From positions 44,723 to 108,722 of the forward strand of contig JABSQV010000003.1 in assembly GCA_013215565.1 (NCBI GenBank): a stretch of DNA of 64,000 nt, in the 5' to 3' direction. Every line of letters begins with the position of its first letter. Within the stretch, counting starts at the first letter, position 1. Origin of the DNA: Myxococcales bacterium. GTDB lineage: Bacteria > Myxococcota_A > UBA9160 > SZUA-336. Position numbers and translations under genes: made by a program. The notes under the pieces were generated by a model. It ran no database searches, was not told where the DNA came from, and was given only the letters and a program-made list of their open reading frames with translations. Below, in pieces: positions 1 through 64,000 of the stretch.

Positions 1-93
1 AAGGGCGCGCATGTAGAGGGCGCCCGAGTTGTGCGACAGAATCGTCTTGTCGACGTCGAAAAACGCGCCCACACGCCGTACGCCGGAGGCCAT
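1..93 (-). CDS. HAD-IB family phosphatase-like protein, N-terminal fragment cut by window edge
   Basis: Minus strand from ATG at 93 translates to MASGVRRVGAFFDVDKTILSHNSGALYMRAL; FDVDKT is a HAD motif I (DxDxT). Confidence 0.6.
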   Translation of the reverse strand, partial: MASGVRRVGAFFDVDKTILSHNSGALYMRAL

Positions 94-121
94 CGCCCCA
101 GCATAGCGCCCCCGGCCGGAG

Positions 122-1228
122 TCAGAAGAAGTAGCGGCGCATCGAAACGTTGGCGAGCAGCCCGATTCCGGCGAACGCGGTGACCAGCGAAGAGCCTCCG
201 TACGAGAGCAGCGGGAGGGGCACGCCGACGACAGGGACCATCCCGAGCACCATCGCCAGATTGATCGCGCAGGGCCAGAAGAGCAGCGCGACGACGCCCA
301 CCGCGAGGTAGGTTCCGAACAGGTCCCGGGACGAGCGTGCGATCATGAGGCCCCGGACAAACAGCGCCAAGTAGAGCGCCAGAACGACGGCACCACCCAG
401 GAACCCCCACTCCTCGGCCAGCACCGAGAAGACGAAGTCGGTCTGCTGCTCGGGCAAGAAGTCGAGCTGACTCTGGGGGCCCCGAAGATAGCCCTTGCCG
501 AGCCACCCCCCCGAGCCGATCGCGATCTGGCTCTGGATCGCATGGTAGGCGGACCCGAGCGGGTCGCGCTCCGGGTCGAGGAAGGTGAACACCCGCTCCT
601 TCTGATAGTCGTGCAGGTAGAAACTCCAGGCTCCGACGACAGCCGCGAGGCCCGCCAACCCGAGCCCGGCGAGGGCGCGGATTTGAATCCGCGCAAACAC
701 CAGAAAACTGGCGGCCACGAGACCCTGGACCAGAGCCGTGCCGAGATCGGGCTCACTCAGGGTCAGTCCGATCGGGACCCCGATCACCAGCACCGGGACC
801 GCCAGCTCGGCCAGGCCGATTCCGCCAGGATTCATATGACGGCGCAGGAGTCTGGCCAGGAAGAGCACGATCCCGAGCTTGGCCAGCTCAGAGGGCTGAA
901 ACCGCACCGGCCCCATGACGATCCAGCGCTGGCTACCGTGGACGACCGGCCCGAACGCCAGCACCGCTGCGAGCAGGACCACACACACGACGAGGACCGG
1001 AACCGCCACCCGCTCCAGCGTGCGATAGTCCGGCAACAGCGTTACGAGCAGGGCCACCAGCCCCAGACCGATCCAGCTGAGTTGCCGGACCGCGGTCGGT
1101 GGAACCCCATCACTGACGCCGGGTGCCGCCGAGATCAGATTTACGACCCCGACCAGCGCCAGCGCGAGCGCAAGCCCGACCAGCGGCCACTCAAAGTGCT
1201 GAATGAGCCGGCGGTCGATGCCGGGCAT
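122..1228 (-). CDS. rodA: Rod shape-determining protein RodA (SEDS family)
   Basis: Multi-TM 368 aa; conserved SEDS stretches (GSQRWI, QPSELAKL, EQQTDFVFSVLAEEWGF, PLPLLSYGGSS); adjacent to PBP2 and mreBCD. Confidence 0.95.
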   Translation of the reverse strand: MPGIDRRLIQHFEWPLVGLALALALVGVVNLISAAPGVSDGVPPTAVRQLSWIGLGLVALLVTLLPDYRTLERVAVPVLVVCVVLLAAVLAFGPVVHGSQRWIVMGPVRFQPSELAKLGIVLFLARLLRRHMNPGGIGLAELAVPVLVIGVPIGLTLSEPDLGTALVQGLVAASFLVFARIQIRALAGLGLAGLAAVVGAWSFYLHDYQKERVFTFLDPERDPLGSAYHAIQSQIAIGSGGWLGKGYLRGPQSQLDFLPEQQTDFVFSVLAEEWGFLGGAVVLALYLALFVRGLMIARSSRDLFGTYLAVGVVALLFWPCAINLAMVLGMVPVVGVPLPLLSYGGSSLVTAFAGIGLLANVSMRRYFF

Positions 1229-3086
1229 GAAGCCCTCCCTGAGTGCTCGGAGTCCCCGCCAAGAACGCGTCCACGACCCGTCGGGCGATCGGCGCGGCGA
1301 CCGCCGAGCCTGAGCCTCCGTGCTCGACGAGCACGGCCACCAGGATCCGGGGCCGTTCGGCAGGTACGTAGGTCACGAACCACGCGTGATCCTGCAGGGC
1401 CTCGGGCATCTCGTCGGGATCCAGGCCCTCGCTCACCGAGAGTGCCACGACCTGGGCGGTGCCCGTCTTGGCGGCCGCATCCAGGCCGTGCGCGAGCCTT
1501 CGCATGCGCCAGCCGGTTCCATGCTCGTCGTGCACGACGCCCCGAAGCGCCGCGCGCAGCGTCGAGAGGCTCGAGCGGGAGACGGGCACCCGGCCGAGGG
1601 TGTCGGTGCCCCAGCTTCGAAGCACGTTCCCCTGCGGGTCCTCGACCTGTTGCACCACGAACGGACGCAGCAGCGCGCCGCCGTTCGCGATCGCTGCGTA
1701 GCTCGTGGCAAGCTGTATCGGCGTCCACAGGTTGAAGCCCTGTCCGATTGCGATCGACAGCGTCTCGCCCCCCATCCAGGGCTCGTCGAAGCGTCGCTGC
1801 TTCCAGTCCGCCGTCGGGACCAGGCCCGCGGACTCGGGCAGGAATTCGATTCCGGTCTTGCGGCCCAGACCGAGGGCCCGGGCGTAGTGGGCGAGCCGGT
1901 CGACCCCGAGTTTCGCCCCCAGGGTGTAGAAGAACACGTCGCACGACTCGACGAGCGCGCGGTGGAGGTCGACTTCGCCGTGCCCCTCCTCCTTCCAACA
2001 GCGGTAGCGACGCCGGCCGAAGCGCATCGATCCACTGCAGTGAACGCGTAGATCGGGGACCAGCTTGCCGTCCTCGATCGCCGCCAGCGCGGTCACGACC
2101 TTGTAGGTGGATCCCGGCGGGTACTGTCCCTGCAGCGCGCGATTCTGGAGCGGCTTGCGCGGATCGCGCGTCAGCCTCTGCCAGCTCTCGAGCGGGATCC
2201 CGAGCGCGAATTCGTTCGGGTTGGGCGCCGGCCGGCTGGCCAGAACCAGTACCTCGCCCGTCTGCGGATCGAGCGCCACCACGGCTCCGCTGCGTCCGGT
2301 CTCGTCCAGGGCTCGCTCGGCCACGCGCTGCAGCCGGCCGTCGAGCGTCAACCGCACGTTGTTCCCCGGCCGGGGCTCGACCGCACCGAGCAGCTCGAGC
2401 TCGCGGCCGTGGGCGTCGACCAGGACGCTGCGTCCACCGGGCTGGCCGCGCAGATCGGCGTCGAGCCAGGCCTCGATGCCGGACCGCCCCACGATGTCTC
2501 CCGCCCGGTAGCCGACAGACTTGAGGCTCTCGAGCTGCTCGGGCGCGACCTCGCGCAGCGATCCCAACAGGTGGGCGGCGCTGTCCTGCGCCAGGTAGGA
2601 CCGCGCTGGGCCCACCTGGGTCAGCACACCGCGCAGGGCCCAGAGCTGGCCCTCCACCCGGGCGAGCGCATCGCGGTCCAGGTCACGCACCGCCCGGATC
2701 GTCTGAAAGCGCGTACGGCCCCGCGGATTCCCGACCCGCTCCCGTACCAGGGCTGGATCCCGCCGGGTCAGTTGTGCGATCCGATCCAACGTCCCCGGGA
2801 GGCCGCTCAGCTCGTGCGGAATCACGAGCACGTCGAATGCCGGCCGCGAGTCGACCAGAACTTCTCCCCAGCGGTCCAGGATCATCCCCCGGGGTCCCAG
2901 GTGTCGGTGGTTGCGTACGCTGTTTCGGTTCGCCGAGTCCCGATGCGCGTCTCCCTGTACGAGCTGTAGATCGAAGAGCCGCACAAACAGCAGCAGCCAG
3001 ACCAGCAGCACGCCGAAGGTCGCGCCGAAGATGCGCCGCTCGAGCCCGGGTTCGGAGCTGACGTCCGAGACCTGGCCCAGCCTCAC
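1191..3086 (-). CDS. mrdA: Penicillin-binding protein 2
   Basis: TM anchor, PBP dimerisation domain and transpeptidase motifs (PPGSTYKVVTALAA, AAKTGTAQ); overlaps rodA. Confidence 0.93.
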   Translation of the reverse strand: MRLGQVSDVSSEPGLERRIFGATFGVLLVWLLLFVRLFDLQLVQGDAHRDSANRNSVRNHRHLGPRGMILDRWGEVLVDSRPAFDVLVIPHELSGLPGTLDRIAQLTRRDPALVRERVGNPRGRTRFQTIRAVRDLDRDALARVEGQLWALRGVLTQVGPARSYLAQDSAAHLLGSLREVAPEQLESLKSVGYRAGDIVGRSGIEAWLDADLRGQPGGRSVLVDAHGRELELLGAVEPRPGNNVRLTLDGRLQRVAERALDETGRSGAVVALDPQTGEVLVLASRPAPNPNEFALGIPLESWQRLTRDPRKPLQNRALQGQYPPGSTYKVVTALAAIEDGKLVPDLRVHCSGSMRFGRRRYRCWKEEGHGEVDLHRALVESCDVFFYTLGAKLGVDRLAHYARALGLGRKTGIEFLPESAGLVPTADWKQRRFDEPWMGGETLSIAIGQGFNLWTPIQLATSYAAIANGGALLRPFVVQQVEDPQGNVLRSWGTDTLGRVPVSRSSLSTLRAALRGVVHDEHGTGWRMRRLAHGLDAAAKTGTAQVVALSVSEGLDPDEMPEALQDHAWFVTYVPAERPRILVAVLVEHGGSGSAVAAPIARRVVDAFLAGTPSTQGGLHARHRPPAHSAL

Positions 3087-3613
3087 AGCGTGCCGGATCC
3101 GCTAAGAGCTGTCGGGGCGAGGCCCGGCACCTCTTCGTCGCCATCCAGCCGCTTGAACAGGCGATAGAGCGGCGCGGCGACGGCGGCCGTCAGGATGACG
3201 CTCCCGGGCAGACGGATCGCAACTTCCGACCAGGGCAGCAGCAGATCGGGCTGTGCCAGGCGGAGAACCTGCCCCAGCAGCAGGGTGTCGACGACCACGT
3301 AGACGGCTACGTAGACCACCCAGGGCCATGGCCCTCGCAGGTTGAGTCCCCGATCCGTCACGTGCGTGACCAGACAGGCCGTCGCTCGCAGCAGCGCGTA
3401 GAGCCCGATCGGCGCACCCGAAAGCTCGTCGAGCCCGTAGCCGAATGCGAACGCGATCAGCAGCGATTCGATCGCGCGCGCGCGGAACCCGAGCGCCAGC
3501 GCGAAGACCAGCAACAGATCCGGGCGGAACGCGTAAGGCAACACCGACGCCAGCAACTGCTGCAGCAACAGCAGGGCGAGCCCGAGCCCGATCAAGCGCA
3601 TCCGGACACTCAA
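3083..3613 (-). CDS. mreD: Rod shape-determining protein MreD
   Basis: Hydrophobic 176 aa protein between mreC and mrdA. Confidence 0.85.
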   Translation of the reverse strand: MSVRMRLIGLGLALLLLQQLLASVLPYAFRPDLLLVFALALGFRARAIESLLIAFAFGYGLDELSGAPIGLYALLRATACLVTHVTDRGLNLRGPWPWVVYVAVYVVVDTLLLGQVLRLAQPDLLLPWSEVAIRLPGSVILTAAVAAPLYRLFKRLDGDEEVPGLAPTALSGSGTL

Positions 3614-4497
3614 GGCGTGTCCCCCGCATCGGCCAGCGTGACCGGGGCCTGCGCGGCCTCGAAACCCGGAGCGGCCGGCGCCTCCCGCCGTTCCAGAATC
3701 ACGAAGACCTCCTCGAGATCTCGAAAGTCGACCACGGGCTGGATCTGGGCGCGCTGAAACAACCCGTAGGGCTCGCGCTCCATGGTCTCGACCGTCCCCA
3801 CGACCAACCCCTTGGGAAAGATCGCATCGAGTCCCGACGTGAGCAGCAGATCTCCGGGGCGCACGTCATCGTTGCGCATCACGTAGTCGAACGCGCACTC
3901 GCGCGAACTCTGGCCGCGGACGATGCCACGCGCGCGGCTGCGCTGCACGAAGGCATCGATGCGGCTCTGCATGTCGACCACGAGCAGTACCTTGGAGGCC
4001 GACCCCGTCACTCCGACCACGCGACCGACGACGCCATGCTCGTTGATCACGGGCATCCCGGCCTCGATCCCGGCCTCGGCACCTCGATCGATGACGACGG
4101 ATCTGAACCAGGGAGAAAGATCCTGCGCAACCACGTTCGCGGGAACCATCGGCGCGTCGTGGCGAGCCCGGAAGTCAGCGAGCCGCTGGAAGCGCTCGCT
4201 CGCAACCAGCGCCTCTCGGTAGCTCAGGTTCTCGTTCTGCAGCCGCGCGATGATCACTCGGAGTTCCAGATTCTCGGAACGCACGTCGACGAGCGCCAGA
4301 TAGTCACGCCAGACCCATCGTACGAAGTCGATCGGCCGGGTGACGAGTCTCTGGAGCGGAGTCGCGACTCCGAGAACCAGGGCCGAGGCCGGTCCGGTGC
4401 CGATCGGCTCGCGCTCGGAAGTCATGCTGACCACGCTGACCGCAAGCAGGACCAGATAGCAGAGCGCATAGCGGAAACGCGTAACGAGTTCGCTCAA
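3610..4497 (-). CDS. mreC: Rod shape-determining protein MreC
   Basis: N-terminal TM, coiled coil, MreC-type beta domain (VVGRVVGVTGSASKVLLVVD); 4-nt overlap with mreD. Confidence 0.92.
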   Translation of the reverse strand: MSELVTRFRYALCYLVLLAVSVVSMTSEREPIGTGPASALVLGVATPLQRLVTRPIDFVRWVWRDYLALVDVRSENLELRVIIARLQNENLSYREALVASERFQRLADFRARHDAPMVPANVVAQDLSPWFRSVVIDRGAEAGIEAGMPVINEHGVVGRVVGVTGSASKVLLVVDMQSRIDAFVQRSRARGIVRGQSSRECAFDYVMRNDDVRPGDLLLTSGLDAIFPKGLVVGTVETMEREPYGLFQRAQIQPVVDFRDLEEVFVILERREAPAAPGFEAAQAPVTLADAGDTP

Positions 4498-4527
4498 CCG
4501 ACCTGCTTCCCCCGACTCGGCCCGGAC

Positions 4528-5580
<1,053 letters not shown>

Positions 5581-5630
5581 TCAGGACAGGAAAATTCTCC
5601 ACCCCCGGGTCCGGGCCGAACCCGTTGCCG

Positions 5631-5659
5631 AGTCTAAGAAGAGAGGGGTAGCCGCGCAA
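5631..5659 (-). promoter_or_regulatory. Putative sigma-70 promoter of mreB operon
   Basis: Minus strand TTGCGC-N17-TAGACT about 65 nt upstream of the mreB start. Confidence 0.4.
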
Positions 5660-5767
5660 GCCGCCAACTCCGTGCCCCGCTTGCGTTTCAGGACACGGCC
5701 CCCTAGCCTCCTTCGGCCCCGGGGACTCGGGGCTTGAGCCTGCGCGCGGAGGGGTCGAAAAAGTCTC

Positions 5768-7252
5768 ATGGCACCACGCAGAAACCTGCTTCGGACCATC
5801 GGACTCTTCCTCGTGGTGGGCGCGATCATCCTCACCTTCGTGCTCTTCTTCGGGCAACCGGCGCCCCAGGCAAGTGTCGGCCCGGTGGCCGAGATCGACG
5901 GCGTCTCGATCGAGCGCGGCCTGTTCGAGGTGTTCCGCGACCAGACCGAGAGCCGCCTCGCAGCTGCCCTGCCGCCCGGTTCCGATCCGGAGCAGAGCCG
6001 GGACCTGATCGACCGCCTGACGCTCCGGAGCCTGGTTCAGCGCTACGCCCTCGCGCGCGAAGCGTCCGAACTCGGCATCCGCGTCAGCGACGCCGAGGTC
6101 CGCCAGCAGATCCTCGAAAATCCGAGCTTCCGGCGCCAAGGCCGCTACGACCGCGAGCTGTTCGAGGTGTTCGTGGCCCGTTCCGGCCTGGGCAGCGTGC
6201 GCGACTACACGGAGGAGGTCCGGCGCGACCTCCTGATCGGCAAGTTCCAGCGCGCGATCGCGTCCCCCGTGCGGCTGCCGCAGTCCGAGGTCCGGGAGCA
6301 AGCCGCGCGCGGCCTGACCAGCGTGTCGCTGGATTTCGCCGTCGCGGAGAGCGCGGGCTACCTCGACCAGGTGGAGCTCACCGACGAGGAGATCTCGGCC
6401 TATGCCGACACCGCCCAGGAGCGGATCCGGTCCCTCTACGACAGCCGCAAGGCCCGCTACGACGTGCCAGAGCGGATTCGGGCGAGCCACATCCTGTTTC
6501 GGGGGCCGGAGGCAGCGGTCCGGGCTGCGACTGCACTCGCCGAGTTCCGCACCGGCACGCCATTCGCCGAACTCGCGCGCAAACTCTCGGACGACCCGGC
6601 CACCCGCGAGAGCGGCGGCGAGCTCGGGGTTTTTCCGCGCGGACGCATGGACCCGGCCTTTGAGGCCGCCGCATTCGCACTCGAAACGGGCCAAGTCTCG
6701 GAGCCGGTGGAAACCAGCTCCGGCTTCCACCTGATCCAGCTCGACGAGCGACAGGACGCAGACAAGCGGAGCTACGAGGAAGTGCGCAAGGAATTGGCCG
6801 CTGAACTGCTGCGCGGGCAGCGGGCCCGTGCCAGAGCCGAGGCGGCCGCGATTGCGGTCCTGGAGGCGCTCGAGCGGGGCGAGGAGTTCGCGGCGGCGGC
6901 CGCGTCGGCCGGGCTCGAACTCGGGAGCACCGGGCCGTTCCGTTACAGCGATGGCAGCATCCCGAGGCTGGGCCGCTCCGCGGCACTCCGCGAGGCCGCG
7001 TTTGCACTCGAGCCAGCGGGCGCAAGTTCGACCCAGGTCTTCGCGCTCGGTTCGCGCTTCGTCCTGATCCGGCTCTCCGACCGGACCGATCCCGAGCCCG
7101 AGGAGCTCGAACTCGCAACCGAACAGGCGCGCGAACGCCTGGGAGCGGCGGCGCGACAGCGGGTCCTCGAACGCTGGGCCTCCGCGAGCGTCGCGGAGCT
7201 GGAGCAGAACGGCAAGGTCGCGCTCTACCCGCTCTACGCGACCCCGAACTGA
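5768..7252 (+). CDS. Periplasmic peptidyl-prolyl isomerase, PpiD/SurA-like
   Basis: N-terminal TM anchor, SurA_N-like region, parvulin domain (RASHILFRG ... ESGGELGVFPRGRMDPAFEAAAFALETGQVSEPVETSSGFHLIQL). Confidence 0.85.
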   Translation: MAPRRNLLRTIGLFLVVGAIILTFVLFFGQPAPQASVGPVAEIDGVSIERGLFEVFRDQTESRLAAALPPGSDPEQSRDLIDRLTLRSLVQRYALAREASELGIRVSDAEVRQQILENPSFRRQGRYDRELFEVFVARSGLGSVRDYTEEVRRDLLIGKFQRAIASPVRLPQSEVREQAARGLTSVSLDFAVAESAGYLDQVELTDEEISAYADTAQERIRSLYDSRKARYDVPERIRASHILFRGPEAAVRAATALAEFRTGTPFAELARKLSDDPATRESGGELGVFPRGRMDPAFEAAAFALETGQVSEPVETSSGFHLIQLDERQDADKRSYEEVRKELAAELLRGQRARARAEAAAIAVLEALERGEEFAAAAASAGLELGSTGPFRYSDGSIPRLGRSAALREAAFALEPAGASSTQVFALGSRFVLIRLSDRTDPEPEELELATEQARERLGAAARQRVLERWASASVAELEQNGKVALYPLYATPN

Positions 7253-7286
7253 TCCGGGACGCCGCGCCCTGGTGACGGCGTCCGGC

Positions 7287-7838
7287 ATGCGCACCCGGAG
7301 CAGCGCCCGGAGACCGCTGGCCGCCCTGCTACTCGTGGCCTCGCTCGCGGTCCAGCCCGGGTGCACGCGCCTGCTCTACAACTTCGGGACCGTGGAGCCT
7401 GAGCGCGTCTACCGCTCCTCTCAACCCTCGCCACTCTTCTTGCGCTACCTGGTCGAGCACTACGGCGTCCGCAGCCTGGTGAATCTGCGCGGGCGAACCC
7501 AGGGCTTCGAGAGCGACTTCGCGGCGCGCCACCGGCTCAGACTGTTCAGCTTCGACCTCTCGGCCTCCCGGCCGCCGAGCCAGGCGGAGGTGGCGCGCTT
7601 TCTCGAGATCGTCTCCAACCCGGCCAACCAGCCCGTGCTCGTCCACTGCCGGAACGGCGTCGACCGCACCGGCTACATGCTCGGCCTCTACCGAATCGAG
7701 GCGGACGGCTGGAGCCCCGAACGCGCCGCGCGTGAAATGAGCCGCTACCTGCAGTTCGGGTGGCTCAACCCCACCCCGAAGCAGGTGGTCGAGGAGGGGC
7801 TTCGCGCCCCGGCAGACGCACCCCGGCCGGGGCCGTAA
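7287..7838 (+). CDS. Dual-specificity/tyrosine phosphatase-like lipoprotein
   Basis: Lipobox-like LAVQPGC; active site HCRNGVDRTG (CX5R); the first ATG at 7287 is a plausible start. Confidence 0.75.
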   Translation: MRTRSSARRPLAALLLVASLAVQPGCTRLLYNFGTVEPERVYRSSQPSPLFLRYLVEHYGVRSLVNLRGRTQGFESDFAARHRLRLFSFDLSASRPPSQAEVARFLEIVSNPANQPVLVHCRNGVDRTGYMLGLYRIEADGWSPERAAREMSRYLQFGWLNPTPKQVVEEGLRAPADAPRPGP

Positions 7839-7853
7839 GCGGCCCCAAACAGA

Positions 7854-7897
7854 AGCGAGGGGACAACATCCAAAAAAGCGGACGTCATCCCCTCGCT
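7854..7897. terminator. Long hairpin between convergent genes, possible bidirectional terminator
   Basis: 10-bp perfect arms AGCGAGGGGA / TCCCCTCGCT with partial inner pairing and an A6-containing loop. Confidence 0.5.
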
Positions 7898-7921
7898 CGA
7901 GGGTTCAGGCTGAGTCTGCGG

Positions 7922-8614
7922 TCAGATCTTCTGGGGACTCCGGCGCAGGAAGGCCACGCCGAAGAGCACCGGACCGAGCAAAAGCGCCAGCGGAGCCTCC
8001 GGAGCCTCCGTCACGTGAAACTCGTTGCTGCCACTGAAGTCGAAGTGAGGGATAAAGTCGTTGCCCCTCCAGAAGGAAAAGCCCGTATCGACCGTCAGCG
8101 TGAGCGTTCCTGGAGCCAGCGCCAGAACAGTGATGCTTCCGACGCCAAAGGTCCCGGTGTTCGTCGGAGGCGGGAACGGGTTGTTGTTATTTCCACCGGA
8201 CGTCCAGCGCGAAGGAACCGCAGGCACGGGTGGGCTACAGTCGGGAAAGACGCATTCCGGCACAAAAGCCGAGACCGCGGCCGCCGGAAGCTGCCATGCT
8301 CCTCCGGTCCCGGCACCGCTCTGCGGCGGCGCGATCACCCCTGTCACACTAAGGACCGACAGTGCCGCGATCGGACTCGAGTCGGTGAGCAACCACCTCA
8401 GGTTCACCACCGACGCGTTCTCGCCGGGGTCGAGGGTAATGATAGCCTCGATACTGAAGGAATCACCGACGCCCACGGTGTTCGTGGAAGGACTGAGTAC
8501 GAGGGACGCAGCCTGAGCGGGTGCAGACGCGAGTGCGAGGCAGAACACCGCACCAACAACTGCCCCAAATGATGTCGAAACCAACTTCGTTCGCACGCTC
8601 AATCCCCTTATCAT
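7922..8614 (-). CDS. Secreted cohesin-like domain protein with PEP-CTERM-like tail (paralog B)
   Basis: Signal peptide; beta-rich region (VGVGDSFSIEAIITLDPGENASVVNLRW ... GSITVLALAPGTLTLTV); C-terminus APEAPLALLLGPVLFGVAFLRRS; shares FWRGNDFIPHFDFSG with the neighbour. Start may instead be the downstream GTG (MRTKLV...). Confidence 0.7.
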   Translation of the reverse strand: MIRGLSVRTKLVSTSFGAVVGAVFCLALASAPAQAASLVLSPSTNTVGVGDSFSIEAIITLDPGENASVVNLRWLLTDSSPIAALSVLSVTGVIAPPQSGAGTGGAWQLPAAAVSAFVPECVFPDCSPPVPAVPSRWTSGGNNNNPFPPPTNTGTFGVGSITVLALAPGTLTLTVDTGFSFWRGNDFIPHFDFSGSNEFHVTEAPEAPLALLLGPVLFGVAFLRRSPQKI

Positions 8615-8738
8615 CTTCGACCAGTTTGCGCCCACCCCTTGAACCCGCTGACCCACTGCCAGGCGTCCGCCGAGGAGTTGCACAAATCTGCTGGCCTACT
8701 GCTGCACCAAGCCCAAGTTCAGAAAAAAGACCCTAACC

Positions 8739-9332
8739 CTAACCTCTCCAGCTACGACGTCCGATCAAGCCGGCCACCGCGAGGCCCGCGCCCATCAGGA
8801 GCAGCGAGCCCGGCTCCGGAATCGGTGGACCACTGACCGTGAACGAGCCTGGCGTACCGGAAAAGTCGAAGTGCGGGATAAAGTCGTTGCCCCGCCAGAA
8901 CGTGGTTCCACCATTGATGATCAGGTTCAGTGTCCCGTTATTTCCCGTCGCCACGAAAGTGAGCGTCGCGACTGGAATGGTCCCGGTCTGGGTCACCGGC
9001 GGGAAGCCCGTGCTGTTGAAGCCGCCACCAACAAAGGTGTCGGTCGTGGGATTAAGCGCGTTCGTCGACGTATCCCAACCCGCTGGGTTCCCGGGGACCA
9101 GTGTCACCGTGAAGACCCCGGTGCCGTCGGTGGGGTCACCAGCGCTGTCGACCAGAGTAATCGAAACCTGAATCACCGATGCGTTCTGGCCCACATCTAG
9201 GTTCATCGCAATATCGACGGACCCCGGAGCTCCCGAACTGGGTGTCACCGAAATCGAATTCGCCTGTGCCTGCGTCGCCAGACCGATACCGAGTACCAGA
9301 CTCAGCACTATTCCAAGAAACCTGACCCTCAT
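8739..9332 (-). CDS. Secreted cohesin-like domain protein with canonical PEP-CTERM sorting signal (paralog A)
   Basis: Start at MRVRFLGIV with GGAAGG RBS; signal peptide; SVDIAMNLDVGQNASVIQVSITL ... VATLTFVATGNNGTLNLII; tail IPEPGSLLLMGAGLAVAGLIGRRSWRG. Confidence 0.8.
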   Translation of the reverse strand: MRVRFLGIVLSLVLGIGLATQAQANSISVTPSSGAPGSVDIAMNLDVGQNASVIQVSITLVDSAGDPTDGTGVFTVTLVPGNPAGWDTSTNALNPTTDTFVGGGFNSTGFPPVTQTGTIPVATLTFVATGNNGTLNLIINGGTTFWRGNDFIPHFDFSGTPGSFTVSGPPIPEPGSLLLMGAGLAVAGLIGRRSWRG

Positions 9333-9532
9333 TTTGAACCCTTCCTTCCGGAATGCTTGAGCCAGCGAGGCAATTCTACCCCGAACCCTCACTGTCACTC
9401 AAGCCAAATTTAGGAAAAACCCAGCCCCTTTGTTCTTTTCTCTGTCCGTTTCTCGCCTGATCCGAATAACACGCCGGGAAGCGCCGTCCACCGGGTGTTT
9501 CCACCCGACGGACGGCGTCCCGAATTCTGAAC

Positions 9533-12500
9533 CTACCGGCAGCCTTGCTTGTCGAAGGTCCAAGCCGGATTTCCGGCGTACGGTGAACCAGCTGGGCCAC
9601 CAGTCGGGTCCGCACCCAACGGTCCATTCCCGCAACCCAGCACACAATGGTCAAACCCGGGCTGTGCGACCGCCGTGAGCGCGATGAACTGCGCGTCACC
9701 CAGGTCGACACCCGGGGGAGCCGGACTGGTCTGGCCCGCACCCTGCCAGTACACGTCACACGATGCCACCGGGCAATCGACGCTCGCCGGAAGCGCTGTG
9801 CCCACCGCGACGAGCGCCGCAATCTGCGCATCGCCGAGCGTCAGGTTGTTACCGTCGTTGACCGTCGAATCGCCGCACAGGCAGCCCGACCCGAGCTGTC
9901 CGCTCGTCCCGGTCGCGTTACTCAGTACCTGAGCCGGGTCGAATGCCGCCGGACATTGGTCGTTTGCGCTGCCGCGTCGGTCGAACTCCGGATCATCGAA
10001 GCCCACGCAAAGCGGTTCGCCGTTCAGGCCCAACGGACAGAAGACCGTATCGAACTTGTAGACGAAGTCCGTATTCCGGTTCGCGAACACCTTCACGTCA
10101 CGACCAGAGCCTGCGCCCACGTACGGGTAGCTCGGGAAGTCAGCCAACACGTTCGCAGCCTTCGGACGCAAATCCTGCTGCGTCGTGAACATGTTGCAGG
10201 GACCCGAGAGACCGCCGCCGGCCGTGCCTGGCCCGCAGTTCACGCCGGGCGCCAGAGGCGGCTTGGCCGCCTGCGTCCGAGTCGGGAAGTCATCGACGCC
10301 GGTATTAGTCAATGCGCCCGATCCCGTGATGTTCAGAGGATTGTCGCACGGAGGCAGGTCGAGGGAGAGGCTGTTGTCCCCGATGCACCCCATGATCCCG
10401 TCAGGTCCGGGCCCGTAGTTGGTCGAGAAGACCAGGAAGAAGTTCGGGTCCGTGATGAGCCCCGGATCCGCGGGCGGGAACGTGAAACCGACCCCGAGCG
10501 TCGCACCGTTCCAGGAGAGCACGCGGGGGGGCAAATACGCCCCGGCCCCGTCCCCGTACACGTCCGGGAGGGTGAGCCCGGCAGAGCCCGTGCCGCCTGC
10601 GATGTTTCCGATCAGCTTGGCGTCCGTACCGGGGTTATCGTTGTCGCGGTTCTGCGACCCCGCGAACCCGGTCGTCGCCGCGACCAGGAGCGGCACCTTG
10701 ATGTTGTAGCCGACATCCATCAGGCCCCCGATCCTGCCGTTCAGGTCGGTGCGGCCAATGGTCTCGAGGAGATCGAGGTTCGTATCGCAGGCGTTCGGGG
10801 GAGTCCCACAGTCGGCCGTGTGGCTGTCGTACCCGACCGGGATCCAACCGCGCGCCGGGTCGTTGGCGGTGACCGGGAACACCGGACTGGTGAACCCGGT
10901 GCCGCCCTTCGCGACCGGAACCAGGTGCGGCGGTGTCGCCCCGCAGCCCCGGCAGTCGAGCGTGTCGGTCGCCGAACTAATACAGTCGTTCATGGTGATC
11001 CCGAGGCCCAAAATATTGGGCACGTCCTCTGCGAACGGCACACACGGGATTTGCGCGGCCAAGGTCGAGCACCGCCCGGTCCGGCGGAAGTTGTTCGCAT
11101 CGCTCAAGTCGTTGAGAACCCCTCGGTCACCACCCATGAAACAGCGGAGGTCGCCCTGGTTGATCCAGGTCTGGGAGAAGACCAGGACAATCTGCAGGAC
11201 GTCGCCCAGGCCCGCACGCGTCCCACTGTAGTGGTCGAACACGGCCTGGAAGCCGATGGCGGTGTCCTCTGCCGTCAGAGCCGGCAGGGGAGGAACGCCC
11301 GGAAAGCCGGCAACCGGAGACACACCGGGCTTGGACTGCGCGGCGAGCATGAAGTCGGTGGCTTCCTGCTCGAACACGCTCCAAATGTAGTCGACCCCAC
11401 AGTCCGGCGGGCACTTTCCACTGATGTCCCCGCCCGCGGCCACGACCAGACTCTTCGTGGTGTCCGTAAGTTCTGACGCAGCAATGTCGCGCGACCACAG
11501 GTAGGCCGGGGTCACGCGGGCGGCCGCGTCTTCCCAGCAGTAAAGGTCGCCGATGCAGTGGCTGGCACACGCAGAGTTGGTCGGATCCCCGAGTCCTGAG
11601 CCGGCGGTACAGCCGACGTCAAGCAGCATTCCACACGGATCCCCGGCCGCGCCGGTCGGGAAGTTGTCGGTACACGCCAAGCCGGTGTCGTTCTCGCAGT
11701 GGCCCACGACGGGATCGTCCACCGACCATCCAATGGCCGCATCGCACGGGTGCGTCACGATCAGGCTGTCGGTGGAACTCCCCACGAGCGATCCGGAGTT
11801 GAAACCCCACTCGGAAAACGTCGAATCCGCGAAGCCGCGAAGACCTCGAACCCCGAACTCGTCGCGAAGGGCCGTCAAGTGGGCCCGCTCTGTCGCATCC
11901 GTGAACACGGCCGGATCCAGCGCCCCGGTGATGGGCACGACTGCAAACGCCTGACCGCCCACGATTTCGATGATCTCAGTGCCGCTAAGGGCGACGTTGT
12001 TCAAGGTCCCGGGTGCCCGCTGCGGCGTCACCGACCTCGGCGGGTTCTCGATCGCGAAGCGCGGCCCCGTGAGCCCGATGCCGTTCAGAACGTCCAGGGC
12101 GCCGTTCGACTCGTTTCCGATATTGTTGAGACTGAGGCCGTTGATGTGGGTCCCGAGCGAGACGCCAAAACCCCCGGTGAGGATATCCACATCGCCGTCC
12201 GAACAGATCCCCTCAACACCGCCGCAGGACGTGGCCTCGAAGACCGCGGTGAATACCGGGGCTCCCGTGCCGTTCGGGTCCGCAGGAATCGGTACCGTAG
12301 TCGGGATCGCTCCGGCGAGCTTGCCCGTGCAGAGGCAGTTCGGATCGTTTAGTTGAGCCGGACTCACGGTCACGTCCCAGCCTTCCGGGAAGATGCAGCC
12401 GGCGCTCGTGCCTCGAGAGCACGCATTCACAGGCGTGGGAAAGGTCCAGCAGAGCTTGTTGGGCTCGGCCTTGCACAGGCCGCAGTTCCCTGTCGAATTG

Positions 12501-12733
12501 AGAGCACCGCCGCATGGTTGCTCCGCCCCGCCTTGGTAGCCCTCTCCCACTGGGAGTTTCGTGAAGATCGACCGACAGCCGTCCGTGAGATCGCACGCCG
12601 ACTGGGCGCTCACGTCCAGTACGTTGTTATCCCCGTATCCGCTAATAGCCGAATATACGGTGACCTGGTTAGCCGCAACTGGCGTTCCGAACACCAGAGC
12701 GATCGCGAAGGCGATCATACGTGTCGCGACCAT
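9533..12733 (-). CDS. Large Cys-rich secreted protein with degenerate dockerin-like repeats at the C-terminus
   Basis: ATG at 12733 preceded by AAGGGAGGGAAT; signal peptide MVATRMIAFAIALVFGTPVAA; many Cys; C-terminal duplicated GDSTVNDGNNLTLGDAQIAALVAVG / CDVYWQGAGQTSPAPPGVDLGDAQFIALTAVA. Confidence 0.65.
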   Translation of the reverse strand: MVATRMIAFAIALVFGTPVAANQVTVYSAISGYGDNNVLDVSAQSACDLTDGCRSIFTKLPVGEGYQGGAEQPCGGALNSTGNCGLCKAEPNKLCWTFPTPVNACSRGTSAGCIFPEGWDVTVSPAQLNDPNCLCTGKLAGAIPTTVPIPADPNGTGAPVFTAVFEATSCGGVEGICSDGDVDILTGGFGVSLGTHINGLSLNNIGNESNGALDVLNGIGLTGPRFAIENPPRSVTPQRAPGTLNNVALSGTEIIEIVGGQAFAVVPITGALDPAVFTDATERAHLTALRDEFGVRGLRGFADSTFSEWGFNSGSLVGSSTDSLIVTHPCDAAIGWSVDDPVVGHCENDTGLACTDNFPTGAAGDPCGMLLDVGCTAGSGLGDPTNSACASHCIGDLYCWEDAAARVTPAYLWSRDIAASELTDTTKSLVVAAGGDISGKCPPDCGVDYIWSVFEQEATDFMLAAQSKPGVSPVAGFPGVPPLPALTAEDTAIGFQAVFDHYSGTRAGLGDVLQIVLVFSQTWINQGDLRCFMGGDRGVLNDLSDANNFRRTGRCSTLAAQIPCVPFAEDVPNILGLGITMNDCISSATDTLDCRGCGATPPHLVPVAKGGTGFTSPVFPVTANDPARGWIPVGYDSHTADCGTPPNACDTNLDLLETIGRTDLNGRIGGLMDVGYNIKVPLLVAATTGFAGSQNRDNDNPGTDAKLIGNIAGGTGSAGLTLPDVYGDGAGAYLPPRVLSWNGATLGVGFTFPPADPGLITDPNFFLVFSTNYGPGPDGIMGCIGDNSLSLDLPPCDNPLNITGSGALTNTGVDDFPTRTQAAKPPLAPGVNCGPGTAGGGLSGPCNMFTTQQDLRPKAANVLADFPSYPYVGAGSGRDVKVFANRNTDFVYKFDTVFCPLGLNGEPLCVGFDDPEFDRRGSANDQCPAAFDPAQVLSNATGTSGQLGSGCLCGDSTVNDGNNLTLGDAQIAALVAVGTALPASVDCPVASCDVYWQGAGQTSPAPPGVDLGDAQFIALTAVAQPGFDHCVLGCGNGPLGADPTGGPAGSPYAGNPAWTFDKQGCR

Positions 12734-13020
12734 ATTCCCTCCCTTGAAATGATTTAACAACGCCAGCGGATCTTCCGTGACGAACTGTGACGTAGTAAGA
12801 ACCCTGCCTCGGCGCGCCCGCGCCCTGAAATACATCCCTGTTGCAAGAAGTCCACGGAGTATACATGAACCAATCAGGGCGAACGCTCTTTTAGTTGCCA
12901 GAACACAACAAAAGTGTCAGAAGCACGCAGGCCCCGCCAGAACTGCCCGGAGCGGCCGGGAGAAGCCGCCGCAGCTGCCGCGGGGCCCTTTGCGGCAGCC
13001 GGGTCAGGCTGCTCACTTCC

Positions 13021-13070
13021 CGTCAAATACCCGTAAATAAAGGGACTTCGTGTCCTTACGGGTCCTGACG
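13021..13070. other. Long bulged inverted repeat in intergenic space
   Basis: CGTCA-aat-ACCCGTAA-ataaag-GGAC-ttcgt-GTCC-TTACGGGT-cc-TGACG; 17 paired positions, no T-tract. Confidence 0.6.
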
Positions 13071-13400
13071 CGGGCGCTGGGCCGCTACTTGGGGACGCGC
13101 CTCGCGAACATCGCGCGGTCCCCGTCCCGGGTCCCGGGTCCTGCGGCTCCGGCCCAAAGGACGCGCTAAGTCCCTGGAAAAAGGGGGGGTTCCACCAGAC
13201 GGCGGAAAGACCTCACGAGCGCCCGGAACTCGGAATCGAGGGCCCGTCACCGCACGAGACGCGTGTTTTGAGCCCCGGAAGGGGCGGCCGCCCCGCGGCG
13301 AGCGATCGCTGCGCTAAGAGAAGGATGGGACCGGTTCCCCCCGTACGCGGGGCAACCTCGGGGCGATTCCCGATCGCCGGCCCGGACGCAGCGGGTCCGG

Positions 13401-14816
13401 CTAGAGGTCGGCGAAGACCTCGAGCAGGCTCTCCCTGGACGACTGACGCAGCTTCTCGATCGCGCGGGCCTCGAGCTGGCGGACCCGCTCGCGTGAGAGC
13501 CCGAGCTTCTCGCCAATCTCCTCGAGCGTGTGATCTTGCTCGCCCTTCATCCCGAACCGCCAGCGCAAGATGTTCCGCTCCCGCTCGTTCAGGCGCGCGA
13601 TCGAATCCTCGGTCGCCCGCTCGAGCCGGAAGCGGTCGAGCCCATCCACGGGAGAGATCGTGACCGGGTCCTTGACGAAGTCCTTCAGGACCTTCGAGTC
13701 GGTACCCTTGACCTGGGTCTCCAGCGACACCGGCTCCCGAGTCATCTTCTGCAGCTTCTCCGTCTGATCCACCGACAGATCGAGGGCCTTCGCGAGCTCC
13801 GTGGTGGTGGGTTCGCGGCCGAGCTTCTTCGAGAGCGCGTTCAGCATGCGGTAGTACTTGAGCAGCGTGTCGTGCATGTGGCTCGGAATGCGAATCGTGC
13901 GCGACTGGTTCTGGATCGCACGAATCAGCGCCTGCCGAATCCACCAGAGCGCGTAGGTCGAGAACTTGTGGCCCCTCCGGTAATCGAATTTCTCGACGGC
14001 CCGGATCAGCCCGAGGTTCCCCTCTTGGATCAGGTCCTGGAACGCGATGCCCATGTTCCGGTAGTCCTTGGCAATCGCGATCACGAGCTTCAGATTGTGC
14101 TGAACGAAGCGGTTCTTGTGAAACATGAGCCGGTCGTACGCGAGGTCGACCTGGTCCATCAGCGGGGCAAAATCCGCGTACTTCATGCCGACTGAGACCT
14201 CGATCTCGCGCAGGTGCCGCCGGAGCACCCGCAACTCCCGGTCGCGCTCCGTCTTGCCCTTCTCGGAACGAGGCGCCCGCCTCGGCGACCTGAGTCGCTG
14301 TAACTGCTTGTCGTACCCCTGCATCGTATCCCGGGCGGTTCGAACCTTGCGCCGGATGCGTTCGAAGATCTGCATCGAGAGGTCGGCCTGTCCGAGTGCG
14401 CGCTGGATGCTCTTCCGCGCCCGCGCGAACTTCTCCGGGGCAGCCCCCCTCTCCTCGAGGCCGTCGTAGGCCCTCAGCAGCCTCTCGACCCGCTGAAGCG
14501 CCTTGTCGAGGCGCTCGCCCCGCTGCTCACCATCGGGCGTTCCGGAGCCGTAGGACTCGGACATCTTGGCGGTGACTCGATTCTCCGCCTGGAGACCGCG
14601 CCAGATCTGAACCGCCTCCCGCCAGGTGAACGGAATCGACAGGATCCCGGCGCGCATCTCGAGGGTCGCCGACTCCATCTCCTTGGCCAGCATCACCTCT
14701 TCCTCTTTCTTGAGGGTCGGGATGCTCGCGATGTCGCTAAAGTAGGAGAGCAGGGTGTTCCGATTCCGGGCGACCTCGGCCTCCGGATCGACGTTCGAGC
14801 GTTCGGGATCGATCAC
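13401..14816 (-). CDS. RNA polymerase sigma factor, sigma-70 family (RpoD/RpoS-type regions 1.2-4.2)
   Basis: [43 protein letters not shown]; region 4 [31 protein letters not shown] start with upstream GGAG. Confidence 0.92.
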
Positions 14817-15023
14817 TTTCTTCTCCGCTCCAGTGGCCAGCGAGAACCTCCCTCGCTGGCGAGTCAGTGTCGGCGACGCGCTGCGGCCCGGCCCGTGGAC
14901 TCCGCCCGCGGCCAGCGCCTCGTCCTCGATGTCCGAGCGATGTCCGTTTCCCCCACAACACTCACCAAACCCGCGAGCGGCCTGCTACCGCGACGCTCAC
15001 GGAGGCCGACGCGGTGTGTCAAT

Positions 15024-15077
15024 TCCCTGAACGAAAAAACGCGCAAAAAGCGCTCAGGGACGCCCATACTGTGGGCG
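15024..15077 (-). promoter_or_regulatory. Structured 5' leader elements upstream of the sigma factor gene
   Basis: Hairpin CGCCCA-N5-TGGGCG followed by nested TCCCTGA[GCGC-TTTTT-GCGC]GTTTTTTCGT TCAGGGA on the minus strand. Confidence 0.5.
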
Positions 15078-15129
15078 AACCCGCGGGGGGACGGCACTTG
15101 CCGTGGAAAAGCCTTGTCCGAGCCCGTCG

Positions 15130-15158
15130 AAAATACGCCAGTGCAGAACCGCTGTCAA
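15130..15158 (-). promoter_or_regulatory. Strong sigma-70-type promoter of the sigma factor gene
   Basis: Minus strand TTGACA-N17-TATTTT. Confidence 0.65.
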
Positions 15159-15291
15159 CGCTTTCCGGGCAGAAAAACCCGATTCCGCAGCAGGCCGTTC
15201 CGCACACCGGGGGCGACCCCCAACGAGGGAAACCCCCCGGGACCCGGCGCCGTCTTGGGGCGCAAGCCCCGGGCCCGGGGCCCACGGGCGC

Positions 15292-15855
15292 TCAGATTGA
15301 AGGCTTCCCCCGGCTCAGGAGTTGAATGAATTCCGACCGGGTCTTCGGGTCGGACTCGAACTCTCCCAGCATCGCGCTCGATACCGCGTAGGCGTTCTGC
15401 TTCTGGACCCCGCGCATCATCATGCAGAGGTGGTGGGCCTCGAGCACGACCGCGACGCCCTTCGGCTTCAGCGCCTGATCGAGGGCGGCCGCGATTTCGT
15501 TCGTGAGCCGCTCCTGGATCTGAAGCCGCCGCGCGTAAACGTCGATCAGCCGCGGGATTTTCGAGAGCCCGACCACCCGCCCGGCCGGAACGTAGGCCAC
15601 GTGAGCGCGACCGAAGAACGGAAGCAGGTGGTGCTCGCAGAGGCTGTAGAAATCAATGTCGCGCACGATCACCATCTCGTTGGTGTCCTCGTTGAAGATG
15701 GCCCGCTTCAGCGCCTTGAGCGGGTCCTGCGCGTAGCCCTGCGTCAGGAACTCGAACGAGCGACTGACGCGCTCGGGCGTACCTACGAGTCCTTGCCTGC
15801 CGGGGTCCTCACCGATCTCCTTGAGCAGCACCGTCACCAGGTCCTCGATCCGCAT
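15292..15855 (-). CDS. folE: GTP cyclohydrolase I
   Basis: [49 protein letters not shown]. Confidence 0.96.
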
Positions 15856-16292
15856 CAGTCCTCCTCCAACTCCCCCCGGTACTCGACCGAATTGTTGTCC
15901 GTCTCGACGAGCCGGATGCGGTCCAACGCCGCGGGCGCAAGACGACCCGCGAGCGCCCGCCAGACGAAGCGCGCGATGTTCTCCGCGGTCGGAACCTGCT
16001 TCTCAAAGGCCGCGACGTCGCGGTTCAAGAGTCGGTGGTCGAGCACCCTGAGCACCCGATCTTCGACGACGCGGTCCAGCCGGGCGGGGGGCAACAACTG
16101 TCCCGTCTCCGGATCCGGTTCCCCCCGGAGCGTGACCTCGAGGCCGTAGCCGTGCCCGTGGCCGTTGGGGTTCGCGCAGCGCCCGTAGACCGCCCGGTTC
16201 CGCTCCTCGCTCCACGCCTCCCGGCGCAGTACGTGGCCCGCGCTGAATCGATAGCGGCGTGTAATCCGGAGCGTGGGCCGGGCGGAACTCAC
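15855..16292 (-). CDS. 6-pyruvoyl-tetrahydropterin synthase / QueD family (Cys-containing paralog)
   Basis: [33 protein letters not shown] ... PTAENIARF. Confidence 0.88.
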
Positions 16293-16699
16293 CGGGCACC
16301 CCGGATCACGTCGACGAAGCCGTCCTCCGCGGGCGAGAGGCGTACCTGCTGGAGCAGACCGTCTGGCAGGGCCCGCTCCAGCAGTTCGAAGATCACGAGC
16401 GCGAACTGCTCGGGCGTCGGGGCGCGGTCCCGGAAGAAGGGGGTGTCGTCGTTCAGGTTGCGATGATCGAAGCGGTCCTCGATTTCTTCGACCAGAACCC
16501 GCTTCAGCCGCTTCAGGTCGATCACCATGCCGGTCTCGGAATCCGGCACGCCCTCCACGGTGACCTCAAGCCTGTAGTTGTGTCCGAACTCTCCGGTTCC
16601 GGCTTCCGGGCCGAAGGCGGCCCGGTTCCGGCCCGGGTCCCAGTCCGACCGCTCCAGGCGATGCGAAGCGCAGAAATCCAGTCGCCGGGTCAGCCGCAT
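16289..16699 (-). CDS. 6-pyruvoyl-tetrahydropterin synthase-like protein (paralog lacking the usual Cys)
   Basis: FCASHRLE, FGPEAGTGEFGHNYRLEVTVEG, FDHRNLNDDTPFF ... PTPEQFA; overlaps the previous gene. Confidence 0.82.
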   Translation of the reverse strand: MRLTRRLDFCASHRLERSDWDPGRNRAAFGPEAGTGEFGHNYRLEVTVEGVPDSETGMVIDLKRLKRVLVEEIEDRFDHRNLNDDTPFFRDRAPTPEQFALVIFELLERALPDGLLQQVRLSPAEDGFVDVIRGAR

Positions 16700-16727
16700 G
16701 TGCTTCTCTCCGGACCCGGCGCGTCCG

Positions 16728-17327
16728 TCAGTACCGCCGAACCAGCCCGACGACCACGCCCTGAATCTCCACCTCCTGGGCCGGAAACTCCATCGGGCGG
16801 TGGTCGGGATTGGCGGGCATCAGGCGAACCTTGTCACCCTCGCGATGGAAGCGCTTCAGCGTGACCTCGAGACGATCGATCAGGGCGACGACCGTCTCGC
16901 CCTCCCGCGGTTGGGTGCGCGGCTCCAGCAACACCACGTCCCCGTCGAGGATGTGGTCCCCGCTCATCGAATCCCCGCGCACCCGGAGCGCGTAGCACGG
17001 ATTCGTACCGACCATCTCCTCAGGAACCTGGATGGAGTCACTGGTTTCCACCGCCTCGATCGGCACGCCCGCCGCTACCGATCCGAGCAGCGGTACCTGC
17101 ACGACGCCGCTCTGGGCCGGCTCTACCAGTTCGAGGGAGCGGCTCCGGTTCCAGGCCTTCCGCAGCAGCCGCTTCTCGACGAGATTCTGCACGTGCTTGT
17201 GCACGGTCGCGACCGACGAGAGCCCGAAGTGAGACGCGATCTCCTCCAGGCTCGGGGCGTACCCCTCGCGTTCCAGAAAGCCCCGAATAAACTCGAAGGT
17301 CTCGCGCTGCCGCTTGGTCAAATGCAT
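16728..17327 (-). CDS. lexA: LexA repressor
   Basis: Start MHLTKRQRETFEFI; HTH SSVATVHKHVQNLVEKRLL; S24 motifs RGDSMSGDHILDGD and EVTLKRF. Confidence 0.95.
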   Translation of the reverse strand: MHLTKRQRETFEFIRGFLEREGYAPSLEEIASHFGLSSVATVHKHVQNLVEKRLLRKAWNRSRSLELVEPAQSGVVQVPLLGSVAAGVPIEAVETSDSIQVPEEMVGTNPCYALRVRGDSMSGDHILDGDVVLLEPRTQPREGETVVALIDRLEVTLKRFHREGDKVRLMPANPDHRPMEFPAQEVEIQGVVVGLVRRY

Positions 17328-17439
17328 CCCATGCCCCCCCCTCGGTCTCGCCCACCCCGGCAACGCCCGCGGCCGGAACTCGATCCAGGACCCGAGGCTG
17401 CGTGGCGCCGGCCGCATACTCTACCTTCAGAGCATCCGC

Positions 17440-19338
17440 ATGCGCCGGGACGAAATTATATCGAAAGTCACCCGCTTCGGGGGTCCCCTGGTCGCGATGG
17501 CGGGTGCCGCCGCCTGGTTTCAGCCGGCCGTGGCCGGTTCGGACCTCTGGTGGCACCTGGCATCGGGGCGGAACATGCTGGAGCGGGCAGAGATCCCGAC
17601 GGTGGATCCGTTCTCTCACACCTTTGCGGGTGAGGCGTGGACCAACCACGAGTGGCTGTGGGACCTGCTGTTCTGGAACGTCTACCGGCTCGACCCCCAG
17701 TTCGTCCCCTGGCTCAATCTGGCCGTGATCACAGCCGCCTTCGGGTTCTCGTTCTGGGTGGCGCGGAGGTTCAGCGGCTCGACGCTGGCCGCCGGCTGTG
17801 TGCTGTGGCTCGCGGCCGCCAGCTCGCACTGGTTCCTGGACATCCGCCCGCACGTCTTCACGCTCTTCGGTGTGGGCGTGCTCCTGCTGACGCGCGAGGC
17901 GCGCTGGGCCCGCTACCTCTGGCCCGCGATGATTGTGGTCTGGGTCAACCTGCACGGGGGCTACAGCTTCGCGATTGGCCTGATCGGCCTCCACGTGCTC
18001 ATCGAGACACTTGAGTTGAGCTGGGCGGCGCGCCGGCCGACGATCCCGTGGGGCGATTGGCTCAGCGTCGCGCTCTGCTTTGCCGCGGTCGCCGCCAACC
18101 CCTTCGGGCGCGAGGTCATCGACTACCCGGTCGCCTACCTGGATTCCGGCTCGGTGTTCCGGCAGTTGATCGAATGGCACCCCCCGCGCTTCTCGTTCGA
18201 CGTCTTCGACTTCGAGTCGCGGTTCTTTGCCCTGGCGGCCCTCGCGGCGCTGGGGGCCCCGTTTGCACTTCGCCGGGGCCGCTTCTACATCGCGCTCGCA
18301 GGGGTGACCTTCGCGATGGCCTGGACCTCGAGGCGTTTCATTCCGCTCTTCGATCTGACCGCTGCCCCGCTCGCAGCCCTCGGCCTCGCGATCGGACTGG
18401 AACGGGCCCGGAAGCTCTGGCCTCGCCTGCGCGAGCCGCTCGCGGGCGCCGCAGTCACGCTGGCCGCGGCAGCGCTCGCGTTCTGGGTCGGGTACGGCGT
18501 GCGGCTCACGCCGCACTTCCTGGAGCGCTGGACCGAATCGCACCTGTATCCCGATGCAGCCGTCCAGTACCTAAAGGCGCTGGGGCCCCCCGAGCGGCTG
18601 CTCAACTATTACAACTGGGGCGGCTTCTTGATGCTCCACCTCCCCGAGTCGAAGGTCTTCGTGGACGGCCGCGCAAACACGCTCTACGGAGAGCGCTTCT
18701 ACCTCAAATATCTGAAGCTGAGCGAAGCCAGGCCCGGCTACCGCGCCGTGCTCGCCCGTCATCCGGTGGACGCCGCAATCCTGCCCAGCTCAGGCGCCCT
18801 GGCCCGGAAACTCGCGACACAGGAACCCGCCTGGCCGGTGGTGTACCAGGACCTGGTGGCGACGATCCTGCTGCCCCCGAACTCGCCGCTCCTGGGTCAG
18901 TCTCTCCCGGATCCCGCAGCGGTCGTGGGAGACCACCCCGGATACGTCAGCGAGCAGGCGCGGGCGGCCAGGCACCGCGAGGACCTCGAGCGCGCCGAGA
19001 TGCTGTTCGAGCAATCCATCGCCCGGAACCCGCTGATCGCCTCGAACTACGACGGACTCGCGATGCTGGCTGCGCAGCGCGGCAGCGCCGCCGAAATCGA
19101 GCGCGCGATCCAGCGCGGGATTGACGCATACCCGCGCGGCCGCCGGCACTTCGCCTGTACCGCAGCTCGCGCCTACCACCAGATCGGAGAGCTGGGCCGC
19201 GCGCTGGTGTGGCTGCGGTCCTGCCGCGCGTACGGGCCCTTCAGCGGGAACCGGCATCAGACCAACGCCCGCTTCCGCGGTCTGGAGGCGGCCTTGGAGC
19301 TGCAACTCGAGAACGCCGGGGAGGAATCCAGACCATGA
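17440..19338 (+). CDS. Multi-TM membrane protein with C-terminal TPR-like region, unknown function
   Basis: Many TM helices; conserved-looking GSDLWWHLASGRNML ... NHEWLWDLLFW; helical repeats at C-terminus; ATGA coupling to the next gene. Confidence 0.75.
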   Translation: MRRDEIISKVTRFGGPLVAMAGAAAWFQPAVAGSDLWWHLASGRNMLERAEIPTVDPFSHTFAGEAWTNHEWLWDLLFWNVYRLDPQFVPWLNLAVITAAFGFSFWVARRFSGSTLAAGCVLWLAAASSHWFLDIRPHVFTLFGVGVLLLTREARWARYLWPAMIVVWVNLHGGYSFAIGLIGLHVLIETLELSWAARRPTIPWGDWLSVALCFAAVAANPFGREVIDYPVAYLDSGSVFRQLIEWHPPRFSFDVFDFESRFFALAALAALGAPFALRRGRFYIALAGVTFAMAWTSRRFIPLFDLTAAPLAALGLAIGLERARKLWPRLREPLAGAAVTLAAAALAFWVGYGVRLTPHFLERWTESHLYPDAAVQYLKALGPPERLLNYYNWGGFLMLHLPESKVFVDGRANTLYGERFYLKYLKLSEARPGYRAVLARHPVDAAILPSSGALARKLATQEPAWPVVYQDLVATILLPPNSPLLGQSLPDPAAVVGDHPGYVSEQARAARHREDLERAEMLFEQSIARNPLIASNYDGLAMLAAQRGSAAEIERAIQRGIDAYPRGRRHFACTAARAYHQIGELGRALVWLRSCRAYGPFSGNRHQTNARFRGLEAALELQLENAGEESRP

Positions 19339-20645
19339 ACCAGGCGTCAGCAACCCCCACCGTCAGCATCGAGAACATCGGGACATTTCCGGACCAGCGC
19401 GTCCGGCTTCGCGGCTGGCTCTACCAGAAACGCTCGAGCGGTAAGCTGCACTTTCTCCAGCTCCGGGATGGGACCGGGATCATTCAGTGCGTGGCCGGGC
19501 ACGGCGACGTTTCCGACGCGCTGTTCGAGGAACTCGCAGCCCTGGGGCAGGAGTCCTCGCTCGAAGTCCACGGCATCGTCCGGGCCGATCCCCGTGCCCG
19601 ATCGGGCTTCGAACTGCACCTGAGCGACGCCCGGATCCTGCAGAACGCGGAGGACTACCCGATCACGCCGAAGGAACACGGCGTGGCCTTTCTGCTCGAC
19701 CACCGACACCTGTGGCTCCGGTCTCGCAGACCCTACGCGATCCTCCGGATCCGCGCCGAGGTCGAGCGGACCTGCCACGCGTTCCTCGAATCGCGCGGGT
19801 TCCTGCGCCTGGACGCCCCGGTGCTCACACCCGCCGCCTGCGAGGGAACCACGACACTGTTCGAAACCGAGTATTTTGGCGGCCGCGCCTACCTGACGCA
19901 GAGCGGCCAGCTGTACTCGGAAGCAGGCTGCCAGGCATTCGGGCGTGTCTACTGTTTCGGGCCCACCTTCCGGGCCGAGAAGTCGAAGACCCGCCGGCAC
20001 CTGACCGAATTCTGGATGGTCGAACCGGAAGCCGCCTTCCTCGACCTGGATGGCAACATCGAACTCGCCGAAGCCCTGATCTGTGCGATCGTCGAGCAGG
20101 TCCTGGAGCACCGCCGCGACGAACTCGAGATCCTCGAACGCGACCCTGCCCCGCTCGAGGGGGTCCGGGCGCCGTTTCCCAGGATCTCGTATGGCCAGGC
20201 GCTTGCGCTGCTCGAACGCGAGGGGCAGCCCGTGAAGCCGGGCGACGACCTCGGCGGAGACGAGGAGACGGTGCTGGCGGGCCTGTTCGACCGGCCGGTC
20301 GTCGTGCACGGGTATCCGTCGAGGCTCAAGCCCTTCTACATGAAGCGCGATCCGGAGAACCCGTCCCTGGCGCTCAACATGGACATCCTGGCGCCTGAGG
20401 GATACGGCGAAATCGTCGGCGGGAGCGTGCGCGAGGAGAATCTCGACGCGCTCGACGCCCAGATGGCCGAGCAGGGCATCGACCCTGGTCCGCTCGAGTG
20501 GTACCGCGACCTGCGTCGCTTCGGCGCCGTCCCGCACGCGGGCTTCGGGCTCGGCCTGGAGCGAACCGTGACCTGGATCTCGGGCGTCCACCACCTGCGG
20601 GAAGCGATCCCGTTCCCGCGCCTGATGGGCCGGCTGTATCCCTAG
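19335..20645 (+). CDS. asnS: Asparaginyl-tRNA synthetase
   Basis: OB-fold N-terminus; TYLTQSGQLYSEA-like class II motifs (GRAYLTQSGQLYSEAGCQAFGRVYCFGPTFRAEKSKTRRHLTEFWMVEPE); GFGLGLERTVTWISG. Confidence 0.93.
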   Translation: MNQASATPTVSIENIGTFPDQRVRLRGWLYQKRSSGKLHFLQLRDGTGIIQCVAGHGDVSDALFEELAALGQESSLEVHGIVRADPRARSGFELHLSDARILQNAEDYPITPKEHGVAFLLDHRHLWLRSRRPYAILRIRAEVERTCHAFLESRGFLRLDAPVLTPAACEGTTTLFETEYFGGRAYLTQSGQLYSEAGCQAFGRVYCFGPTFRAEKSKTRRHLTEFWMVEPEAAFLDLDGNIELAEALICAIVEQVLEHRRDELEILERDPAPLEGVRAPFPRISYGQALALLEREGQPVKPGDDLGGDEETVLAGLFDRPVVVHGYPSRLKPFYMKRDPENPSLALNMDILAPEGYGEIVGGSVREENLDALDAQMAEQGIDPGPLEWYRDLRRFGAVPHAGFGLGLERTVTWISGVHHLREAIPFPRLMGRLYP

Positions 20646-20687
20646 GCGCGGCGTCGGGGAACGAACGCGGTCCGGCGGCGCGCTCGC

Positions 20688-20716
20688 TTGACCGGGCGGC
20701 GCGCCGGCGTTAGCCT
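20688..20716 (+). promoter_or_regulatory. Putative groES promoter
   Basis: TTGACC-N17-TAGCCT directly upstream of the CIRCE-like element. Confidence 0.45.
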
Positions 20717-20724
20717 GCGCCCCG

Positions 20725-20751
20725 CTGGCACTCTCCAGTCCAGATTGCCAG
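20725..20751 (+). promoter_or_regulatory. CIRCE-like HrcA operator upstream of groESL
   Basis: CTGGCACTC-N9-GATTGCCAG, an inverted repeat with a single mismatch and the exact CIRCE geometry; HrcA is encoded in this window. Confidence 0.75.
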
Positions 20752-20846
20752 ACCGCCGTCGGAGGAAATCCGTTCCTCTGGCTTCGCGAGAGGTTGAGAT
20801 CGCCAGAGATTTTCGCCCGCCGGTAGACGAGCAAGGAGAGGAAAAC

Positions 20847-22801
<1,955 letters not shown>

Positions 22802-22824
22802 GGCCGCAGCGCGGCTCAATCCAA

Positions 22825-22866
22825 GCGGCTCCCGGACCCAGCTGGCCCGGGGGCCGCAGTCCTTTC
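22825..22866 (+). terminator. Putative groESL terminator
   Basis: GCGGC..CCCGG ... CCGGG..GCCGC imperfect hairpin followed by the modest T run TCCTTTCT. Confidence 0.4.
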
Positions 22867-22920
22867 TGGAACCCGAAGCTCCCACGCCCGCGCGAGCGTA
22901 GGCGCGGTGCGAATTCGGTA

Positions 22921-23020
22921 CGGCGACCCGGGCGCTAGCCCACGGATCCGGGCGCTAGCCCACGGATCGGGGCCCTAGCCCACGGATCGGGGCCCTAGCC
23001 CACGGATCGGGGCCCTAGCC
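22921..23020. repeat. 20-bp tandem repeat (about 4 full units plus a degenerate unit)
   Basis: CACGGATCGGGGCCCTAGCC three times identical (22961-23020), one variant copy (22941-22960) and a degenerate copy (22921-22940). Confidence 0.95.
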
Positions 23021-23227
23021 CACGCTTTCCCGAGCGCGCTGGATGTCGGCGTCCATGATGGTCTTGCGCCGCTCCCTCTCCGCGACCGCACCCGCTTCCC
23101 GCGCCAGTCGACCGATGTACTCCTCAGCCGCCTGGACGGCCAGGCCCATCGCCGAGCCCGAAATCCGGAGCCCACCCCCGTGTTGTTGAATCAAACGCTT
23201 GACCGCTGCTCCTGGAAGGTCTGCCAT
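23015..23227 (-). CDS. Archaeal-type histone-fold protein (single histone fold, 70 aa)
   Basis: MADLPGAAVKRLIQQHGGGLRISGSAMGLAVQAAEEYIGRLAREAGAVAERERRKTIMDADIQRARESVG; LP..AV.R+I, R+S..A, AEEY, RKTI..ADI..A histone pattern; GGGGGAGC RBS. Confidence 0.85.
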   Translation of the reverse strand: MADLPGAAVKRLIQQHGGGLRISGSAMGLAVQAAEEYIGRLAREAGAVAERERRKTIMDADIQRARESVG

Positions 23228-23395
23228 GCTCCCCCCGCGCGCCTCTCCGGGCGCTTCTGGATCGAGCGTAGGCCTAGGCGCCAGCAGGGTCAACGCTCCC
23301 GGACCCGGATTCCGGTTCCAGCAGGAAGGCGCGGGAGAGCGAACCGACCTCGCGCCGCTCGAGCTCGACCGCCATCGCGTAGGCCGAAGGCTCGA

Positions 23396-23502
23396 TCAGC
23401 GGGCGCGGACCTCGTACGGGGTGCCGGTGAGGCCCTGAAGACAGAGCACGACCGGACCCGCGCCCGCGACCGGCTCGAGACGAGACGGAGCCTCGTCGGG
23501 CG
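23396..23502 (-). pseudogene. Probable remnant of an alpha/beta-hydrolase N-terminus
   Basis: Directly after the larC stop: [39 protein letters not shown](H)GLTGTPYEVR is a typical hydrolase beta-strand/oxyanion segment; no full ORF follows. Confidence 0.4.
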
Positions 23503-24690
23503 TTAGGGGCCGAGGTCCTCGGCCGCTCGCTCCGCCGCGCGGTAGACCTCTCGAAGCGGCGCACCCGCGCGGCGGGCCGCTCGCGCACACGACTCGTACT
23601 CGGGGGCGACCACGCGGCGACCGTCTGGCGGCGTCACCCACTTGACCGTGATGCGGCCAAAGCGGGTGTCGACCCGCCGGACCTCGCGCTCGAGCACGAG
23701 TCGCGGGGTCTCGTAGTAGCGAAGCCCGATCGCGCTCGAGTGGAGCAGGGTCTGGGCCGCGAGCCGCTCCCGGTCTGCGGGACGACAGAGCACGCGAAGC
23801 AGGTGGCCGGGGCGGCCCTTCTTCATCAAGAGCGGCGAGAGTGAAACGTCGAGGGCGCCGGCCTCGAGCAGCCGTTCCAGCACGTAGGGCACGTGCTCGG
23901 GATTCATGTCGTCCAGATTGCTCTCGAGCACCGTGATCACGTCTCCGGCGAGCCGCCCGGCGCGCGCTCCCAGCACCGCGCGCAGCACGTTGGGGAGTGG
24001 CCCCTCGCGCGCGTCCCCGGCCCCGAAGCCCTGAGCCTCGGGAACCAGTGCCGGCATCGGGCCGAAGCTCCGGCCGAGCACCGCGAGCAGGGCTGCGCCC
24101 GTGGGCGTCACGGTCTCCCACTCGATTCCGGCCGGATAGGTCGGGATGCCCCGGAGCAGTTCGATGGTCGCCGGGGCCGGCACCGGCAGGATGCCGTGCG
24201 CGGTCTTGACCTGCCCGTGACCGGCCGCAACCGGCGAGACCGAAATCTCGTCCAACGCGAGATGCTCGACGGCCGCCGAGACCCCGACGATGTCGCCCAG
24301 CGCGTCGATCGCTCCCACCTCGTGGAAGTGAACCTCGTCCGGATCCAGGCCGTGGACCCGGGCCTCGGCCAGCGCGAGCCGCTCGAACACGGTCTCCGCC
24401 CGTTCGCGAACCGCGGCCGGGAGCCGCGCCCGCTTGAGGAGTTTTCGAATCTCGCGATAGCGGCGCTCCCGGGAACTGCGCGCCGGCCCCGAAAAGCTGA
24501 CGTAGCGCGCCTCTACCGCACCCCGCTTTACGCGCGAGACCCGCATGCGGATTCCGTCCACCCCGAGCCCACGCACGCCTTCCCGGACGACGCGGGCCGG
24601 AACGCCGAGATCGATCAGCGCCCCCAGAAGCATGTTCCCGCTCGCCCCCGAGAAGCAATCGAGGTGCAGCAGACGCGAGGCCTCAGTCAC
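23503..24690 (-). CDS. larC: Nickel pincer cofactor biosynthesis protein LarC
   Basis: [51 protein letters not shown]. Confidence 0.93.
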
Positions 24691-25432
24691 TGTTCACGAG
24701 CGACGCGACGTAGGCCGCGCCGAAGCCGTTGTCGATGTTGACCACCGTCACGTTCGACGCGCAGGAGTTCAGCATTCCGAGCAGGGCCGTCACGCCGCCG
24801 AACGAGGCCCCGTACCCGATGCTGGTCGGAACCGCGATCACGGGCCGCGCGATCAGGCCCCCTACGACCGACGGAAGCGCGCCCTCCATTCCGGCCACCA
24901 CAACCGCCACCTCGGCGCTGCGCAGGACGTCGAGCGAAGCCAGCAGCCGATGCAGACCCGCCACTCCGACGTCGTAGAGCCGCTCGACCTTGTCTCCGAA
25001 GAACTCCAGCACGAGCGCGGCCTCTTCGGCCACCGGAAGATCGGCGGTCCCGGCTGTGACGACCACCACGGTCCCACGGCCCCGCACCGGCACCGGGCCG
25101 CTGCGCCGGACGAGCAAGCGGGCCCCGGGCTGGTAGACGATGTCCGGCAGGACCGCCTGTACCGCGCGCGCAAGCTCGGGTTCCACGCGCGTCACCAGCG
25201 CGCTGCTGCCCGCAGCTTCCAGCGAATTCACGATGCGAACGATCTGATCGGCCGTCTTCCCGAGCCCGAGTACGACCTCGGGGCGGCCCTGGCGGAGTCC
25301 ACGGTGGGTATCCACGCGTGCGTCCACGAGATTGTCGAAGGGAAGCCGGGCCAGCCGCTCCAGCAACTCCTCGCGCGAGACCTCGCCGCGGTCGTATCCC
25401 GCGAGCAGGCTCTTCAAGCGTTCGAGGTCCAC
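24683..25432 (-). CDS. larB: Nickel pincer cofactor biosynthesis protein LarB (start uncertain; GTG at 25432 preferred over ATG at 25639)
   Basis: [16 protein letters not shown] ... [63 protein letters not shown]. Confidence 0.9.
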
Positions 25433-25693
25433 CCGGAAAGCATAGACGAAGCCGGGGCCAGTCGCGTCTGGACTCCGCGCGAGAGCCGGAACAGAGCCGG
25501 CGCCGGCCCAGACGAACCACACCCCCGGCGAGGCGGGTCCGCCGCCCCAGTTCGAGTCCGCCGGGTAGATGCGCGCACCGCTGTACGTCCCGAGCACCCG
25601 CGGGTGGGAGACCACGCCGCCCGGCCGAGACCGCTGCAACCGCCCGGACTGCGCCCTCGGGGACTCACTGCTCGAGCCCGGACCCGCACGAAT

Positions 25694-27301
25694 TTATGCA
25701 GGCTCCCCGATCAGGGCACCCGGATCCAGCAGGAACACCGGGATGCCGCTCGGCAGAATCGCAACGCCGGCCAGGAGTCCGATGGGCTCGAGCACGGCCG
25801 GAACGCGCCGCACGAAGACCTCGCGGTCCGCGATCACCGCGTCGACTCGCAGCCCCACGCGCAGACCCCGGCTCTCGACGAACACCAGCGCGGAGTCTGC
25901 GTCTGCGGCAGGGGCGCTCAGGCCGACCCGGGGGCCCAGATCGATCACGGGAATGGGCTCGTCCTTGAATACGAAGAACGCCTCGTCGCCCGAGCGCTCC
26001 AGGGTTCCCTCGCAGACCGCAACCACCGACTCGACGCTCGTAGAGGGCAGCGCCACCACCTCGCCCCGGATCTCGAGCACGAGCACGCGCTGCAGCGCCA
26101 CCATCAGCGGCAGATCGATCTCGCAGCGGGTTCCCTGCCCGGCGCGACTGAGCAGCGCGACGGTCCCACGCTGGGCCTCGATCGCGCGCCGGACCGCATC
26201 GAGGCCGACTCCGCGTCCCGACACCGAACCCGCTCGCTCGCGGGAGGAGAGTCCCGCTTCGAAGACCAGTTCGAAGACACGTGCCGGAGGCAGGTCCTCG
26301 GCCACTTCTTCGGGAAGCAGCCCGCGCTCGACGGCGCGCGCGCGGATCGCGTCCACGTCGATCCCACGCCCGTCGTCCTCCAGGGTCAGACGCAACCGGC
26401 TGCCGGCGCGAGCGGCCCGCACCCGGATCCGGCCGGTCGGGTCCTTCCCCTGGGCCTCGCGTTCCTCGGGGGTCTCGATCCCGTGATCGACCGCGTTGCG
26501 CAGCAGATGGAGCAGGGGCTCCTCGAGGGCGTCGAGCAGCGAGCGATCCACCTCGACCTCGGCCCCGGAAATTTCCAGTTCCAGTTGCTTGCCCAGATCC
26601 CGCGCGAGACGCGCCGCGACCCGGGGCAGGCGTCCCAGCCGGCCACGCAGGGGCGTGGTGCGGATCTCGAGGCAGCGTCGCCGCAGCTCGCGAACCGCGT
26701 GCGCCATCCGTTCGAGTTCGTCGCCCAATTCGCGGTGTCCGTCCCAGACGGGAGACGCTCGATGGAGCCCCTCGAACCGCGACTGGTGCTGCATGAGTTC
26801 CCCGACCGACGCCAGGAAACGGTCGAGCTTCTCGGCCGCCACCGAAACCGAGGCCGATATCGCCGGCGCGTCCGACTCCGTCGCCTCTTGGGCCGTGGCC
26901 GGCTCGCTGGACATGACCGGGCCGGGATCCCGGACCAGGCGCGCTTCCCAGCCGTCGCCGGCCGGCGGCGGAGAACCGTCGCGCGAGACCCCGGCCAGCA
27001 TCCGTTCGAACTCGCCGATCGCGTCGTCGAGCAGATCGAGCTTCGCGCAGTCCAGCGGCGCTCCGTCCCGAACCGGATCCAGCCAGTCTTCGAGCCGGTG
27101 CGCGAACGTCGAGATCGCGTCGAATCCGAGCGAGGCCGCCGTTCCCTTGATCGAGTGGACCATGCGAAAGAGCACCGCGATCGCGTCCGTGGCTTCCTGC
27201 CCGCCCGGGTCCCGCTCCAGCGCAATCAACGCGGACCCCATCTCTTCGAGATGGTTCCGCGCCTGGTCGATGAAGAGTTGCCGGTAGCGGGTGAGGTTCA
27301 C
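25694..27301 (-). CDS. cheA: Chemotaxis histidine kinase CheA
   Basis: Hpt HSIKGTAASLGF; HATPase LLRNAVDHGIE ... DDGRGIDVDAI ... GRGVGLDAVR; C-terminal CheW-like domain. Confidence 0.94.
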   Translation of the reverse strand: MNLTRYRQLFIDQARNHLEEMGSALIALERDPGGQEATDAIAVLFRMVHSIKGTAASLGFDAISTFAHRLEDWLDPVRDGAPLDCAKLDLLDDAIGEFERMLAGVSRDGSPPPAGDGWEARLVRDPGPVMSSEPATAQEATESDAPAISASVSVAAEKLDRFLASVGELMQHQSRFEGLHRASPVWDGHRELGDELERMAHAVRELRRRCLEIRTTPLRGRLGRLPRVAARLARDLGKQLELEISGAEVEVDRSLLDALEEPLLHLLRNAVDHGIETPEEREAQGKDPTGRIRVRAARAGSRLRLTLEDDGRGIDVDAIRARAVERGLLPEEVAEDLPPARVFELVFEAGLSSRERAGSVSGRGVGLDAVRRAIEAQRGTVALLSRAGQGTRCEIDLPLMVALQRVLVLEIRGEVVALPSTSVESVVAVCEGTLERSGDEAFFVFKDEPIPVIDLGPRVGLSAPAADADSALVFVESRGLRVGLRVDAVIADREVFVRRVPAVLEPIGLLAGVAILPSGIPVFLLDPGALIGEPA

Positions 27302-27308
27302 GGCCGGC

Positions 27309-27686
27309 TCAGTCCCGCGGCTTCTCCCGCAACGCGCGGCGGATGGCGGCGGTCACGTCCCCGGGCGAGAACGGCTTGACGATGAAGCCCAAGGCTCCGG
27401 CGGAGCGCGCCTCCTCGATCAGGGCTTCCTGTCCCAGCGCGCTGCAGATCAGGACCTTCGCATCCGGCCGTTCCGCAATCAGTTCGGCTAGCGCATCCAC
27501 GCCGCTCTTGCGCGGCATCACGATGTCGAGCACGACCAAGTCCGGTTCCAGTTCGCGAAAGCGCTCGAGTGCTTCGATCCCGTCGCGAGCTTCTCCGACG
27601 ACCTCGAAGCCTCCTTCTGTGAGGATGTCGCGCAGCATTTCGCGAACCAGCAGCGCGTCGTCGACGATCAGAATCCGTGCTGACAT
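27309..27686 (-). CDS. cheY: Response regulator CheY
   Basis: Single REC domain: [41 protein letters not shown]. Confidence 0.88.
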   Translation of the reverse strand: MSARILIVDDALLVREMLRDILTEGGFEVVGEARDGIEALERFRELEPDLVVLDIVMPRKSGVDALAELIAERPDAKVLICSALGQEALIEEARSAGALGFIVKPFSPGDVTAAIRRALREKPRD

Positions 27687-28153
27687 GACCCTTCTCCCTG
27701 TGTGTCGGCTGCGACCCGTGCGGAGAGCAGTGCAGCCACCGCATCGAACAATCCCGCAGGCTCGATCAGACCGAGCGTTTCCCGGTTACAGACGATCCAC
27801 TCGACGAAGGACGGGCCCTCGGGAGCATGCTCTGGGGCCGCCGAGCGGCGAGCGCCCTCGATCCCGCGGACCTCGTGCACCACGACGCCGACTCTGCGCC
27901 GGTCGTGCTCGAAGACCAGCAGGTAATCGCCGGGGGCATACTCCCGGCCTCCGAACAGCGCCCCCCCGATCAGCACCGGAAGCGGCTCGCCGCGCAGGTT
28001 CAAGATGCCTCCGACCGAGCGGGGGACCAGCGGGATCAGGCTTGGCGTGCCGGCCGCCATCACCCCCGCGACCGCGGCGAGCGGAATCGCGAAGTTCCAG
28101 TCTCCGACCCGAAACCAGAGCCACGCAGCCGGATCCTCCGCGCACCCGCTCAA
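27668..28153 (-). CDS. cheW: Chemotaxis coupling protein CheW (TTG start overlapping MCP stop proposed)
   Basis: [20 protein letters not shown] ... [25 protein letters not shown] overlap with upstream gene. Confidence 0.8.
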
Positions 28154-29238
28154 CGGTCCGGATTCCCGGAGGCAACGGGACCCAGTTCGGCGCCGAGCCG
28201 AACCAGCGCCTCGCACTCCCGGCCGATCCGCTCGATCTGGCGCTGCTCCTGTTCGAATTGCGAGAGCAGCGACTGGGAGGCCTTGAGACTTTCGGCAGAC
28301 CGGCCCGCCCGCTCGGCAACCTCGTCCAGCAGCGGCTGTGCCTCCTGGAACGGTCCCTCGGCCGAGAGCGGCGCAGCGCGCTGGACGGCCGTATGCGCCC
28401 GGGACCTGAGTTCGTCGAGCGAGGCGCGAACCCGGTCGACGCCGCCGCTGCAGGCGCCGGCCTCGAGCCCGAATTCCCGGAGCGTGGCCGAGACCGCCGA
28501 CGATTCCGCGGCGAGTTCCCGAAACAGCGCCTCGGTCCGTTCTGCCGAGGCCGCGGAACGCTCGGCCAACTTCCCGATCTCTTCCGCGACCACCGAGAAG
28601 CCGCGCCCCGCGTCCCCGGCTCGAGCCGCCTCGATCGAGGCGTTGAGCGAGAGCAGGTGGGTCTTCTCAGCGACGCTCGTCATCATCTCCGTGACCTCGT
28701 GCAACGACCTGAGCCGTTCCTCGAAGCGGCCGGATCCGAGGCCGGCCGCCTCGACCCGCTCGGACAGGCTCTGGGTGCGCCGCCGGATTTCTTCCGAACC
28801 CTCGATGCAGCGGTCGCTGGACCGATCCAATTCCGAAACCGCGTCCCCGAACTCGGCCGCAGCCTCGACGGCCGACCGGATCGCATCCGCGATCCGGCTT
28901 GTCCGCGCCTGGACGCCGGCCAGTTCGCTGCCGGTGCCCTGCTCTCGAACCACGTCGTGGATGCCGTCTTCGATCTGCTGGTTCGTGGCTCGAAGCTCAC
29001 CCACCAGTTGCGACAATTCCGCCAGCCGCTCCGCGAGCCTGCGCCTCGCGAGTGCGAGGGCACGGCCGCGTGCGGACCCGGAGAAAGCCCAGGCAGCGCC
29101 GGGAATCGCCGCGCAGGCGCCCAGCAGCGCGACCCAGAGCGGGACCTCTGCCGGAAACAGCCCCTGGACGAGCAGGAACGACACGGCCGCCACGAGAGCG
29201 GCCCCGAACCCCAGGCGCGTTGCGAGCTTGCGATCCAC
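28150..29238 (-). CDS. Methyl-accepting chemotaxis protein, two TM helices and no obvious ligand domain
   Basis: [39 protein letters not shown] signature hairpin region. Confidence 0.92.
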
Positions 29239-29298
29239 CTTGGCCTTTACTCCGTCCAGATCCCGGCCGCAGCCGGGGGCACCCGACCCTTCTTCGGA

Positions 29299-30321
29299 TC
29301 AGCTGGCGGAGGGCTTGAAGTGGTCGTAGCCGCCGACCCGGATCTCGGTGGGCGCACCTCCCCGCAGGAAGCGAACGCCCCTGCCCCGGCAGATCACGCC
29401 GATCTCGCTCAGACGAACTCCGAGGCGACCTGCGAGCACGCGGGCCGATGGCGCTGCGGGCGGGACGCAGAACAGAAGTTCGTAGTCCTCGCCCCCGTGA
29501 AGCGCGGTCTCGAGGGCATCCAGCCCGAGTTCCGGACAGGCCGCGCGAAGGCCGCGCGCGAGCGGGAGCGCCTCGATCCGGACCTCGGCGGCGACGCGGC
29601 TCCGGCGGACCAGGTGTTCGAGGTCGAGCGCCAGGCCATCGGAGAGATCGATCGCGGCCGTCGCGAGGCGCGCCCGGACCAGACGCGCGCCCAGCCGCCA
29701 CGGCGGGCGCGGCAGAATCTGCCTCCGCGCAAAGCCCCCGAGCGCCCCCGCGAGCGGTCGACCCGCCTCGAGCAGCCGGAGGCCCAGCGCCGCCCCTCCG
29801 ATCGAGCCGGTCACAAGCAGCCGATCCCCGGGACGCGCGCCCGCCCGCGTGAGCGCGCGGCCTCGGGGCACGTCGCCCACCGCCGTCAGCTGAAGGCTCC
29901 AGCAGGGTGCGCGAACCGTGTCGCCCCCAACGAGCGGACAGGCGGCGGCCTTCGCTTCGGCGAGCATCCCGCCGAGCAACCCGTCCAGCTGCCGCTCGGA
30001 AACGGCGCCCGGTTCCCCGGGCAGACACAGCGTGAGCAGGAAACCGAGCGGAGTCGCCCCCATCGCGCCCAGATCCGACAGATTGACGGCCAGCGCCTTG
30101 CGTCCGAGAGAACGCGCATCGGTGGTGCGCCAGCGAAAGTGCACACCCTCGACGAGCGCGTCGGCCGTGAGCACGAGTTCCCGGCCCGGTCGCGCGCGCA
30201 GCACGGCCCCATCGTCCCCGATCGAGGCGCGCCACGCGCGCCCGGCATCCCCGGCGCGGCGCCGGATCGCCTCGATCAGCCCGAACTCTCCAAGCGCTCG
30301 AAGGTCCAGCCTGGCGGCCAC
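29299..30321 (-). CDS. thiL: Thiamine-monophosphate kinase
   Basis: [69 protein letters not shown]. Confidence 0.95.
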
Positions 30322-30346
30322 GTACAGAGATTAGCCGTCGCTTCGG

Positions 30347-32836
30347 CTAGGAGGAAACGCGAACCGCGCGCACGCGCCCGGGGCGTGCGGGCCGGCGCGG
30401 GCTGAGCGGCTTCGTGAGCGCCAGCTGGAGGACCTGGTCCATGCGCGTCACGAAGTGAAATTCCATCTGGCGCGCGAGTTCGGGCGGGATCTCTTCTAGG
30501 TCGTACCGGTTCGCCTCGGGCAGGATCAGAATTCGAATCCCGCGCCGCAGCGCCGCCAGCGCCTTCTCGCGCACTCCTCCGACCGGGAGCACCCGGCCGC
30601 GCAGCGTGATCTCGCCCGTCATCGCGACGTCGCTGCGCGCTGGAATTCCGGAGAGCGCCGAGAGTAAAGCGGTCGCCATGGTGACGCCGGCGGAAGGCCC
30701 GTCCTTGGGAGTGGCGCCGGCAGGTACGTGCAGGTGGACCGCGCTGCGGTTCAGGGACTCGGCAAGGCCCAGTTCGCCCGCCCGGCCGCGTATGTAGGAG
30801 AGTGCCGTCTGGCCCGATTCCTTCATCACGCTCCCGAGATGACCGGTCAGCGTGAGCCCCCGGCCGCGAAGCAGCGACGCTTCGACGATCAGCGTCTCGC
30901 CGCCGGCCTCGGTCCAGGCGACCCCGATCGCGACGCCGACCTCCCTGGAATGCGGAACCACCGCGTCCGGAACCGGGGCCGGCCCGAGGAATCGCCGCAG
31001 GTTCCGACGTGAAATGGAAATCTTCTCGGTCTCGCCCTCGGCCAACCGCAGGGCGCCCTTGCGGATCATGCGCCCGAGTTCGCGCTCGAGGCCTCGAACC
31101 CCGGCCTCCTGGGTGTACCGGCGGATCGTCTCGCGGATCGCGCCCGGCGAGATCGTGAGCTGGGAAGACCGCACTCCGGCCCCCTCGAGTTGCCGCGCCA
31201 GCAGGAAGCGCCGCGCGATCTGCTCCTTTTCCTCGTGCGTGTAGCCGGGAATCCGGATCACTTCGGTGCGATCCAGAAGCGGACGCGGAATCGAATCGAC
31301 CAGGTTGGCGGTCGCGACAAACAGCACCTTCGAGAGATCGTACGGCACGTTCAGATAGTGGTCGCGAAAGTTCGAGTTCTGTTCGGGATCCAGGACCTCG
31401 AGCATGGCCGATGCCGGATCGCCGCGGTGATCGGCACCGAGTTTGTCGAGTTCGTCGAGCAGGAAGACCGGGTTCACGCTTCCGGCCTGCCGCATGCCGT
31501 GAAGGATCCGCCCCGGCAGCGCACCCACGTAGGTGCGCCGGTGGCCCCGGATCTCGGCTTCGTCCCGCAGACCGCCGAGCGACATGCGCACGAAGTTGCG
31601 ACCCATCGCGCGGGCGATCGACTGCCCCAGCGAGGTCTTGCCCACGCCCGGCGGTCCTACCAGACACAGGATAGGCCCCTTGGGGGCACCGCCGCCACGC
31701 AGCTTGTGCGCGGCCAGGTACTCGAGGATCCGCTCCTTGACCCCGTCGAGGTAGGCGTGGTCGTGCTCGAGTACCTCGCGGGCGTGCGCGAGATCGAGGT
31801 TGTCATCGGTCGCAGCCTGCCAGGGCAGATCCGCCATCCACTCGAGATACGAGCGCACAATCTGGACTTCTGACGAGTCGGGGTGCATCCGGGCGAGGCG
31901 CTCGAACTGGCGCTCCGCCTCGGCCCGGGCTTCGGAGTTCATGCCGGCCGTCTGGATGCGCGAACGGAGTTCCTCGACCTCGGGATTCTTCTCCTCGCTC
32001 TCCCCGAGCTCCGCCCGGATCGCCCGCAGTTGCTCGCGCAGGAAGTGATCGCGCTGACCCCGCATCAATTCGTCGCGCGCGGTGCTCTGGATCTCTGCCT
32101 GTACCGACGACACCGCCAGTTCCCGGCGAAGCATGGCATCGACCTTGCGCAGCCGCCGAATCGGATCTTCGATCTCGAGGAGCGACTGCGACTCCTCTGC
32201 CTGCAGTGCCAGGTTCGAGGCCACCAGGTCGGCCAGCCGCCCGGGCTCGTCGACGTGGGATGCAATCGCTGCGACCTCGGCGGGCACCTGGCGCAGCGGG
32301 AGCAGCGACTCGAGCTTCTCGCGGACCGAACGAAACAGCGCCTGGGTCTCCACCGTCCACTCGTTCTGGTCGGCCCCGACCGGATCGGCCTCGATCGGTT
32401 CCACCTCGACCTCGATGTGCGGCTCGGTGAAGAGGAAGTGGCGCAGGCGGATCTTGGAGAGCCCCTGAACCAGCACCTTCACGCGGCCGTCAGGCAGGTG
32501 CATGAAACGCATCAACATTCCCAGCGTACCCACCGCGTAGAGGTCGTCGGGGCCCGGATCTTCGACCTCCGGATCGCGCTGCGTCACCAACGCCACCAGG
32601 CGGCCGCCCGCAAGCGCAGTTTCGAGCGCCTTAATGGACGCGGCTCTCGAGACGAACAGCGGCAGGACCATCGAAGGAAACACCACCGCGTCGCGGATCG
32701 GCAACAGTGGCAGCCTCTCCGGAATCGTGAAGCAGGCAGAAGGAGCTTCGTTGTCCAAGGTCTGATCCGTCCCGTCTCGATTCCGGCCGGGCTCGCGAAG
32801 CCTCGCTTCCCGAGCGGTTACGCCTTCACTTTTCAC
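30347..32836 (-). CDS. lon: ATP-dependent protease Lon
   Basis: [54 protein letters not shown]. Confidence 0.97.
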
Positions 32837-32929
32837 GAGATGGATCGACGGTCGTGAATCCGAACTTGACCGGGTGCGGACCCCGGCCGGCGGGAGCCGC
32901 CTCGAATTTCCTCCGCCTACGGCGTCGGT

Positions 32930-34885
32930 TCAGGGCAGGGGCTCGATCTCGATGATTTCGTTGCCCCTCACCGTCAGCAGGTAGAGCGCCTGCCTGGTTC
33001 CACCGCCCTCTCTCAGCGAGGTCACACCCGACACCCCCGCGAAACTCTGGGTCGCGGCCAGTTCGGCACGAAGTTCCTCGGCGGACCCGGTGCCGGCCGA
33101 CTCCAGCAATTCGCGGAGCAGTACCGCAATGTCGTAGGCCTGCGCCGCGAGGCGCTCCGGCTCGGCCCCGAAGGCTTCGTAATAGCTTCCGACGAACTCC
33201 TGGACCGCCGGATAACGGCTGCGGGGGAAGAAGACGTCGGTGAACACGGCACCGCGGGCGTCCGATCCGGCGATCTCGAGAAGCCGCGGGTCGTTCCATC
33301 CACTTGGGCCCAGCAGCAAGACGTCGCGCACGTCGTAGTAGCGGAGTTGGGGCAGGATCAGTCCGACCTGCGAGGCCGCGTCAGGGATGAACAGCGCGTC
33401 GAAATCGACGTGCGGGGGCAGCTCGGCCAGGTTGGGATCCTCGAGACGTTCGGTATTTTCGAGCGGGCGCCGCGCAAGCCGATCCCGCTCCTGAATCAGT
33501 TCGGCTTCCTCCGGAGTCACGTAGTAGAGGCCGACCAGGCGACGGATCGGCTCCTGGTGATCGACTGCGTCGGGAGGGTAGCTCTCCACTCCGACGATCT
33601 CGCCGCCCCGCGCCTCGACCTCGTCCCAGAAGACGTTCTTGAACTCCCGGCCGTACGCGTCTTCGGGATAGAGCACGGCAAACGTCCGCCGTCCGCGCAC
33701 CTCCATCGCATACGCCACGAGCACCCGCGCCTGGTCCGCAGCCGTAAGCCCAAGCCGGAACACCTGCTGACCCAGGAACGGAAGCACAGCCTGCCGGGCC
33801 AGGGTCAGAAGCGGAATGCGGTACTCGACCGCGAGCGGCGCGGCAGCCACGGCCGCGGGAGAACGGAGCGGCCCGACGATCGCAGAGACCCCGAGCAAGG
33901 CGAGCTCGCGCACCGCCAGCGCGGCCCGCTCCGGGTCTCCGGCTGTATCCCGGATGTGAATCAGGTAGGGGCCGGGGGGGTCCCCGAACGGCTCCAGCCC
34001 CAACACCAGACCCCGCAGGACCGCCTCGCCATAGTCGCGGTAGCGGCCCGACAGCGGCACCGCCACGCCGAGTACGCGGCCCTCGGTCTCGCGTTCCACC
34101 CGGGCTCGCTCCAGCAGGCGCTCGCGGTGCGCGTCCTCCGCGGGCCGCAGCCTCCGCGGCAGGCGCGCGAGCGCCTCGAGGGCGGCATCCGCGTCTCCGC
34201 GCCGCAGCGAGCGGTCGGCCAGTTCGAGCAGGATCCGGTCGTGCGGCGGGCCGGGCGGAACCTCGTCGACGATCTCGGCGAGTTCGCGATCGAAGAGCCG
34301 TTCCTCGACGAGTTCCGCGAGTTCGAGATCGAGTTCCAGCGCCTCTTCGGTCGTGGCGGTCTCCCGCCGCGCGTACGCCAGCCAGCGCACGCTATCCGGG
34401 TAGTCCCGGGCATCCCGCGCGAGGTCCGCGAGCAGGCGGTAGATGCGCGCACGGAGTTCGTCCGGCGCCCGCGCGAACTCGGTCTCGCGCAGCACCCGGC
34501 GCGCGAACTCGACCCGCTCGCCCCGGCGCCAGTTCCAGGCCAGCCGATAGCGCGCCTCGGGAGTCCAGGGGCTGCGCGGATAACGCTCGATCAGCTCGCG
34601 CCAGGCCGCCGTTGCCCCGTCCAGGTCGCCGACCCGCTCGTTCACGCCCGCGAGCAGAAACAGCGCTCTGTCACCGCGCGCACTGCGCGGAAAGTCCCGG
34701 CGAAAGCGTTCGAGCCGGGCGCGCGCGAGATCCAGGTCCGAGCCCTCTGCCGCGCGCCGCGCCGCGGCGAAGTCCAGCGCCTCGGCCTGGCTCAAAGGAA
34801 CCTCGACGCCCCCGCGCAGCACCGTGGCCTCCGTGCATCCCAGCAGCAGAGCCACGAACACCCACGCGAGGACCGGTCGGCGCAT
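32930..34885 (-). CDS. LpoA-like lipoprotein: TPR N-terminus plus periplasmic-binding-protein-like domain
   Basis: Lipobox VALLLGC; TPR-like repeats; GVAVPLSGRYRDYGEAVLRGLVLG ... VSAIVGPLRSPAAVAAAPLAVEYRIPLLTL; start overlaps dnaJ stop (ATGA). Confidence 0.78.
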   Translation of the reverse strand: MRRPVLAWVFVALLLGCTEATVLRGGVEVPLSQAEALDFAAARRAAEGSDLDLARARLERFRRDFPRSARGDRALFLLAGVNERVGDLDGATAAWRELIERYPRSPWTPEARYRLAWNWRRGERVEFARRVLRETEFARAPDELRARIYRLLADLARDARDYPDSVRWLAYARRETATTEEALELDLELAELVEERLFDRELAEIVDEVPPGPPHDRILLELADRSLRRGDADAALEALARLPRRLRPAEDAHRERLLERARVERETEGRVLGVAVPLSGRYRDYGEAVLRGLVLGLEPFGDPPGPYLIHIRDTAGDPERAALAVRELALLGVSAIVGPLRSPAAVAAAPLAVEYRIPLLTLARQAVLPFLGQQVFRLGLTAADQARVLVAYAMEVRGRRTFAVLYPEDAYGREFKNVFWDEVEARGGEIVGVESYPPDAVDHQEPIRRLVGLYYVTPEEAELIQERDRLARRPLENTERLEDPNLAELPPHVDFDALFIPDAASQVGLILPQLRYYDVRDVLLLGPSGWNDPRLLEIAGSDARGAVFTDVFFPRSRYPAVQEFVGSYYEAFGAEPERLAAQAYDIAVLLRELLESAGTGSAEELRAELAATQSFAGVSGVTSLREGGGTRQALYLLTVRGNEIIEIEPLP

Positions 34886-35967
34886 CAGTCGAGCAGGTCG
34901 CGCACTTTGTCGAGGAAGCCCCGCCGGCGAGGCGTCACTTCCTCGCCCGAAATCTCGGCGAAGCGTTCCAGCAACTGGCGTTGCTCCTGGCTCAGCCGGG
35001 TCGGTACCTCTACGAAGACGTCGACGATCAGGTCGCCACGTCCCCCCCCGTTCAGGCGTTCGAGACCGCGTCCGCGAAGCCGAATTTCGTCGCCCGATTG
35101 CGCGCCGGCCCGGATTTGGACCTTTTCCTTGCCTTCGAGCGTCGGGACCTCGATCTCGGCCCCGAGCGACGCCTGCGCGATCGAAATCGGCAACTCGCAG
35201 TGGAGATCGGGGCCGTCGCGCTGAAAGATCGGGTGCTCGCGCACGAACAGCACCACGTACAGATCGCCCGGCGGTCCGCCATCGTAGCCGGCCTCCCCCT
35301 CACCTGTGAGACGGAGCCGGATCCCGGTGTCGACGCCGGCCGGAATCCGGACGGACATGCTCTGTACGGTTTCGACCCTGCCGTCGCCGCGGCAGCCATC
35401 GCAGACTCGGCGGAGACTCTGGCCACTTCCCCGGCAACGATCACAGGTCCGGCTGACGCGGAAAAACCCCTGCTGCAGGAAGATCTGGCCGTGCCCGCCG
35501 CAGCGATCACAGAGTTCGCGCTCGCCCCCGCGGCCGTCGCAGTCCGCGCAGGCTTTGTGCTTGGGGATCCGGATGCTCTGCTTGCCGCCGAGCGCGGCGA
35601 CTTCGAAGTCGATCTCGAGGTCGTAGCGCAGATCCGCCCCGCGCTGCCCGGTCGCGCGACGCCGGCCCCGACCGAATAGGTCCCCGCCCCCGAACACCTC
35701 GTTGAACAGGTCGGTGAAGCCCTGGAAGGGATCTCCGCCCTGCCCCGCGAGGCCCTCGTGCCCGAAGCGGTCGTAGGCACTGCGCTTCTCGGCGTCGGAG
35801 AGCACTGAATAGGCCTCGGAGGCCTCCTTGAAGCGCGCCTCAGCCCCGGCGTCGCCCGGATTCTTGTCGGGATGGGACTGGTGGGCCAGCCGGCGGTACG
35901 CCTTCTTGAGCGTATCCGGGCCGGCGTCCCGGGGGACCCCCAGTACCTCATAGTAGTCCCGCGGCAC
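34885..35967 (-). CDS. dnaJ: Chaperone DnaJ
   Basis: J domain [36 protein letters not shown]; four CxxCxGxG-type Zn motifs. Confidence 0.97.
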
Positions 35968-36079
35968 GAAGGCCTCCTAAGCCCCACCCGCTCCGAGTCA
36001 AGCCCGGCCGGTCCAAGCAGGCGCCGGGCACAGGCTAGCAAACGGGCGGCCGGGTCCTAGGCGGCCGCCCCGGAGATCC

Positions 36080-37966
36080 TCAATCGTCGAGATATTCCTC
36101 GTCGGCGTCCGCCACCGCCGCAGCCTCCCCGGCCGGACCCTGCGCCGAACCGGCTTCGTCCTCGAGGCGCTCGTAGACGGCCTCGGTCATCTTGTAGGCG
36201 AGATCCTGCAGATCCTCGAGCGCCCCTCCGAGGGCCGCGGTGTCGCTGCCCGCGAGCACCTTGTGCGCTTCGGCGAGCGCCTCGCGGACCTCGGCCTGCT
36301 CGGATTCCGAGAGCGTCGATCCGTACTCGGAAAGCGCCTGTTCGACCCCGTAGATCAGCGCCTCGCCGGAGTTTCGAAGCTCTACGGCTTCGCGCCTGAG
36401 GGCGTCGGCTTCGGAGCAGCCGGCCGCTTGCTCGACCAGACGCGCCACCTCGGCATCGCCGAGACCCCGCCCCGCTTCGAGGCGAACTTCCTTCCGCTGC
36501 TCGGTACCGAGATCGCGCGCCGAGACGTCGAGGATGCCGTCGGCGTCGATGTCGAAGGTGACCTCGATCTGAGGTACTCCGCGGGGTGCGGGCGGAATTC
36601 CGAGCAGCTCGAAACGCCCCAGGCTCTGGTTGTCGGCGGCCATCTCGCGTTCGCCTTGCAGGATGTGCACGCGGACCAGATTCTGGTTGTCCTCGGTCGT
36701 GGAAAAGACCTGGGCCTTGCGTATCGGAATCGTGGTGTTGCGGGGCATGATGGGTGTCATCACGCCGCCCTGCGTCTCGATGCCGAGCGAGAGCGGGACG
36801 ACGTCGAGCAGCAGCACCTGGTCGGATTCGCCCGCCAGGACGCTGCCCTGAATCGCGGCCCCGACCGCCACGACCTCGTCGGGGTTGACGCCGGTGTACG
36901 CGGGCTTCCCGAAAATCTCCCCCACCTTTTCGACCACGCGCGGCATTCGCGTCATGCCGCCGACCAGGATCACGTGGTCGAGCGCGTCGGCCTCGACCCC
37001 GGCGTCGGCCAACGCCGTTCGACACGGCGCCTCGAGACGCGCGACCAGCGCTTCGACGAGTTCCGAGACGTGCTCGCGGGTCACGCTCTCGATCAGGTGC
37101 TTGGGCTCTCCGCCCTCGGCGCAGATGAAGGGAAGGTTGACCTCGGTCTCGAGGCAGGAGGAGAGTTCGCGCTTCGCGCGCTCGGCTGCTTCTCTGAGCC
37201 GCTGCAGGGCCATCGGATCCTCCCTCAGGTCCATCCCCTGGCTCCTGAGGAAGCGCTCGGCCAGGTCGTTGACGATGAGCTGGTCGAAGTCTTCCCCTCC
37301 GAGGCAGGTGTCGCCGCACGAGGCCAATACCTCGAACACGCCGTCTCCGATTCTCAGGACCGAGATGTCGAAGGTCCCGCCCCCGAGATCGAAGACCGCG
37401 ATCTGCTCTTTTTCACTCGACACCAGGCCGTAGGCGAGCGCAGCCGCAGTCGGCTCGTGGATGATCCGGAGCACGTTGAGGCCCGCGATCCTGCCCGCGT
37501 CCTTCGTAGACTGGCGCTGCGCGTCGTTGAAGTAGGCGGGAACGGTGATCACCGCATCTGTGACCTCTTCCCCCAGGTAGTCCTGTGCCGTTTCCTTCAT
37601 GCGGCGGAGCGTGGCCGCCGAGATCTCTTCGGGGCTGCATTCCTTGCCCCGCAGGCTGACGCGCGCATCTCCGTTCGAGCCCGGAACGATCTCAAACGGG
37701 GCCACGCTCCGGAAGCGAACCACGTCCTCGTCTTCGAAGTCGCGACCGATCAGGCGTTTGGCCGCAAACACGGTGTGGGCGGGATTCGTCGCCGCCTGGC
37801 GGCGGGCGATCTGACCCACCAGTAGCTCTCCGGACTCGTCGATCGCCACGACCGAGGGCGTGGTGCGGCTGCCCTCGCGATTCGCGATGACGACCGGCTC
37901 GCCACGCTCCATCACCGCGACACAGCTGTTGGTGGTTCCGAGATCAATCCCGACGACTTTGCCCAC
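36080..37966 (-). CDS. dnaK: Chaperone DnaK
   Basis: [48 protein letters not shown]. Confidence 0.99.
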
Positions 37967-38004
37967 GCGCAGAACTCCCGCCCGAAACGGCCGGAAGGGA
38001 CACG

Positions 38005-38640
38005 CTAGTCCGAACCGTCCTCGGTTTTAGTTGAGACGACAACGAGCGCGGGCCGCACCAGACGATCACGGAGCAGGTAGCCGTTCTGCAGTACCTCGAC
38101 GACCGTCCCGGCTTCGACTTCCGGTCTGGGAACCTGCCCGACCGCTTCGTGCAGCTGCGGATCGAAAGGCTCCCCCTCCGCCAGCACCGGCTGGACACCG
38201 AACTTCTCGAGCACCTGCAACAGCGCGCGGTGTGTAAGTTCGACGCCCGCCAGAAGTGACTTCGGGTCGCTCCCCTGCTCCGACGCCTGGCCGTGACCGA
38301 GCGCCCGTTCGAGGTTATCGACCGTACCCAGAAGCTCCTTGATCAGGCTCTCGTTTCCGTAGTTGAGCTGGTCCTGCCGCTCCCTGGCAGTGCGGCGCTT
38401 GAAGTTCTCGAACTCGGCCGCGAGCCGCAGGTGCTGGTCCCTGAGCGCCTCGATCTCCGCCGAGGGATCGACTTCCTCTGGGCCGCTCCCGGCGTCTCCG
38501 TCCTCTCGCTGCTCCGCGTCCTCGGGCTTCGCCGCGTCCTTCGGGGTCGCCCCGTCGGGGGACGCCCCGGAGTCCGCGAGTTCCGCGGCGAGGTCGGGGG
38601 GTAGCTCCACCTTGGGACCCTTCGGCTCAGACACGCGCAT
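38005..38640 (-). CDS. grpE: Nucleotide exchange factor GrpE
   Basis: Coiled coil LRLAAEFENFKRRTARERQD; C-terminal beta domain with FDPQLHEAVGQV. Confidence 0.95.
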   Translation of the reverse strand: MRVSEPKGPKVELPPDLAAELADSGASPDGATPKDAAKPEDAEQREDGDAGSGPEEVDPSAEIEALRDQHLRLAAEFENFKRRTARERQDQLNYGNESLIKELLGTVDNLERALGHGQASEQGSDPKSLLAGVELTHRALLQVLEKFGVQPVLAEGEPFDPQLHEAVGQVPRPEVEAGTVVEVLQNGYLLRDRLVRPALVVVSTKTEDGSD

Positions 38641-38655
38641 TCCTGTCCGGGGAGG

Positions 38656-39693
38656 TCAAGCGATGAAACCATTGATCGTATCGGACAGCCGCCGGACCAG
38701 CGGGATCAAGCGGTCGTAACGCATCCGGATCGGGCCGATCAGACCGAGACCCCCGAGCGCGGGGCCGTCCCCGAACGGCGCGCTGATCACCGCGCAGGCG
38801 TCCACGACCGGATCGTCGATCTCGCTCCCGATCGCAACCCGAAGCACGTCGGCCTGCATGATCTCGTCGAGAAGCTCGAGCATGCGCTCCTTCTCCTCGA
38901 GGGCGGCAATGAGTTCGCGCAGTTGCCGCAGGTCTCTGAACTCGGGCTGGCCGAACAGCGGATTCAGGTCGCTCAGGTGAAGCTCCGCACCCGGCAGCAG
39001 CGCGAGGCCCAGGAGCCCGAGTTCGAGCGCCCTGCGTGCGAGCGCGTTGCTGCGCTGGCGCTCGGTCTCGATCGCAGACGCGAGCTGCCGGCGCGCAGCC
39101 GCCAGCGTGGCGCCGGAGACGAAATTCGTGAGCCAGTTGCCGACGCGCTCGAGCGTTCGTGCATCGTATCGCCGCTCCTCGATAACACGGCTCTGGACGA
39201 GTCCGTGCTCCGAGATCAAGAGCACCATGACCCGTTCGCTCGAAACCCGGACGAAGCGGATCTCACCCACGCGCAGGCGGTCCGCCTGCGCCACCACGAA
39301 AAAGCCCAGCTGCCCGGTCTCTTCGGCGAGCAGGTCGGCCGCGCGGTGCAACAGATCGTCGAGACCCGCGGCGCCCGCGAGCGCAGTCCGGAACGAGTTC
39401 GACACCACGGTTTCGGGCGGCTTCGCTTCGAGCAGTCCATCGACGTAGAGGCGGAAGGCACGATCGGTCGGAACCCGGCCGGCCGACGGATGCGGCTGCT
39501 CGAGCAGTTGGAGTTCCGCCAGTTCTCCCATGCTGTTGCGCACGGTGGCGGACGAGACCGCGAGGCCCGAGCGCTCGAGCACGCGGCTCGACGACACCGG
39601 CTGCGCGGTCTCGATGTACTCTTCGACGAGCGCGACCATGACCTCCCGCATGCGAGGCGAGAGTTGCTCGAGGTTCGTGCAGACCGCGGCCAT
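38656..39693 (-). CDS. hrcA: Heat-inducible transcription repressor HrcA
   Basis: Winged helix QPVSSSRVLERSGLAVSSATVRNSMGELAELQLLEQPHPSAGRVPTDRAFRLYVD. Confidence 0.95.
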   Translation of the reverse strand: MAAVCTNLEQLSPRMREVMVALVEEYIETAQPVSSSRVLERSGLAVSSATVRNSMGELAELQLLEQPHPSAGRVPTDRAFRLYVDGLLEAKPPETVVSNSFRTALAGAAGLDDLLHRAADLLAEETGQLGFFVVAQADRLRVGEIRFVRVSSERVMVLLISEHGLVQSRVIEERRYDARTLERVGNWLTNFVSGATLAAARRQLASAIETERQRSNALARRALELGLLGLALLPGAELHLSDLNPLFGQPEFRDLRQLRELIAALEEKERMLELLDEIMQADVLRVAIGSEIDDPVVDACAVISAPFGDGPALGGLGLIGPIRMRYDRLIPLVRRLSDTINGFIA

Positions 39694-39718
39694 TGTCTCC
39701 GGTGCTCCCTTTGGACTC

Positions 39719-39748
39719 AGGCTAGCCAGCCGCCGGAGCCGGTGTCAA
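39719..39748 (-). promoter_or_regulatory. Putative hrcA promoter overlapping the hemW stop
   Basis: Minus strand TTGACA-N18-TAGCCT; same -10 hexamer as the groES promoter. Confidence 0.35.
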
Positions 39749-40920
39749 CAAGCGACGAAACGCAGGAAGACCTCGTCGGCAAAGAGGATTCCCCGTTCCG
39801 TCAGCCGAATGCGCCCCTTCCGGTCTTCGATCAGCTCGAGTTCGCGGAGTTCCCGGATCTCGGCCCCGAAACGGCGCTCCGGCGCCTCCGCGAAGCGGCG
39901 CAGGTAGGCCGCCCTGGAAATTCCGGCCAGGCGCCGGAACCCCAGGAAGAGCGTCTCGCGCCGCGCGTCCTGCTCGGTGAGAGACTCCGACTCCGCCACG
40001 GGCAGCCGGCCGTCTGCGAGCCGCGCCTCCCATTCGGAGCGCGCGCGCAGGTTCTTCCAGCGCGACGATTCGACCAGGCTGGCTGCGCCGACCCCGATCC
40101 CGAGTACGTCGCGCCGCAGCCAGTAGCGCTGATTATGACGCGAGGCGTGGCCGGGCCGGGCAAAGCTCGAGATTTCGTACTGCGTAAAGCCCGACGCCGC
40201 GAGCCCCACGCGCAGCCTGCGGCCGGCCGCGAGCAGCGTGTCTTCGTCGGGCAGCGCGAGCTTCCCGCGCGCTCGAGCCCTCGCGAACGGCGTTTCCGGC
40301 TCGATCGTGAGCGCGTAAGCCGAAATGTGTGGAACCCCGAGACGAATCACGCGTTCGAGGTCCGACAGAAACTCGGACTCCGACTGCCCGGGCGCTCCGA
40401 AGATCAGGTCGGTCGAGACGGACTCGAAACCGCCCCGCAGGCACGCTTCGAGTCCACTCAGCGCCTCCGCAGCCGTGTGCGCGCGCCCGAGCTTCCGGAG
40501 CGTCTCGTCGCGCAGGGACTGAACGCCGACGGAAAGCCGTGTCACGCCGGCCGCGCGAAAGCCCGGCACCCGACCGATCTCGCCGGTTCCGGGATTGAGT
40601 TCGAGCGTGACCTCCTCGGGCTCGCCCGCAAAGCGCTTTCGAATCGTTCCGAGCAGACGCTCGATCGAGGCGGGCTCGAACAGGGAGGGCGTTCCACCCC
40701 CGAAGTAGACGCTGCGCAGCACGCGTCCCGCCGCCGGCCGCGCGGGACCCGCGAGGGCGAGATCGAGCTCGACCTCGAGCCACTCGAGGTAGCGGCGTTC
40801 CAGCTCCGGCGCGAGGCGCCCCGCCGGCTCGACGGCAAAGTCGCAGTACGGGCAAATCCGCTCGCAGAACGGCAGGTGCACGTAGACGCCGACGTCGGGC
40901 GCTCTTGTTCGGGCGAGCAC
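39745..40920 (-). CDS. hemW: Radical SAM heme chaperone HemW (coproporphyrinogen oxidase-like)
   Basis: VYVHLPFCERICPYCDFAV; YFGGGTPSLFEP; RLSVGVQSLRDETLRKLGRAH; GTG start at 40920 inferred. Confidence 0.93.
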   Translation of the reverse strand: MLARTRAPDVGVYVHLPFCERICPYCDFAVEPAGRLAPELERRYLEWLEVELDLALAGPARPAAGRVLRSVYFGGGTPSLFEPASIERLLGTIRKRFAGEPEEVTLELNPGTGEIGRVPGFRAAGVTRLSVGVQSLRDETLRKLGRAHTAAEALSGLEACLRGGFESVSTDLIFGAPGQSESEFLSDLERVIRLGVPHISAYALTIEPETPFARARARGKLALPDEDTLLAAGRRLRVGLAASGFTQYEISSFARPGHASRHNQRYWLRRDVLGIGVGAASLVESSRWKNLRARSEWEARLADGRLPVAESESLTEQDARRETLFLGFRRLAGISRAAYLRRFAEAPERRFGAEIRELRELELIEDRKGRIRLTERGILFADEVFLRFVAC

Positions 40921-40979
40921 GGCGTCTATCCTAAGCGAGGACCGCCCAAGCGGGCGTAGATTGGGAGAAGCCTCGCGCC

Positions 40980-43628
40980 ATGATCCGACCGATCCTGCTG
41001 GCGGCGCTGCTGGGGTACGCTGCCTGCGCGGCCATGCAGCCGCTCTCAGACAAAACTCGAACCCCACTGCCGGATAAAGGAAACGTCTTGAGCACCATAC
41101 TCGAAAACGGGCTTCGGGTCGTCGTGGTCGAAGACCACTCCGCCCCGGTCGTCGCTCTCAACGTCTGGGTACGAACCGGCAGCGCAGACGAAACCGATCC
41201 GGAATCCGGAATGGCGCACGTGTTCGAGCACATGCTCTTCAAGGGCACGGAGCGCCGCGACGTCGGCGAGATCGCACAGACCGTCGAGGCCTCGGGCGGG
41301 AACATCAACGCCTACACCTCGTTTGACATGACCGTGTACCACATCACCATGGCGAGCCGCGACGCCGCGACCGGAATCGACGTACTCGCCGACGCGGTCC
41401 AGCACTCCAGCTTCGATCCCGACGAACTCCTGAAGGAGCAGGAGGTCGTGGTCGAAGAAATCCGCCGCGGTGAAGACTCTCCGCGGCGCGTCCTGACGCA
41501 GGAGGTATTCGACACAGCGTATCGGAGTCACCCCTACGGCCGCCCCGTCATCGGAACAGAGGCCCACGTGCGCAGCTTTACGCGAGAGGGGCTGCTCGAC
41601 TTCTACTCCCGCTGGTACGTGCCTAACAATATGACCTTCGTGGTGGTCGGCGACATCGATGCCGAGGCTGCCGTCGCCCAGATCCGGGAGGCTTTCAAGG
41701 ACGCGCGGCCCCGGCCCGAGCTTTCGCACTCGCGCGCCGCAGAGGCTTCTCAGACCGAAGCGCGCGCCGAGGTCGTGCGCCGCGACTTCAAGCAGACCCT
41801 GCTCGGAATCGCGTACCCGATTTCGGACTTTCTCGATCCGAACACCGCCTACCTCGATCTGCTCGCGCATGTGCTCGGCGCCGGAGAGACTTCCCGGCTC
41901 TACCGCAACGTGAAGGATCGGCAGCAGCTCGTCTACGGCATCGGAGCCGGCGCCTACACGCCCGCCGATCCGGGGCTCTTGATGATCGACGCGGTGCTCG
42001 AGCCGGACCAGGTCGAAGCTAGCCTCGCCGCGATCGCGCTGGAGATCGAACGGCTTCGGAGTTCGGGGCCCTCCGAAGCCGAGCTTGACCGCGCGCGCGT
42101 GAATTTCCTGGCCGACCAGATCCGCGAAAAGGAAACGATGCAGGGGCAGGCGCGAAAGGTCGGGTACTACGAAACCTTTGCGGGCGGCCTCGAGGCCGAA
42201 GCGGACTACATCGAGAGCATCCGGGGCGCGACTCCAAAGGATCTGCAGCGCGTGGCCGGGGCCTACCTGCGCCCCGAACGTGCCAATCTCGCGGTCCTGC
42301 TCCCGATCGAAGCGCGACCCGACCTCGACGGCACCGCGCTGCTCGCCGCTTACCGCAGCGATCCGGGCGATCGCCGGGAACTGTCGCGAGTCCGACTTGC
42401 AGACGACACCTGGCAGTACCGGCTTCCGAACGGGTTGCGTCTGGTCGTGAGGACCAACCACTCGATTCCGCTGGTCGCGCTGCGGCTCTCCTTTCGCGGC
42501 GGCCTGCTCGCCGAAGAAGCATCGAATCAGGGGATCTCGTCTTTCGTGGCCGAGATGCTCGAACGCGGGACCCGGTCCCGAAGCGCGGCCGATCTGGCCG
42601 AGGAGGTCGAGCAAATCGCGGGTGCGCTCGTAGGGTTTTCGGGCCGGAACAGTTTCGGACTCAGCGCGGAATTCCTGCGGGACTCTCTCGATCAGGGACT
42701 CGACCTGTTTGCCGACGTCCTGCTTCACTCCGACTTTCCGGCAGACGAGATCGAGAAGCTGCGGGTCGAGCGGATCGCGGCGATCGAGCGGCGCGAGGAC
42801 AATCTCGCGGGCAAGGCGTTCGAGCTGTTCGCGGGGGCGGTCTACCCGGAACACCCCTACCGCTTCCGGGCAATCGGCACCGAGGAGTCGACCGCGGAGC
42901 TCGATCGCGAAGCGCTCGTGTCCTACTACGAACGCCTCGCTGTTCCCTCCAACGGGGTTCTGGCGGTGGCGGGCGACGTCGAGCCCGACGAATTCGCGCG
43001 CGCGGTCTGGCAGCGGCTGCGTCTCTGGACCGGGCCCGACTCGGTCGATCTCCCGGCCCACCCGGCACCGCAGCCACCCGAGGACGAGATCGAGGTCTCG
43101 CTCGAGAAGAACAAACAGCAGGTGCACATCGTGGTCGGCTTCACCGGGCTCGCGATCGGCGATCCGGAGGTACCGGCGCTCGAAGTGCTGACCCAGATCC
43201 TGTCCGGCCAGGGCGGCCGTCTGTTCCTCGAACTCCGCGACCGGCAAAGCCTCGCCTACTCGGTCTCGGCCTTCTCGATCGAGGGTGTCGACCCGGGTTC
43301 CTTCGGCGTCTACATGGCCTCCGCACCCGACAAGCTCGAGGCATCGATCGACGGGATCCGCTCCGAGCTCCGACGCGTCGTCGAGGATCCGATCGACGCG
43401 CGCGAGTTCGAACGCGCGCGGTCCTACCTGATCGGGACGCAGGCGGTGGGCCTCCAGATGCTGGGTACGCAGGCGTCGCTGCTCTCGCTCAACGAGCTCT
43501 ACGGCCTAGGCCCGCTCCACCACGAAGGCTACCGGGAACGGATCGAGGCGGTTACCCCCGACGACGTTCGACGCGTGGCCGAACGCGTGATCCGGCTCGA
43601 CTCTCCGATCATCGTCGTCATCCGCTGA
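40980..43628 (+). CDS. M16 family zinc metallopeptidase (two tandem M16 modules)
   Basis: HVFEHMLFKGT (HxxEH) N-terminal module and inactive C-terminal module; LLGYAAC lipobox-like N-terminus. Confidence 0.93.
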   Translation: MIRPILLAALLGYAACAAMQPLSDKTRTPLPDKGNVLSTILENGLRVVVVEDHSAPVVALNVWVRTGSADETDPESGMAHVFEHMLFKGTERRDVGEIAQTVEASGGNINAYTSFDMTVYHITMASRDAATGIDVLADAVQHSSFDPDELLKEQEVVVEEIRRGEDSPRRVLTQEVFDTAYRSHPYGRPVIGTEAHVRSFTREGLLDFYSRWYVPNNMTFVVVGDIDAEAAVAQIREAFKDARPRPELSHSRAAEASQTEARAEVVRRDFKQTLLGIAYPISDFLDPNTAYLDLLAHVLGAGETSRLYRNVKDRQQLVYGIGAGAYTPADPGLLMIDAVLEPDQVEASLAAIALEIERLRSSGPSEAELDRARVNFLADQIREKETMQGQARKVGYYETFAGGLEAEADYIESIRGATPKDLQRVAGAYLRPERANLAVLLPIEARPDLDGTALLAAYRSDPGDRRELSRVRLADDTWQYRLPNGLRLVVRTNHSIPLVALRLSFRGGLLAEEASNQGISSFVAEMLERGTRSRSAADLAEEVEQIAGALVGFSGRNSFGLSAEFLRDSLDQGLDLFADVLLHSDFPADEIEKLRVERIAAIERREDNLAGKAFELFAGAVYPEHPYRFRAIGTEESTAELDREALVSYYERLAVPSNGVLAVAGDVEPDEFARAVWQRLRLWTGPDSVDLPAHPAPQPPEDEIEVSLEKNKQQVHIVVGFTGLAIGDPEVPALEVLTQILSGQGGRLFLELRDRQSLAYSVSAFSIEGVDPGSFGVYMASAPDKLEASIDGIRSELRRVVEDPIDAREFERARSYLIGTQAVGLQMLGTQASLLSLNELYGLGPLHHEGYRERIEAVTPDDVRRVAERVIRLDSPIIVVIR

Positions 43629-43716
43629 GCCAGGGGGCGGCGCGACGGAATCGTCGCACGCGTCCGCGAGCAGGACGACGGGTGACGGCCGACCGGTTGC
43701 GCGGTCGGGCGGCCGT

Positions 43717-45492
43717 TTAGTAGCCAGCGGCGAGGCCATCGGAGCGGGGATCGGTCCCGCCCCAGAAGATTCCGGTCTCGGGATCGCGCACGATTCCCTG
43801 CGCCGAACTCCAGCGACGATCGCTCACGTCGACCGGATGGCCCCAGCGCGCGAGCGCACGCGTAACGTCGCGCGGGTGGTCGGGCTCGAGCGACAGGCGA
43901 TCGGGCCTCCACTGATGGTGGAAGCGCGGCGCGGCCACGGCCTCCTCGATGTTCATGCCGTAGTCGACCACGTTCAGTACGGTCTGGAGCACCGTCGTAA
44001 TGATGCGCGGGCCGCCGGGACTCCCGATCACCATCCAGGGCTGCCCGTCCCGAAACAGGATGGTGGGCGTCATGCTGGATAGCGGACGCTTGGCGGGCAC
44101 GATCGCGTTGGCCTCGTGGCCGATCAGCCCGAACGCGTTCGGCACACCGGGCGCAGACGAGAAGTCGTCCATCTCGTTGTTGAGCACGATCCCATACCCG
44201 GGAACCGTGATGCCCGAACCGAACAGCAGGTTCACGGTCTGCGTGATCGCGACTGCGTTCCCGGCCGCATCCATGGCGGAGAGGTGGCTGGTACCGCTGT
44301 CGTCGGGGGGCGGCGTTCCGGCTCGCTCGACCTGCAGGATCCGGCGCTTGCCCCAGGTCCAAGGCGGCCGCCGGTAGAAGGGCTGCGGCGCGAGGCGCGC
44401 CGAAAGCTCGCGGCCGTACGCCTTCGAGGTGAGCCAGGCCGCCGGAACCGGGTAGAAGTCCGGATCGCCGAGGTGCATCGCGCGATCCGCGAACGCGAGC
44501 TTCATCGATTCCGCCACCAGGTGGATGCTCTCGCTCGAGTTCGCGCCAAGTTCCGCCAACTCGAAGGGCTCGAGCATGTTCAGCATCTGGATCAGGTGGA
44601 CGCCACCCGAACTCGGCGGGGGCATCGAGACCACCTCGAGGCCGCGGTACTCGCCACGTACGGGCTCGCGCCAGCGCGTCCGGTACGCAGCCAGATCCTC
44701 GAGCGTGAGCGCCCCGCCCGCGTCCTGGGCCGCCCGCACCATGGCCTCCGCGATGGGACCGGCGTAGAAGGCCTCGGCCCCGGCGCGCGCGATGGCTTCG
44801 TGGGTGCGGGCGAGGTCCTCCTGCGTGAGCCGCCAGCCGAGTGGCGGCAGCTTTCCCGCGTCGAGTTGGATCCGCTCGGTCTCCGGGAAGCCACCGAGGC
44901 GTCGGTACCGGACCAGGAATTCCAGAATCTGGCGGTGGCGCACGCTGATCGGGAAGCCCTCGCGCGCGATTCGGATCGCAGGCTCGAGCACGGCCCGACG
45001 CTCGAGCTTCCCGAATCGCGCATGCACCTCGAGCAGACCCCGGACCAGCCCGGGTACGGCCACCGCCTGCCCGCCGGCACGAGACGCCCCCCGGTCGACC
45101 CTGCCCGCGGGGTCCCGGTACATGTCGCGGTGCGCGGCCGCGGGCGCGGTCTCGCGCGCGTCTACAGCGAAGGTGCGGCGCGACTCCGCCTCGTAGAGCA
45201 GGATGAAGCCGCCGCCCCCGATCCCGGAGTGGTAGGGCTCGACCACCCCGACGGCAAAGGCCGCCGCCACCGCCGCGTCCACCGCGTTGCCCCCCTGGGC
45301 GAGGATCTCGCGCCCGGCCTCACTGGCCGGCCGCGCTGAGGTCACTACCATCCCCTGCCGGCCCCAGCCAGGGTTCGGTGCGGCGGCGTCGGCGGGCGGC
45401 ACGAGTGCGATCCACACGAAGCCGAGCGCAACCAAGCGAGCACCCGGATGGGTCCGGCGGCCGGAAACAGGGCGATCAGCAGAACGAGGCAC
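43717..45492 (-). CDS. ggt: Gamma-glutamyltransferase
   Basis: GGNAVDAAVAAAFAVGVVEPYHSGIGGGGFIL; DSGTSHLSAMDAAGNAVAITQTVN; catalytic Thr present. Confidence 0.95.
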   Translation of the reverse strand: MPRSADRPVSGRRTHPGARLVALGFVWIALVPPADAAAPNPGWGRQGMVVTSARPASEAGREILAQGGNAVDAAVAAAFAVGVVEPYHSGIGGGGFILLYEAESRRTFAVDARETAPAAAHRDMYRDPAGRVDRGASRAGGQAVAVPGLVRGLLEVHARFGKLERRAVLEPAIRIAREGFPISVRHRQILEFLVRYRRLGGFPETERIQLDAGKLPPLGWRLTQEDLARTHEAIARAGAEAFYAGPIAEAMVRAAQDAGGALTLEDLAAYRTRWREPVRGEYRGLEVVSMPPPSSGGVHLIQMLNMLEPFELAELGANSSESIHLVAESMKLAFADRAMHLGDPDFYPVPAAWLTSKAYGRELSARLAPQPFYRRPPWTWGKRRILQVERAGTPPPDDSGTSHLSAMDAAGNAVAITQTVNLLFGSGITVPGYGIVLNNEMDDFSSAPGVPNAFGLIGHEANAIVPAKRPLSSMTPTILFRDGQPWMVIGSPGGPRIITTVLQTVLNVVDYGMNIEEAVAAPRFHHQWRPDRLSLEPDHPRDVTRALARWGHPVDVSDRRWSSAQGIVRDPETGIFWGGTDPRSDGLAAGY

Positions 45493-45558
45493 GGCGTGAC
45501 CGTAGCAGGCCCCGGTCGGGAACTGCTACGGGGGCCGGCGCCCGGATGGGAGGAAGAG

Positions 45559-46194
45559 ATGACACCCACGCGGAAGCAGCGAAGCGGCCGGGCCCTGAGC
45601 CTGGGTCTGGCACTTGTCGCATATGCGGCCTGTAATCCGGCGGTCTCGGAACCGGGCGCGGCAGAGGCCGAGGCGGCGCCGGCCGAGGTGGCTCCCGCGG
45701 GGAACGAGATCGCTGTGATCACGGTGCAGGGCTACGGCGACATCAGGCTCCGCTTCTTTCCCGACCGGGCACCCGGCCACGTCAAGAACTTCAAGAAGCT
45801 CGCCCGCAAGGGCTTTTACGACGGGACGACCTTTCACCGGATCATCCCGGGCTTCATGATCCAGGGGGGCGATCCACTCACCAAGGACGACAACCCCAAC
45901 AACGACGGCACCGGCGATCCCGGTTACAAGATCAAGGCGGAGTTCAGCGACACGCCCCATCGCCGCGGAATCGTTTCGATGGCCCGAGCCAGCGACCCCG
46001 ACTCCGCCGGGAGCCAGTTCTTCATCGTGCTCAAGAACTCGAGCTTCCTGGACGGCAAGTACACGGTCTTCGGGGAGGTGATCGAGGGCATGGAGGTCGC
46101 GGACAAGATCGTGCAGCAGCCCCGGAACCGGCGCGACCGGCCGCTAGAGAACATCGTGACGGAGTCCGTCACGATCGTGCCCGAAGCGAACTGA
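45559..46194 (+). CDS. Cyclophilin-type peptidyl-prolyl isomerase, lipoprotein-like
   Basis: YDGTTFHRIIPGFMIQGGDP; SAGSQFFIVLKNSSFLDGKYTVFGEVIEGM; N-terminal LVAYAAC. Confidence 0.94.
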   Translation: MTPTRKQRSGRALSLGLALVAYAACNPAVSEPGAAEAEAAPAEVAPAGNEIAVITVQGYGDIRLRFFPDRAPGHVKNFKKLARKGFYDGTTFHRIIPGFMIQGGDPLTKDDNPNNDGTGDPGYKIKAEFSDTPHRRGIVSMARASDPDSAGSQFFIVLKNSSFLDGKYTVFGEVIEGMEVADKIVQQPRNRRDRPLENIVTESVTIVPEAN

Positions 46195-46212
46195 GCCCCA
46201 CGCGCGGCCCGA

Positions 46213-47604
46213 TCAGTCCAGATATCCCAGCGCACGCAGCTGCGCGGCGGCTTCCGGATCGAGTTCGCGCGGACGCCCGCCCGCGCGACCGGCCGCGCGC
46301 CAGTCCGAGAGTATTTCCAGCAATGCGTCTCGGACCGCGGGGTGGCGCTCGGCGACGTTGGTCGTCTCGCCGGGATCCGACTCCAGGTCGTAGAGTTCCA
46401 GATACGGAGACCGCAGACCCGGAAGCTCCACGAGCTTCCAGCGGCCGCCCCGCACCGATTCGATGCGACCGCTCCGATCGAGCTGGTACGCCCGATCCGC
46501 GTAGCGCCGGTCGACCGGCCGCGCACCCGTGAAGCTGAACTCGCGCGGCTCGACGCCGCGTCCCTCGAGCAGTGGAACCAGACTCCGGCCCTGCAGCGAC
46601 ACCTCCGGCGGGAGGTCCACACCGAGGAGTTCGAGCAGGGTCGGCAACAGGTCCACGGTCTCGACCGTGGCCTCGATCCGGCGCGGCGCGAGTCCGGGCA
46701 CGTGCACGATCAGCGGAATCCGCGCCTGTTCGTCGACCACGCGCGCGCCGTGATCGAGCGGCCACCAGCGGCCACCCAGCGTCTCACCGTGATCGGCCAG
46801 AACCACCACCACGGTCCGGTCTAGGTCGATCTCTTCGAGCAACGCCGCCACCCGGTCGTCCGCGTAGCGAATCATCTCGTCGTAGCGGTCGACGTAGTCG
46901 TTCAGGTAGTGCGCGCTCGCTCCGCGCGCTGCCGGGAGCGGCTGGTAGTCCGGAATTCGTTCGAGGCGCGGCCCCGCCTCCCCGGAGTCGAAAAGTTCTG
47001 CGTAGCGTCCCGTGGACGCGTAGGGTCCGTGGGCGTCGTAGAGGTGCAAGAAGAGAAAGAACCGCTCCGCGGGCAGGAGCGAGCGCAACCAGCCGAGCGC
47101 GGACGCGGTCGTCAGCCGCCCGTCGCGTCGCATCCCGCCAAAGCGATCGTCGTAGGACTCGAACCCACGATCGAGGCCCGAGAGCTGCGCCCGCAAGGTC
47201 ACGGCCGAGATGAAGGCCCCGGTTCGAAAGCCGGCGTCATCCAGGATCGCGGCGAGCGTGGGCACCCCGGCCCTGAGCTTGATCCCGTGGTGCCGGTTGC
47301 CGTGGACGTTCGGGTAGAGCCCGGTGAGCATCGAGGCATGCGACGGATTCGTCTCGACGTCCTGCGCGAAGGCGTTCTCGAACACGGCGGACTCCGAGGC
47401 AAGCCGGGCGACCGCGGGCGCGGTGTCGCGCGCGTAGCCGTAGCTCTGCAGATGATCGCGCCGCACCGTATCGAGCGAGATCAGCACCAGGTTCGGGGGC
47501 GGCTCCGCCCGGCAGCCCGCGAGCACGGTCAGCAACGCGAGCCCGAGCCACCGACACCTGCCTCCGACTCCGATCGCGCGACATTTCACAGCGAGAGCTT
47601 GCAC
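46213..47604 (-). CDS. Sulfatase-family (alkaline phosphatase superfamily) lipoprotein with atypical active-site motif
   Basis: NLVLISLDTVRRDHLQSYGY; TNPSHASMLTGLYPNVHG in place of CxPSR; VVVLADHGETLGG. Confidence 0.88.
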   Translation of the reverse strand: MQALAVKCRAIGVGGRCRWLGLALLTVLAGCRAEPPPNLVLISLDTVRRDHLQSYGYARDTAPAVARLASESAVFENAFAQDVETNPSHASMLTGLYPNVHGNRHHGIKLRAGVPTLAAILDDAGFRTGAFISAVTLRAQLSGLDRGFESYDDRFGGMRRDGRLTTASALGWLRSLLPAERFFLFLHLYDAHGPYASTGRYAELFDSGEAGPRLERIPDYQPLPAARGASAHYLNDYVDRYDEMIRYADDRVAALLEEIDLDRTVVVVLADHGETLGGRWWPLDHGARVVDEQARIPLIVHVPGLAPRRIEATVETVDLLPTLLELLGVDLPPEVSLQGRSLVPLLEGRGVEPREFSFTGARPVDRRYADRAYQLDRSGRIESVRGGRWKLVELPGLRSPYLELYDLESDPGETTNVAERHPAVRDALLEILSDWRAAGRAGGRPRELDPEAAAQLRALGYLD

Positions 47605-47669
47605 GGACGCACCCCGGGCCGCCAGCCGCCCGCCGCCGCCAGCCGCCAGAGAACCGTTATTGGTCGACG

Positions 47670-47698
47670 TTGTTGGGTCCGGAGGGAAAAGCGATACT
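47670..47698 (+). promoter_or_regulatory. Putative tRNA-Phe promoter
   Basis: TTGTTG-N17-GATACT about 55 nt upstream of the tRNA. Confidence 0.45.
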
Positions 47699-47753
47699 CC
47701 GCCCGCTCGCCCGGGGGCTGCGCAATCCGGCGTCCCCGGCGGCAGGGGATCGT

Positions 47754-47829
47754 GGCGCGGTAGCTCAGTCGGTAGAGCACCTGACTGAAAATCAGGGTGT
47801 CGGCAGTTCGATTCTGCCCTGCGCCACCA
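47754..47829 (+). tRNA. tRNA-Phe (anticodon GAA), CCA encoded
   Basis: 76 nt cloverleaf: GGCGCGG acceptor pairs CTGCGCC; anticodon arm CCTGA-CTGAAAA-TCAGG; T arm GGCAG-TTCGATT-CTGCC; ends ACCA. Confidence 0.97.
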
Positions 47830-47921
47830 TCCTTTGTGTTGGCTCGCAGCTGCGGATGGCCTGTGGAGTCGCGGGCCGCGGCATCCCAGACCCCGAAGCG
47901 CCGGGTGTAGTCTCGGGGTCG

Positions 47922-48743
47922 ATGGCGGGGTGGAGCGAGTCGCGCGTTGAGCTTCCTTCGGGCGGCACGCATCTGCTCGCGCGCGGCGCGGGGCCGACGC
48001 TGCTCTGGACGCACGGCTTCATGATGCCTTCCGCGGGGGAAGACGCGACCGGACTCCCCAGGCTCTTCGACGGCCTCGAGGGCTGGCGCGTGGTCCGCTA
48101 CGACGCACGCGGACACGGGCGTTCCGATGCCGGAAGCAGCGACGCGAGTCTTGGCTGGGATCAACTCGGTCAGGACCTGATCGCTCTCGCGGATGCGCTC
48201 GGCTGCCAGCGCTTCGTCGCAGGCGGGGTCTCGATGGGCGCAGCCGCGAGCCTCTGGGCGGGCGTGCAGGCGCCCGAGCGGGTCGCCGGTCTGCTCCTCT
48301 TGCTTCCGCCCACCGCATGGGAGACGCGCGCCGCACAGTCGCAGGCGTACCTCGGGATGGAGGCGCTGCTCGCGCGCGAGGGCACCGAGAGCGTCGTGCG
48401 CGCCATGGAGGTGCAACTCGGAGCCCAGCCCGGCATGCAGCAGACGCTCGAAACGCTCTCGAAGGTGCTGCGCGATTGGGACCCCGCGAGCTTCGGCCGC
48501 GCACTCCGCGGCGCGGCCGCGAGCAACCTGCCCGAGCCCGAGGTGCTTCGCACGATCCGCGCTTCGGCTCTGCTGCTGCCGGTCCGGGGCGACCCGGGGC
48601 ACCCGCTGTCGACCGCCGAGCGGCTCTCGGATCTTTTGCCCACCGCAGAACTTCACGCGCTCGAGAACCTGGGCCAGCTGGCGTCGGCAGCGGACCGGGT
48701 GCGGCGCTTCCTGGAACCGCTTCGCGCACAACTCGAAACCTGA
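47922..48743 (+). CDS. Alpha/beta-hydrolase
   Basis: LLWTHGFMM; VRYDARGHGRSD; FVAGGVSMGAAASL (GxSxG). Confidence 0.9.
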   Translation: MAGWSESRVELPSGGTHLLARGAGPTLLWTHGFMMPSAGEDATGLPRLFDGLEGWRVVRYDARGHGRSDAGSSDASLGWDQLGQDLIALADALGCQRFVAGGVSMGAAASLWAGVQAPERVAGLLLLLPPTAWETRAAQSQAYLGMEALLAREGTESVVRAMEVQLGAQPGMQQTLETLSKVLRDWDPASFGRALRGAAASNLPEPEVLRTIRASALLLPVRGDPGHPLSTAERLSDLLPTAELHALENLGQLASAADRVRRFLEPLRAQLET

Positions 48744-48920
48744 ATCGGGTGGACGGCGCGGCCGGCGTTCCTGCGGCCGGCTTGCGACACACGAGATCGC
48801 GCGCACGCTCTCAAACAAGGCGAGCCGGAGTGGAGTGCCCGCGGACTGACGCATGCGCGGCCACCCCCGGCCGCATGAGACGCTGGAACTCCGGCCAGCG
48901 CTTCGCTCCGGATCCGGCGC

Positions 48921-49730
48921 TCAGTCCACGGGTGCAAAGAAGGCCAGCGTTCGGACCTCGATGCTCTCGCGCGCGGGCGCGTCGCTGGGACTGGTTTCGT
49001 CCTCGAAGGCCGTGTGGGCGGTGAAGCGCGCGCGGTCCAGGGCGGAGTCGAAGCATTTGAGCAAGAGCGCCTCGTCGGCCTGCATGTTCGGGAAGTAGTA
49101 CCAGCGGTGCGCTTCGTTGAAGTGGAGCGAGTAGACCTCGCCGGTCCGGTCACGGTACCGGAGATCCGTCGGAACGAAGTCGGGCGGACGCAGTGTCTGT
49201 GCATCGCAGACCGCGAGCGGACTCTTTTCGACCGGGCCCCGGATTGGCTTCCACACGTTGATCACCGCAAAGCGGTGCTCGAGCAGTGCCCGGGCCTGCT
49301 GTTCTGGGAGCAGGTCGCGCACCCGCTGGGGCGAGGAGCGCTCCGTATAATCGTTGTGCGCGAAGAGCACGGGATTCTGGACGCCGCGCTCACCGCGCTC
49401 GGCGAGTTCGGCCGAACGCACGTTGTGATCGAAGGCCAGGACGCGGGTCGCACCCGTATGCGCCCGAACCAGCGCCTCGACCTCGGAATAGTAGACTCGT
49501 CGCACCGCGTCGGCGTCGTAGAGATCCCGAACCGCGGTCCGAACCGGGACCAGTTCGAAGCCATGGGCGTCGAGCGAGGGCTCCGGGACGAGCTTGCGCG
49601 CGTCGTGGATCGGAAGCGTCCGCCGGTCTCCGCGGGTGTTCCTCCACGGGCTCCCGGGCGGTGGCCGAACCTGGTAGTAGATCGGTTTTTCATCCATCTG
49701 GGCCAGGTAGTTGAGCGTCGCTCGAACCAT
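48921..49730 (-). CDS. CmcJ/NvfI-family oxidoreductase
   Basis: VFAFDHN-type LAFDHNVR; HNDYTERSSPQRVRDLLP; FAVINVWKPIRGPVEKSPLAVCDA; HRWYYFPNMQADEALLLKCFDS. Confidence 0.85.
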   Translation of the reverse strand: MVRATLNYLAQMDEKPIYYQVRPPPGSPWRNTRGDRRTLPIHDARKLVPEPSLDAHGFELVPVRTAVRDLYDADAVRRVYYSEVEALVRAHTGATRVLAFDHNVRSAELAERGERGVQNPVLFAHNDYTERSSPQRVRDLLPEQQARALLEHRFAVINVWKPIRGPVEKSPLAVCDAQTLRPPDFVPTDLRYRDRTGEVYSLHFNEAHRWYYFPNMQADEALLLKCFDSALDRARFTAHTAFEDETSPSDAPARESIEVRTLAFFAPVD

Positions 49731-49732
49731 CT

Positions 49733-50242
49733 TCAGGCTCCCTCGCGGGATCCGCTGAAACCCAGCGCACCCAGACCGTCGCCGGGCCCGGGACCGTCGG
49801 GGCCCAGGCGTCCTCGCTCACCGAAGTGTCCCTTGCCGGGGAGGTAGTTTACCTCGACCCGGATTCCGTCCGGATCCTCGAACAGCACCGAGTAGTAACC
49901 GGGCGCGAACTCGGACCCCTCCTCGGGTGCGTGCACGATCTTCGCGTCGCACTGCTCGAGCAGGTAGCGGTGGATCTCGTCGACGTCCTCGCTGCTGCGC
50001 GCCCGGAAGCAGAGGTGGTGGAGCCCGACCCGGTTCTGGTCGAACGGATCGCGTGGACTCCCCTCCGGCACCCCGCGCACCAGAACGCCCGTACGGCCCC
50101 CGATGCAGTAGACGATGCCGTCCCCGCGGATCAGCGTCTTCATCCCCAGAAAGTGACAGAGCCCTTCCCAGAACGGGACACAGCGGTCCGCATCGTTCAC
50201 GGTCAGCTGGACGTGCGCGATGCCGTTGATCTCGACGCTCAT
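49733..50242 (-). CDS. VOC-family (glyoxalase/dioxygenase-like) protein
   Basis: GIAHVQLTVNDADRCVPFWEGL ... VGLHHLCFRARSSEDV ... VLFEDPDGIRVEVNYLPG. Confidence 0.9.
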   Translation of the reverse strand: MSVEINGIAHVQLTVNDADRCVPFWEGLCHFLGMKTLIRGDGIVYCIGGRTGVLVRGVPEGSPRDPFDQNRVGLHHLCFRARSSEDVDEIHRYLLEQCDAKIVHAPEEGSEFAPGYYSVLFEDPDGIRVEVNYLPGKGHFGERGRLGPDGPGPGDGLGALGFSGSREGA

Positions 50243-50320
50243 GCATCTGCTCCGATCAAACAACCGGCCCCGTACAGCCAGGACCCCCGACACGTCCCAG
50301 GCGACGCTGTACAGCCGGCG

Positions 50321-50608
50321 TCAGTCGCCCAGCACCCTCAGCACGGTGATCTCGGGACGGCCGTCCAGCGCCTCGGCGAACTTGGGACCCGCAGCCTGGA
50401 AGTGCGGGGTCTGCTGGTGCGCGCCGAGCGCGGCCTGATCCTCGTAGAGTTCGACGAAGACGTACTCGCCGCCGGGATCCTTGCAGAGCTTGTAGAGCTT
50501 GTTTCCGGGCTCGTTGGCTTCGACCTGGGCCGCGAGTTCGACCGCAAACTTCTCGAACTCGGCCTCCTGACCTTCCTTGACCTTCATCTTCGCAATCAGC
50601 GCCAGCAT
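50321..50608 (-). CDS. Antibiotic biosynthesis monooxygenase (ABM/YgiN-like) domain protein
   Basis: MLALIAKMKVKEGQEAEFEKFAVELAAQVEANEPGNKLYKLCKD ... YVFVELYEDQAALGAHQQTPHF. Confidence 0.88.
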   Translation of the reverse strand: MLALIAKMKVKEGQEAEFEKFAVELAAQVEANEPGNKLYKLCKDPGGEYVFVELYEDQAALGAHQQTPHFQAAGPKFAEALDGRPEITVLRVLGD

Positions 50609-50645
50609 GGGCCTCTCCCTCGTCGGTGTCTGGGTCTGCGCACTA

Positions 50646-50672
50646 TACCAGAGGCGCGGAAAGCTTCTGGTA
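50646..50672. promoter_or_regulatory. Inverted repeat between divergent genes, candidate operator
   Basis: TACCAGA-N13-TCTGGTA, overlapping TATAGT (minus) and TAGACT (plus) -10-like hexamers. Confidence 0.4.
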
Positions 50673-50682
50673 GACTCGCGAC

Positions 50683-51363
50683 ATGAGAGACGAACTGGTG
50701 AGCTACGAACTGCGGGAATCGGTGGCGTTGCTGGGCTTCGACGACGGCAAGGCCAACGTGATCGGGCCCGCCGCACAGGCGGCTCTCCACGCCGCGCTCG
50801 ACCGGGCCGAGAAGGAGGCGCGCGCGCTGGTGCTCGCGGGCCGTCCCGGCCGATTTTCGGCCGGCTTCGACCTCGGCGTCATGCGCGCGGGCGGCGCTGA
50901 GGTGGCTCGGATGGTGCGCGGCGGCGCGGAGCTGGCGGCGCGCCTCTACGCCTTCCCGCTTCCGGTGGTGGCAGCAGTCACGGGACATGCGCTCGCGATG
51001 GGTGCGGTGCTGCTGCTCGTGGCGGACGAACGCATCGGGGCCTCCGGGGACTTCAAGATCGGCCTGAACGAAACCGCGATCGGAATGACGCTTCCGGACT
51101 TCGCGCTGATCCTGACACGCGAACGCCTCGCGCCCACGCACCTGACGCGCGCGACCCTGAACGCCGAGATCTTTGGCCCGGACGGGGCCGTCGAGGCCGG
51201 CTTCCTGGATCGAGTCGTACCGGCAGCGGAACTCCCCCAGGAAGCCTTCGCGCGCGCAAGTGCGCTCGCGGCCCTCGACCTAAGCGCGCACTGCGCGACG
51301 AAGCGCAGGCTGCGCGAGGTTGCCCTGGCGGCATTGCGGGAATCCCTTTCCGCGGTCGGGTAG
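50683..51363 (+). CDS. Enoyl-CoA hydratase/isomerase (crotonase) family protein
   Basis: GRPGRFSAGFDLGVM; VTGHALAMGAVLLLVADERIG. Confidence 0.9.
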   Translation: MRDELVSYELRESVALLGFDDGKANVIGPAAQAALHAALDRAEKEARALVLAGRPGRFSAGFDLGVMRAGGAEVARMVRGGAELAARLYAFPLPVVAAVTGHALAMGAVLLLVADERIGASGDFKIGLNETAIGMTLPDFALILTRERLAPTHLTRATLNAEIFGPDGAVEAGFLDRVVPAAELPQEAFARASALAALDLSAHCATKRRLREVALAALRESLSAVG

Positions 51364-51375
51364 GGCCGCGGACGC

Positions 51376-51858
51376 CTACTTCGGGCGCACCGCACGTCGG
51401 CGTCGCGCAATCTCGAACGCCTCGAGTTCGTCGAACTGGGCCGGGAAGTAGAGGGCCAGGATCCGGCCGATCCGGCGGAGTTCGGCCGGGTCCTCGTCGA
51501 GCAGGATCAATACCTCCCCGTACCAGTACAGGAGCTGCCCGTCCAGCGGATTGAGCTCGAGCGCGCGCGCAAAGTGGCGACGCGCCAGATCGAGTTCTCC
51601 GCGCTCGGCGGCCCAGACCCCGGCAAAGCGGTTCGACTCGGCGCGGTCCGGGTAGACCTCGAGCAGCACGCCGGACAGGGACTCGAGCATCTCGGCCCGG
51701 AGTTTCGGAATGTTCCCGGGCGCGGTCGCAGGTCGGAGGTGACCGTGAGGCGCCAGCCAGCTCCGCTCGACCCACACGAGTCCGACCGCAACCGTCAGGA
51801 TGCCGACCGGCAGCAGCAGAACACGCAGCCGCCGGCTGACCCGTTCCGCAGTGCGCAC
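51376..51858 (-). CDS. Small TM-anchored TPR-like protein, unknown function
   Basis: N-terminal TM; AERGELDLARRHFARALELNPLDGQLLYWYGEVLILL. Confidence 0.7.
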   Translation of the reverse strand: MRTAERVSRRLRVLLLPVGILTVAVGLVWVERSWLAPHGHLRPATAPGNIPKLRAEMLESLSGVLLEVYPDRAESNRFAGVWAAERGELDLARRHFARALELNPLDGQLLYWYGEVLILLDEDPAELRRIGRILALYFPAQFDELEAFEIARRRRAVRPK

Positions 51859-51859
51859 G

Positions 51860-52891
51860 CTACAGGACCCGCTGCAACTCGGGCTTTCTCACCTTCCAGA
51901 TGAACGAGTCGAAGTAGTAGTGAAGCAGCGCGAACGAACTGATCAGCGACGCGCTCAGCAGGTCGAAGTCGACCGGCAGGGAACGCAGAGAACTCAGTTG
52001 CCAGAAGACCCCGGCGTAGCCCACGCACAGCAACAGGAAGGCGGCCACGTGCAACGGACCCGGTGCGCCCAGGTAACGCAGCAGCGACGAGTCCCCCCCG
52101 CTCCGGGCCACGTTATTGCGGTTATAGGCGAACACCATGACCAGGTACTGCCCGCCGTGCATGATCCGGTGCGCGATCGACCAGACCAGCAGCGAGGTGG
52201 TCGCGAAGGCGGTGAAATACCAGAGGAAGTAGCTGGCGAGCAGGAACAGGTATTTCGTGGGATTGAGCGGAGTCCCTCGCCGCAGACACCCCACCACGTG
52301 CCCCAGATAGGCCAGCCCGTAGAGGCCCGTCACGGTCCAGGAAACCAGGTGCACGGTCTCGATCGCGCCGCTCGAAACGGGGAGGTGCCACAGGTGGAGC
52401 ATCCGCACCCAGTAGATGGTGAAGACGGGCGAAGTCAGGAGCAGGTTCACGAACAGCGTCCAGTGCAGGTAGAAGTCGAAGCGGGGCGTGGCCGGGCCGC
52501 CGGTCGCGGCCTTGAAGTCGTAAATTCGGCCGAACCCGTACTGCTGCATGATGCTGTGTTGGTGATCCCACAGTGCTACCAGCAGGATGAGGCTGATCGG
52601 GGCGAACTTGAGCAGCAGGAAGGCCGCGGGAATGAATAGCAGGGGGCCCGCGACCAAGCGCCCACGCCAGCGCCGAAATTCCGCCGGTGAGCCGTACAGG
52701 CGCAGCCAGGTCACACCCTGGTGCGGCACCGTCACGGCGAAGATCACGACGACGAGGCCGAGCGCGGGCAGGTGCCGTTGTGCCAGCAGCGCGGCGGCGA
52801 CCGCCATGAACGGCAGTACCAGGAACCAGAACGCGTCGCTCCGGGGACCCAGGATGTAACCGCGCTGGAAGCTGAAGGAGGCGGAGGTCAT
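51860..52891 (-). CDS. Multi-TM membrane protein, unknown function
   Basis: Start MTSASFSFQRGYILGPRSDAFWFLVLP; many TM segments; DHQHSIMQQYGFGRIYD. Confidence 0.72.
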   Translation of the reverse strand: MTSASFSFQRGYILGPRSDAFWFLVLPFMAVAAALLAQRHLPALGLVVVIFAVTVPHQGVTWLRLYGSPAEFRRWRGRLVAGPLLFIPAAFLLLKFAPISLILLVALWDHQHSIMQQYGFGRIYDFKAATGGPATPRFDFYLHWTLFVNLLLTSPVFTIYWVRMLHLWHLPVSSGAIETVHLVSWTVTGLYGLAYLGHVVGCLRRGTPLNPTKYLFLLASYFLWYFTAFATTSLLVWSIAHRIMHGGQYLVMVFAYNRNNVARSGGDSSLLRYLGAPGPLHVAAFLLLCVGYAGVFWQLSSLRSLPVDFDLLSASLISSFALLHYYFDSFIWKVRKPELQRVL

Positions 52892-53094
52892 GGGGCCCGG
52901 CTCACGGGCTTCGCCGTCAGAATCGAGGTGCGCATCCCGAGCCATGATAGCCCGGGCGCCACTCGGAGGGCCGCCGGCTCCCGGGCGACGCCGGGGGCCT
53001 GTCGCCACGCCCCGGATCCCGCCAGGGGCCCGAACCGGCCCCCCGGCTGCGTGGCGCCCCCACCCCGGTGTCGCGCCGGGGACGCAATTCTCTG

Positions 53095-53123
53095 TTGACT
53101 TTCCGGTACCCGAGCACCATAAG
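53095..53123 (+). promoter_or_regulatory. Putative amtB promoter
   Basis: TTGACT-N17-CATAAG about 170 nt upstream of the amtB start. Confidence 0.4.
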
Positions 53124-53168
53124 ATGCCGGATCACGCAGGGCGGCAGGGGTTGCGGGGAGTTGTCGCG

Positions 53169-53245
53169 GAGAGGGGGGGATGCGTTTTCGTGCCGCGGGT
53201 GCGGCACCACCCTCTCTGTTTGCCGGAGAATCCTCGGAGCGGCAA
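53169..53245 (+). promoter_or_regulatory. Two consecutive stem-loops in the amtB 5' leader
   Basis: GAGAGGG...[GTGCCGC-GGGT-GCGGCAC]..CCCTCTC and TTGCCG-GAG-AATC-CTC-GGAG-CGGCAA. Confidence 0.55.
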
Positions 53246-53296
53246 GTCCATCGGGCGTGCATTGAGGTCGCCACGGGAGAGGGAGAGAACGCAATC

Positions 53297-54625
53297 ATGC
53301 GAGAAAAACTGACTTTCCTAAGTATCGGACGCGCCGGCATGGGCCTTTTCGCAACCGCGCTGCCATTGCTGCTACTGGCCGCGGGCACGGCCTTCGGCCA
53401 GGGGATGGACGAGCCTGAGGTACTGCTGGACTCGGGTGACACTGCCTGGATGCTGACGAGTTCCGCGCTGGTCCTGCTGATGACGCTACCGGGGCTGGCG
53501 CTGTTCTACGGCGGCCTCGTCCGTGGCAAGAACGTCCTTTCGGTACTCGTGCAGTGCTTGGCATCGGCCGGGCTCATCGGAGTGCTCTGGGTGCTGGTCG
53601 GCTACTCGCTCGCATTCAGCGGTGACGGCCGGTTCGTCGGAGACCTCGGCGAGTTCTTGCTCGGTGGCATGAGCCCCGAGACGCTCAACGGAACGATTCC
53701 AGCGTACGTGTTCGTAATGTTCCAGGGCATGTTCGCGATCATCACACCGGCCCTGATGCTCGGCGCCTTCGCCGAACGCATGCGTTTCAGCGCCTACATG
53801 TGCTTCATCGCGATCTGGGTCCTCGTCGTCTACTGCCCCCTCGCCCACATGGTCTGGGGCGGGGGCTGGATCGGTGGGATGGGCGCAATGGACTTCGCGG
53901 GGGGCCTGGTCGTGCACATGTCGAGCGGCTTCTCTGCCCTGGCCGCGGCCATCATCCTCGGCAAGCGCCGGGGCTACGGGACCGAGCAGATGGCGCCGCA
54001 CAGCCTCCCGCTGACTGTGATCGGCGCTTCACTGCTTTGGGTCGGCTGGTTCGGCTTCAACGCAGGGAGCCAACTCGCTGCCGACGGGACGGCGGGTCTG
54101 GCGTTCCTGACGACCCAGACCGCGACCGCCACCGCCGTGCTGGCCTGGCTTCTGATCGAGTGGATGCACCGTGGCAAGCCGACCGTACTAGGGGGTGCCA
54201 CCGCCGCAGTCGCGGGGCTCGTCGCGATTACGCCCGCGTGCGCATTCGTCACTCCCGGGGGCTCAATTCTGGTCGGGCTCGGGGCCGCCATCTTCTGCTA
54301 CATGGCCGTGACCATGCTGAAGCCTGGCGCGGGCTATGACGACTCGCTCGACGTCTTCGGAGTACACGGCGTGGGAGGCGCCTGGGGAGCCCTGGCAACC
54401 GGTCTCTTCATCGCGCCCTGGGCAGTGCAGGACGGAGTCAGTTGGGGCGGCCAGGTCATGAAGCAGGTCGCGAGCATCGGCTTCACGGCCGTCTTCGCGA
54501 TCGTGGCCACCACGATCATCCTCTACGTACTCCGCGTGATCCTCGGGGACCTCCGGGTGAGCGAAGAGGACGAGTCCACCGGCGTCGACCTCACGCAACA
54601 CAGCGAGTCCGCGTACAGCGAATAG
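53297..54625 (+). CDS. amtB: Ammonium transporter
   Basis: LALFYGGLVRGKNVLS; WGGGWIGGMGAMDFAGGLVVHMSSGFSALAAA; LGRRRGYG-type loop. Confidence 0.96.
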   Translation: MREKLTFLSIGRAGMGLFATALPLLLLAAGTAFGQGMDEPEVLLDSGDTAWMLTSSALVLLMTLPGLALFYGGLVRGKNVLSVLVQCLASAGLIGVLWVLVGYSLAFSGDGRFVGDLGEFLLGGMSPETLNGTIPAYVFVMFQGMFAIITPALMLGAFAERMRFSAYMCFIAIWVLVVYCPLAHMVWGGGWIGGMGAMDFAGGLVVHMSSGFSALAAAIILGKRRGYGTEQMAPHSLPLTVIGASLLWVGWFGFNAGSQLAADGTAGLAFLTTQTATATAVLAWLLIEWMHRGKPTVLGGATAAVAGLVAITPACAFVTPGGSILVGLGAAIFCYMAVTMLKPGAGYDDSLDVFGVHGVGGAWGALATGLFIAPWAVQDGVSWGGQVMKQVASIGFTAVFAIVATTIILYVLRVILGDLRVSEEDESTGVDLTQHSESAYSE

Positions 54626-54645
54626 CGCGACTCGGAAGACCGCCG

Positions 54646-54692
54646 CGCGCGCCTCCGGGACGCTCCGTCGTCTCGGGGGCGCGCGTCTTTTT
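54646..54692 (+). terminator. Rho-independent terminator of amtB
   Basis: 17-bp stem CGCGCGCCTCCGGGACG-CTCCGT-CGTCTCGGGGGCGCGCG (two G-T pairs) followed by TCTTTTT. Confidence 0.9.
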
Positions 54693-54786
54693 GCCCCGGC
54701 AGGTGAGTGAGCGCCTGATCGGGTCTTCCGGCCTGCTTGGATCGGTCCCAGTTTCCGAGTAGAGTTCAGCCAACCCCGGACACCCG

Positions 54787-55992
54787 ATGACCGCAAACCT
54801 CGAGCCCCTGGATTTCCAGCGCTTCCACACGGAGGTGCTGCCCGACAGGCTCCGTTCCGGAAACGGAGTCCTCGCGGCCGCCGGCGCACGCCACCTCGGC
54901 AGTCTTGCCTTCCGGCGTCAGGAAGGCGGCGCGTATACCTACCGGCCCCACGAGACCCGGATCGAGATCCTGCCGGGCGACGACGCCGACACGGTGATCG
55001 AACTCAGCGACGAAATCTGGCAGAACGTCGTAAACGAACTGGACGCGGCGGCCGGACTGCTGTACGGGGGACGCGGACGCTGCATCAAGGGGAAGGCGCT
55101 TGCCTGGCTCAATTGGGAGCCCGTGTTGCGGGCCATGTTCCACGGACGGCCCGTCTACGATCCCCACGAGGTGAGTCTTCCGGCCAGAGGCGGCGGAATC
55201 CTCAACCCCGAGCAGACCTTTAGGCCCGAAGACCCGCGCAACGACATGGCGCACTTTCTCAACACGGCCGGCTACCTGTTCGTGCGCGAGGTCTTCACAC
55301 AAGACGAGGTCACGGGATTCCTCGCCGAGGCGCGAGAACTCCGGCACGAGGCCCGACAGGGAGACAAGCTCTCGTGGTGGGGCAAGGACCGCGACGGAAG
55401 AGAAGTCCTCTGCCGCGTGACGCGGGGAGCCGCGAAGCCGCGTCTCCGGAGCATCCCGGACGAGCCTCGAATGCAGGCGCTCAAAGACCTAGCGGAGGAA
55501 CCTCTCCAGCACCGGGTCCCACCCTCTTCGGAGGAGGGTGTGACCGTGATCTTCAAGCACCCGGAGATGCGGGAAGGCCTCGGAGATCTGCCCTGGCACC
55601 GGGACTGCGGGATGGGAGGCCACGCCATCATTTGCCCGTCACTGGTCGCATCGGTGTTTCTCACGGAGTCGACCCCCGAAACCGGCGACCTGCGGATGCT
55701 GCCCGGTTCCTGGAAGGCGGGCTGTGCCCCGATCGATGCCGATCATGCCCGGGCGCCCGCCGGAGCCTGTTTCGCGGCGAATCCGGGAGACGTGTCCCTG
55801 CACTACGGAGACACCATGCACGCCGCTCCTCCTCCACAGGGCGACGGCCTCGACTGCTACAGGATCAGCGCGGTGACCGGCTATGCACGCCCAGAGTCGC
55901 GCCCGCACCGCGGCCGCCACTACAACGAGGTGCTCCACCGCCGCGAGGACGGACAGATCGAACACCTCTCGCGCGTCGCCAAACAGGACTAG
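54787..55992 (+). CDS. Phytanoyl-CoA dioxygenase family protein
   Basis: LPWHRDCGMGGH (HxD) ... GDVSLHYGDTMHAAPPP ... SRPHRGRHYNE. Confidence 0.8.
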   Translation: MTANLEPLDFQRFHTEVLPDRLRSGNGVLAAAGARHLGSLAFRRQEGGAYTYRPHETRIEILPGDDADTVIELSDEIWQNVVNELDAAAGLLYGGRGRCIKGKALAWLNWEPVLRAMFHGRPVYDPHEVSLPARGGGILNPEQTFRPEDPRNDMAHFLNTAGYLFVREVFTQDEVTGFLAEARELRHEARQGDKLSWWGKDRDGREVLCRVTRGAAKPRLRSIPDEPRMQALKDLAEEPLQHRVPPSSEEGVTVIFKHPEMREGLGDLPWHRDCGMGGHAIICPSLVASVFLTESTPETGDLRMLPGSWKAGCAPIDADHARAPAGACFAANPGDVSLHYGDTMHAAPPPQGDGLDCYRISAVTGYARPESRPHRGRHYNEVLHRREDGQIEHLSRVAKQD

Positions 55993-56002
55993 CCGACGCC
56001 CC

Positions 56003-56668
56003 TCATTCCGGCGATCGGGGCCCGGGTTCGAGGGTCGCAACGCGACCGCTGCGGAACATCTGCGCGACGACGAACAGGCCCACGAGCAACCACACCCAGC
56101 CCGGAACCCCGGGCAGAAACTCGCTCGCCGCTTCGCCGGCCAGGACCAGCGCAACAATGGCCGGAATCACGCCGATCGCGGTGCCCAGCACGTAGTCGCG
56201 CACGCGCACGCGCGACACGGCCAGCACCAGATGGGTCCACGGAGCCATGAACGTGACGAGCCGGATCAGGATCACGCCCAGGAGCGGGCGCGACTCGGTC
56301 CAGGACTCCAACCAGCGCAACCTGGCGGGCATGCGGCCCTGGACCAAGTCCCGGGCTAGATAGCGGGCAACCACGAACACGCTGGTGGCGGACACCACCG
56401 CCCCCACCCACGAGATCGCGAGCGCGGATTCGCGCGGCCAGGTGATTCCCGCGACGATCACGAATAGCACGCTCGGGATCGCGACCATCTCCCCGAGCGC
56501 GAAGATCGCCCAGAACAGGGGGGGACCCCAGGGTCCGGCGTCGAGCAGGAGTGCCCGGATTGCGTCCGGCCGAAGCTGGTCATCGAGCCCGCTCGTGTAC
56601 ACCGCCAGCACGACGCCGACCACGGCCGCCGCGAGCGCGATCCTGAGCCATAGCCTCCGGCCCCTCAC
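56003..56668 (-). CDS. TVP38/TMEM64 (DedA-like) family membrane protein
   Basis: FALGEMVAIPSVLFVIVAGITWPRESALAISWVGAVVSATSVFVVARYLARD. Confidence 0.85.
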   Translation of the reverse strand: MRGRRLWLRIALAAAVVGVVLAVYTSGLDDQLRPDAIRALLLDAGPWGPPLFWAIFALGEMVAIPSVLFVIVAGITWPRESALAISWVGAVVSATSVFVVARYLARDLVQGRMPARLRWLESWTESRPLLGVILIRLVTFMAPWTHLVLAVSRVRVRDYVLGTAIGVIPAIVALVLAGEAASEFLPGVPGWVWLLVGLFVVAQMFRSGRVATLEPGPRSPE

Positions 56669-57312
56669 AAGTCGTACGCGACTTCGCGTTCGACCAGATC
56701 GATCCCGAGCAGGGTCTCGAGTTCGCGCAGGGCCGCGATCGGCTCCTCCACCTTGATCGTCGCCATCCCGAGCGCGCGCGCCGCCTTCAGGTTACGTCCG
56801 ATGTCGTCCAGGAACACGGCTTCGGCGGGCTCGACCCCCAGTTCGCGGCACACCAGTCGGTAGATGCGCGGGTCTGGCTTTCGGAGCCCGACCACGCTCG
56901 ACTCCACGACCAACTCGAACAACTCCGCGAAGGGGCGGCCCTCGCCCTCCGCCTGGCTGCGCCAGTTGTTGGTGAGCGCCGCGACCCGAAACCCACGGGC
57001 CCTCAGGGAACGGATCGCTGTGAGCATGCTCGGCCTCAGCGACGACGCCTCCGCCATATACTCGAACATCCGCCGGCCGTCGACAGCGAGGCCCCGGGCA
57101 CCCATGTCCGCTTCGAATTCAGCGAAGAACGCCTCCAGCTCGAGTTCGCCCCGCTCGAGGCGCGACCAGGCGCCGCCCTCTCCTGCGGCGACAATCGCGC
57201 GGTTGATGGCGTTTCGATCGAGCCCGGAGTCGCGTTCGTAGGCCTGGATCGCGTGCAGCGGAGAGCCGGTCACGACCCCGCCCACATCGAACACAACGGC
57301 CTTGTATCCCAT
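56665..57312 (-). CDS. HAD-family hydrolase
   Basis: VVFDVGGVVTG; AALTNNW; VGLRKPDPRIYRL; AVFLDDIGRNLKAARALGMATIKV. Confidence 0.92.
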   Translation of the reverse strand: MGYKAVVFDVGGVVTGSPLHAIQAYERDSGLDRNAINRAIVAAGEGGAWSRLERGELELEAFFAEFEADMGARGLAVDGRRMFEYMAEASSLRPSMLTAIRSLRARGFRVAALTNNWRSQAEGEGRPFAELFELVVESSVVGLRKPDPRIYRLVCRELGVEPAEAVFLDDIGRNLKAARALGMATIKVEEPIAALRELETLLGIDLVEREVAYDL

Positions 57313-57414
57313 CAGATTCCCCCGACCCGGGGTTTTATCCCTCACCCACAGACACACGACAAGTATGAGGTCGCCACCGCCCCGGCGGCCGAGAAACCCA
57401 AACGAAAAAAGAGC

Positions 57415-57439
57415 AAAAAAAAAGCCCGCCGAGGCGGAC
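57415..57439 (-). terminator. Rho-independent terminator on minus strand
   Basis: GTCCGC-CTCG-GCGGGC followed by T9. Confidence 0.8.
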
Positions 57440-57466
57440 TAGCGATTTCTGCGACGAACGAACAGT

Positions 57467-57494
57467 ATTATACCACGAAACTTTCGAAATTCAA
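57467..57494 (-). promoter_or_regulatory. Near-consensus extended -10 promoter
   Basis: Minus strand TTGAAT-N16-TATAAT with TGG immediately before the -10 (TGnTATAAT). Confidence 0.6.
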
Positions 57495-57638
57495 GCACTT
57501 TCTTTGAAATTTCTGGGCTCGCGAAAAAACCGGACCCGAACGCTCGAATCGACGCTGCGAAGTGCTGCTTTGGCCACATAAAGCCGCGTTTTCGGCAGCT
57601 TGGCTCACGTCGCTGCCGATGCCCTCGAGGGCGCATAC

Positions 57639-58349
57639 TCAATCGGGCGAGCTCGAACCCGCCGCGGTGCCCTCCAGAATCTGCGCGCGCAGTTGCCTGA
57701 GCATCCGAGGAAGCGAACGGCGCGTGAGCATACGTTGGACGAAGTCGGGCACCGCGCGGCCCGCGTCCACCGCCCCGCGATACACGACCAGGGTGGCGAC
57801 TCCCTGATTCACGGGTAGGAGTTGCCAGCGCCCCTGCGTGGCCGCGATGTCATGGTGTGAGGCGCGGTCCAGTTGCCAGCGGACCTCGCAGCTGGCCGGC
57901 TCCAGCTCGTAGATCGAGGTGTGCTCCAGGTTCAGGAAGAGGATCCGGTAGCGCTGCCGCACCCAGACCCGGCCCGAGTCCCGGCGCGTCACGAGGGTCT
58001 CGCGGATCAGCGGCATGAAGCCCGGCCAGTTCTCGAACTCGAAGAGCGTCCGCCACACCTGCTCGGGTGGAGCATCGATCAAGCTCAACCCCTTGACGTC
58101 CAGAGAGGCGTCCAAGCCAGACTCCGGATGCTTGAGGTCCCGGATCAGGATCTCGCCGTCCCGAAGCCGCCGCCAGTCCTCGGTCGAGAGCGCATCCGTG
58201 GCACCGAGCGTGCAGCCCGCGCCGGCCGCAGCCTGAAACTCGGGCGGCTGGGCCTGCGGGCCCGCGCGCACGAAGCCCGGAGACGAGACCAGCAGCATCG
58301 GGAGCAACGCGGCAAACCGCATCGAGCGGGGTGCGCTTCGAAGAGCCAC
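57639..58349 (-). CDS. SRPBCC/polyketide-cyclase-like secreted protein
   Basis: Signal peptide; SLIDAPPEQVWRTLFEFENWPGFMPLIRETLV ... YELEPASCEVRWQLD. Confidence 0.75.
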   Translation of the reverse strand: MALRSAPRSMRFAALLPMLLVSSPGFVRAGPQAQPPEFQAAAGAGCTLGATDALSTEDWRRLRDGEILIRDLKHPESGLDASLDVKGLSLIDAPPEQVWRTLFEFENWPGFMPLIRETLVTRRDSGRVWVRQRYRILFLNLEHTSIYELEPASCEVRWQLDRASHHDIAATQGRWQLLPVNQGVATLVVYRGAVDAGRAVPDFVQRMLTRRSLPRMLRQLRAQILEGTAAGSSSPD

Positions 58350-58452
58350 GCGTGCAGACTAGCAGCGGCGAGTGCGGCCGGCGCGGCAGCAGCCATTTTT
58401 GGCCGGAAGCCGGCCGGTATACTCGCCCGCGTCCTCGCGCCGGGAGAGTCTG

Positions 58453-59349
58453 ATGTCGCCCCGAACGAGCCGAGAGCCGCGCAGAGCGCCCCTGCTCTGG
58501 CTCGCCGCCGGGGCCGGGGCCGGACTCCTGCTCGCGGCCGTGGGCCTGCTACGGGAAGACGCAGATTCCGAGGCGCTTCCACCGGTGGCAGTGGCGCGCG
58601 TGAACGGCGCGCTGATCCTGAAGGATGCCTATCGACAGCTCCTGACCGGACTCGAGAGCGACACGCGCGAGGCCGCCGACCCGGAGCGTCGGCGCCACGT
58701 GCTCGATCGCATGATCGAGGAGGAACTGCTGGTCCAGCGCGCCCTCGAACTCGGACTCGCCGGGAGCGATCGCCGGGTGCGCGGCAACCTCGTCTCGGCG
58801 ATGATCGCGGCCGTCACCTCCGACGCGGAGAGCGCAGTCCCGGAGCCGGATACGCTGCGGCGCTTCTTCGACGAAAACCGCGCCTACTTCACGCGCCCGC
58901 CGCGCCTGCGCGTGCGGCAGATCTACCTGCGTGAATCCGGGCGCGAGTCGGATCCCACGCCGCGAACACGCGCCGAATCGGCCCGGCGCAGACTCTTGGG
59001 CGGCGCAGCCTTCGGCCAGCTGAAGCGAGAAGTCGGGGACCTGGAAGTGGCACCGATCCCGGACACGCTGCTGCCTCCCGCGAAGCTGCGCGAGTACATC
59101 GGACCTGCCGGTCTCGAAGCAGCCCTCGCACTCGAACCCGGGAGCCCGAGCCCCCCGGTCCCGGCCCCGGGCGGATTCCGGATCCTGGAACTCGTCGAAC
59201 GGGACAGCGCGCGCACCCCCGCGCTCGCCGAGATCCGGCCGCTCGTCGAGGCCGAGTGGTCCCGTCGCGAGGGCGAACGCGCACTGCGCGCGTATCTGGA
59301 CGAACTCCGCGATCGGTCCGAGGTTCGGATCGCGCCCGGACTCCCGTGA
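58453..59349 (+). CDS. SurA/PpiC-like periplasmic peptidyl-prolyl isomerase-type protein
   Basis: TM anchor; VARVNGALILKDAYRQLL ... RRRHVLDRMIEEELLVQRALELGLAGSDRRVRGNLV ... YFTRPPRLRVRQIYL. Confidence 0.75.
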   Translation: MSPRTSREPRRAPLLWLAAGAGAGLLLAAVGLLREDADSEALPPVAVARVNGALILKDAYRQLLTGLESDTREAADPERRRHVLDRMIEEELLVQRALELGLAGSDRRVRGNLVSAMIAAVTSDAESAVPEPDTLRRFFDENRAYFTRPPRLRVRQIYLRESGRESDPTPRTRAESARRRLLGGAAFGQLKREVGDLEVAPIPDTLLPPAKLREYIGPAGLEAALALEPGSPSPPVPAPGGFRILELVERDSARTPALAEIRPLVEAEWSRREGERALRAYLDELRDRSEVRIAPGLP

Positions 59350-60572
59350 GTGCGCGCCTGCTCAAGCTCGCGCTCGCGGCGGTACTCGTCGCATTCGCCG
59401 CGCCCGCCTCCGCCCACACCCGGAGCGTCTCGTACTCGCTCTGGACCCTGGAGTCCGACGCCGGGAAGACCCGCGGCCACGTCGTGGTGCGGATTCCGCA
59501 GCTCGAGCTCACGCGCCTTCCCTGGGGACCCGTGGCGGCTCCGCATCTGGATCCCGCACTCGCCCGGTACCTGAGTTCGCGACTCACCGTCTCCAGCGCC
59601 GGCGAAGCCTGCCGGGTAACGGACGGCCCACGCGCACTCGCAGCCAGCGCCGGCAACGCCCGGATCGAGTGGCGGGTCGCCTGCGAGGCCGCGGGGCCAG
59701 TGAAACTCCGAAGCGGAATCCTGCTCGACGTCGCGTCCGGGCACCTCCACTTCGCGCGATTTCGGCGCCCGGGATCCCGAACCCTGGAGCGGGTGCTGTC
59801 CACCGCAGAGCCGAGCTGGGTACTCGAGGCCGGCTCCGGGCCGGCATCGGCTCGAGCCATCCCCGCGTCGATCGCGGACTACGTGCGGCTCGGAATCGAA
59901 CACGTCTGGAGCGGCACCGACCATCTGGCGTTCCTGCTCGCGCTGATCCTGCTCGCACACCGGCTGCGCGACCTGGCCGCGCTCGTCACCGGCTTCACGG
60001 TCGCCCACAGCCTCACGCTGGCGCTGGCGGTGTTGGGCGCGCTGCGTCTACCCGGGCCCGCCGTCGAGGCCCTGATCGGTCTCTCGATCGCGATCGTGGC
60101 GGCCGAGAACGCCTGGCACGAGAGCGGTGGGAGCCGCGCGCTGGGTTCCGTCATCGCCGGCGGCCTGGGTGCCATGGCGCTCGCCGCGTTCCTGGGCGCA
60201 GGCGCGGTCCCGGGCACAGCCCTGGCGGGGCTCGCGGCGTTCTCGGTCTGCTATTTCGGGCTGCTCGCCCGGACGAAGCAGAGCGGGCGTCTGCGTACCG
60301 CGGTCGCCTGCGTGTTCGGGCTGCTCCACGGGTTCGGCTTCGCGGAGGTCCTGGCCGACCTGGAGCTCTCGCGTGAACGGCTCACGCGCGCGCTCTTCGG
60401 CTTCAACCTCGGCGTGGAGATCGGGCAGCTCGCCGTGGTCGCCGCGCTCTGGCCCGGGCTGCGCTGGCTGCGCTCGCGCCCCGCTCGCTTCTCCGGGCCC
60501 GCGCTAGACGTCAGCTCGGCCACGATCTGCGGCCTGGGGCTGTTCTGGCTCGTCACCCGCACCTACGGCTGA
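59346..60572 (+). CDS. HupE/UreJ-family membrane protein
   Basis: GTG start overlapping upstream TGA; signal peptide; YVRLGIEHVWSGTDHLAFLLALILL ... VTGFTVAHSLTLALAVLG ... FNLGVEIGQLAVV. Confidence 0.88.
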   Translation: MSARLLKLALAAVLVAFAAPASAHTRSVSYSLWTLESDAGKTRGHVVVRIPQLELTRLPWGPVAAPHLDPALARYLSSRLTVSSAGEACRVTDGPRALAASAGNARIEWRVACEAAGPVKLRSGILLDVASGHLHFARFRRPGSRTLERVLSTAEPSWVLEAGSGPASARAIPASIADYVRLGIEHVWSGTDHLAFLLALILLAHRLRDLAALVTGFTVAHSLTLALAVLGALRLPGPAVEALIGLSIAIVAAENAWHESGGSRALGSVIAGGLGAMALAAFLGAGAVPGTALAGLAAFSVCYFGLLARTKQSGRLRTAVACVFGLLHGFGFAEVLADLELSRERLTRALFGFNLGVEIGQLAVVAALWPGLRWLRSRPARFSGPALDVSSATICGLGLFWLVTRTYG

Positions 60573-60744
60573 AAAAACGCCTCGCGGGAGCCGGAGCGCC
60601 CAGACACCGGCGCGCATGGCGGCGAAGCGGGAACTCTTTGGTAAGATTCCCCGCTCGGACCAGAGCCCAGACACCGGAAGGTCCGGTCGGGCCCGGAGCC
60701 CGTTTCCGGGCGGCACTGTCCCGTCCGAGAATGGAGATCGAGTT

Positions 60745-61038
60745 TTGAGCAAGCGCCTGTATGTAGGAAATCTACCGTTCACGATCACGGAGGATGAACT
60801 CCGGCAACTCTTCGAGCCCCACGGGCCCGTCGAGTCCGTGTCGGTGATCACGGACCGTGAGACGGGACGCCCGCGCGGCTTCGCGTTCGTCGAAGTGGAG
60901 AATGGCGATCAGGCCATCGAGGCCGTGAACGGCACGGAACTCGGCGGCCGCACACTCCGTGTAAACGAGGCACACGAACGCGGCGGTGGCGGTGGCGGTG
61001 GCGGTGGCGGCGGCGGCGGCGGACGCGGACGCTACTAG
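60745..61038 (+). CDS. RRM-type RNA-binding protein with poly-Gly tail
   Basis: TTG start; RNP2 LYVGNLPF and RNP1 RGFAFVEV; C-terminal GGGGGGGGGGGGGGRGRY. Confidence 0.92.
   Translation: MSKRLYVGNLPFTITEDELRQLFEPHGPVESVSVITDRETGRPRGFAFVEVENGDQAIEAVNGTELGGRTLRVNEAHERGGGGGGGGGGGGGGRGRY
60982..61024 (+). repeat. GGTGGC/GGC microsatellite encoding poly-Gly
   Basis: Tandem ggtggc units then ggc units in-frame in the RRM gene. Confidence 0.9.
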
Positions 61039-61131
61039 ACGAGGTGGCGCGGCACCGCTCGCGTCCAACGAATCCCGAATCGCGCGGCTCCAATCCCGGT
61101 GTGGGCCCCAAGTCCTCTGGAAGCTTAGGCC

Positions 61132-61335
61132 ATGGCCAGAAAAAGCAGAATGGGCGTCCTCAAACGCCAGCGCGAACTCAAGAAGGCGGAGAAGGCCGCG
61201 ATGAAGCGCGAGCGCCGCAAGCTCCGAAAGGAAGAAGCGGCGGCGGCAGAATCCGACACCGCGACCCAGGACGATCTCGCCGGCTATGGCCTCGGAGCCG
61301 ATGAGGACGAACCGGCGAGCGGCGCAGAAGAGTAG
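61132..61335 (+). CDS. Small highly charged protein, unknown function
   Basis: 67 aa; MARKSRMGVLKRQRELKKAEKAAMKRERRKLRKEEAAA then acidic tail. Confidence 0.65.
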   Translation: MARKSRMGVLKRQRELKKAEKAAMKRERRKLRKEEAAAAESDTATQDDLAGYGLGADEDEPASGAEE

Positions 61336-61418
61336 ACCGAAAACCCCCGGGCTCAGGACGGAGAGATTCCGTACAGCTCGATCCGCCAGCGTCCGGTTCG
61401 CGAACGCCGATTGTCACT

Positions 61419-61487
61419 GCTCCGCGCGCGCTCGAGTGCGCGCGGAGCGACGACGCTCCGCTTTGACGCTGCGTGTGCGAGCGGAGC
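61419..61487. repeat. Cluster of alternating inverted GCTCCGC/GCGGAGC arms
   Basis: GCTCCGC at 61419, GCGGAGC at 61442, GCTCCGC at 61455, GCGGAGC at 61481; first pair lies in a near-perfect 30-nt palindrome. Confidence 0.7.
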
Positions 61488-61571
61488 TGCTGCGCGCCCT
61501 GCTCTCGCCGAAACGCGCGGTTCGGGACGCCGGTTCGCTCATACGGAACGGATCGGGTAGGCTCGGCCGCA

Positions 61572-62684
61572 ATGTCGAGGCGAGAAGAGCAGGAGAAGGC
61601 GCGTCCCGAGACGGTCGAGATCGTGCCCGGGGTGCTGCGAATGGAGCTCCCGATCTCCATGCCGGGACTCGGCCACGTGAACTGCTACGCGCTGATCGAC
61701 CCCGAAGGTGCCACCATCGTCGACCCGGGACTTCCGGGGAGCGCGAACTGGAAGGCACTGCTCGACCGCCTGAAGCAGGCGGGGCTCTCGGCACGGCACG
61801 TCCACACCGTGGTGGTGACGCATTCGCATCCCGATCACTTCGGTGGGGCCGCGCGCTTTGCCGAGGAGTCGGGGGCAGAGGTCATCGCGCACCGGAACTT
61901 CGCATTCGCGAGTTACGGCGCTCGGCCCGCGGAGCCCGAGGTTTCGGTCGACGACCTCGATGCCGACCGGGTCCGCCGCCGGGAAGCCGCAGAGGAGCCG
62001 GAGCAGGCGACCCGGGAGCCGGCCGGGGCGGCACCAAATCCGCGGGATCGGTGGAAGGGGAACTCCCCCTGGGGCGGCCAGAACCCGAAGCCGCCACTCC
62101 GCTCGCGACTGCGCTGGCGCCTGATGCGGATGGCGGGCCCGGGATCCTTCATCCCGACGATCACGCAGCCGGTCGAACACGGGCAGGTGCTCAAGATCGG
62201 TGGACGCGAGTGGTTCGTACTTCATACCCCGGGACACACCGAGGACCACATCTGTCTTCACGATCCGGAGTCGGGGGTCTTTCTGGCGGGAGACCACGTG
62301 CTCCCCACCATCACTCCGCACATTTCGGGGCTCGGCCAGGCCAAGGATCCCCTTAAGTCGTTCTTCTATTCACTCGACCGGGTGGGCGAGATTCACGGCG
62401 TAAAGAAGGTGCTGCCCGCGCACGGCCACCCGTTTCACGACCTGCACGCCCGGACGGAGGCGATCAAGCGTCACCACTACGAACGCCTCGAAAAAGTGAA
62501 GGAGATCGGGCGCGAACTCGGCGGGGCGACGGTCGAGGCCTACACGCAGAGGCTGTTCAAGCGGCGGAGTTGGGGCCCGATGGCGGAGAGCGAAACCTAC
62601 GCCCACCTCGAACACCTGCGCCAGGCCAGCATGGCCGAGTGCTACCGAGACAACGACGAGAAGCTGATCTACGTCACCGGCTGA
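61572..62684 (+). CDS. MBL-fold metallohydrolase
   Basis: VVTHSHPDHFGGAARF; LHTPGHTEDHICLHDPESGVFLAGDHVL. Confidence 0.93.
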   Translation: MSRREEQEKARPETVEIVPGVLRMELPISMPGLGHVNCYALIDPEGATIVDPGLPGSANWKALLDRLKQAGLSARHVHTVVVTHSHPDHFGGAARFAEESGAEVIAHRNFAFASYGARPAEPEVSVDDLDADRVRRREAAEEPEQATREPAGAAPNPRDRWKGNSPWGGQNPKPPLRSRLRWRLMRMAGPGSFIPTITQPVEHGQVLKIGGREWFVLHTPGHTEDHICLHDPESGVFLAGDHVLPTITPHISGLGQAKDPLKSFFYSLDRVGEIHGVKKVLPAHGHPFHDLHARTEAIKRHHYERLEKVKEIGRELGGATVEAYTQRLFKRRSWGPMAESETYAHLEHLRQASMAECYRDNDEKLIYVTG

Positions 62685-63936
62685 GGCCGGCGCCTCCCCA
62701 GACGAAACTGCGCTCCTCGAGGCTTCCGAGGGCGAAGCGCCGGTAGCCGCCCTTGAAGAAGCCGCTGCAGCGCGTCGAGTGCGCGAGAGAGCGCGCACGC
62801 GAGGTGCGCCGCACTTCCTGTCGAAAGCTCCCGTCGTCGTACAGGCGGTAGTGTCCGAAACCTCCAGGATAATCCTTGACGCAGTTGATCTCGACGAAGG
62901 GAACGCTGCCCGCTGCCGGGTAGCGGCGAACCCGATTCTGGTGGGTGTGCCCGATCAGCACCGCCTTCACCTGCGGATGCTTACCGATCAGATCGAAGAG
63001 CCGCAGCGAGTGCTCGGAGAGGATTCCGATCCGGTTCGTGAAGGTGTTGCGAAACTCCGGAGGAACCGGCTGGTGATGCATCAGCAGCAACGTGGGCATG
63101 CCGAGTTCGCGCGTCTCCTCGAGCGACTCCTCGAGCCAGCGCATGCGACCGTCGGGAAAGACGCCGTGGTGCTCGCCGGGCTCGACGGTGTCGAGCAACA
63201 CCAGACGCCATCCCCCGAGATCGACGCAGCGGGGGGCCGGGGCCTGCCCCAGCAGCCCGTAGCCGTCCACCTCTTCGCCCTCGAGTAGCGCATAGTGATC
63301 GTGGTTCCCCAGAAACGCGTGATGCGGCATCTCGAAGCGCGCGAAGGTGCGGGCCGCAACCTCGAACTGTTCTCGACGGCCCCGGTCCGCGATGTCGCCC
63401 TTGATCACCGCCATGTCGACGCCGGCTGCGTTGATGTCGGCCACCGCGTCCTGGTTCATGAAGAGCCAGTAGGGAACTTCGCCGTCGGTCTCGCGCACCG
63501 CGGGATATCCCGGCGCCTCTTCCCCGAACTCCCCGTCCTCACCCGGCGAGCCTCCAAAGCGCTCCTCGCCGAAGTGGAGGTCGTTGAGAGACGCGAAGCT
63601 GCCGACCAGACTCCCGCGCACTGCGGGCAAGGTCGTGACCTGCTCCGGGAAGAAGGCATCCCGCTCCAGCGGCCCCGCACCATCCGCCGAGATTTCGATC
63701 CGATACGGGCGGTCCGCCTCGAGCTGGTCGATCCGGATCAGGCGCGTACCCGCCGGACCCTCCGAGACCACACGCAGTTCCCCATCGACAAGCACCTCGG
63801 CTCGCGCATCCACCGGGCCGCTCGCGCTCTCGACGGCGAACGACAGTGTGATCGTGGACTCGGTGACGCCAAAGATCTCGGGAGAGGTGATGGACAACGG
63901 CACCGCCGCAGGGTAAACGGAAGCGAGGACAACCAC
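62674..63936 (-). CDS. Calcineurin-like metallophosphoesterase with N-terminal beta-sandwich/FnIII-like region
   Basis: SLNDLHFGE; VIKGDIADRG; FLGNHDHY; LLMHHQPVP; LIGHTHQNRV. Confidence 0.9.
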   Translation of the reverse strand: MVVLASVYPAAVPLSITSPEIFGVTESTITLSFAVESASGPVDARAEVLVDGELRVVSEGPAGTRLIRIDQLEADRPYRIEISADGAGPLERDAFFPEQVTTLPAVRGSLVGSFASLNDLHFGEERFGGSPGEDGEFGEEAPGYPAVRETDGEVPYWLFMNQDAVADINAAGVDMAVIKGDIADRGRREQFEVAARTFARFEMPHHAFLGNHDHYALLEGEEVDGYGLLGQAPAPRCVDLGGWRLVLLDTVEPGEHHGVFPDGRMRWLEESLEETRELGMPTLLLMHHQPVPPEFRNTFTNRIGILSEHSLRLFDLIGKHPQVKAVLIGHTHQNRVRRYPAAGSVPFVEINCVKDYPGGFGHYRLYDDGSFRQEVRRTSRARSLAHSTRCSGFFKGGYRRFALGSLEERSFVWGGAGLSR

Positions 63937-64000
63937 AATCCGGAGACACGGGGTGAGAACTTCCGAGCACCTGGTCGAAGAGCGTTACATAAGCCTCGGA

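Follow-up and report, generated by a model that had tools for sequence, protein, structure and literature searches.

We find that the 70 amino acid product of a small gene in the 64,000-nucleotide stretch of bacterial DNA analyzed here (the window) is, by profile match and predicted structure, a true histone-fold protein. Comparison of its aligned relatives leads us to file it as a histone variant in which a fold of nucleosomal length and a DNA-binding face of the HMf type are combined with a dimer–dimer face resembling that of HBb, because it departs from HMf at the tetramer interface and from bacterial dimers and face-to-face histones in helix length. Our preferred reading, to which we give a probability of roughly 0.6, is that it is a homodimeric, non-specific DNA-bending accessory nucleoid protein that acts beside HU/IHF, was likely present in the class ancestor, and was lost in one family.

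The gene and its predicted fold

An original prediction made from the nucleotide sequence had proposed a 70 amino acid reading frame with a good ribosome-binding site, nearly colinear with archaeal HMf-type histones. Translation of the minus strand of 23018–23227 reproduces that reading frame exactly, with its TAG stop at 23015–23017 (Table 1); translation and family search of the plus strand of 23015–23227 gave no family match. The ribosome-binding site is also borne out, and AG-rich boxes of the Shine-Dalgarno kind are found 5' of the homologous ATG in most relatives. The start Met, which is common to nearly all relatives in the alignment, supports a gene start at 23227. The protein has a net charge of about +2 (HMfB: +3) and is the only PF00808 match in its host genome (3.80 Mb, 91% complete, 1.7% contaminated). 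Overlapping the 3' end and stop of the gene is a tandem array (22930–23024) in which a 20-bp unit is repeated 4.8 times; most units copy the gene's last bases together with the stop (CGTGGGCTAG).

Table 1. Features of the histone locus, in window coordinates
Feature	Positions	Strand	Basis
groEL, convergent neighbor, conserved in the class	21182–22801	(+)	neighbor calls, relatives' loci
Histone gene, 70 amino acids plus TAG stop	23015–23227	(-)	translation, Pfam, homologues
Full-length alpha3 (predicted), residues 59–69	23021–23053	(-)	AlphaFold2 model
Loop-2 RKT motif and RD clamp, R54...D61	23045–23068	(-)	invariant columns
Alpha2 (predicted), residues 24–51; 28 residues, nucleosomal length	23075–23158	(-)	model, spacing comparison
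Codon of R21, loop 1, "sprocket" arginine (HMfB R19), invariant	23165–23167	(-)	column counts
Alpha1 (predicted), residues 6–16, with invariant K10 and R11 (R11 = HMfB R10)	23180–23212	(-)	AlphaFold2, column counts
Shine-Dalgarno-like GGGGGGAG	23229–23236	(-)	one base before ATG; similar boxes at this position in relatives
larC, same-strand upstream neighbor, conserved in the class	23503–24690	(-)	neighbor calls, relatives' loci

With hmmscan, the protein matches PF00808 (CBFD_NFYB_HMF) at 46 bits, well over the cut-off of 21.4 (E=6.5e-12), and PF00125 (core histones) at 43.9 bits against a cut-off of 26.4. On the PF00808 scale HMfB scores 81.4 bits and HBb 23.7 bits, and all 45 carriers among the relatives exceed the cut-off. 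The NCBIfam model NF043032 (archaea_histone) gives 42.9 bits, below its curated cut-off of 50; it is matched at E <= 0.01 by all 45 aligned members. An AlphaFold2 monomer, built from the 45-sequence alignment, has helices at residues 6–16, 24–51 and 59–69 (mean pLDDT 94.1, pTM 0.76), giving a predicted alpha2 of 28 residues and alpha3 of 11. This helix pattern is that of the histone fold and superposes on HMfA (Foldseek TM 0.86/0.88, rmsd 1.5, 34% identity); the best PDB matches are NF-YB (several chains), HMfA and core histones. We use TM-scores here because Foldseek E-values, only about 5e-3, carry no information for a helical chain this short. Neither outcome that would have refuted the original prediction was seen: the histone profiles hit well above cut-off, and the model is the histone fold at high confidence. 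The colinearity with HMf-type histones is ungapped through alpha2 and alpha3, with loop 1 one residue longer, and the description of the protein as tail-less is apt, since it ends with alpha3.

Helix length, DNA contacts and the dimer–dimer interface

According to published surveys, only archaea have nucleosomal histones, those with a full-length fold. A short alpha2 is held to be diagnostic of bacterial singlets, in which the sprocket arginine is not conserved (Hocher et al., PMC10627809), and in alpha3 histones and the bacterial dimer (HBb type) alpha2 is shortened by 4–5 residues and alpha3 has 3–4 residues (PMC11390915). Model and alignments suggest that alpha2 and alpha3 have nucleosomal (full) length here. 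All 41 aligned class members have a spacing of 31 residues from the loop-1 Ser to the Arg of RKT, as do 4/4 planctomycete relatives and 8/8 archaeal sequences; HBb and the FtF-like 9f2c have 27. Profile alignments against HPhA and HmvA open no gap in alpha2, whereas HBb against HmvA leaves a gap of four residues. Both the helix length and the arginine conflict with the survey statements on bacterial histones; the original prediction had overlooked this fold length, which the surveys deny for bacteria.

Among the residues invariant in 41/41 members are P5, A7, K10, R11, R21, A42, R54, K55, T56, M58 and D61. They include the equivalents of HMfB R10 (R11), R19 (R21), R52 (R54), K53 (K55), T54 (T56) and D59 (D61). 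In HMfB, R10 and R19 anchor the protein in the DNA minor groove, and the R52–D59 bridge clamps the fold (PMC6136690). The N-terminal motif is N-A-V-V-K-R, in place of the conserved Ser-Lys motif of the HBb type, which has no sprocket arginine (PMC10627809).

The dimer–dimer interface of HMfB consists of L46, H49, D59 and L62, with G16 as the stacking residue (Henneman et al., PMC6136690). Column counts over the 41 members show that, of these four, only D59 is kept: L46 is replaced by S48 in 29 members, H49 by A51 in 27, and L62 by K/R64 in 29. G16 is retained as G17 in 37/41. At the three replaced positions the window's own protein carries V48, R51 and R64. By these counts the surface for archaeal histone stacking appears to be lost, and because the HMf-type interface is not conserved, a point the original prediction had also overlooked, HMf-like stacking should not be assumed. 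In published experiments, histones without His49 formed no stable tetramers, and the HBb triple mutant A48H, S45F, I61L behaved more like an archaeal histone (PMC10627809).

Genomic site, distribution and history

The usual order in the class is groEL > < histone - larC - larB. Of 41 loci, 37 have larC as the adjacent gene on the histone's strand, 33 have a convergent groEL, and 30 have both; many of the deviating loci are contig ends. Between 61 and 979 bp separate the histone gene from larC. In one family (f4), the groEL/larC/larB/cheA block is intact without the histone, and we found no histone remnants at the empty sites. The neighbors named in the original prediction, groESL and larC, were correctly identified, and the context it had singled out as new is indeed conserved, but it says little about function because the block persists in relatives without the histone. 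Two genomes (L066, L070) have thiL instead of larC beside the histone gene. The gap between histone and larC in the window (23228–23506, minus strand) holds a remnant of an alpha/beta hydrolase (carboxylesterase-like) gene, of which only about 34 residues match a ~260-aa ORF at the same place in L032.

A profile search found exactly one copy in 45 of the 80 relatives sampled, the gene being missing from all 26 sampled f4 genomes and from nine others; in one of these nine, G009, the apparent absence is a gene cut by a contig end. In an even draw of 379 genomes of the phylum there were 50 matches, all in the window's class. This class is presumably GTDB UBA9160, listed in the literature under Myxococcota; in a scan of named genomes, the matches came from MAGs called Deltaproteobacteria or Myxococcota, including isolate UBA9160 (DOUU01000491.1, identical with our contig G065:C491), which belongs to the window's class. 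The median dN/dS between species is 0.22 (487 pairs with dS<1.5), and by this measure the gene is under purifying selection. In a tree of larC and larB rooted with other members of the phylum, the window's family is the first branch and f4 falls among the carriers (moderate support). From this branching, the ancestor of the class probably had the gene, with later loss in f4, and its consistent loss from that whole family indicates that the histone is dispensable there. In a tree of the histones themselves (about 70 columns), the class groups together (0.90) and with planctomycete sequences (0.83), with no placement among the archaeal histones, of which eight were included.

Full-length histones also occur in Planctomycetota (L110, L112, L114, L115 and L176; 5/392 genomes sampled), possibly through transfer between phyla. 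A 175-kb viral contig in IMG/VR (2860317346_000001, our L177) carries at ~2674–3303 a 209-aa ORF that may be a phage histone: it has a histone fold of full length, which shares 40% identity with the query, and a long acidic N-terminal extension. A phage origin of the class gene was considered and rejected: deposited phages gave no match, and this IMG/VR contig supplied the one relative. With HMfB as the query, no relatives were found among viral contigs.

Proposed function and comparison with known histones

In the reading that we prefer, two chains would cross through alpha2 to make a head-to-tail homodimer, whose paired L1–L2 loops (R21, K55, T56) and paired alpha1 helices (K10, R11) would grip successive minor grooves, so that the dimer would bend roughly 30 bp of DNA with no sequence preference. 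Since the dimer–dimer residues are not of the archaeal nucleosomal class, DNA bending by dimers, or else weak stacking, is the likeliest mode of action; for bending by a dimer, HBb of Bdellovibrio is the precedent (PMC11317129). Dimerization, DNA binding, bending, abundance and a role in the nucleoid are properties that we infer. The modest net charge, of only about +2, and the loss of the gene from f4 weigh against this reading. There are two HU/IHF genes in the window's genome and in most relatives, and the family is found in 79 of the 80 relatives, with or without the histone. Replacement of HU/IHF by the histone was rejected, as the two types occur side by side and the number of HU/IHF copies does not follow the presence of the histone.

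It is doubtful that the protein is a true nucleosomal histone, whose dimers would join end to end via alpha2 and alpha3 and wrap DNA in the manner of a hypernucleosome. The full-length helices that build this interface in archaea are there, D61 and the minor-groove arginines are invariant, G17 (equivalent to G16, which close stacking needs) is nearly so, and the R51 and V48 of the window's own protein, instead of A51 and S48, make a salt-bridged interface conceivable. Three of the four defining residues (L46, H49, L62) are lost, however, position 64 is mostly K or R, the longer loop 1 differs from that of HMf, and the tetramer results for histones without His49 (PMC10627809) also speak against wrapping. 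We think it just as improbable that the whole class wraps DNA into multimers through a new dimer–dimer interface, for example one based on R51/D61 or on K64; if true, these would be bacteria with archaeal-style chromatin. A histone-fold dimer can also act as a transcription factor (NF-Y type), and a sequence- or locus-specific regulator built on such a dimer, rather than a global nucleoid protein, would fit with the coverage of NF-YB by PF00808, the several NF-YB chains among the best Foldseek matches and the dispensability of the gene in one family. Such a role is unlikely for a protein without an extra domain, tail or insertion for specific contacts, and whose conserved residues are the non-specific minor-groove set.

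The identity of up to 43% to the archaeal histones compared might suggest that the gene is an archaeal contaminant or was acquired recently from archaea, but this is extremely improbable: identity to class relatives is 54–80%, the SD-like boxes and the presence of carriers on the first branch of the larC/larB tree speak against it, and the gene occupies the same syntenic site, with bacterial genes around it, in tens of independent assemblies, which refutes contamination. A much older transfer, into the ancestor of the class, may have occurred. That the gene works with its neighbors, the chaperonin or the lactate-racemase cofactor genes, is suggested by its adjacency to larC and groEL in most loci; we judge the link weak and very unlikely to be real, because genomes that lack the histone keep the block intact, and the spacing to larC varies widely.

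In this ancient, vertically kept bacterial lineage, a full-length fold and the DNA-contact residues of archaeal histones occur without their stacking interface, a natural separation of the length of the fold from the ability to multimerize. Bacterial dimer histones and archaeal chromatin can thereby be linked in a way open to testing, which bears on the origin of bacterial histones as truncated derivatives, as transfers or as something older. We found no description of these proteins in the main texts of the open-access literature, although earlier surveys may list the sequences without comment.

HMfA and HMfB of Methanothermus fervidus share with the protein the lengths of alpha2 and alpha3, R10, R19, RKT, the RD clamp, the loop-1 Gly and the lack of tails; they differ in overall sequence (34–35% identity), in L46, H49 and L62, in a loop 1 shorter by one residue, and in their host. 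Archaeal HmvA (PDB 8bdk), which we take to be of the DNA-bridging MJ1647 type, has a similar LPxAxVKR start and a full-length alpha2 (38% identity), but its 96 residues include a C-terminal extension. The Planctomycetota full-length histones have 42–50% identity, the same alpha2 spacing, and the LPNA-KR and RKT-MDxDI motifs (four aligned); no groEL/larC neighbors were found for them, they lack the extra loop-1 residue, and they have Q for E35. Published surveys count Myxococcota_A and Planctomycetota as phyla with "bacterial dimers", a group that might take in some of these sequences despite their different helix lengths. Face-to-face histones (HLp of Leptospira perolatii, HTkC of Thermococcus) share the histone fold and an RxTxxxxD motif; theirs have truncated alpha2 and alpha3 and conserved Arg/Asn at -6/-2 from the RKT Arg (PMC11390915), where the class has mostly S48 and D52, with a full alpha3. 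HBb (Bd0055) of Bdellovibrio bacteriovorus is likewise bacterial, with RKT, the RD clamp, and Ser and Ala where HMfB has L46 and H49, and many class members resemble it in the stretch SAxADxRKT[IV]M. Yet at 29% identity its alpha2 is four residues shorter, its alpha3 is a single turn, and it is without the sprocket arginine that is invariant here.
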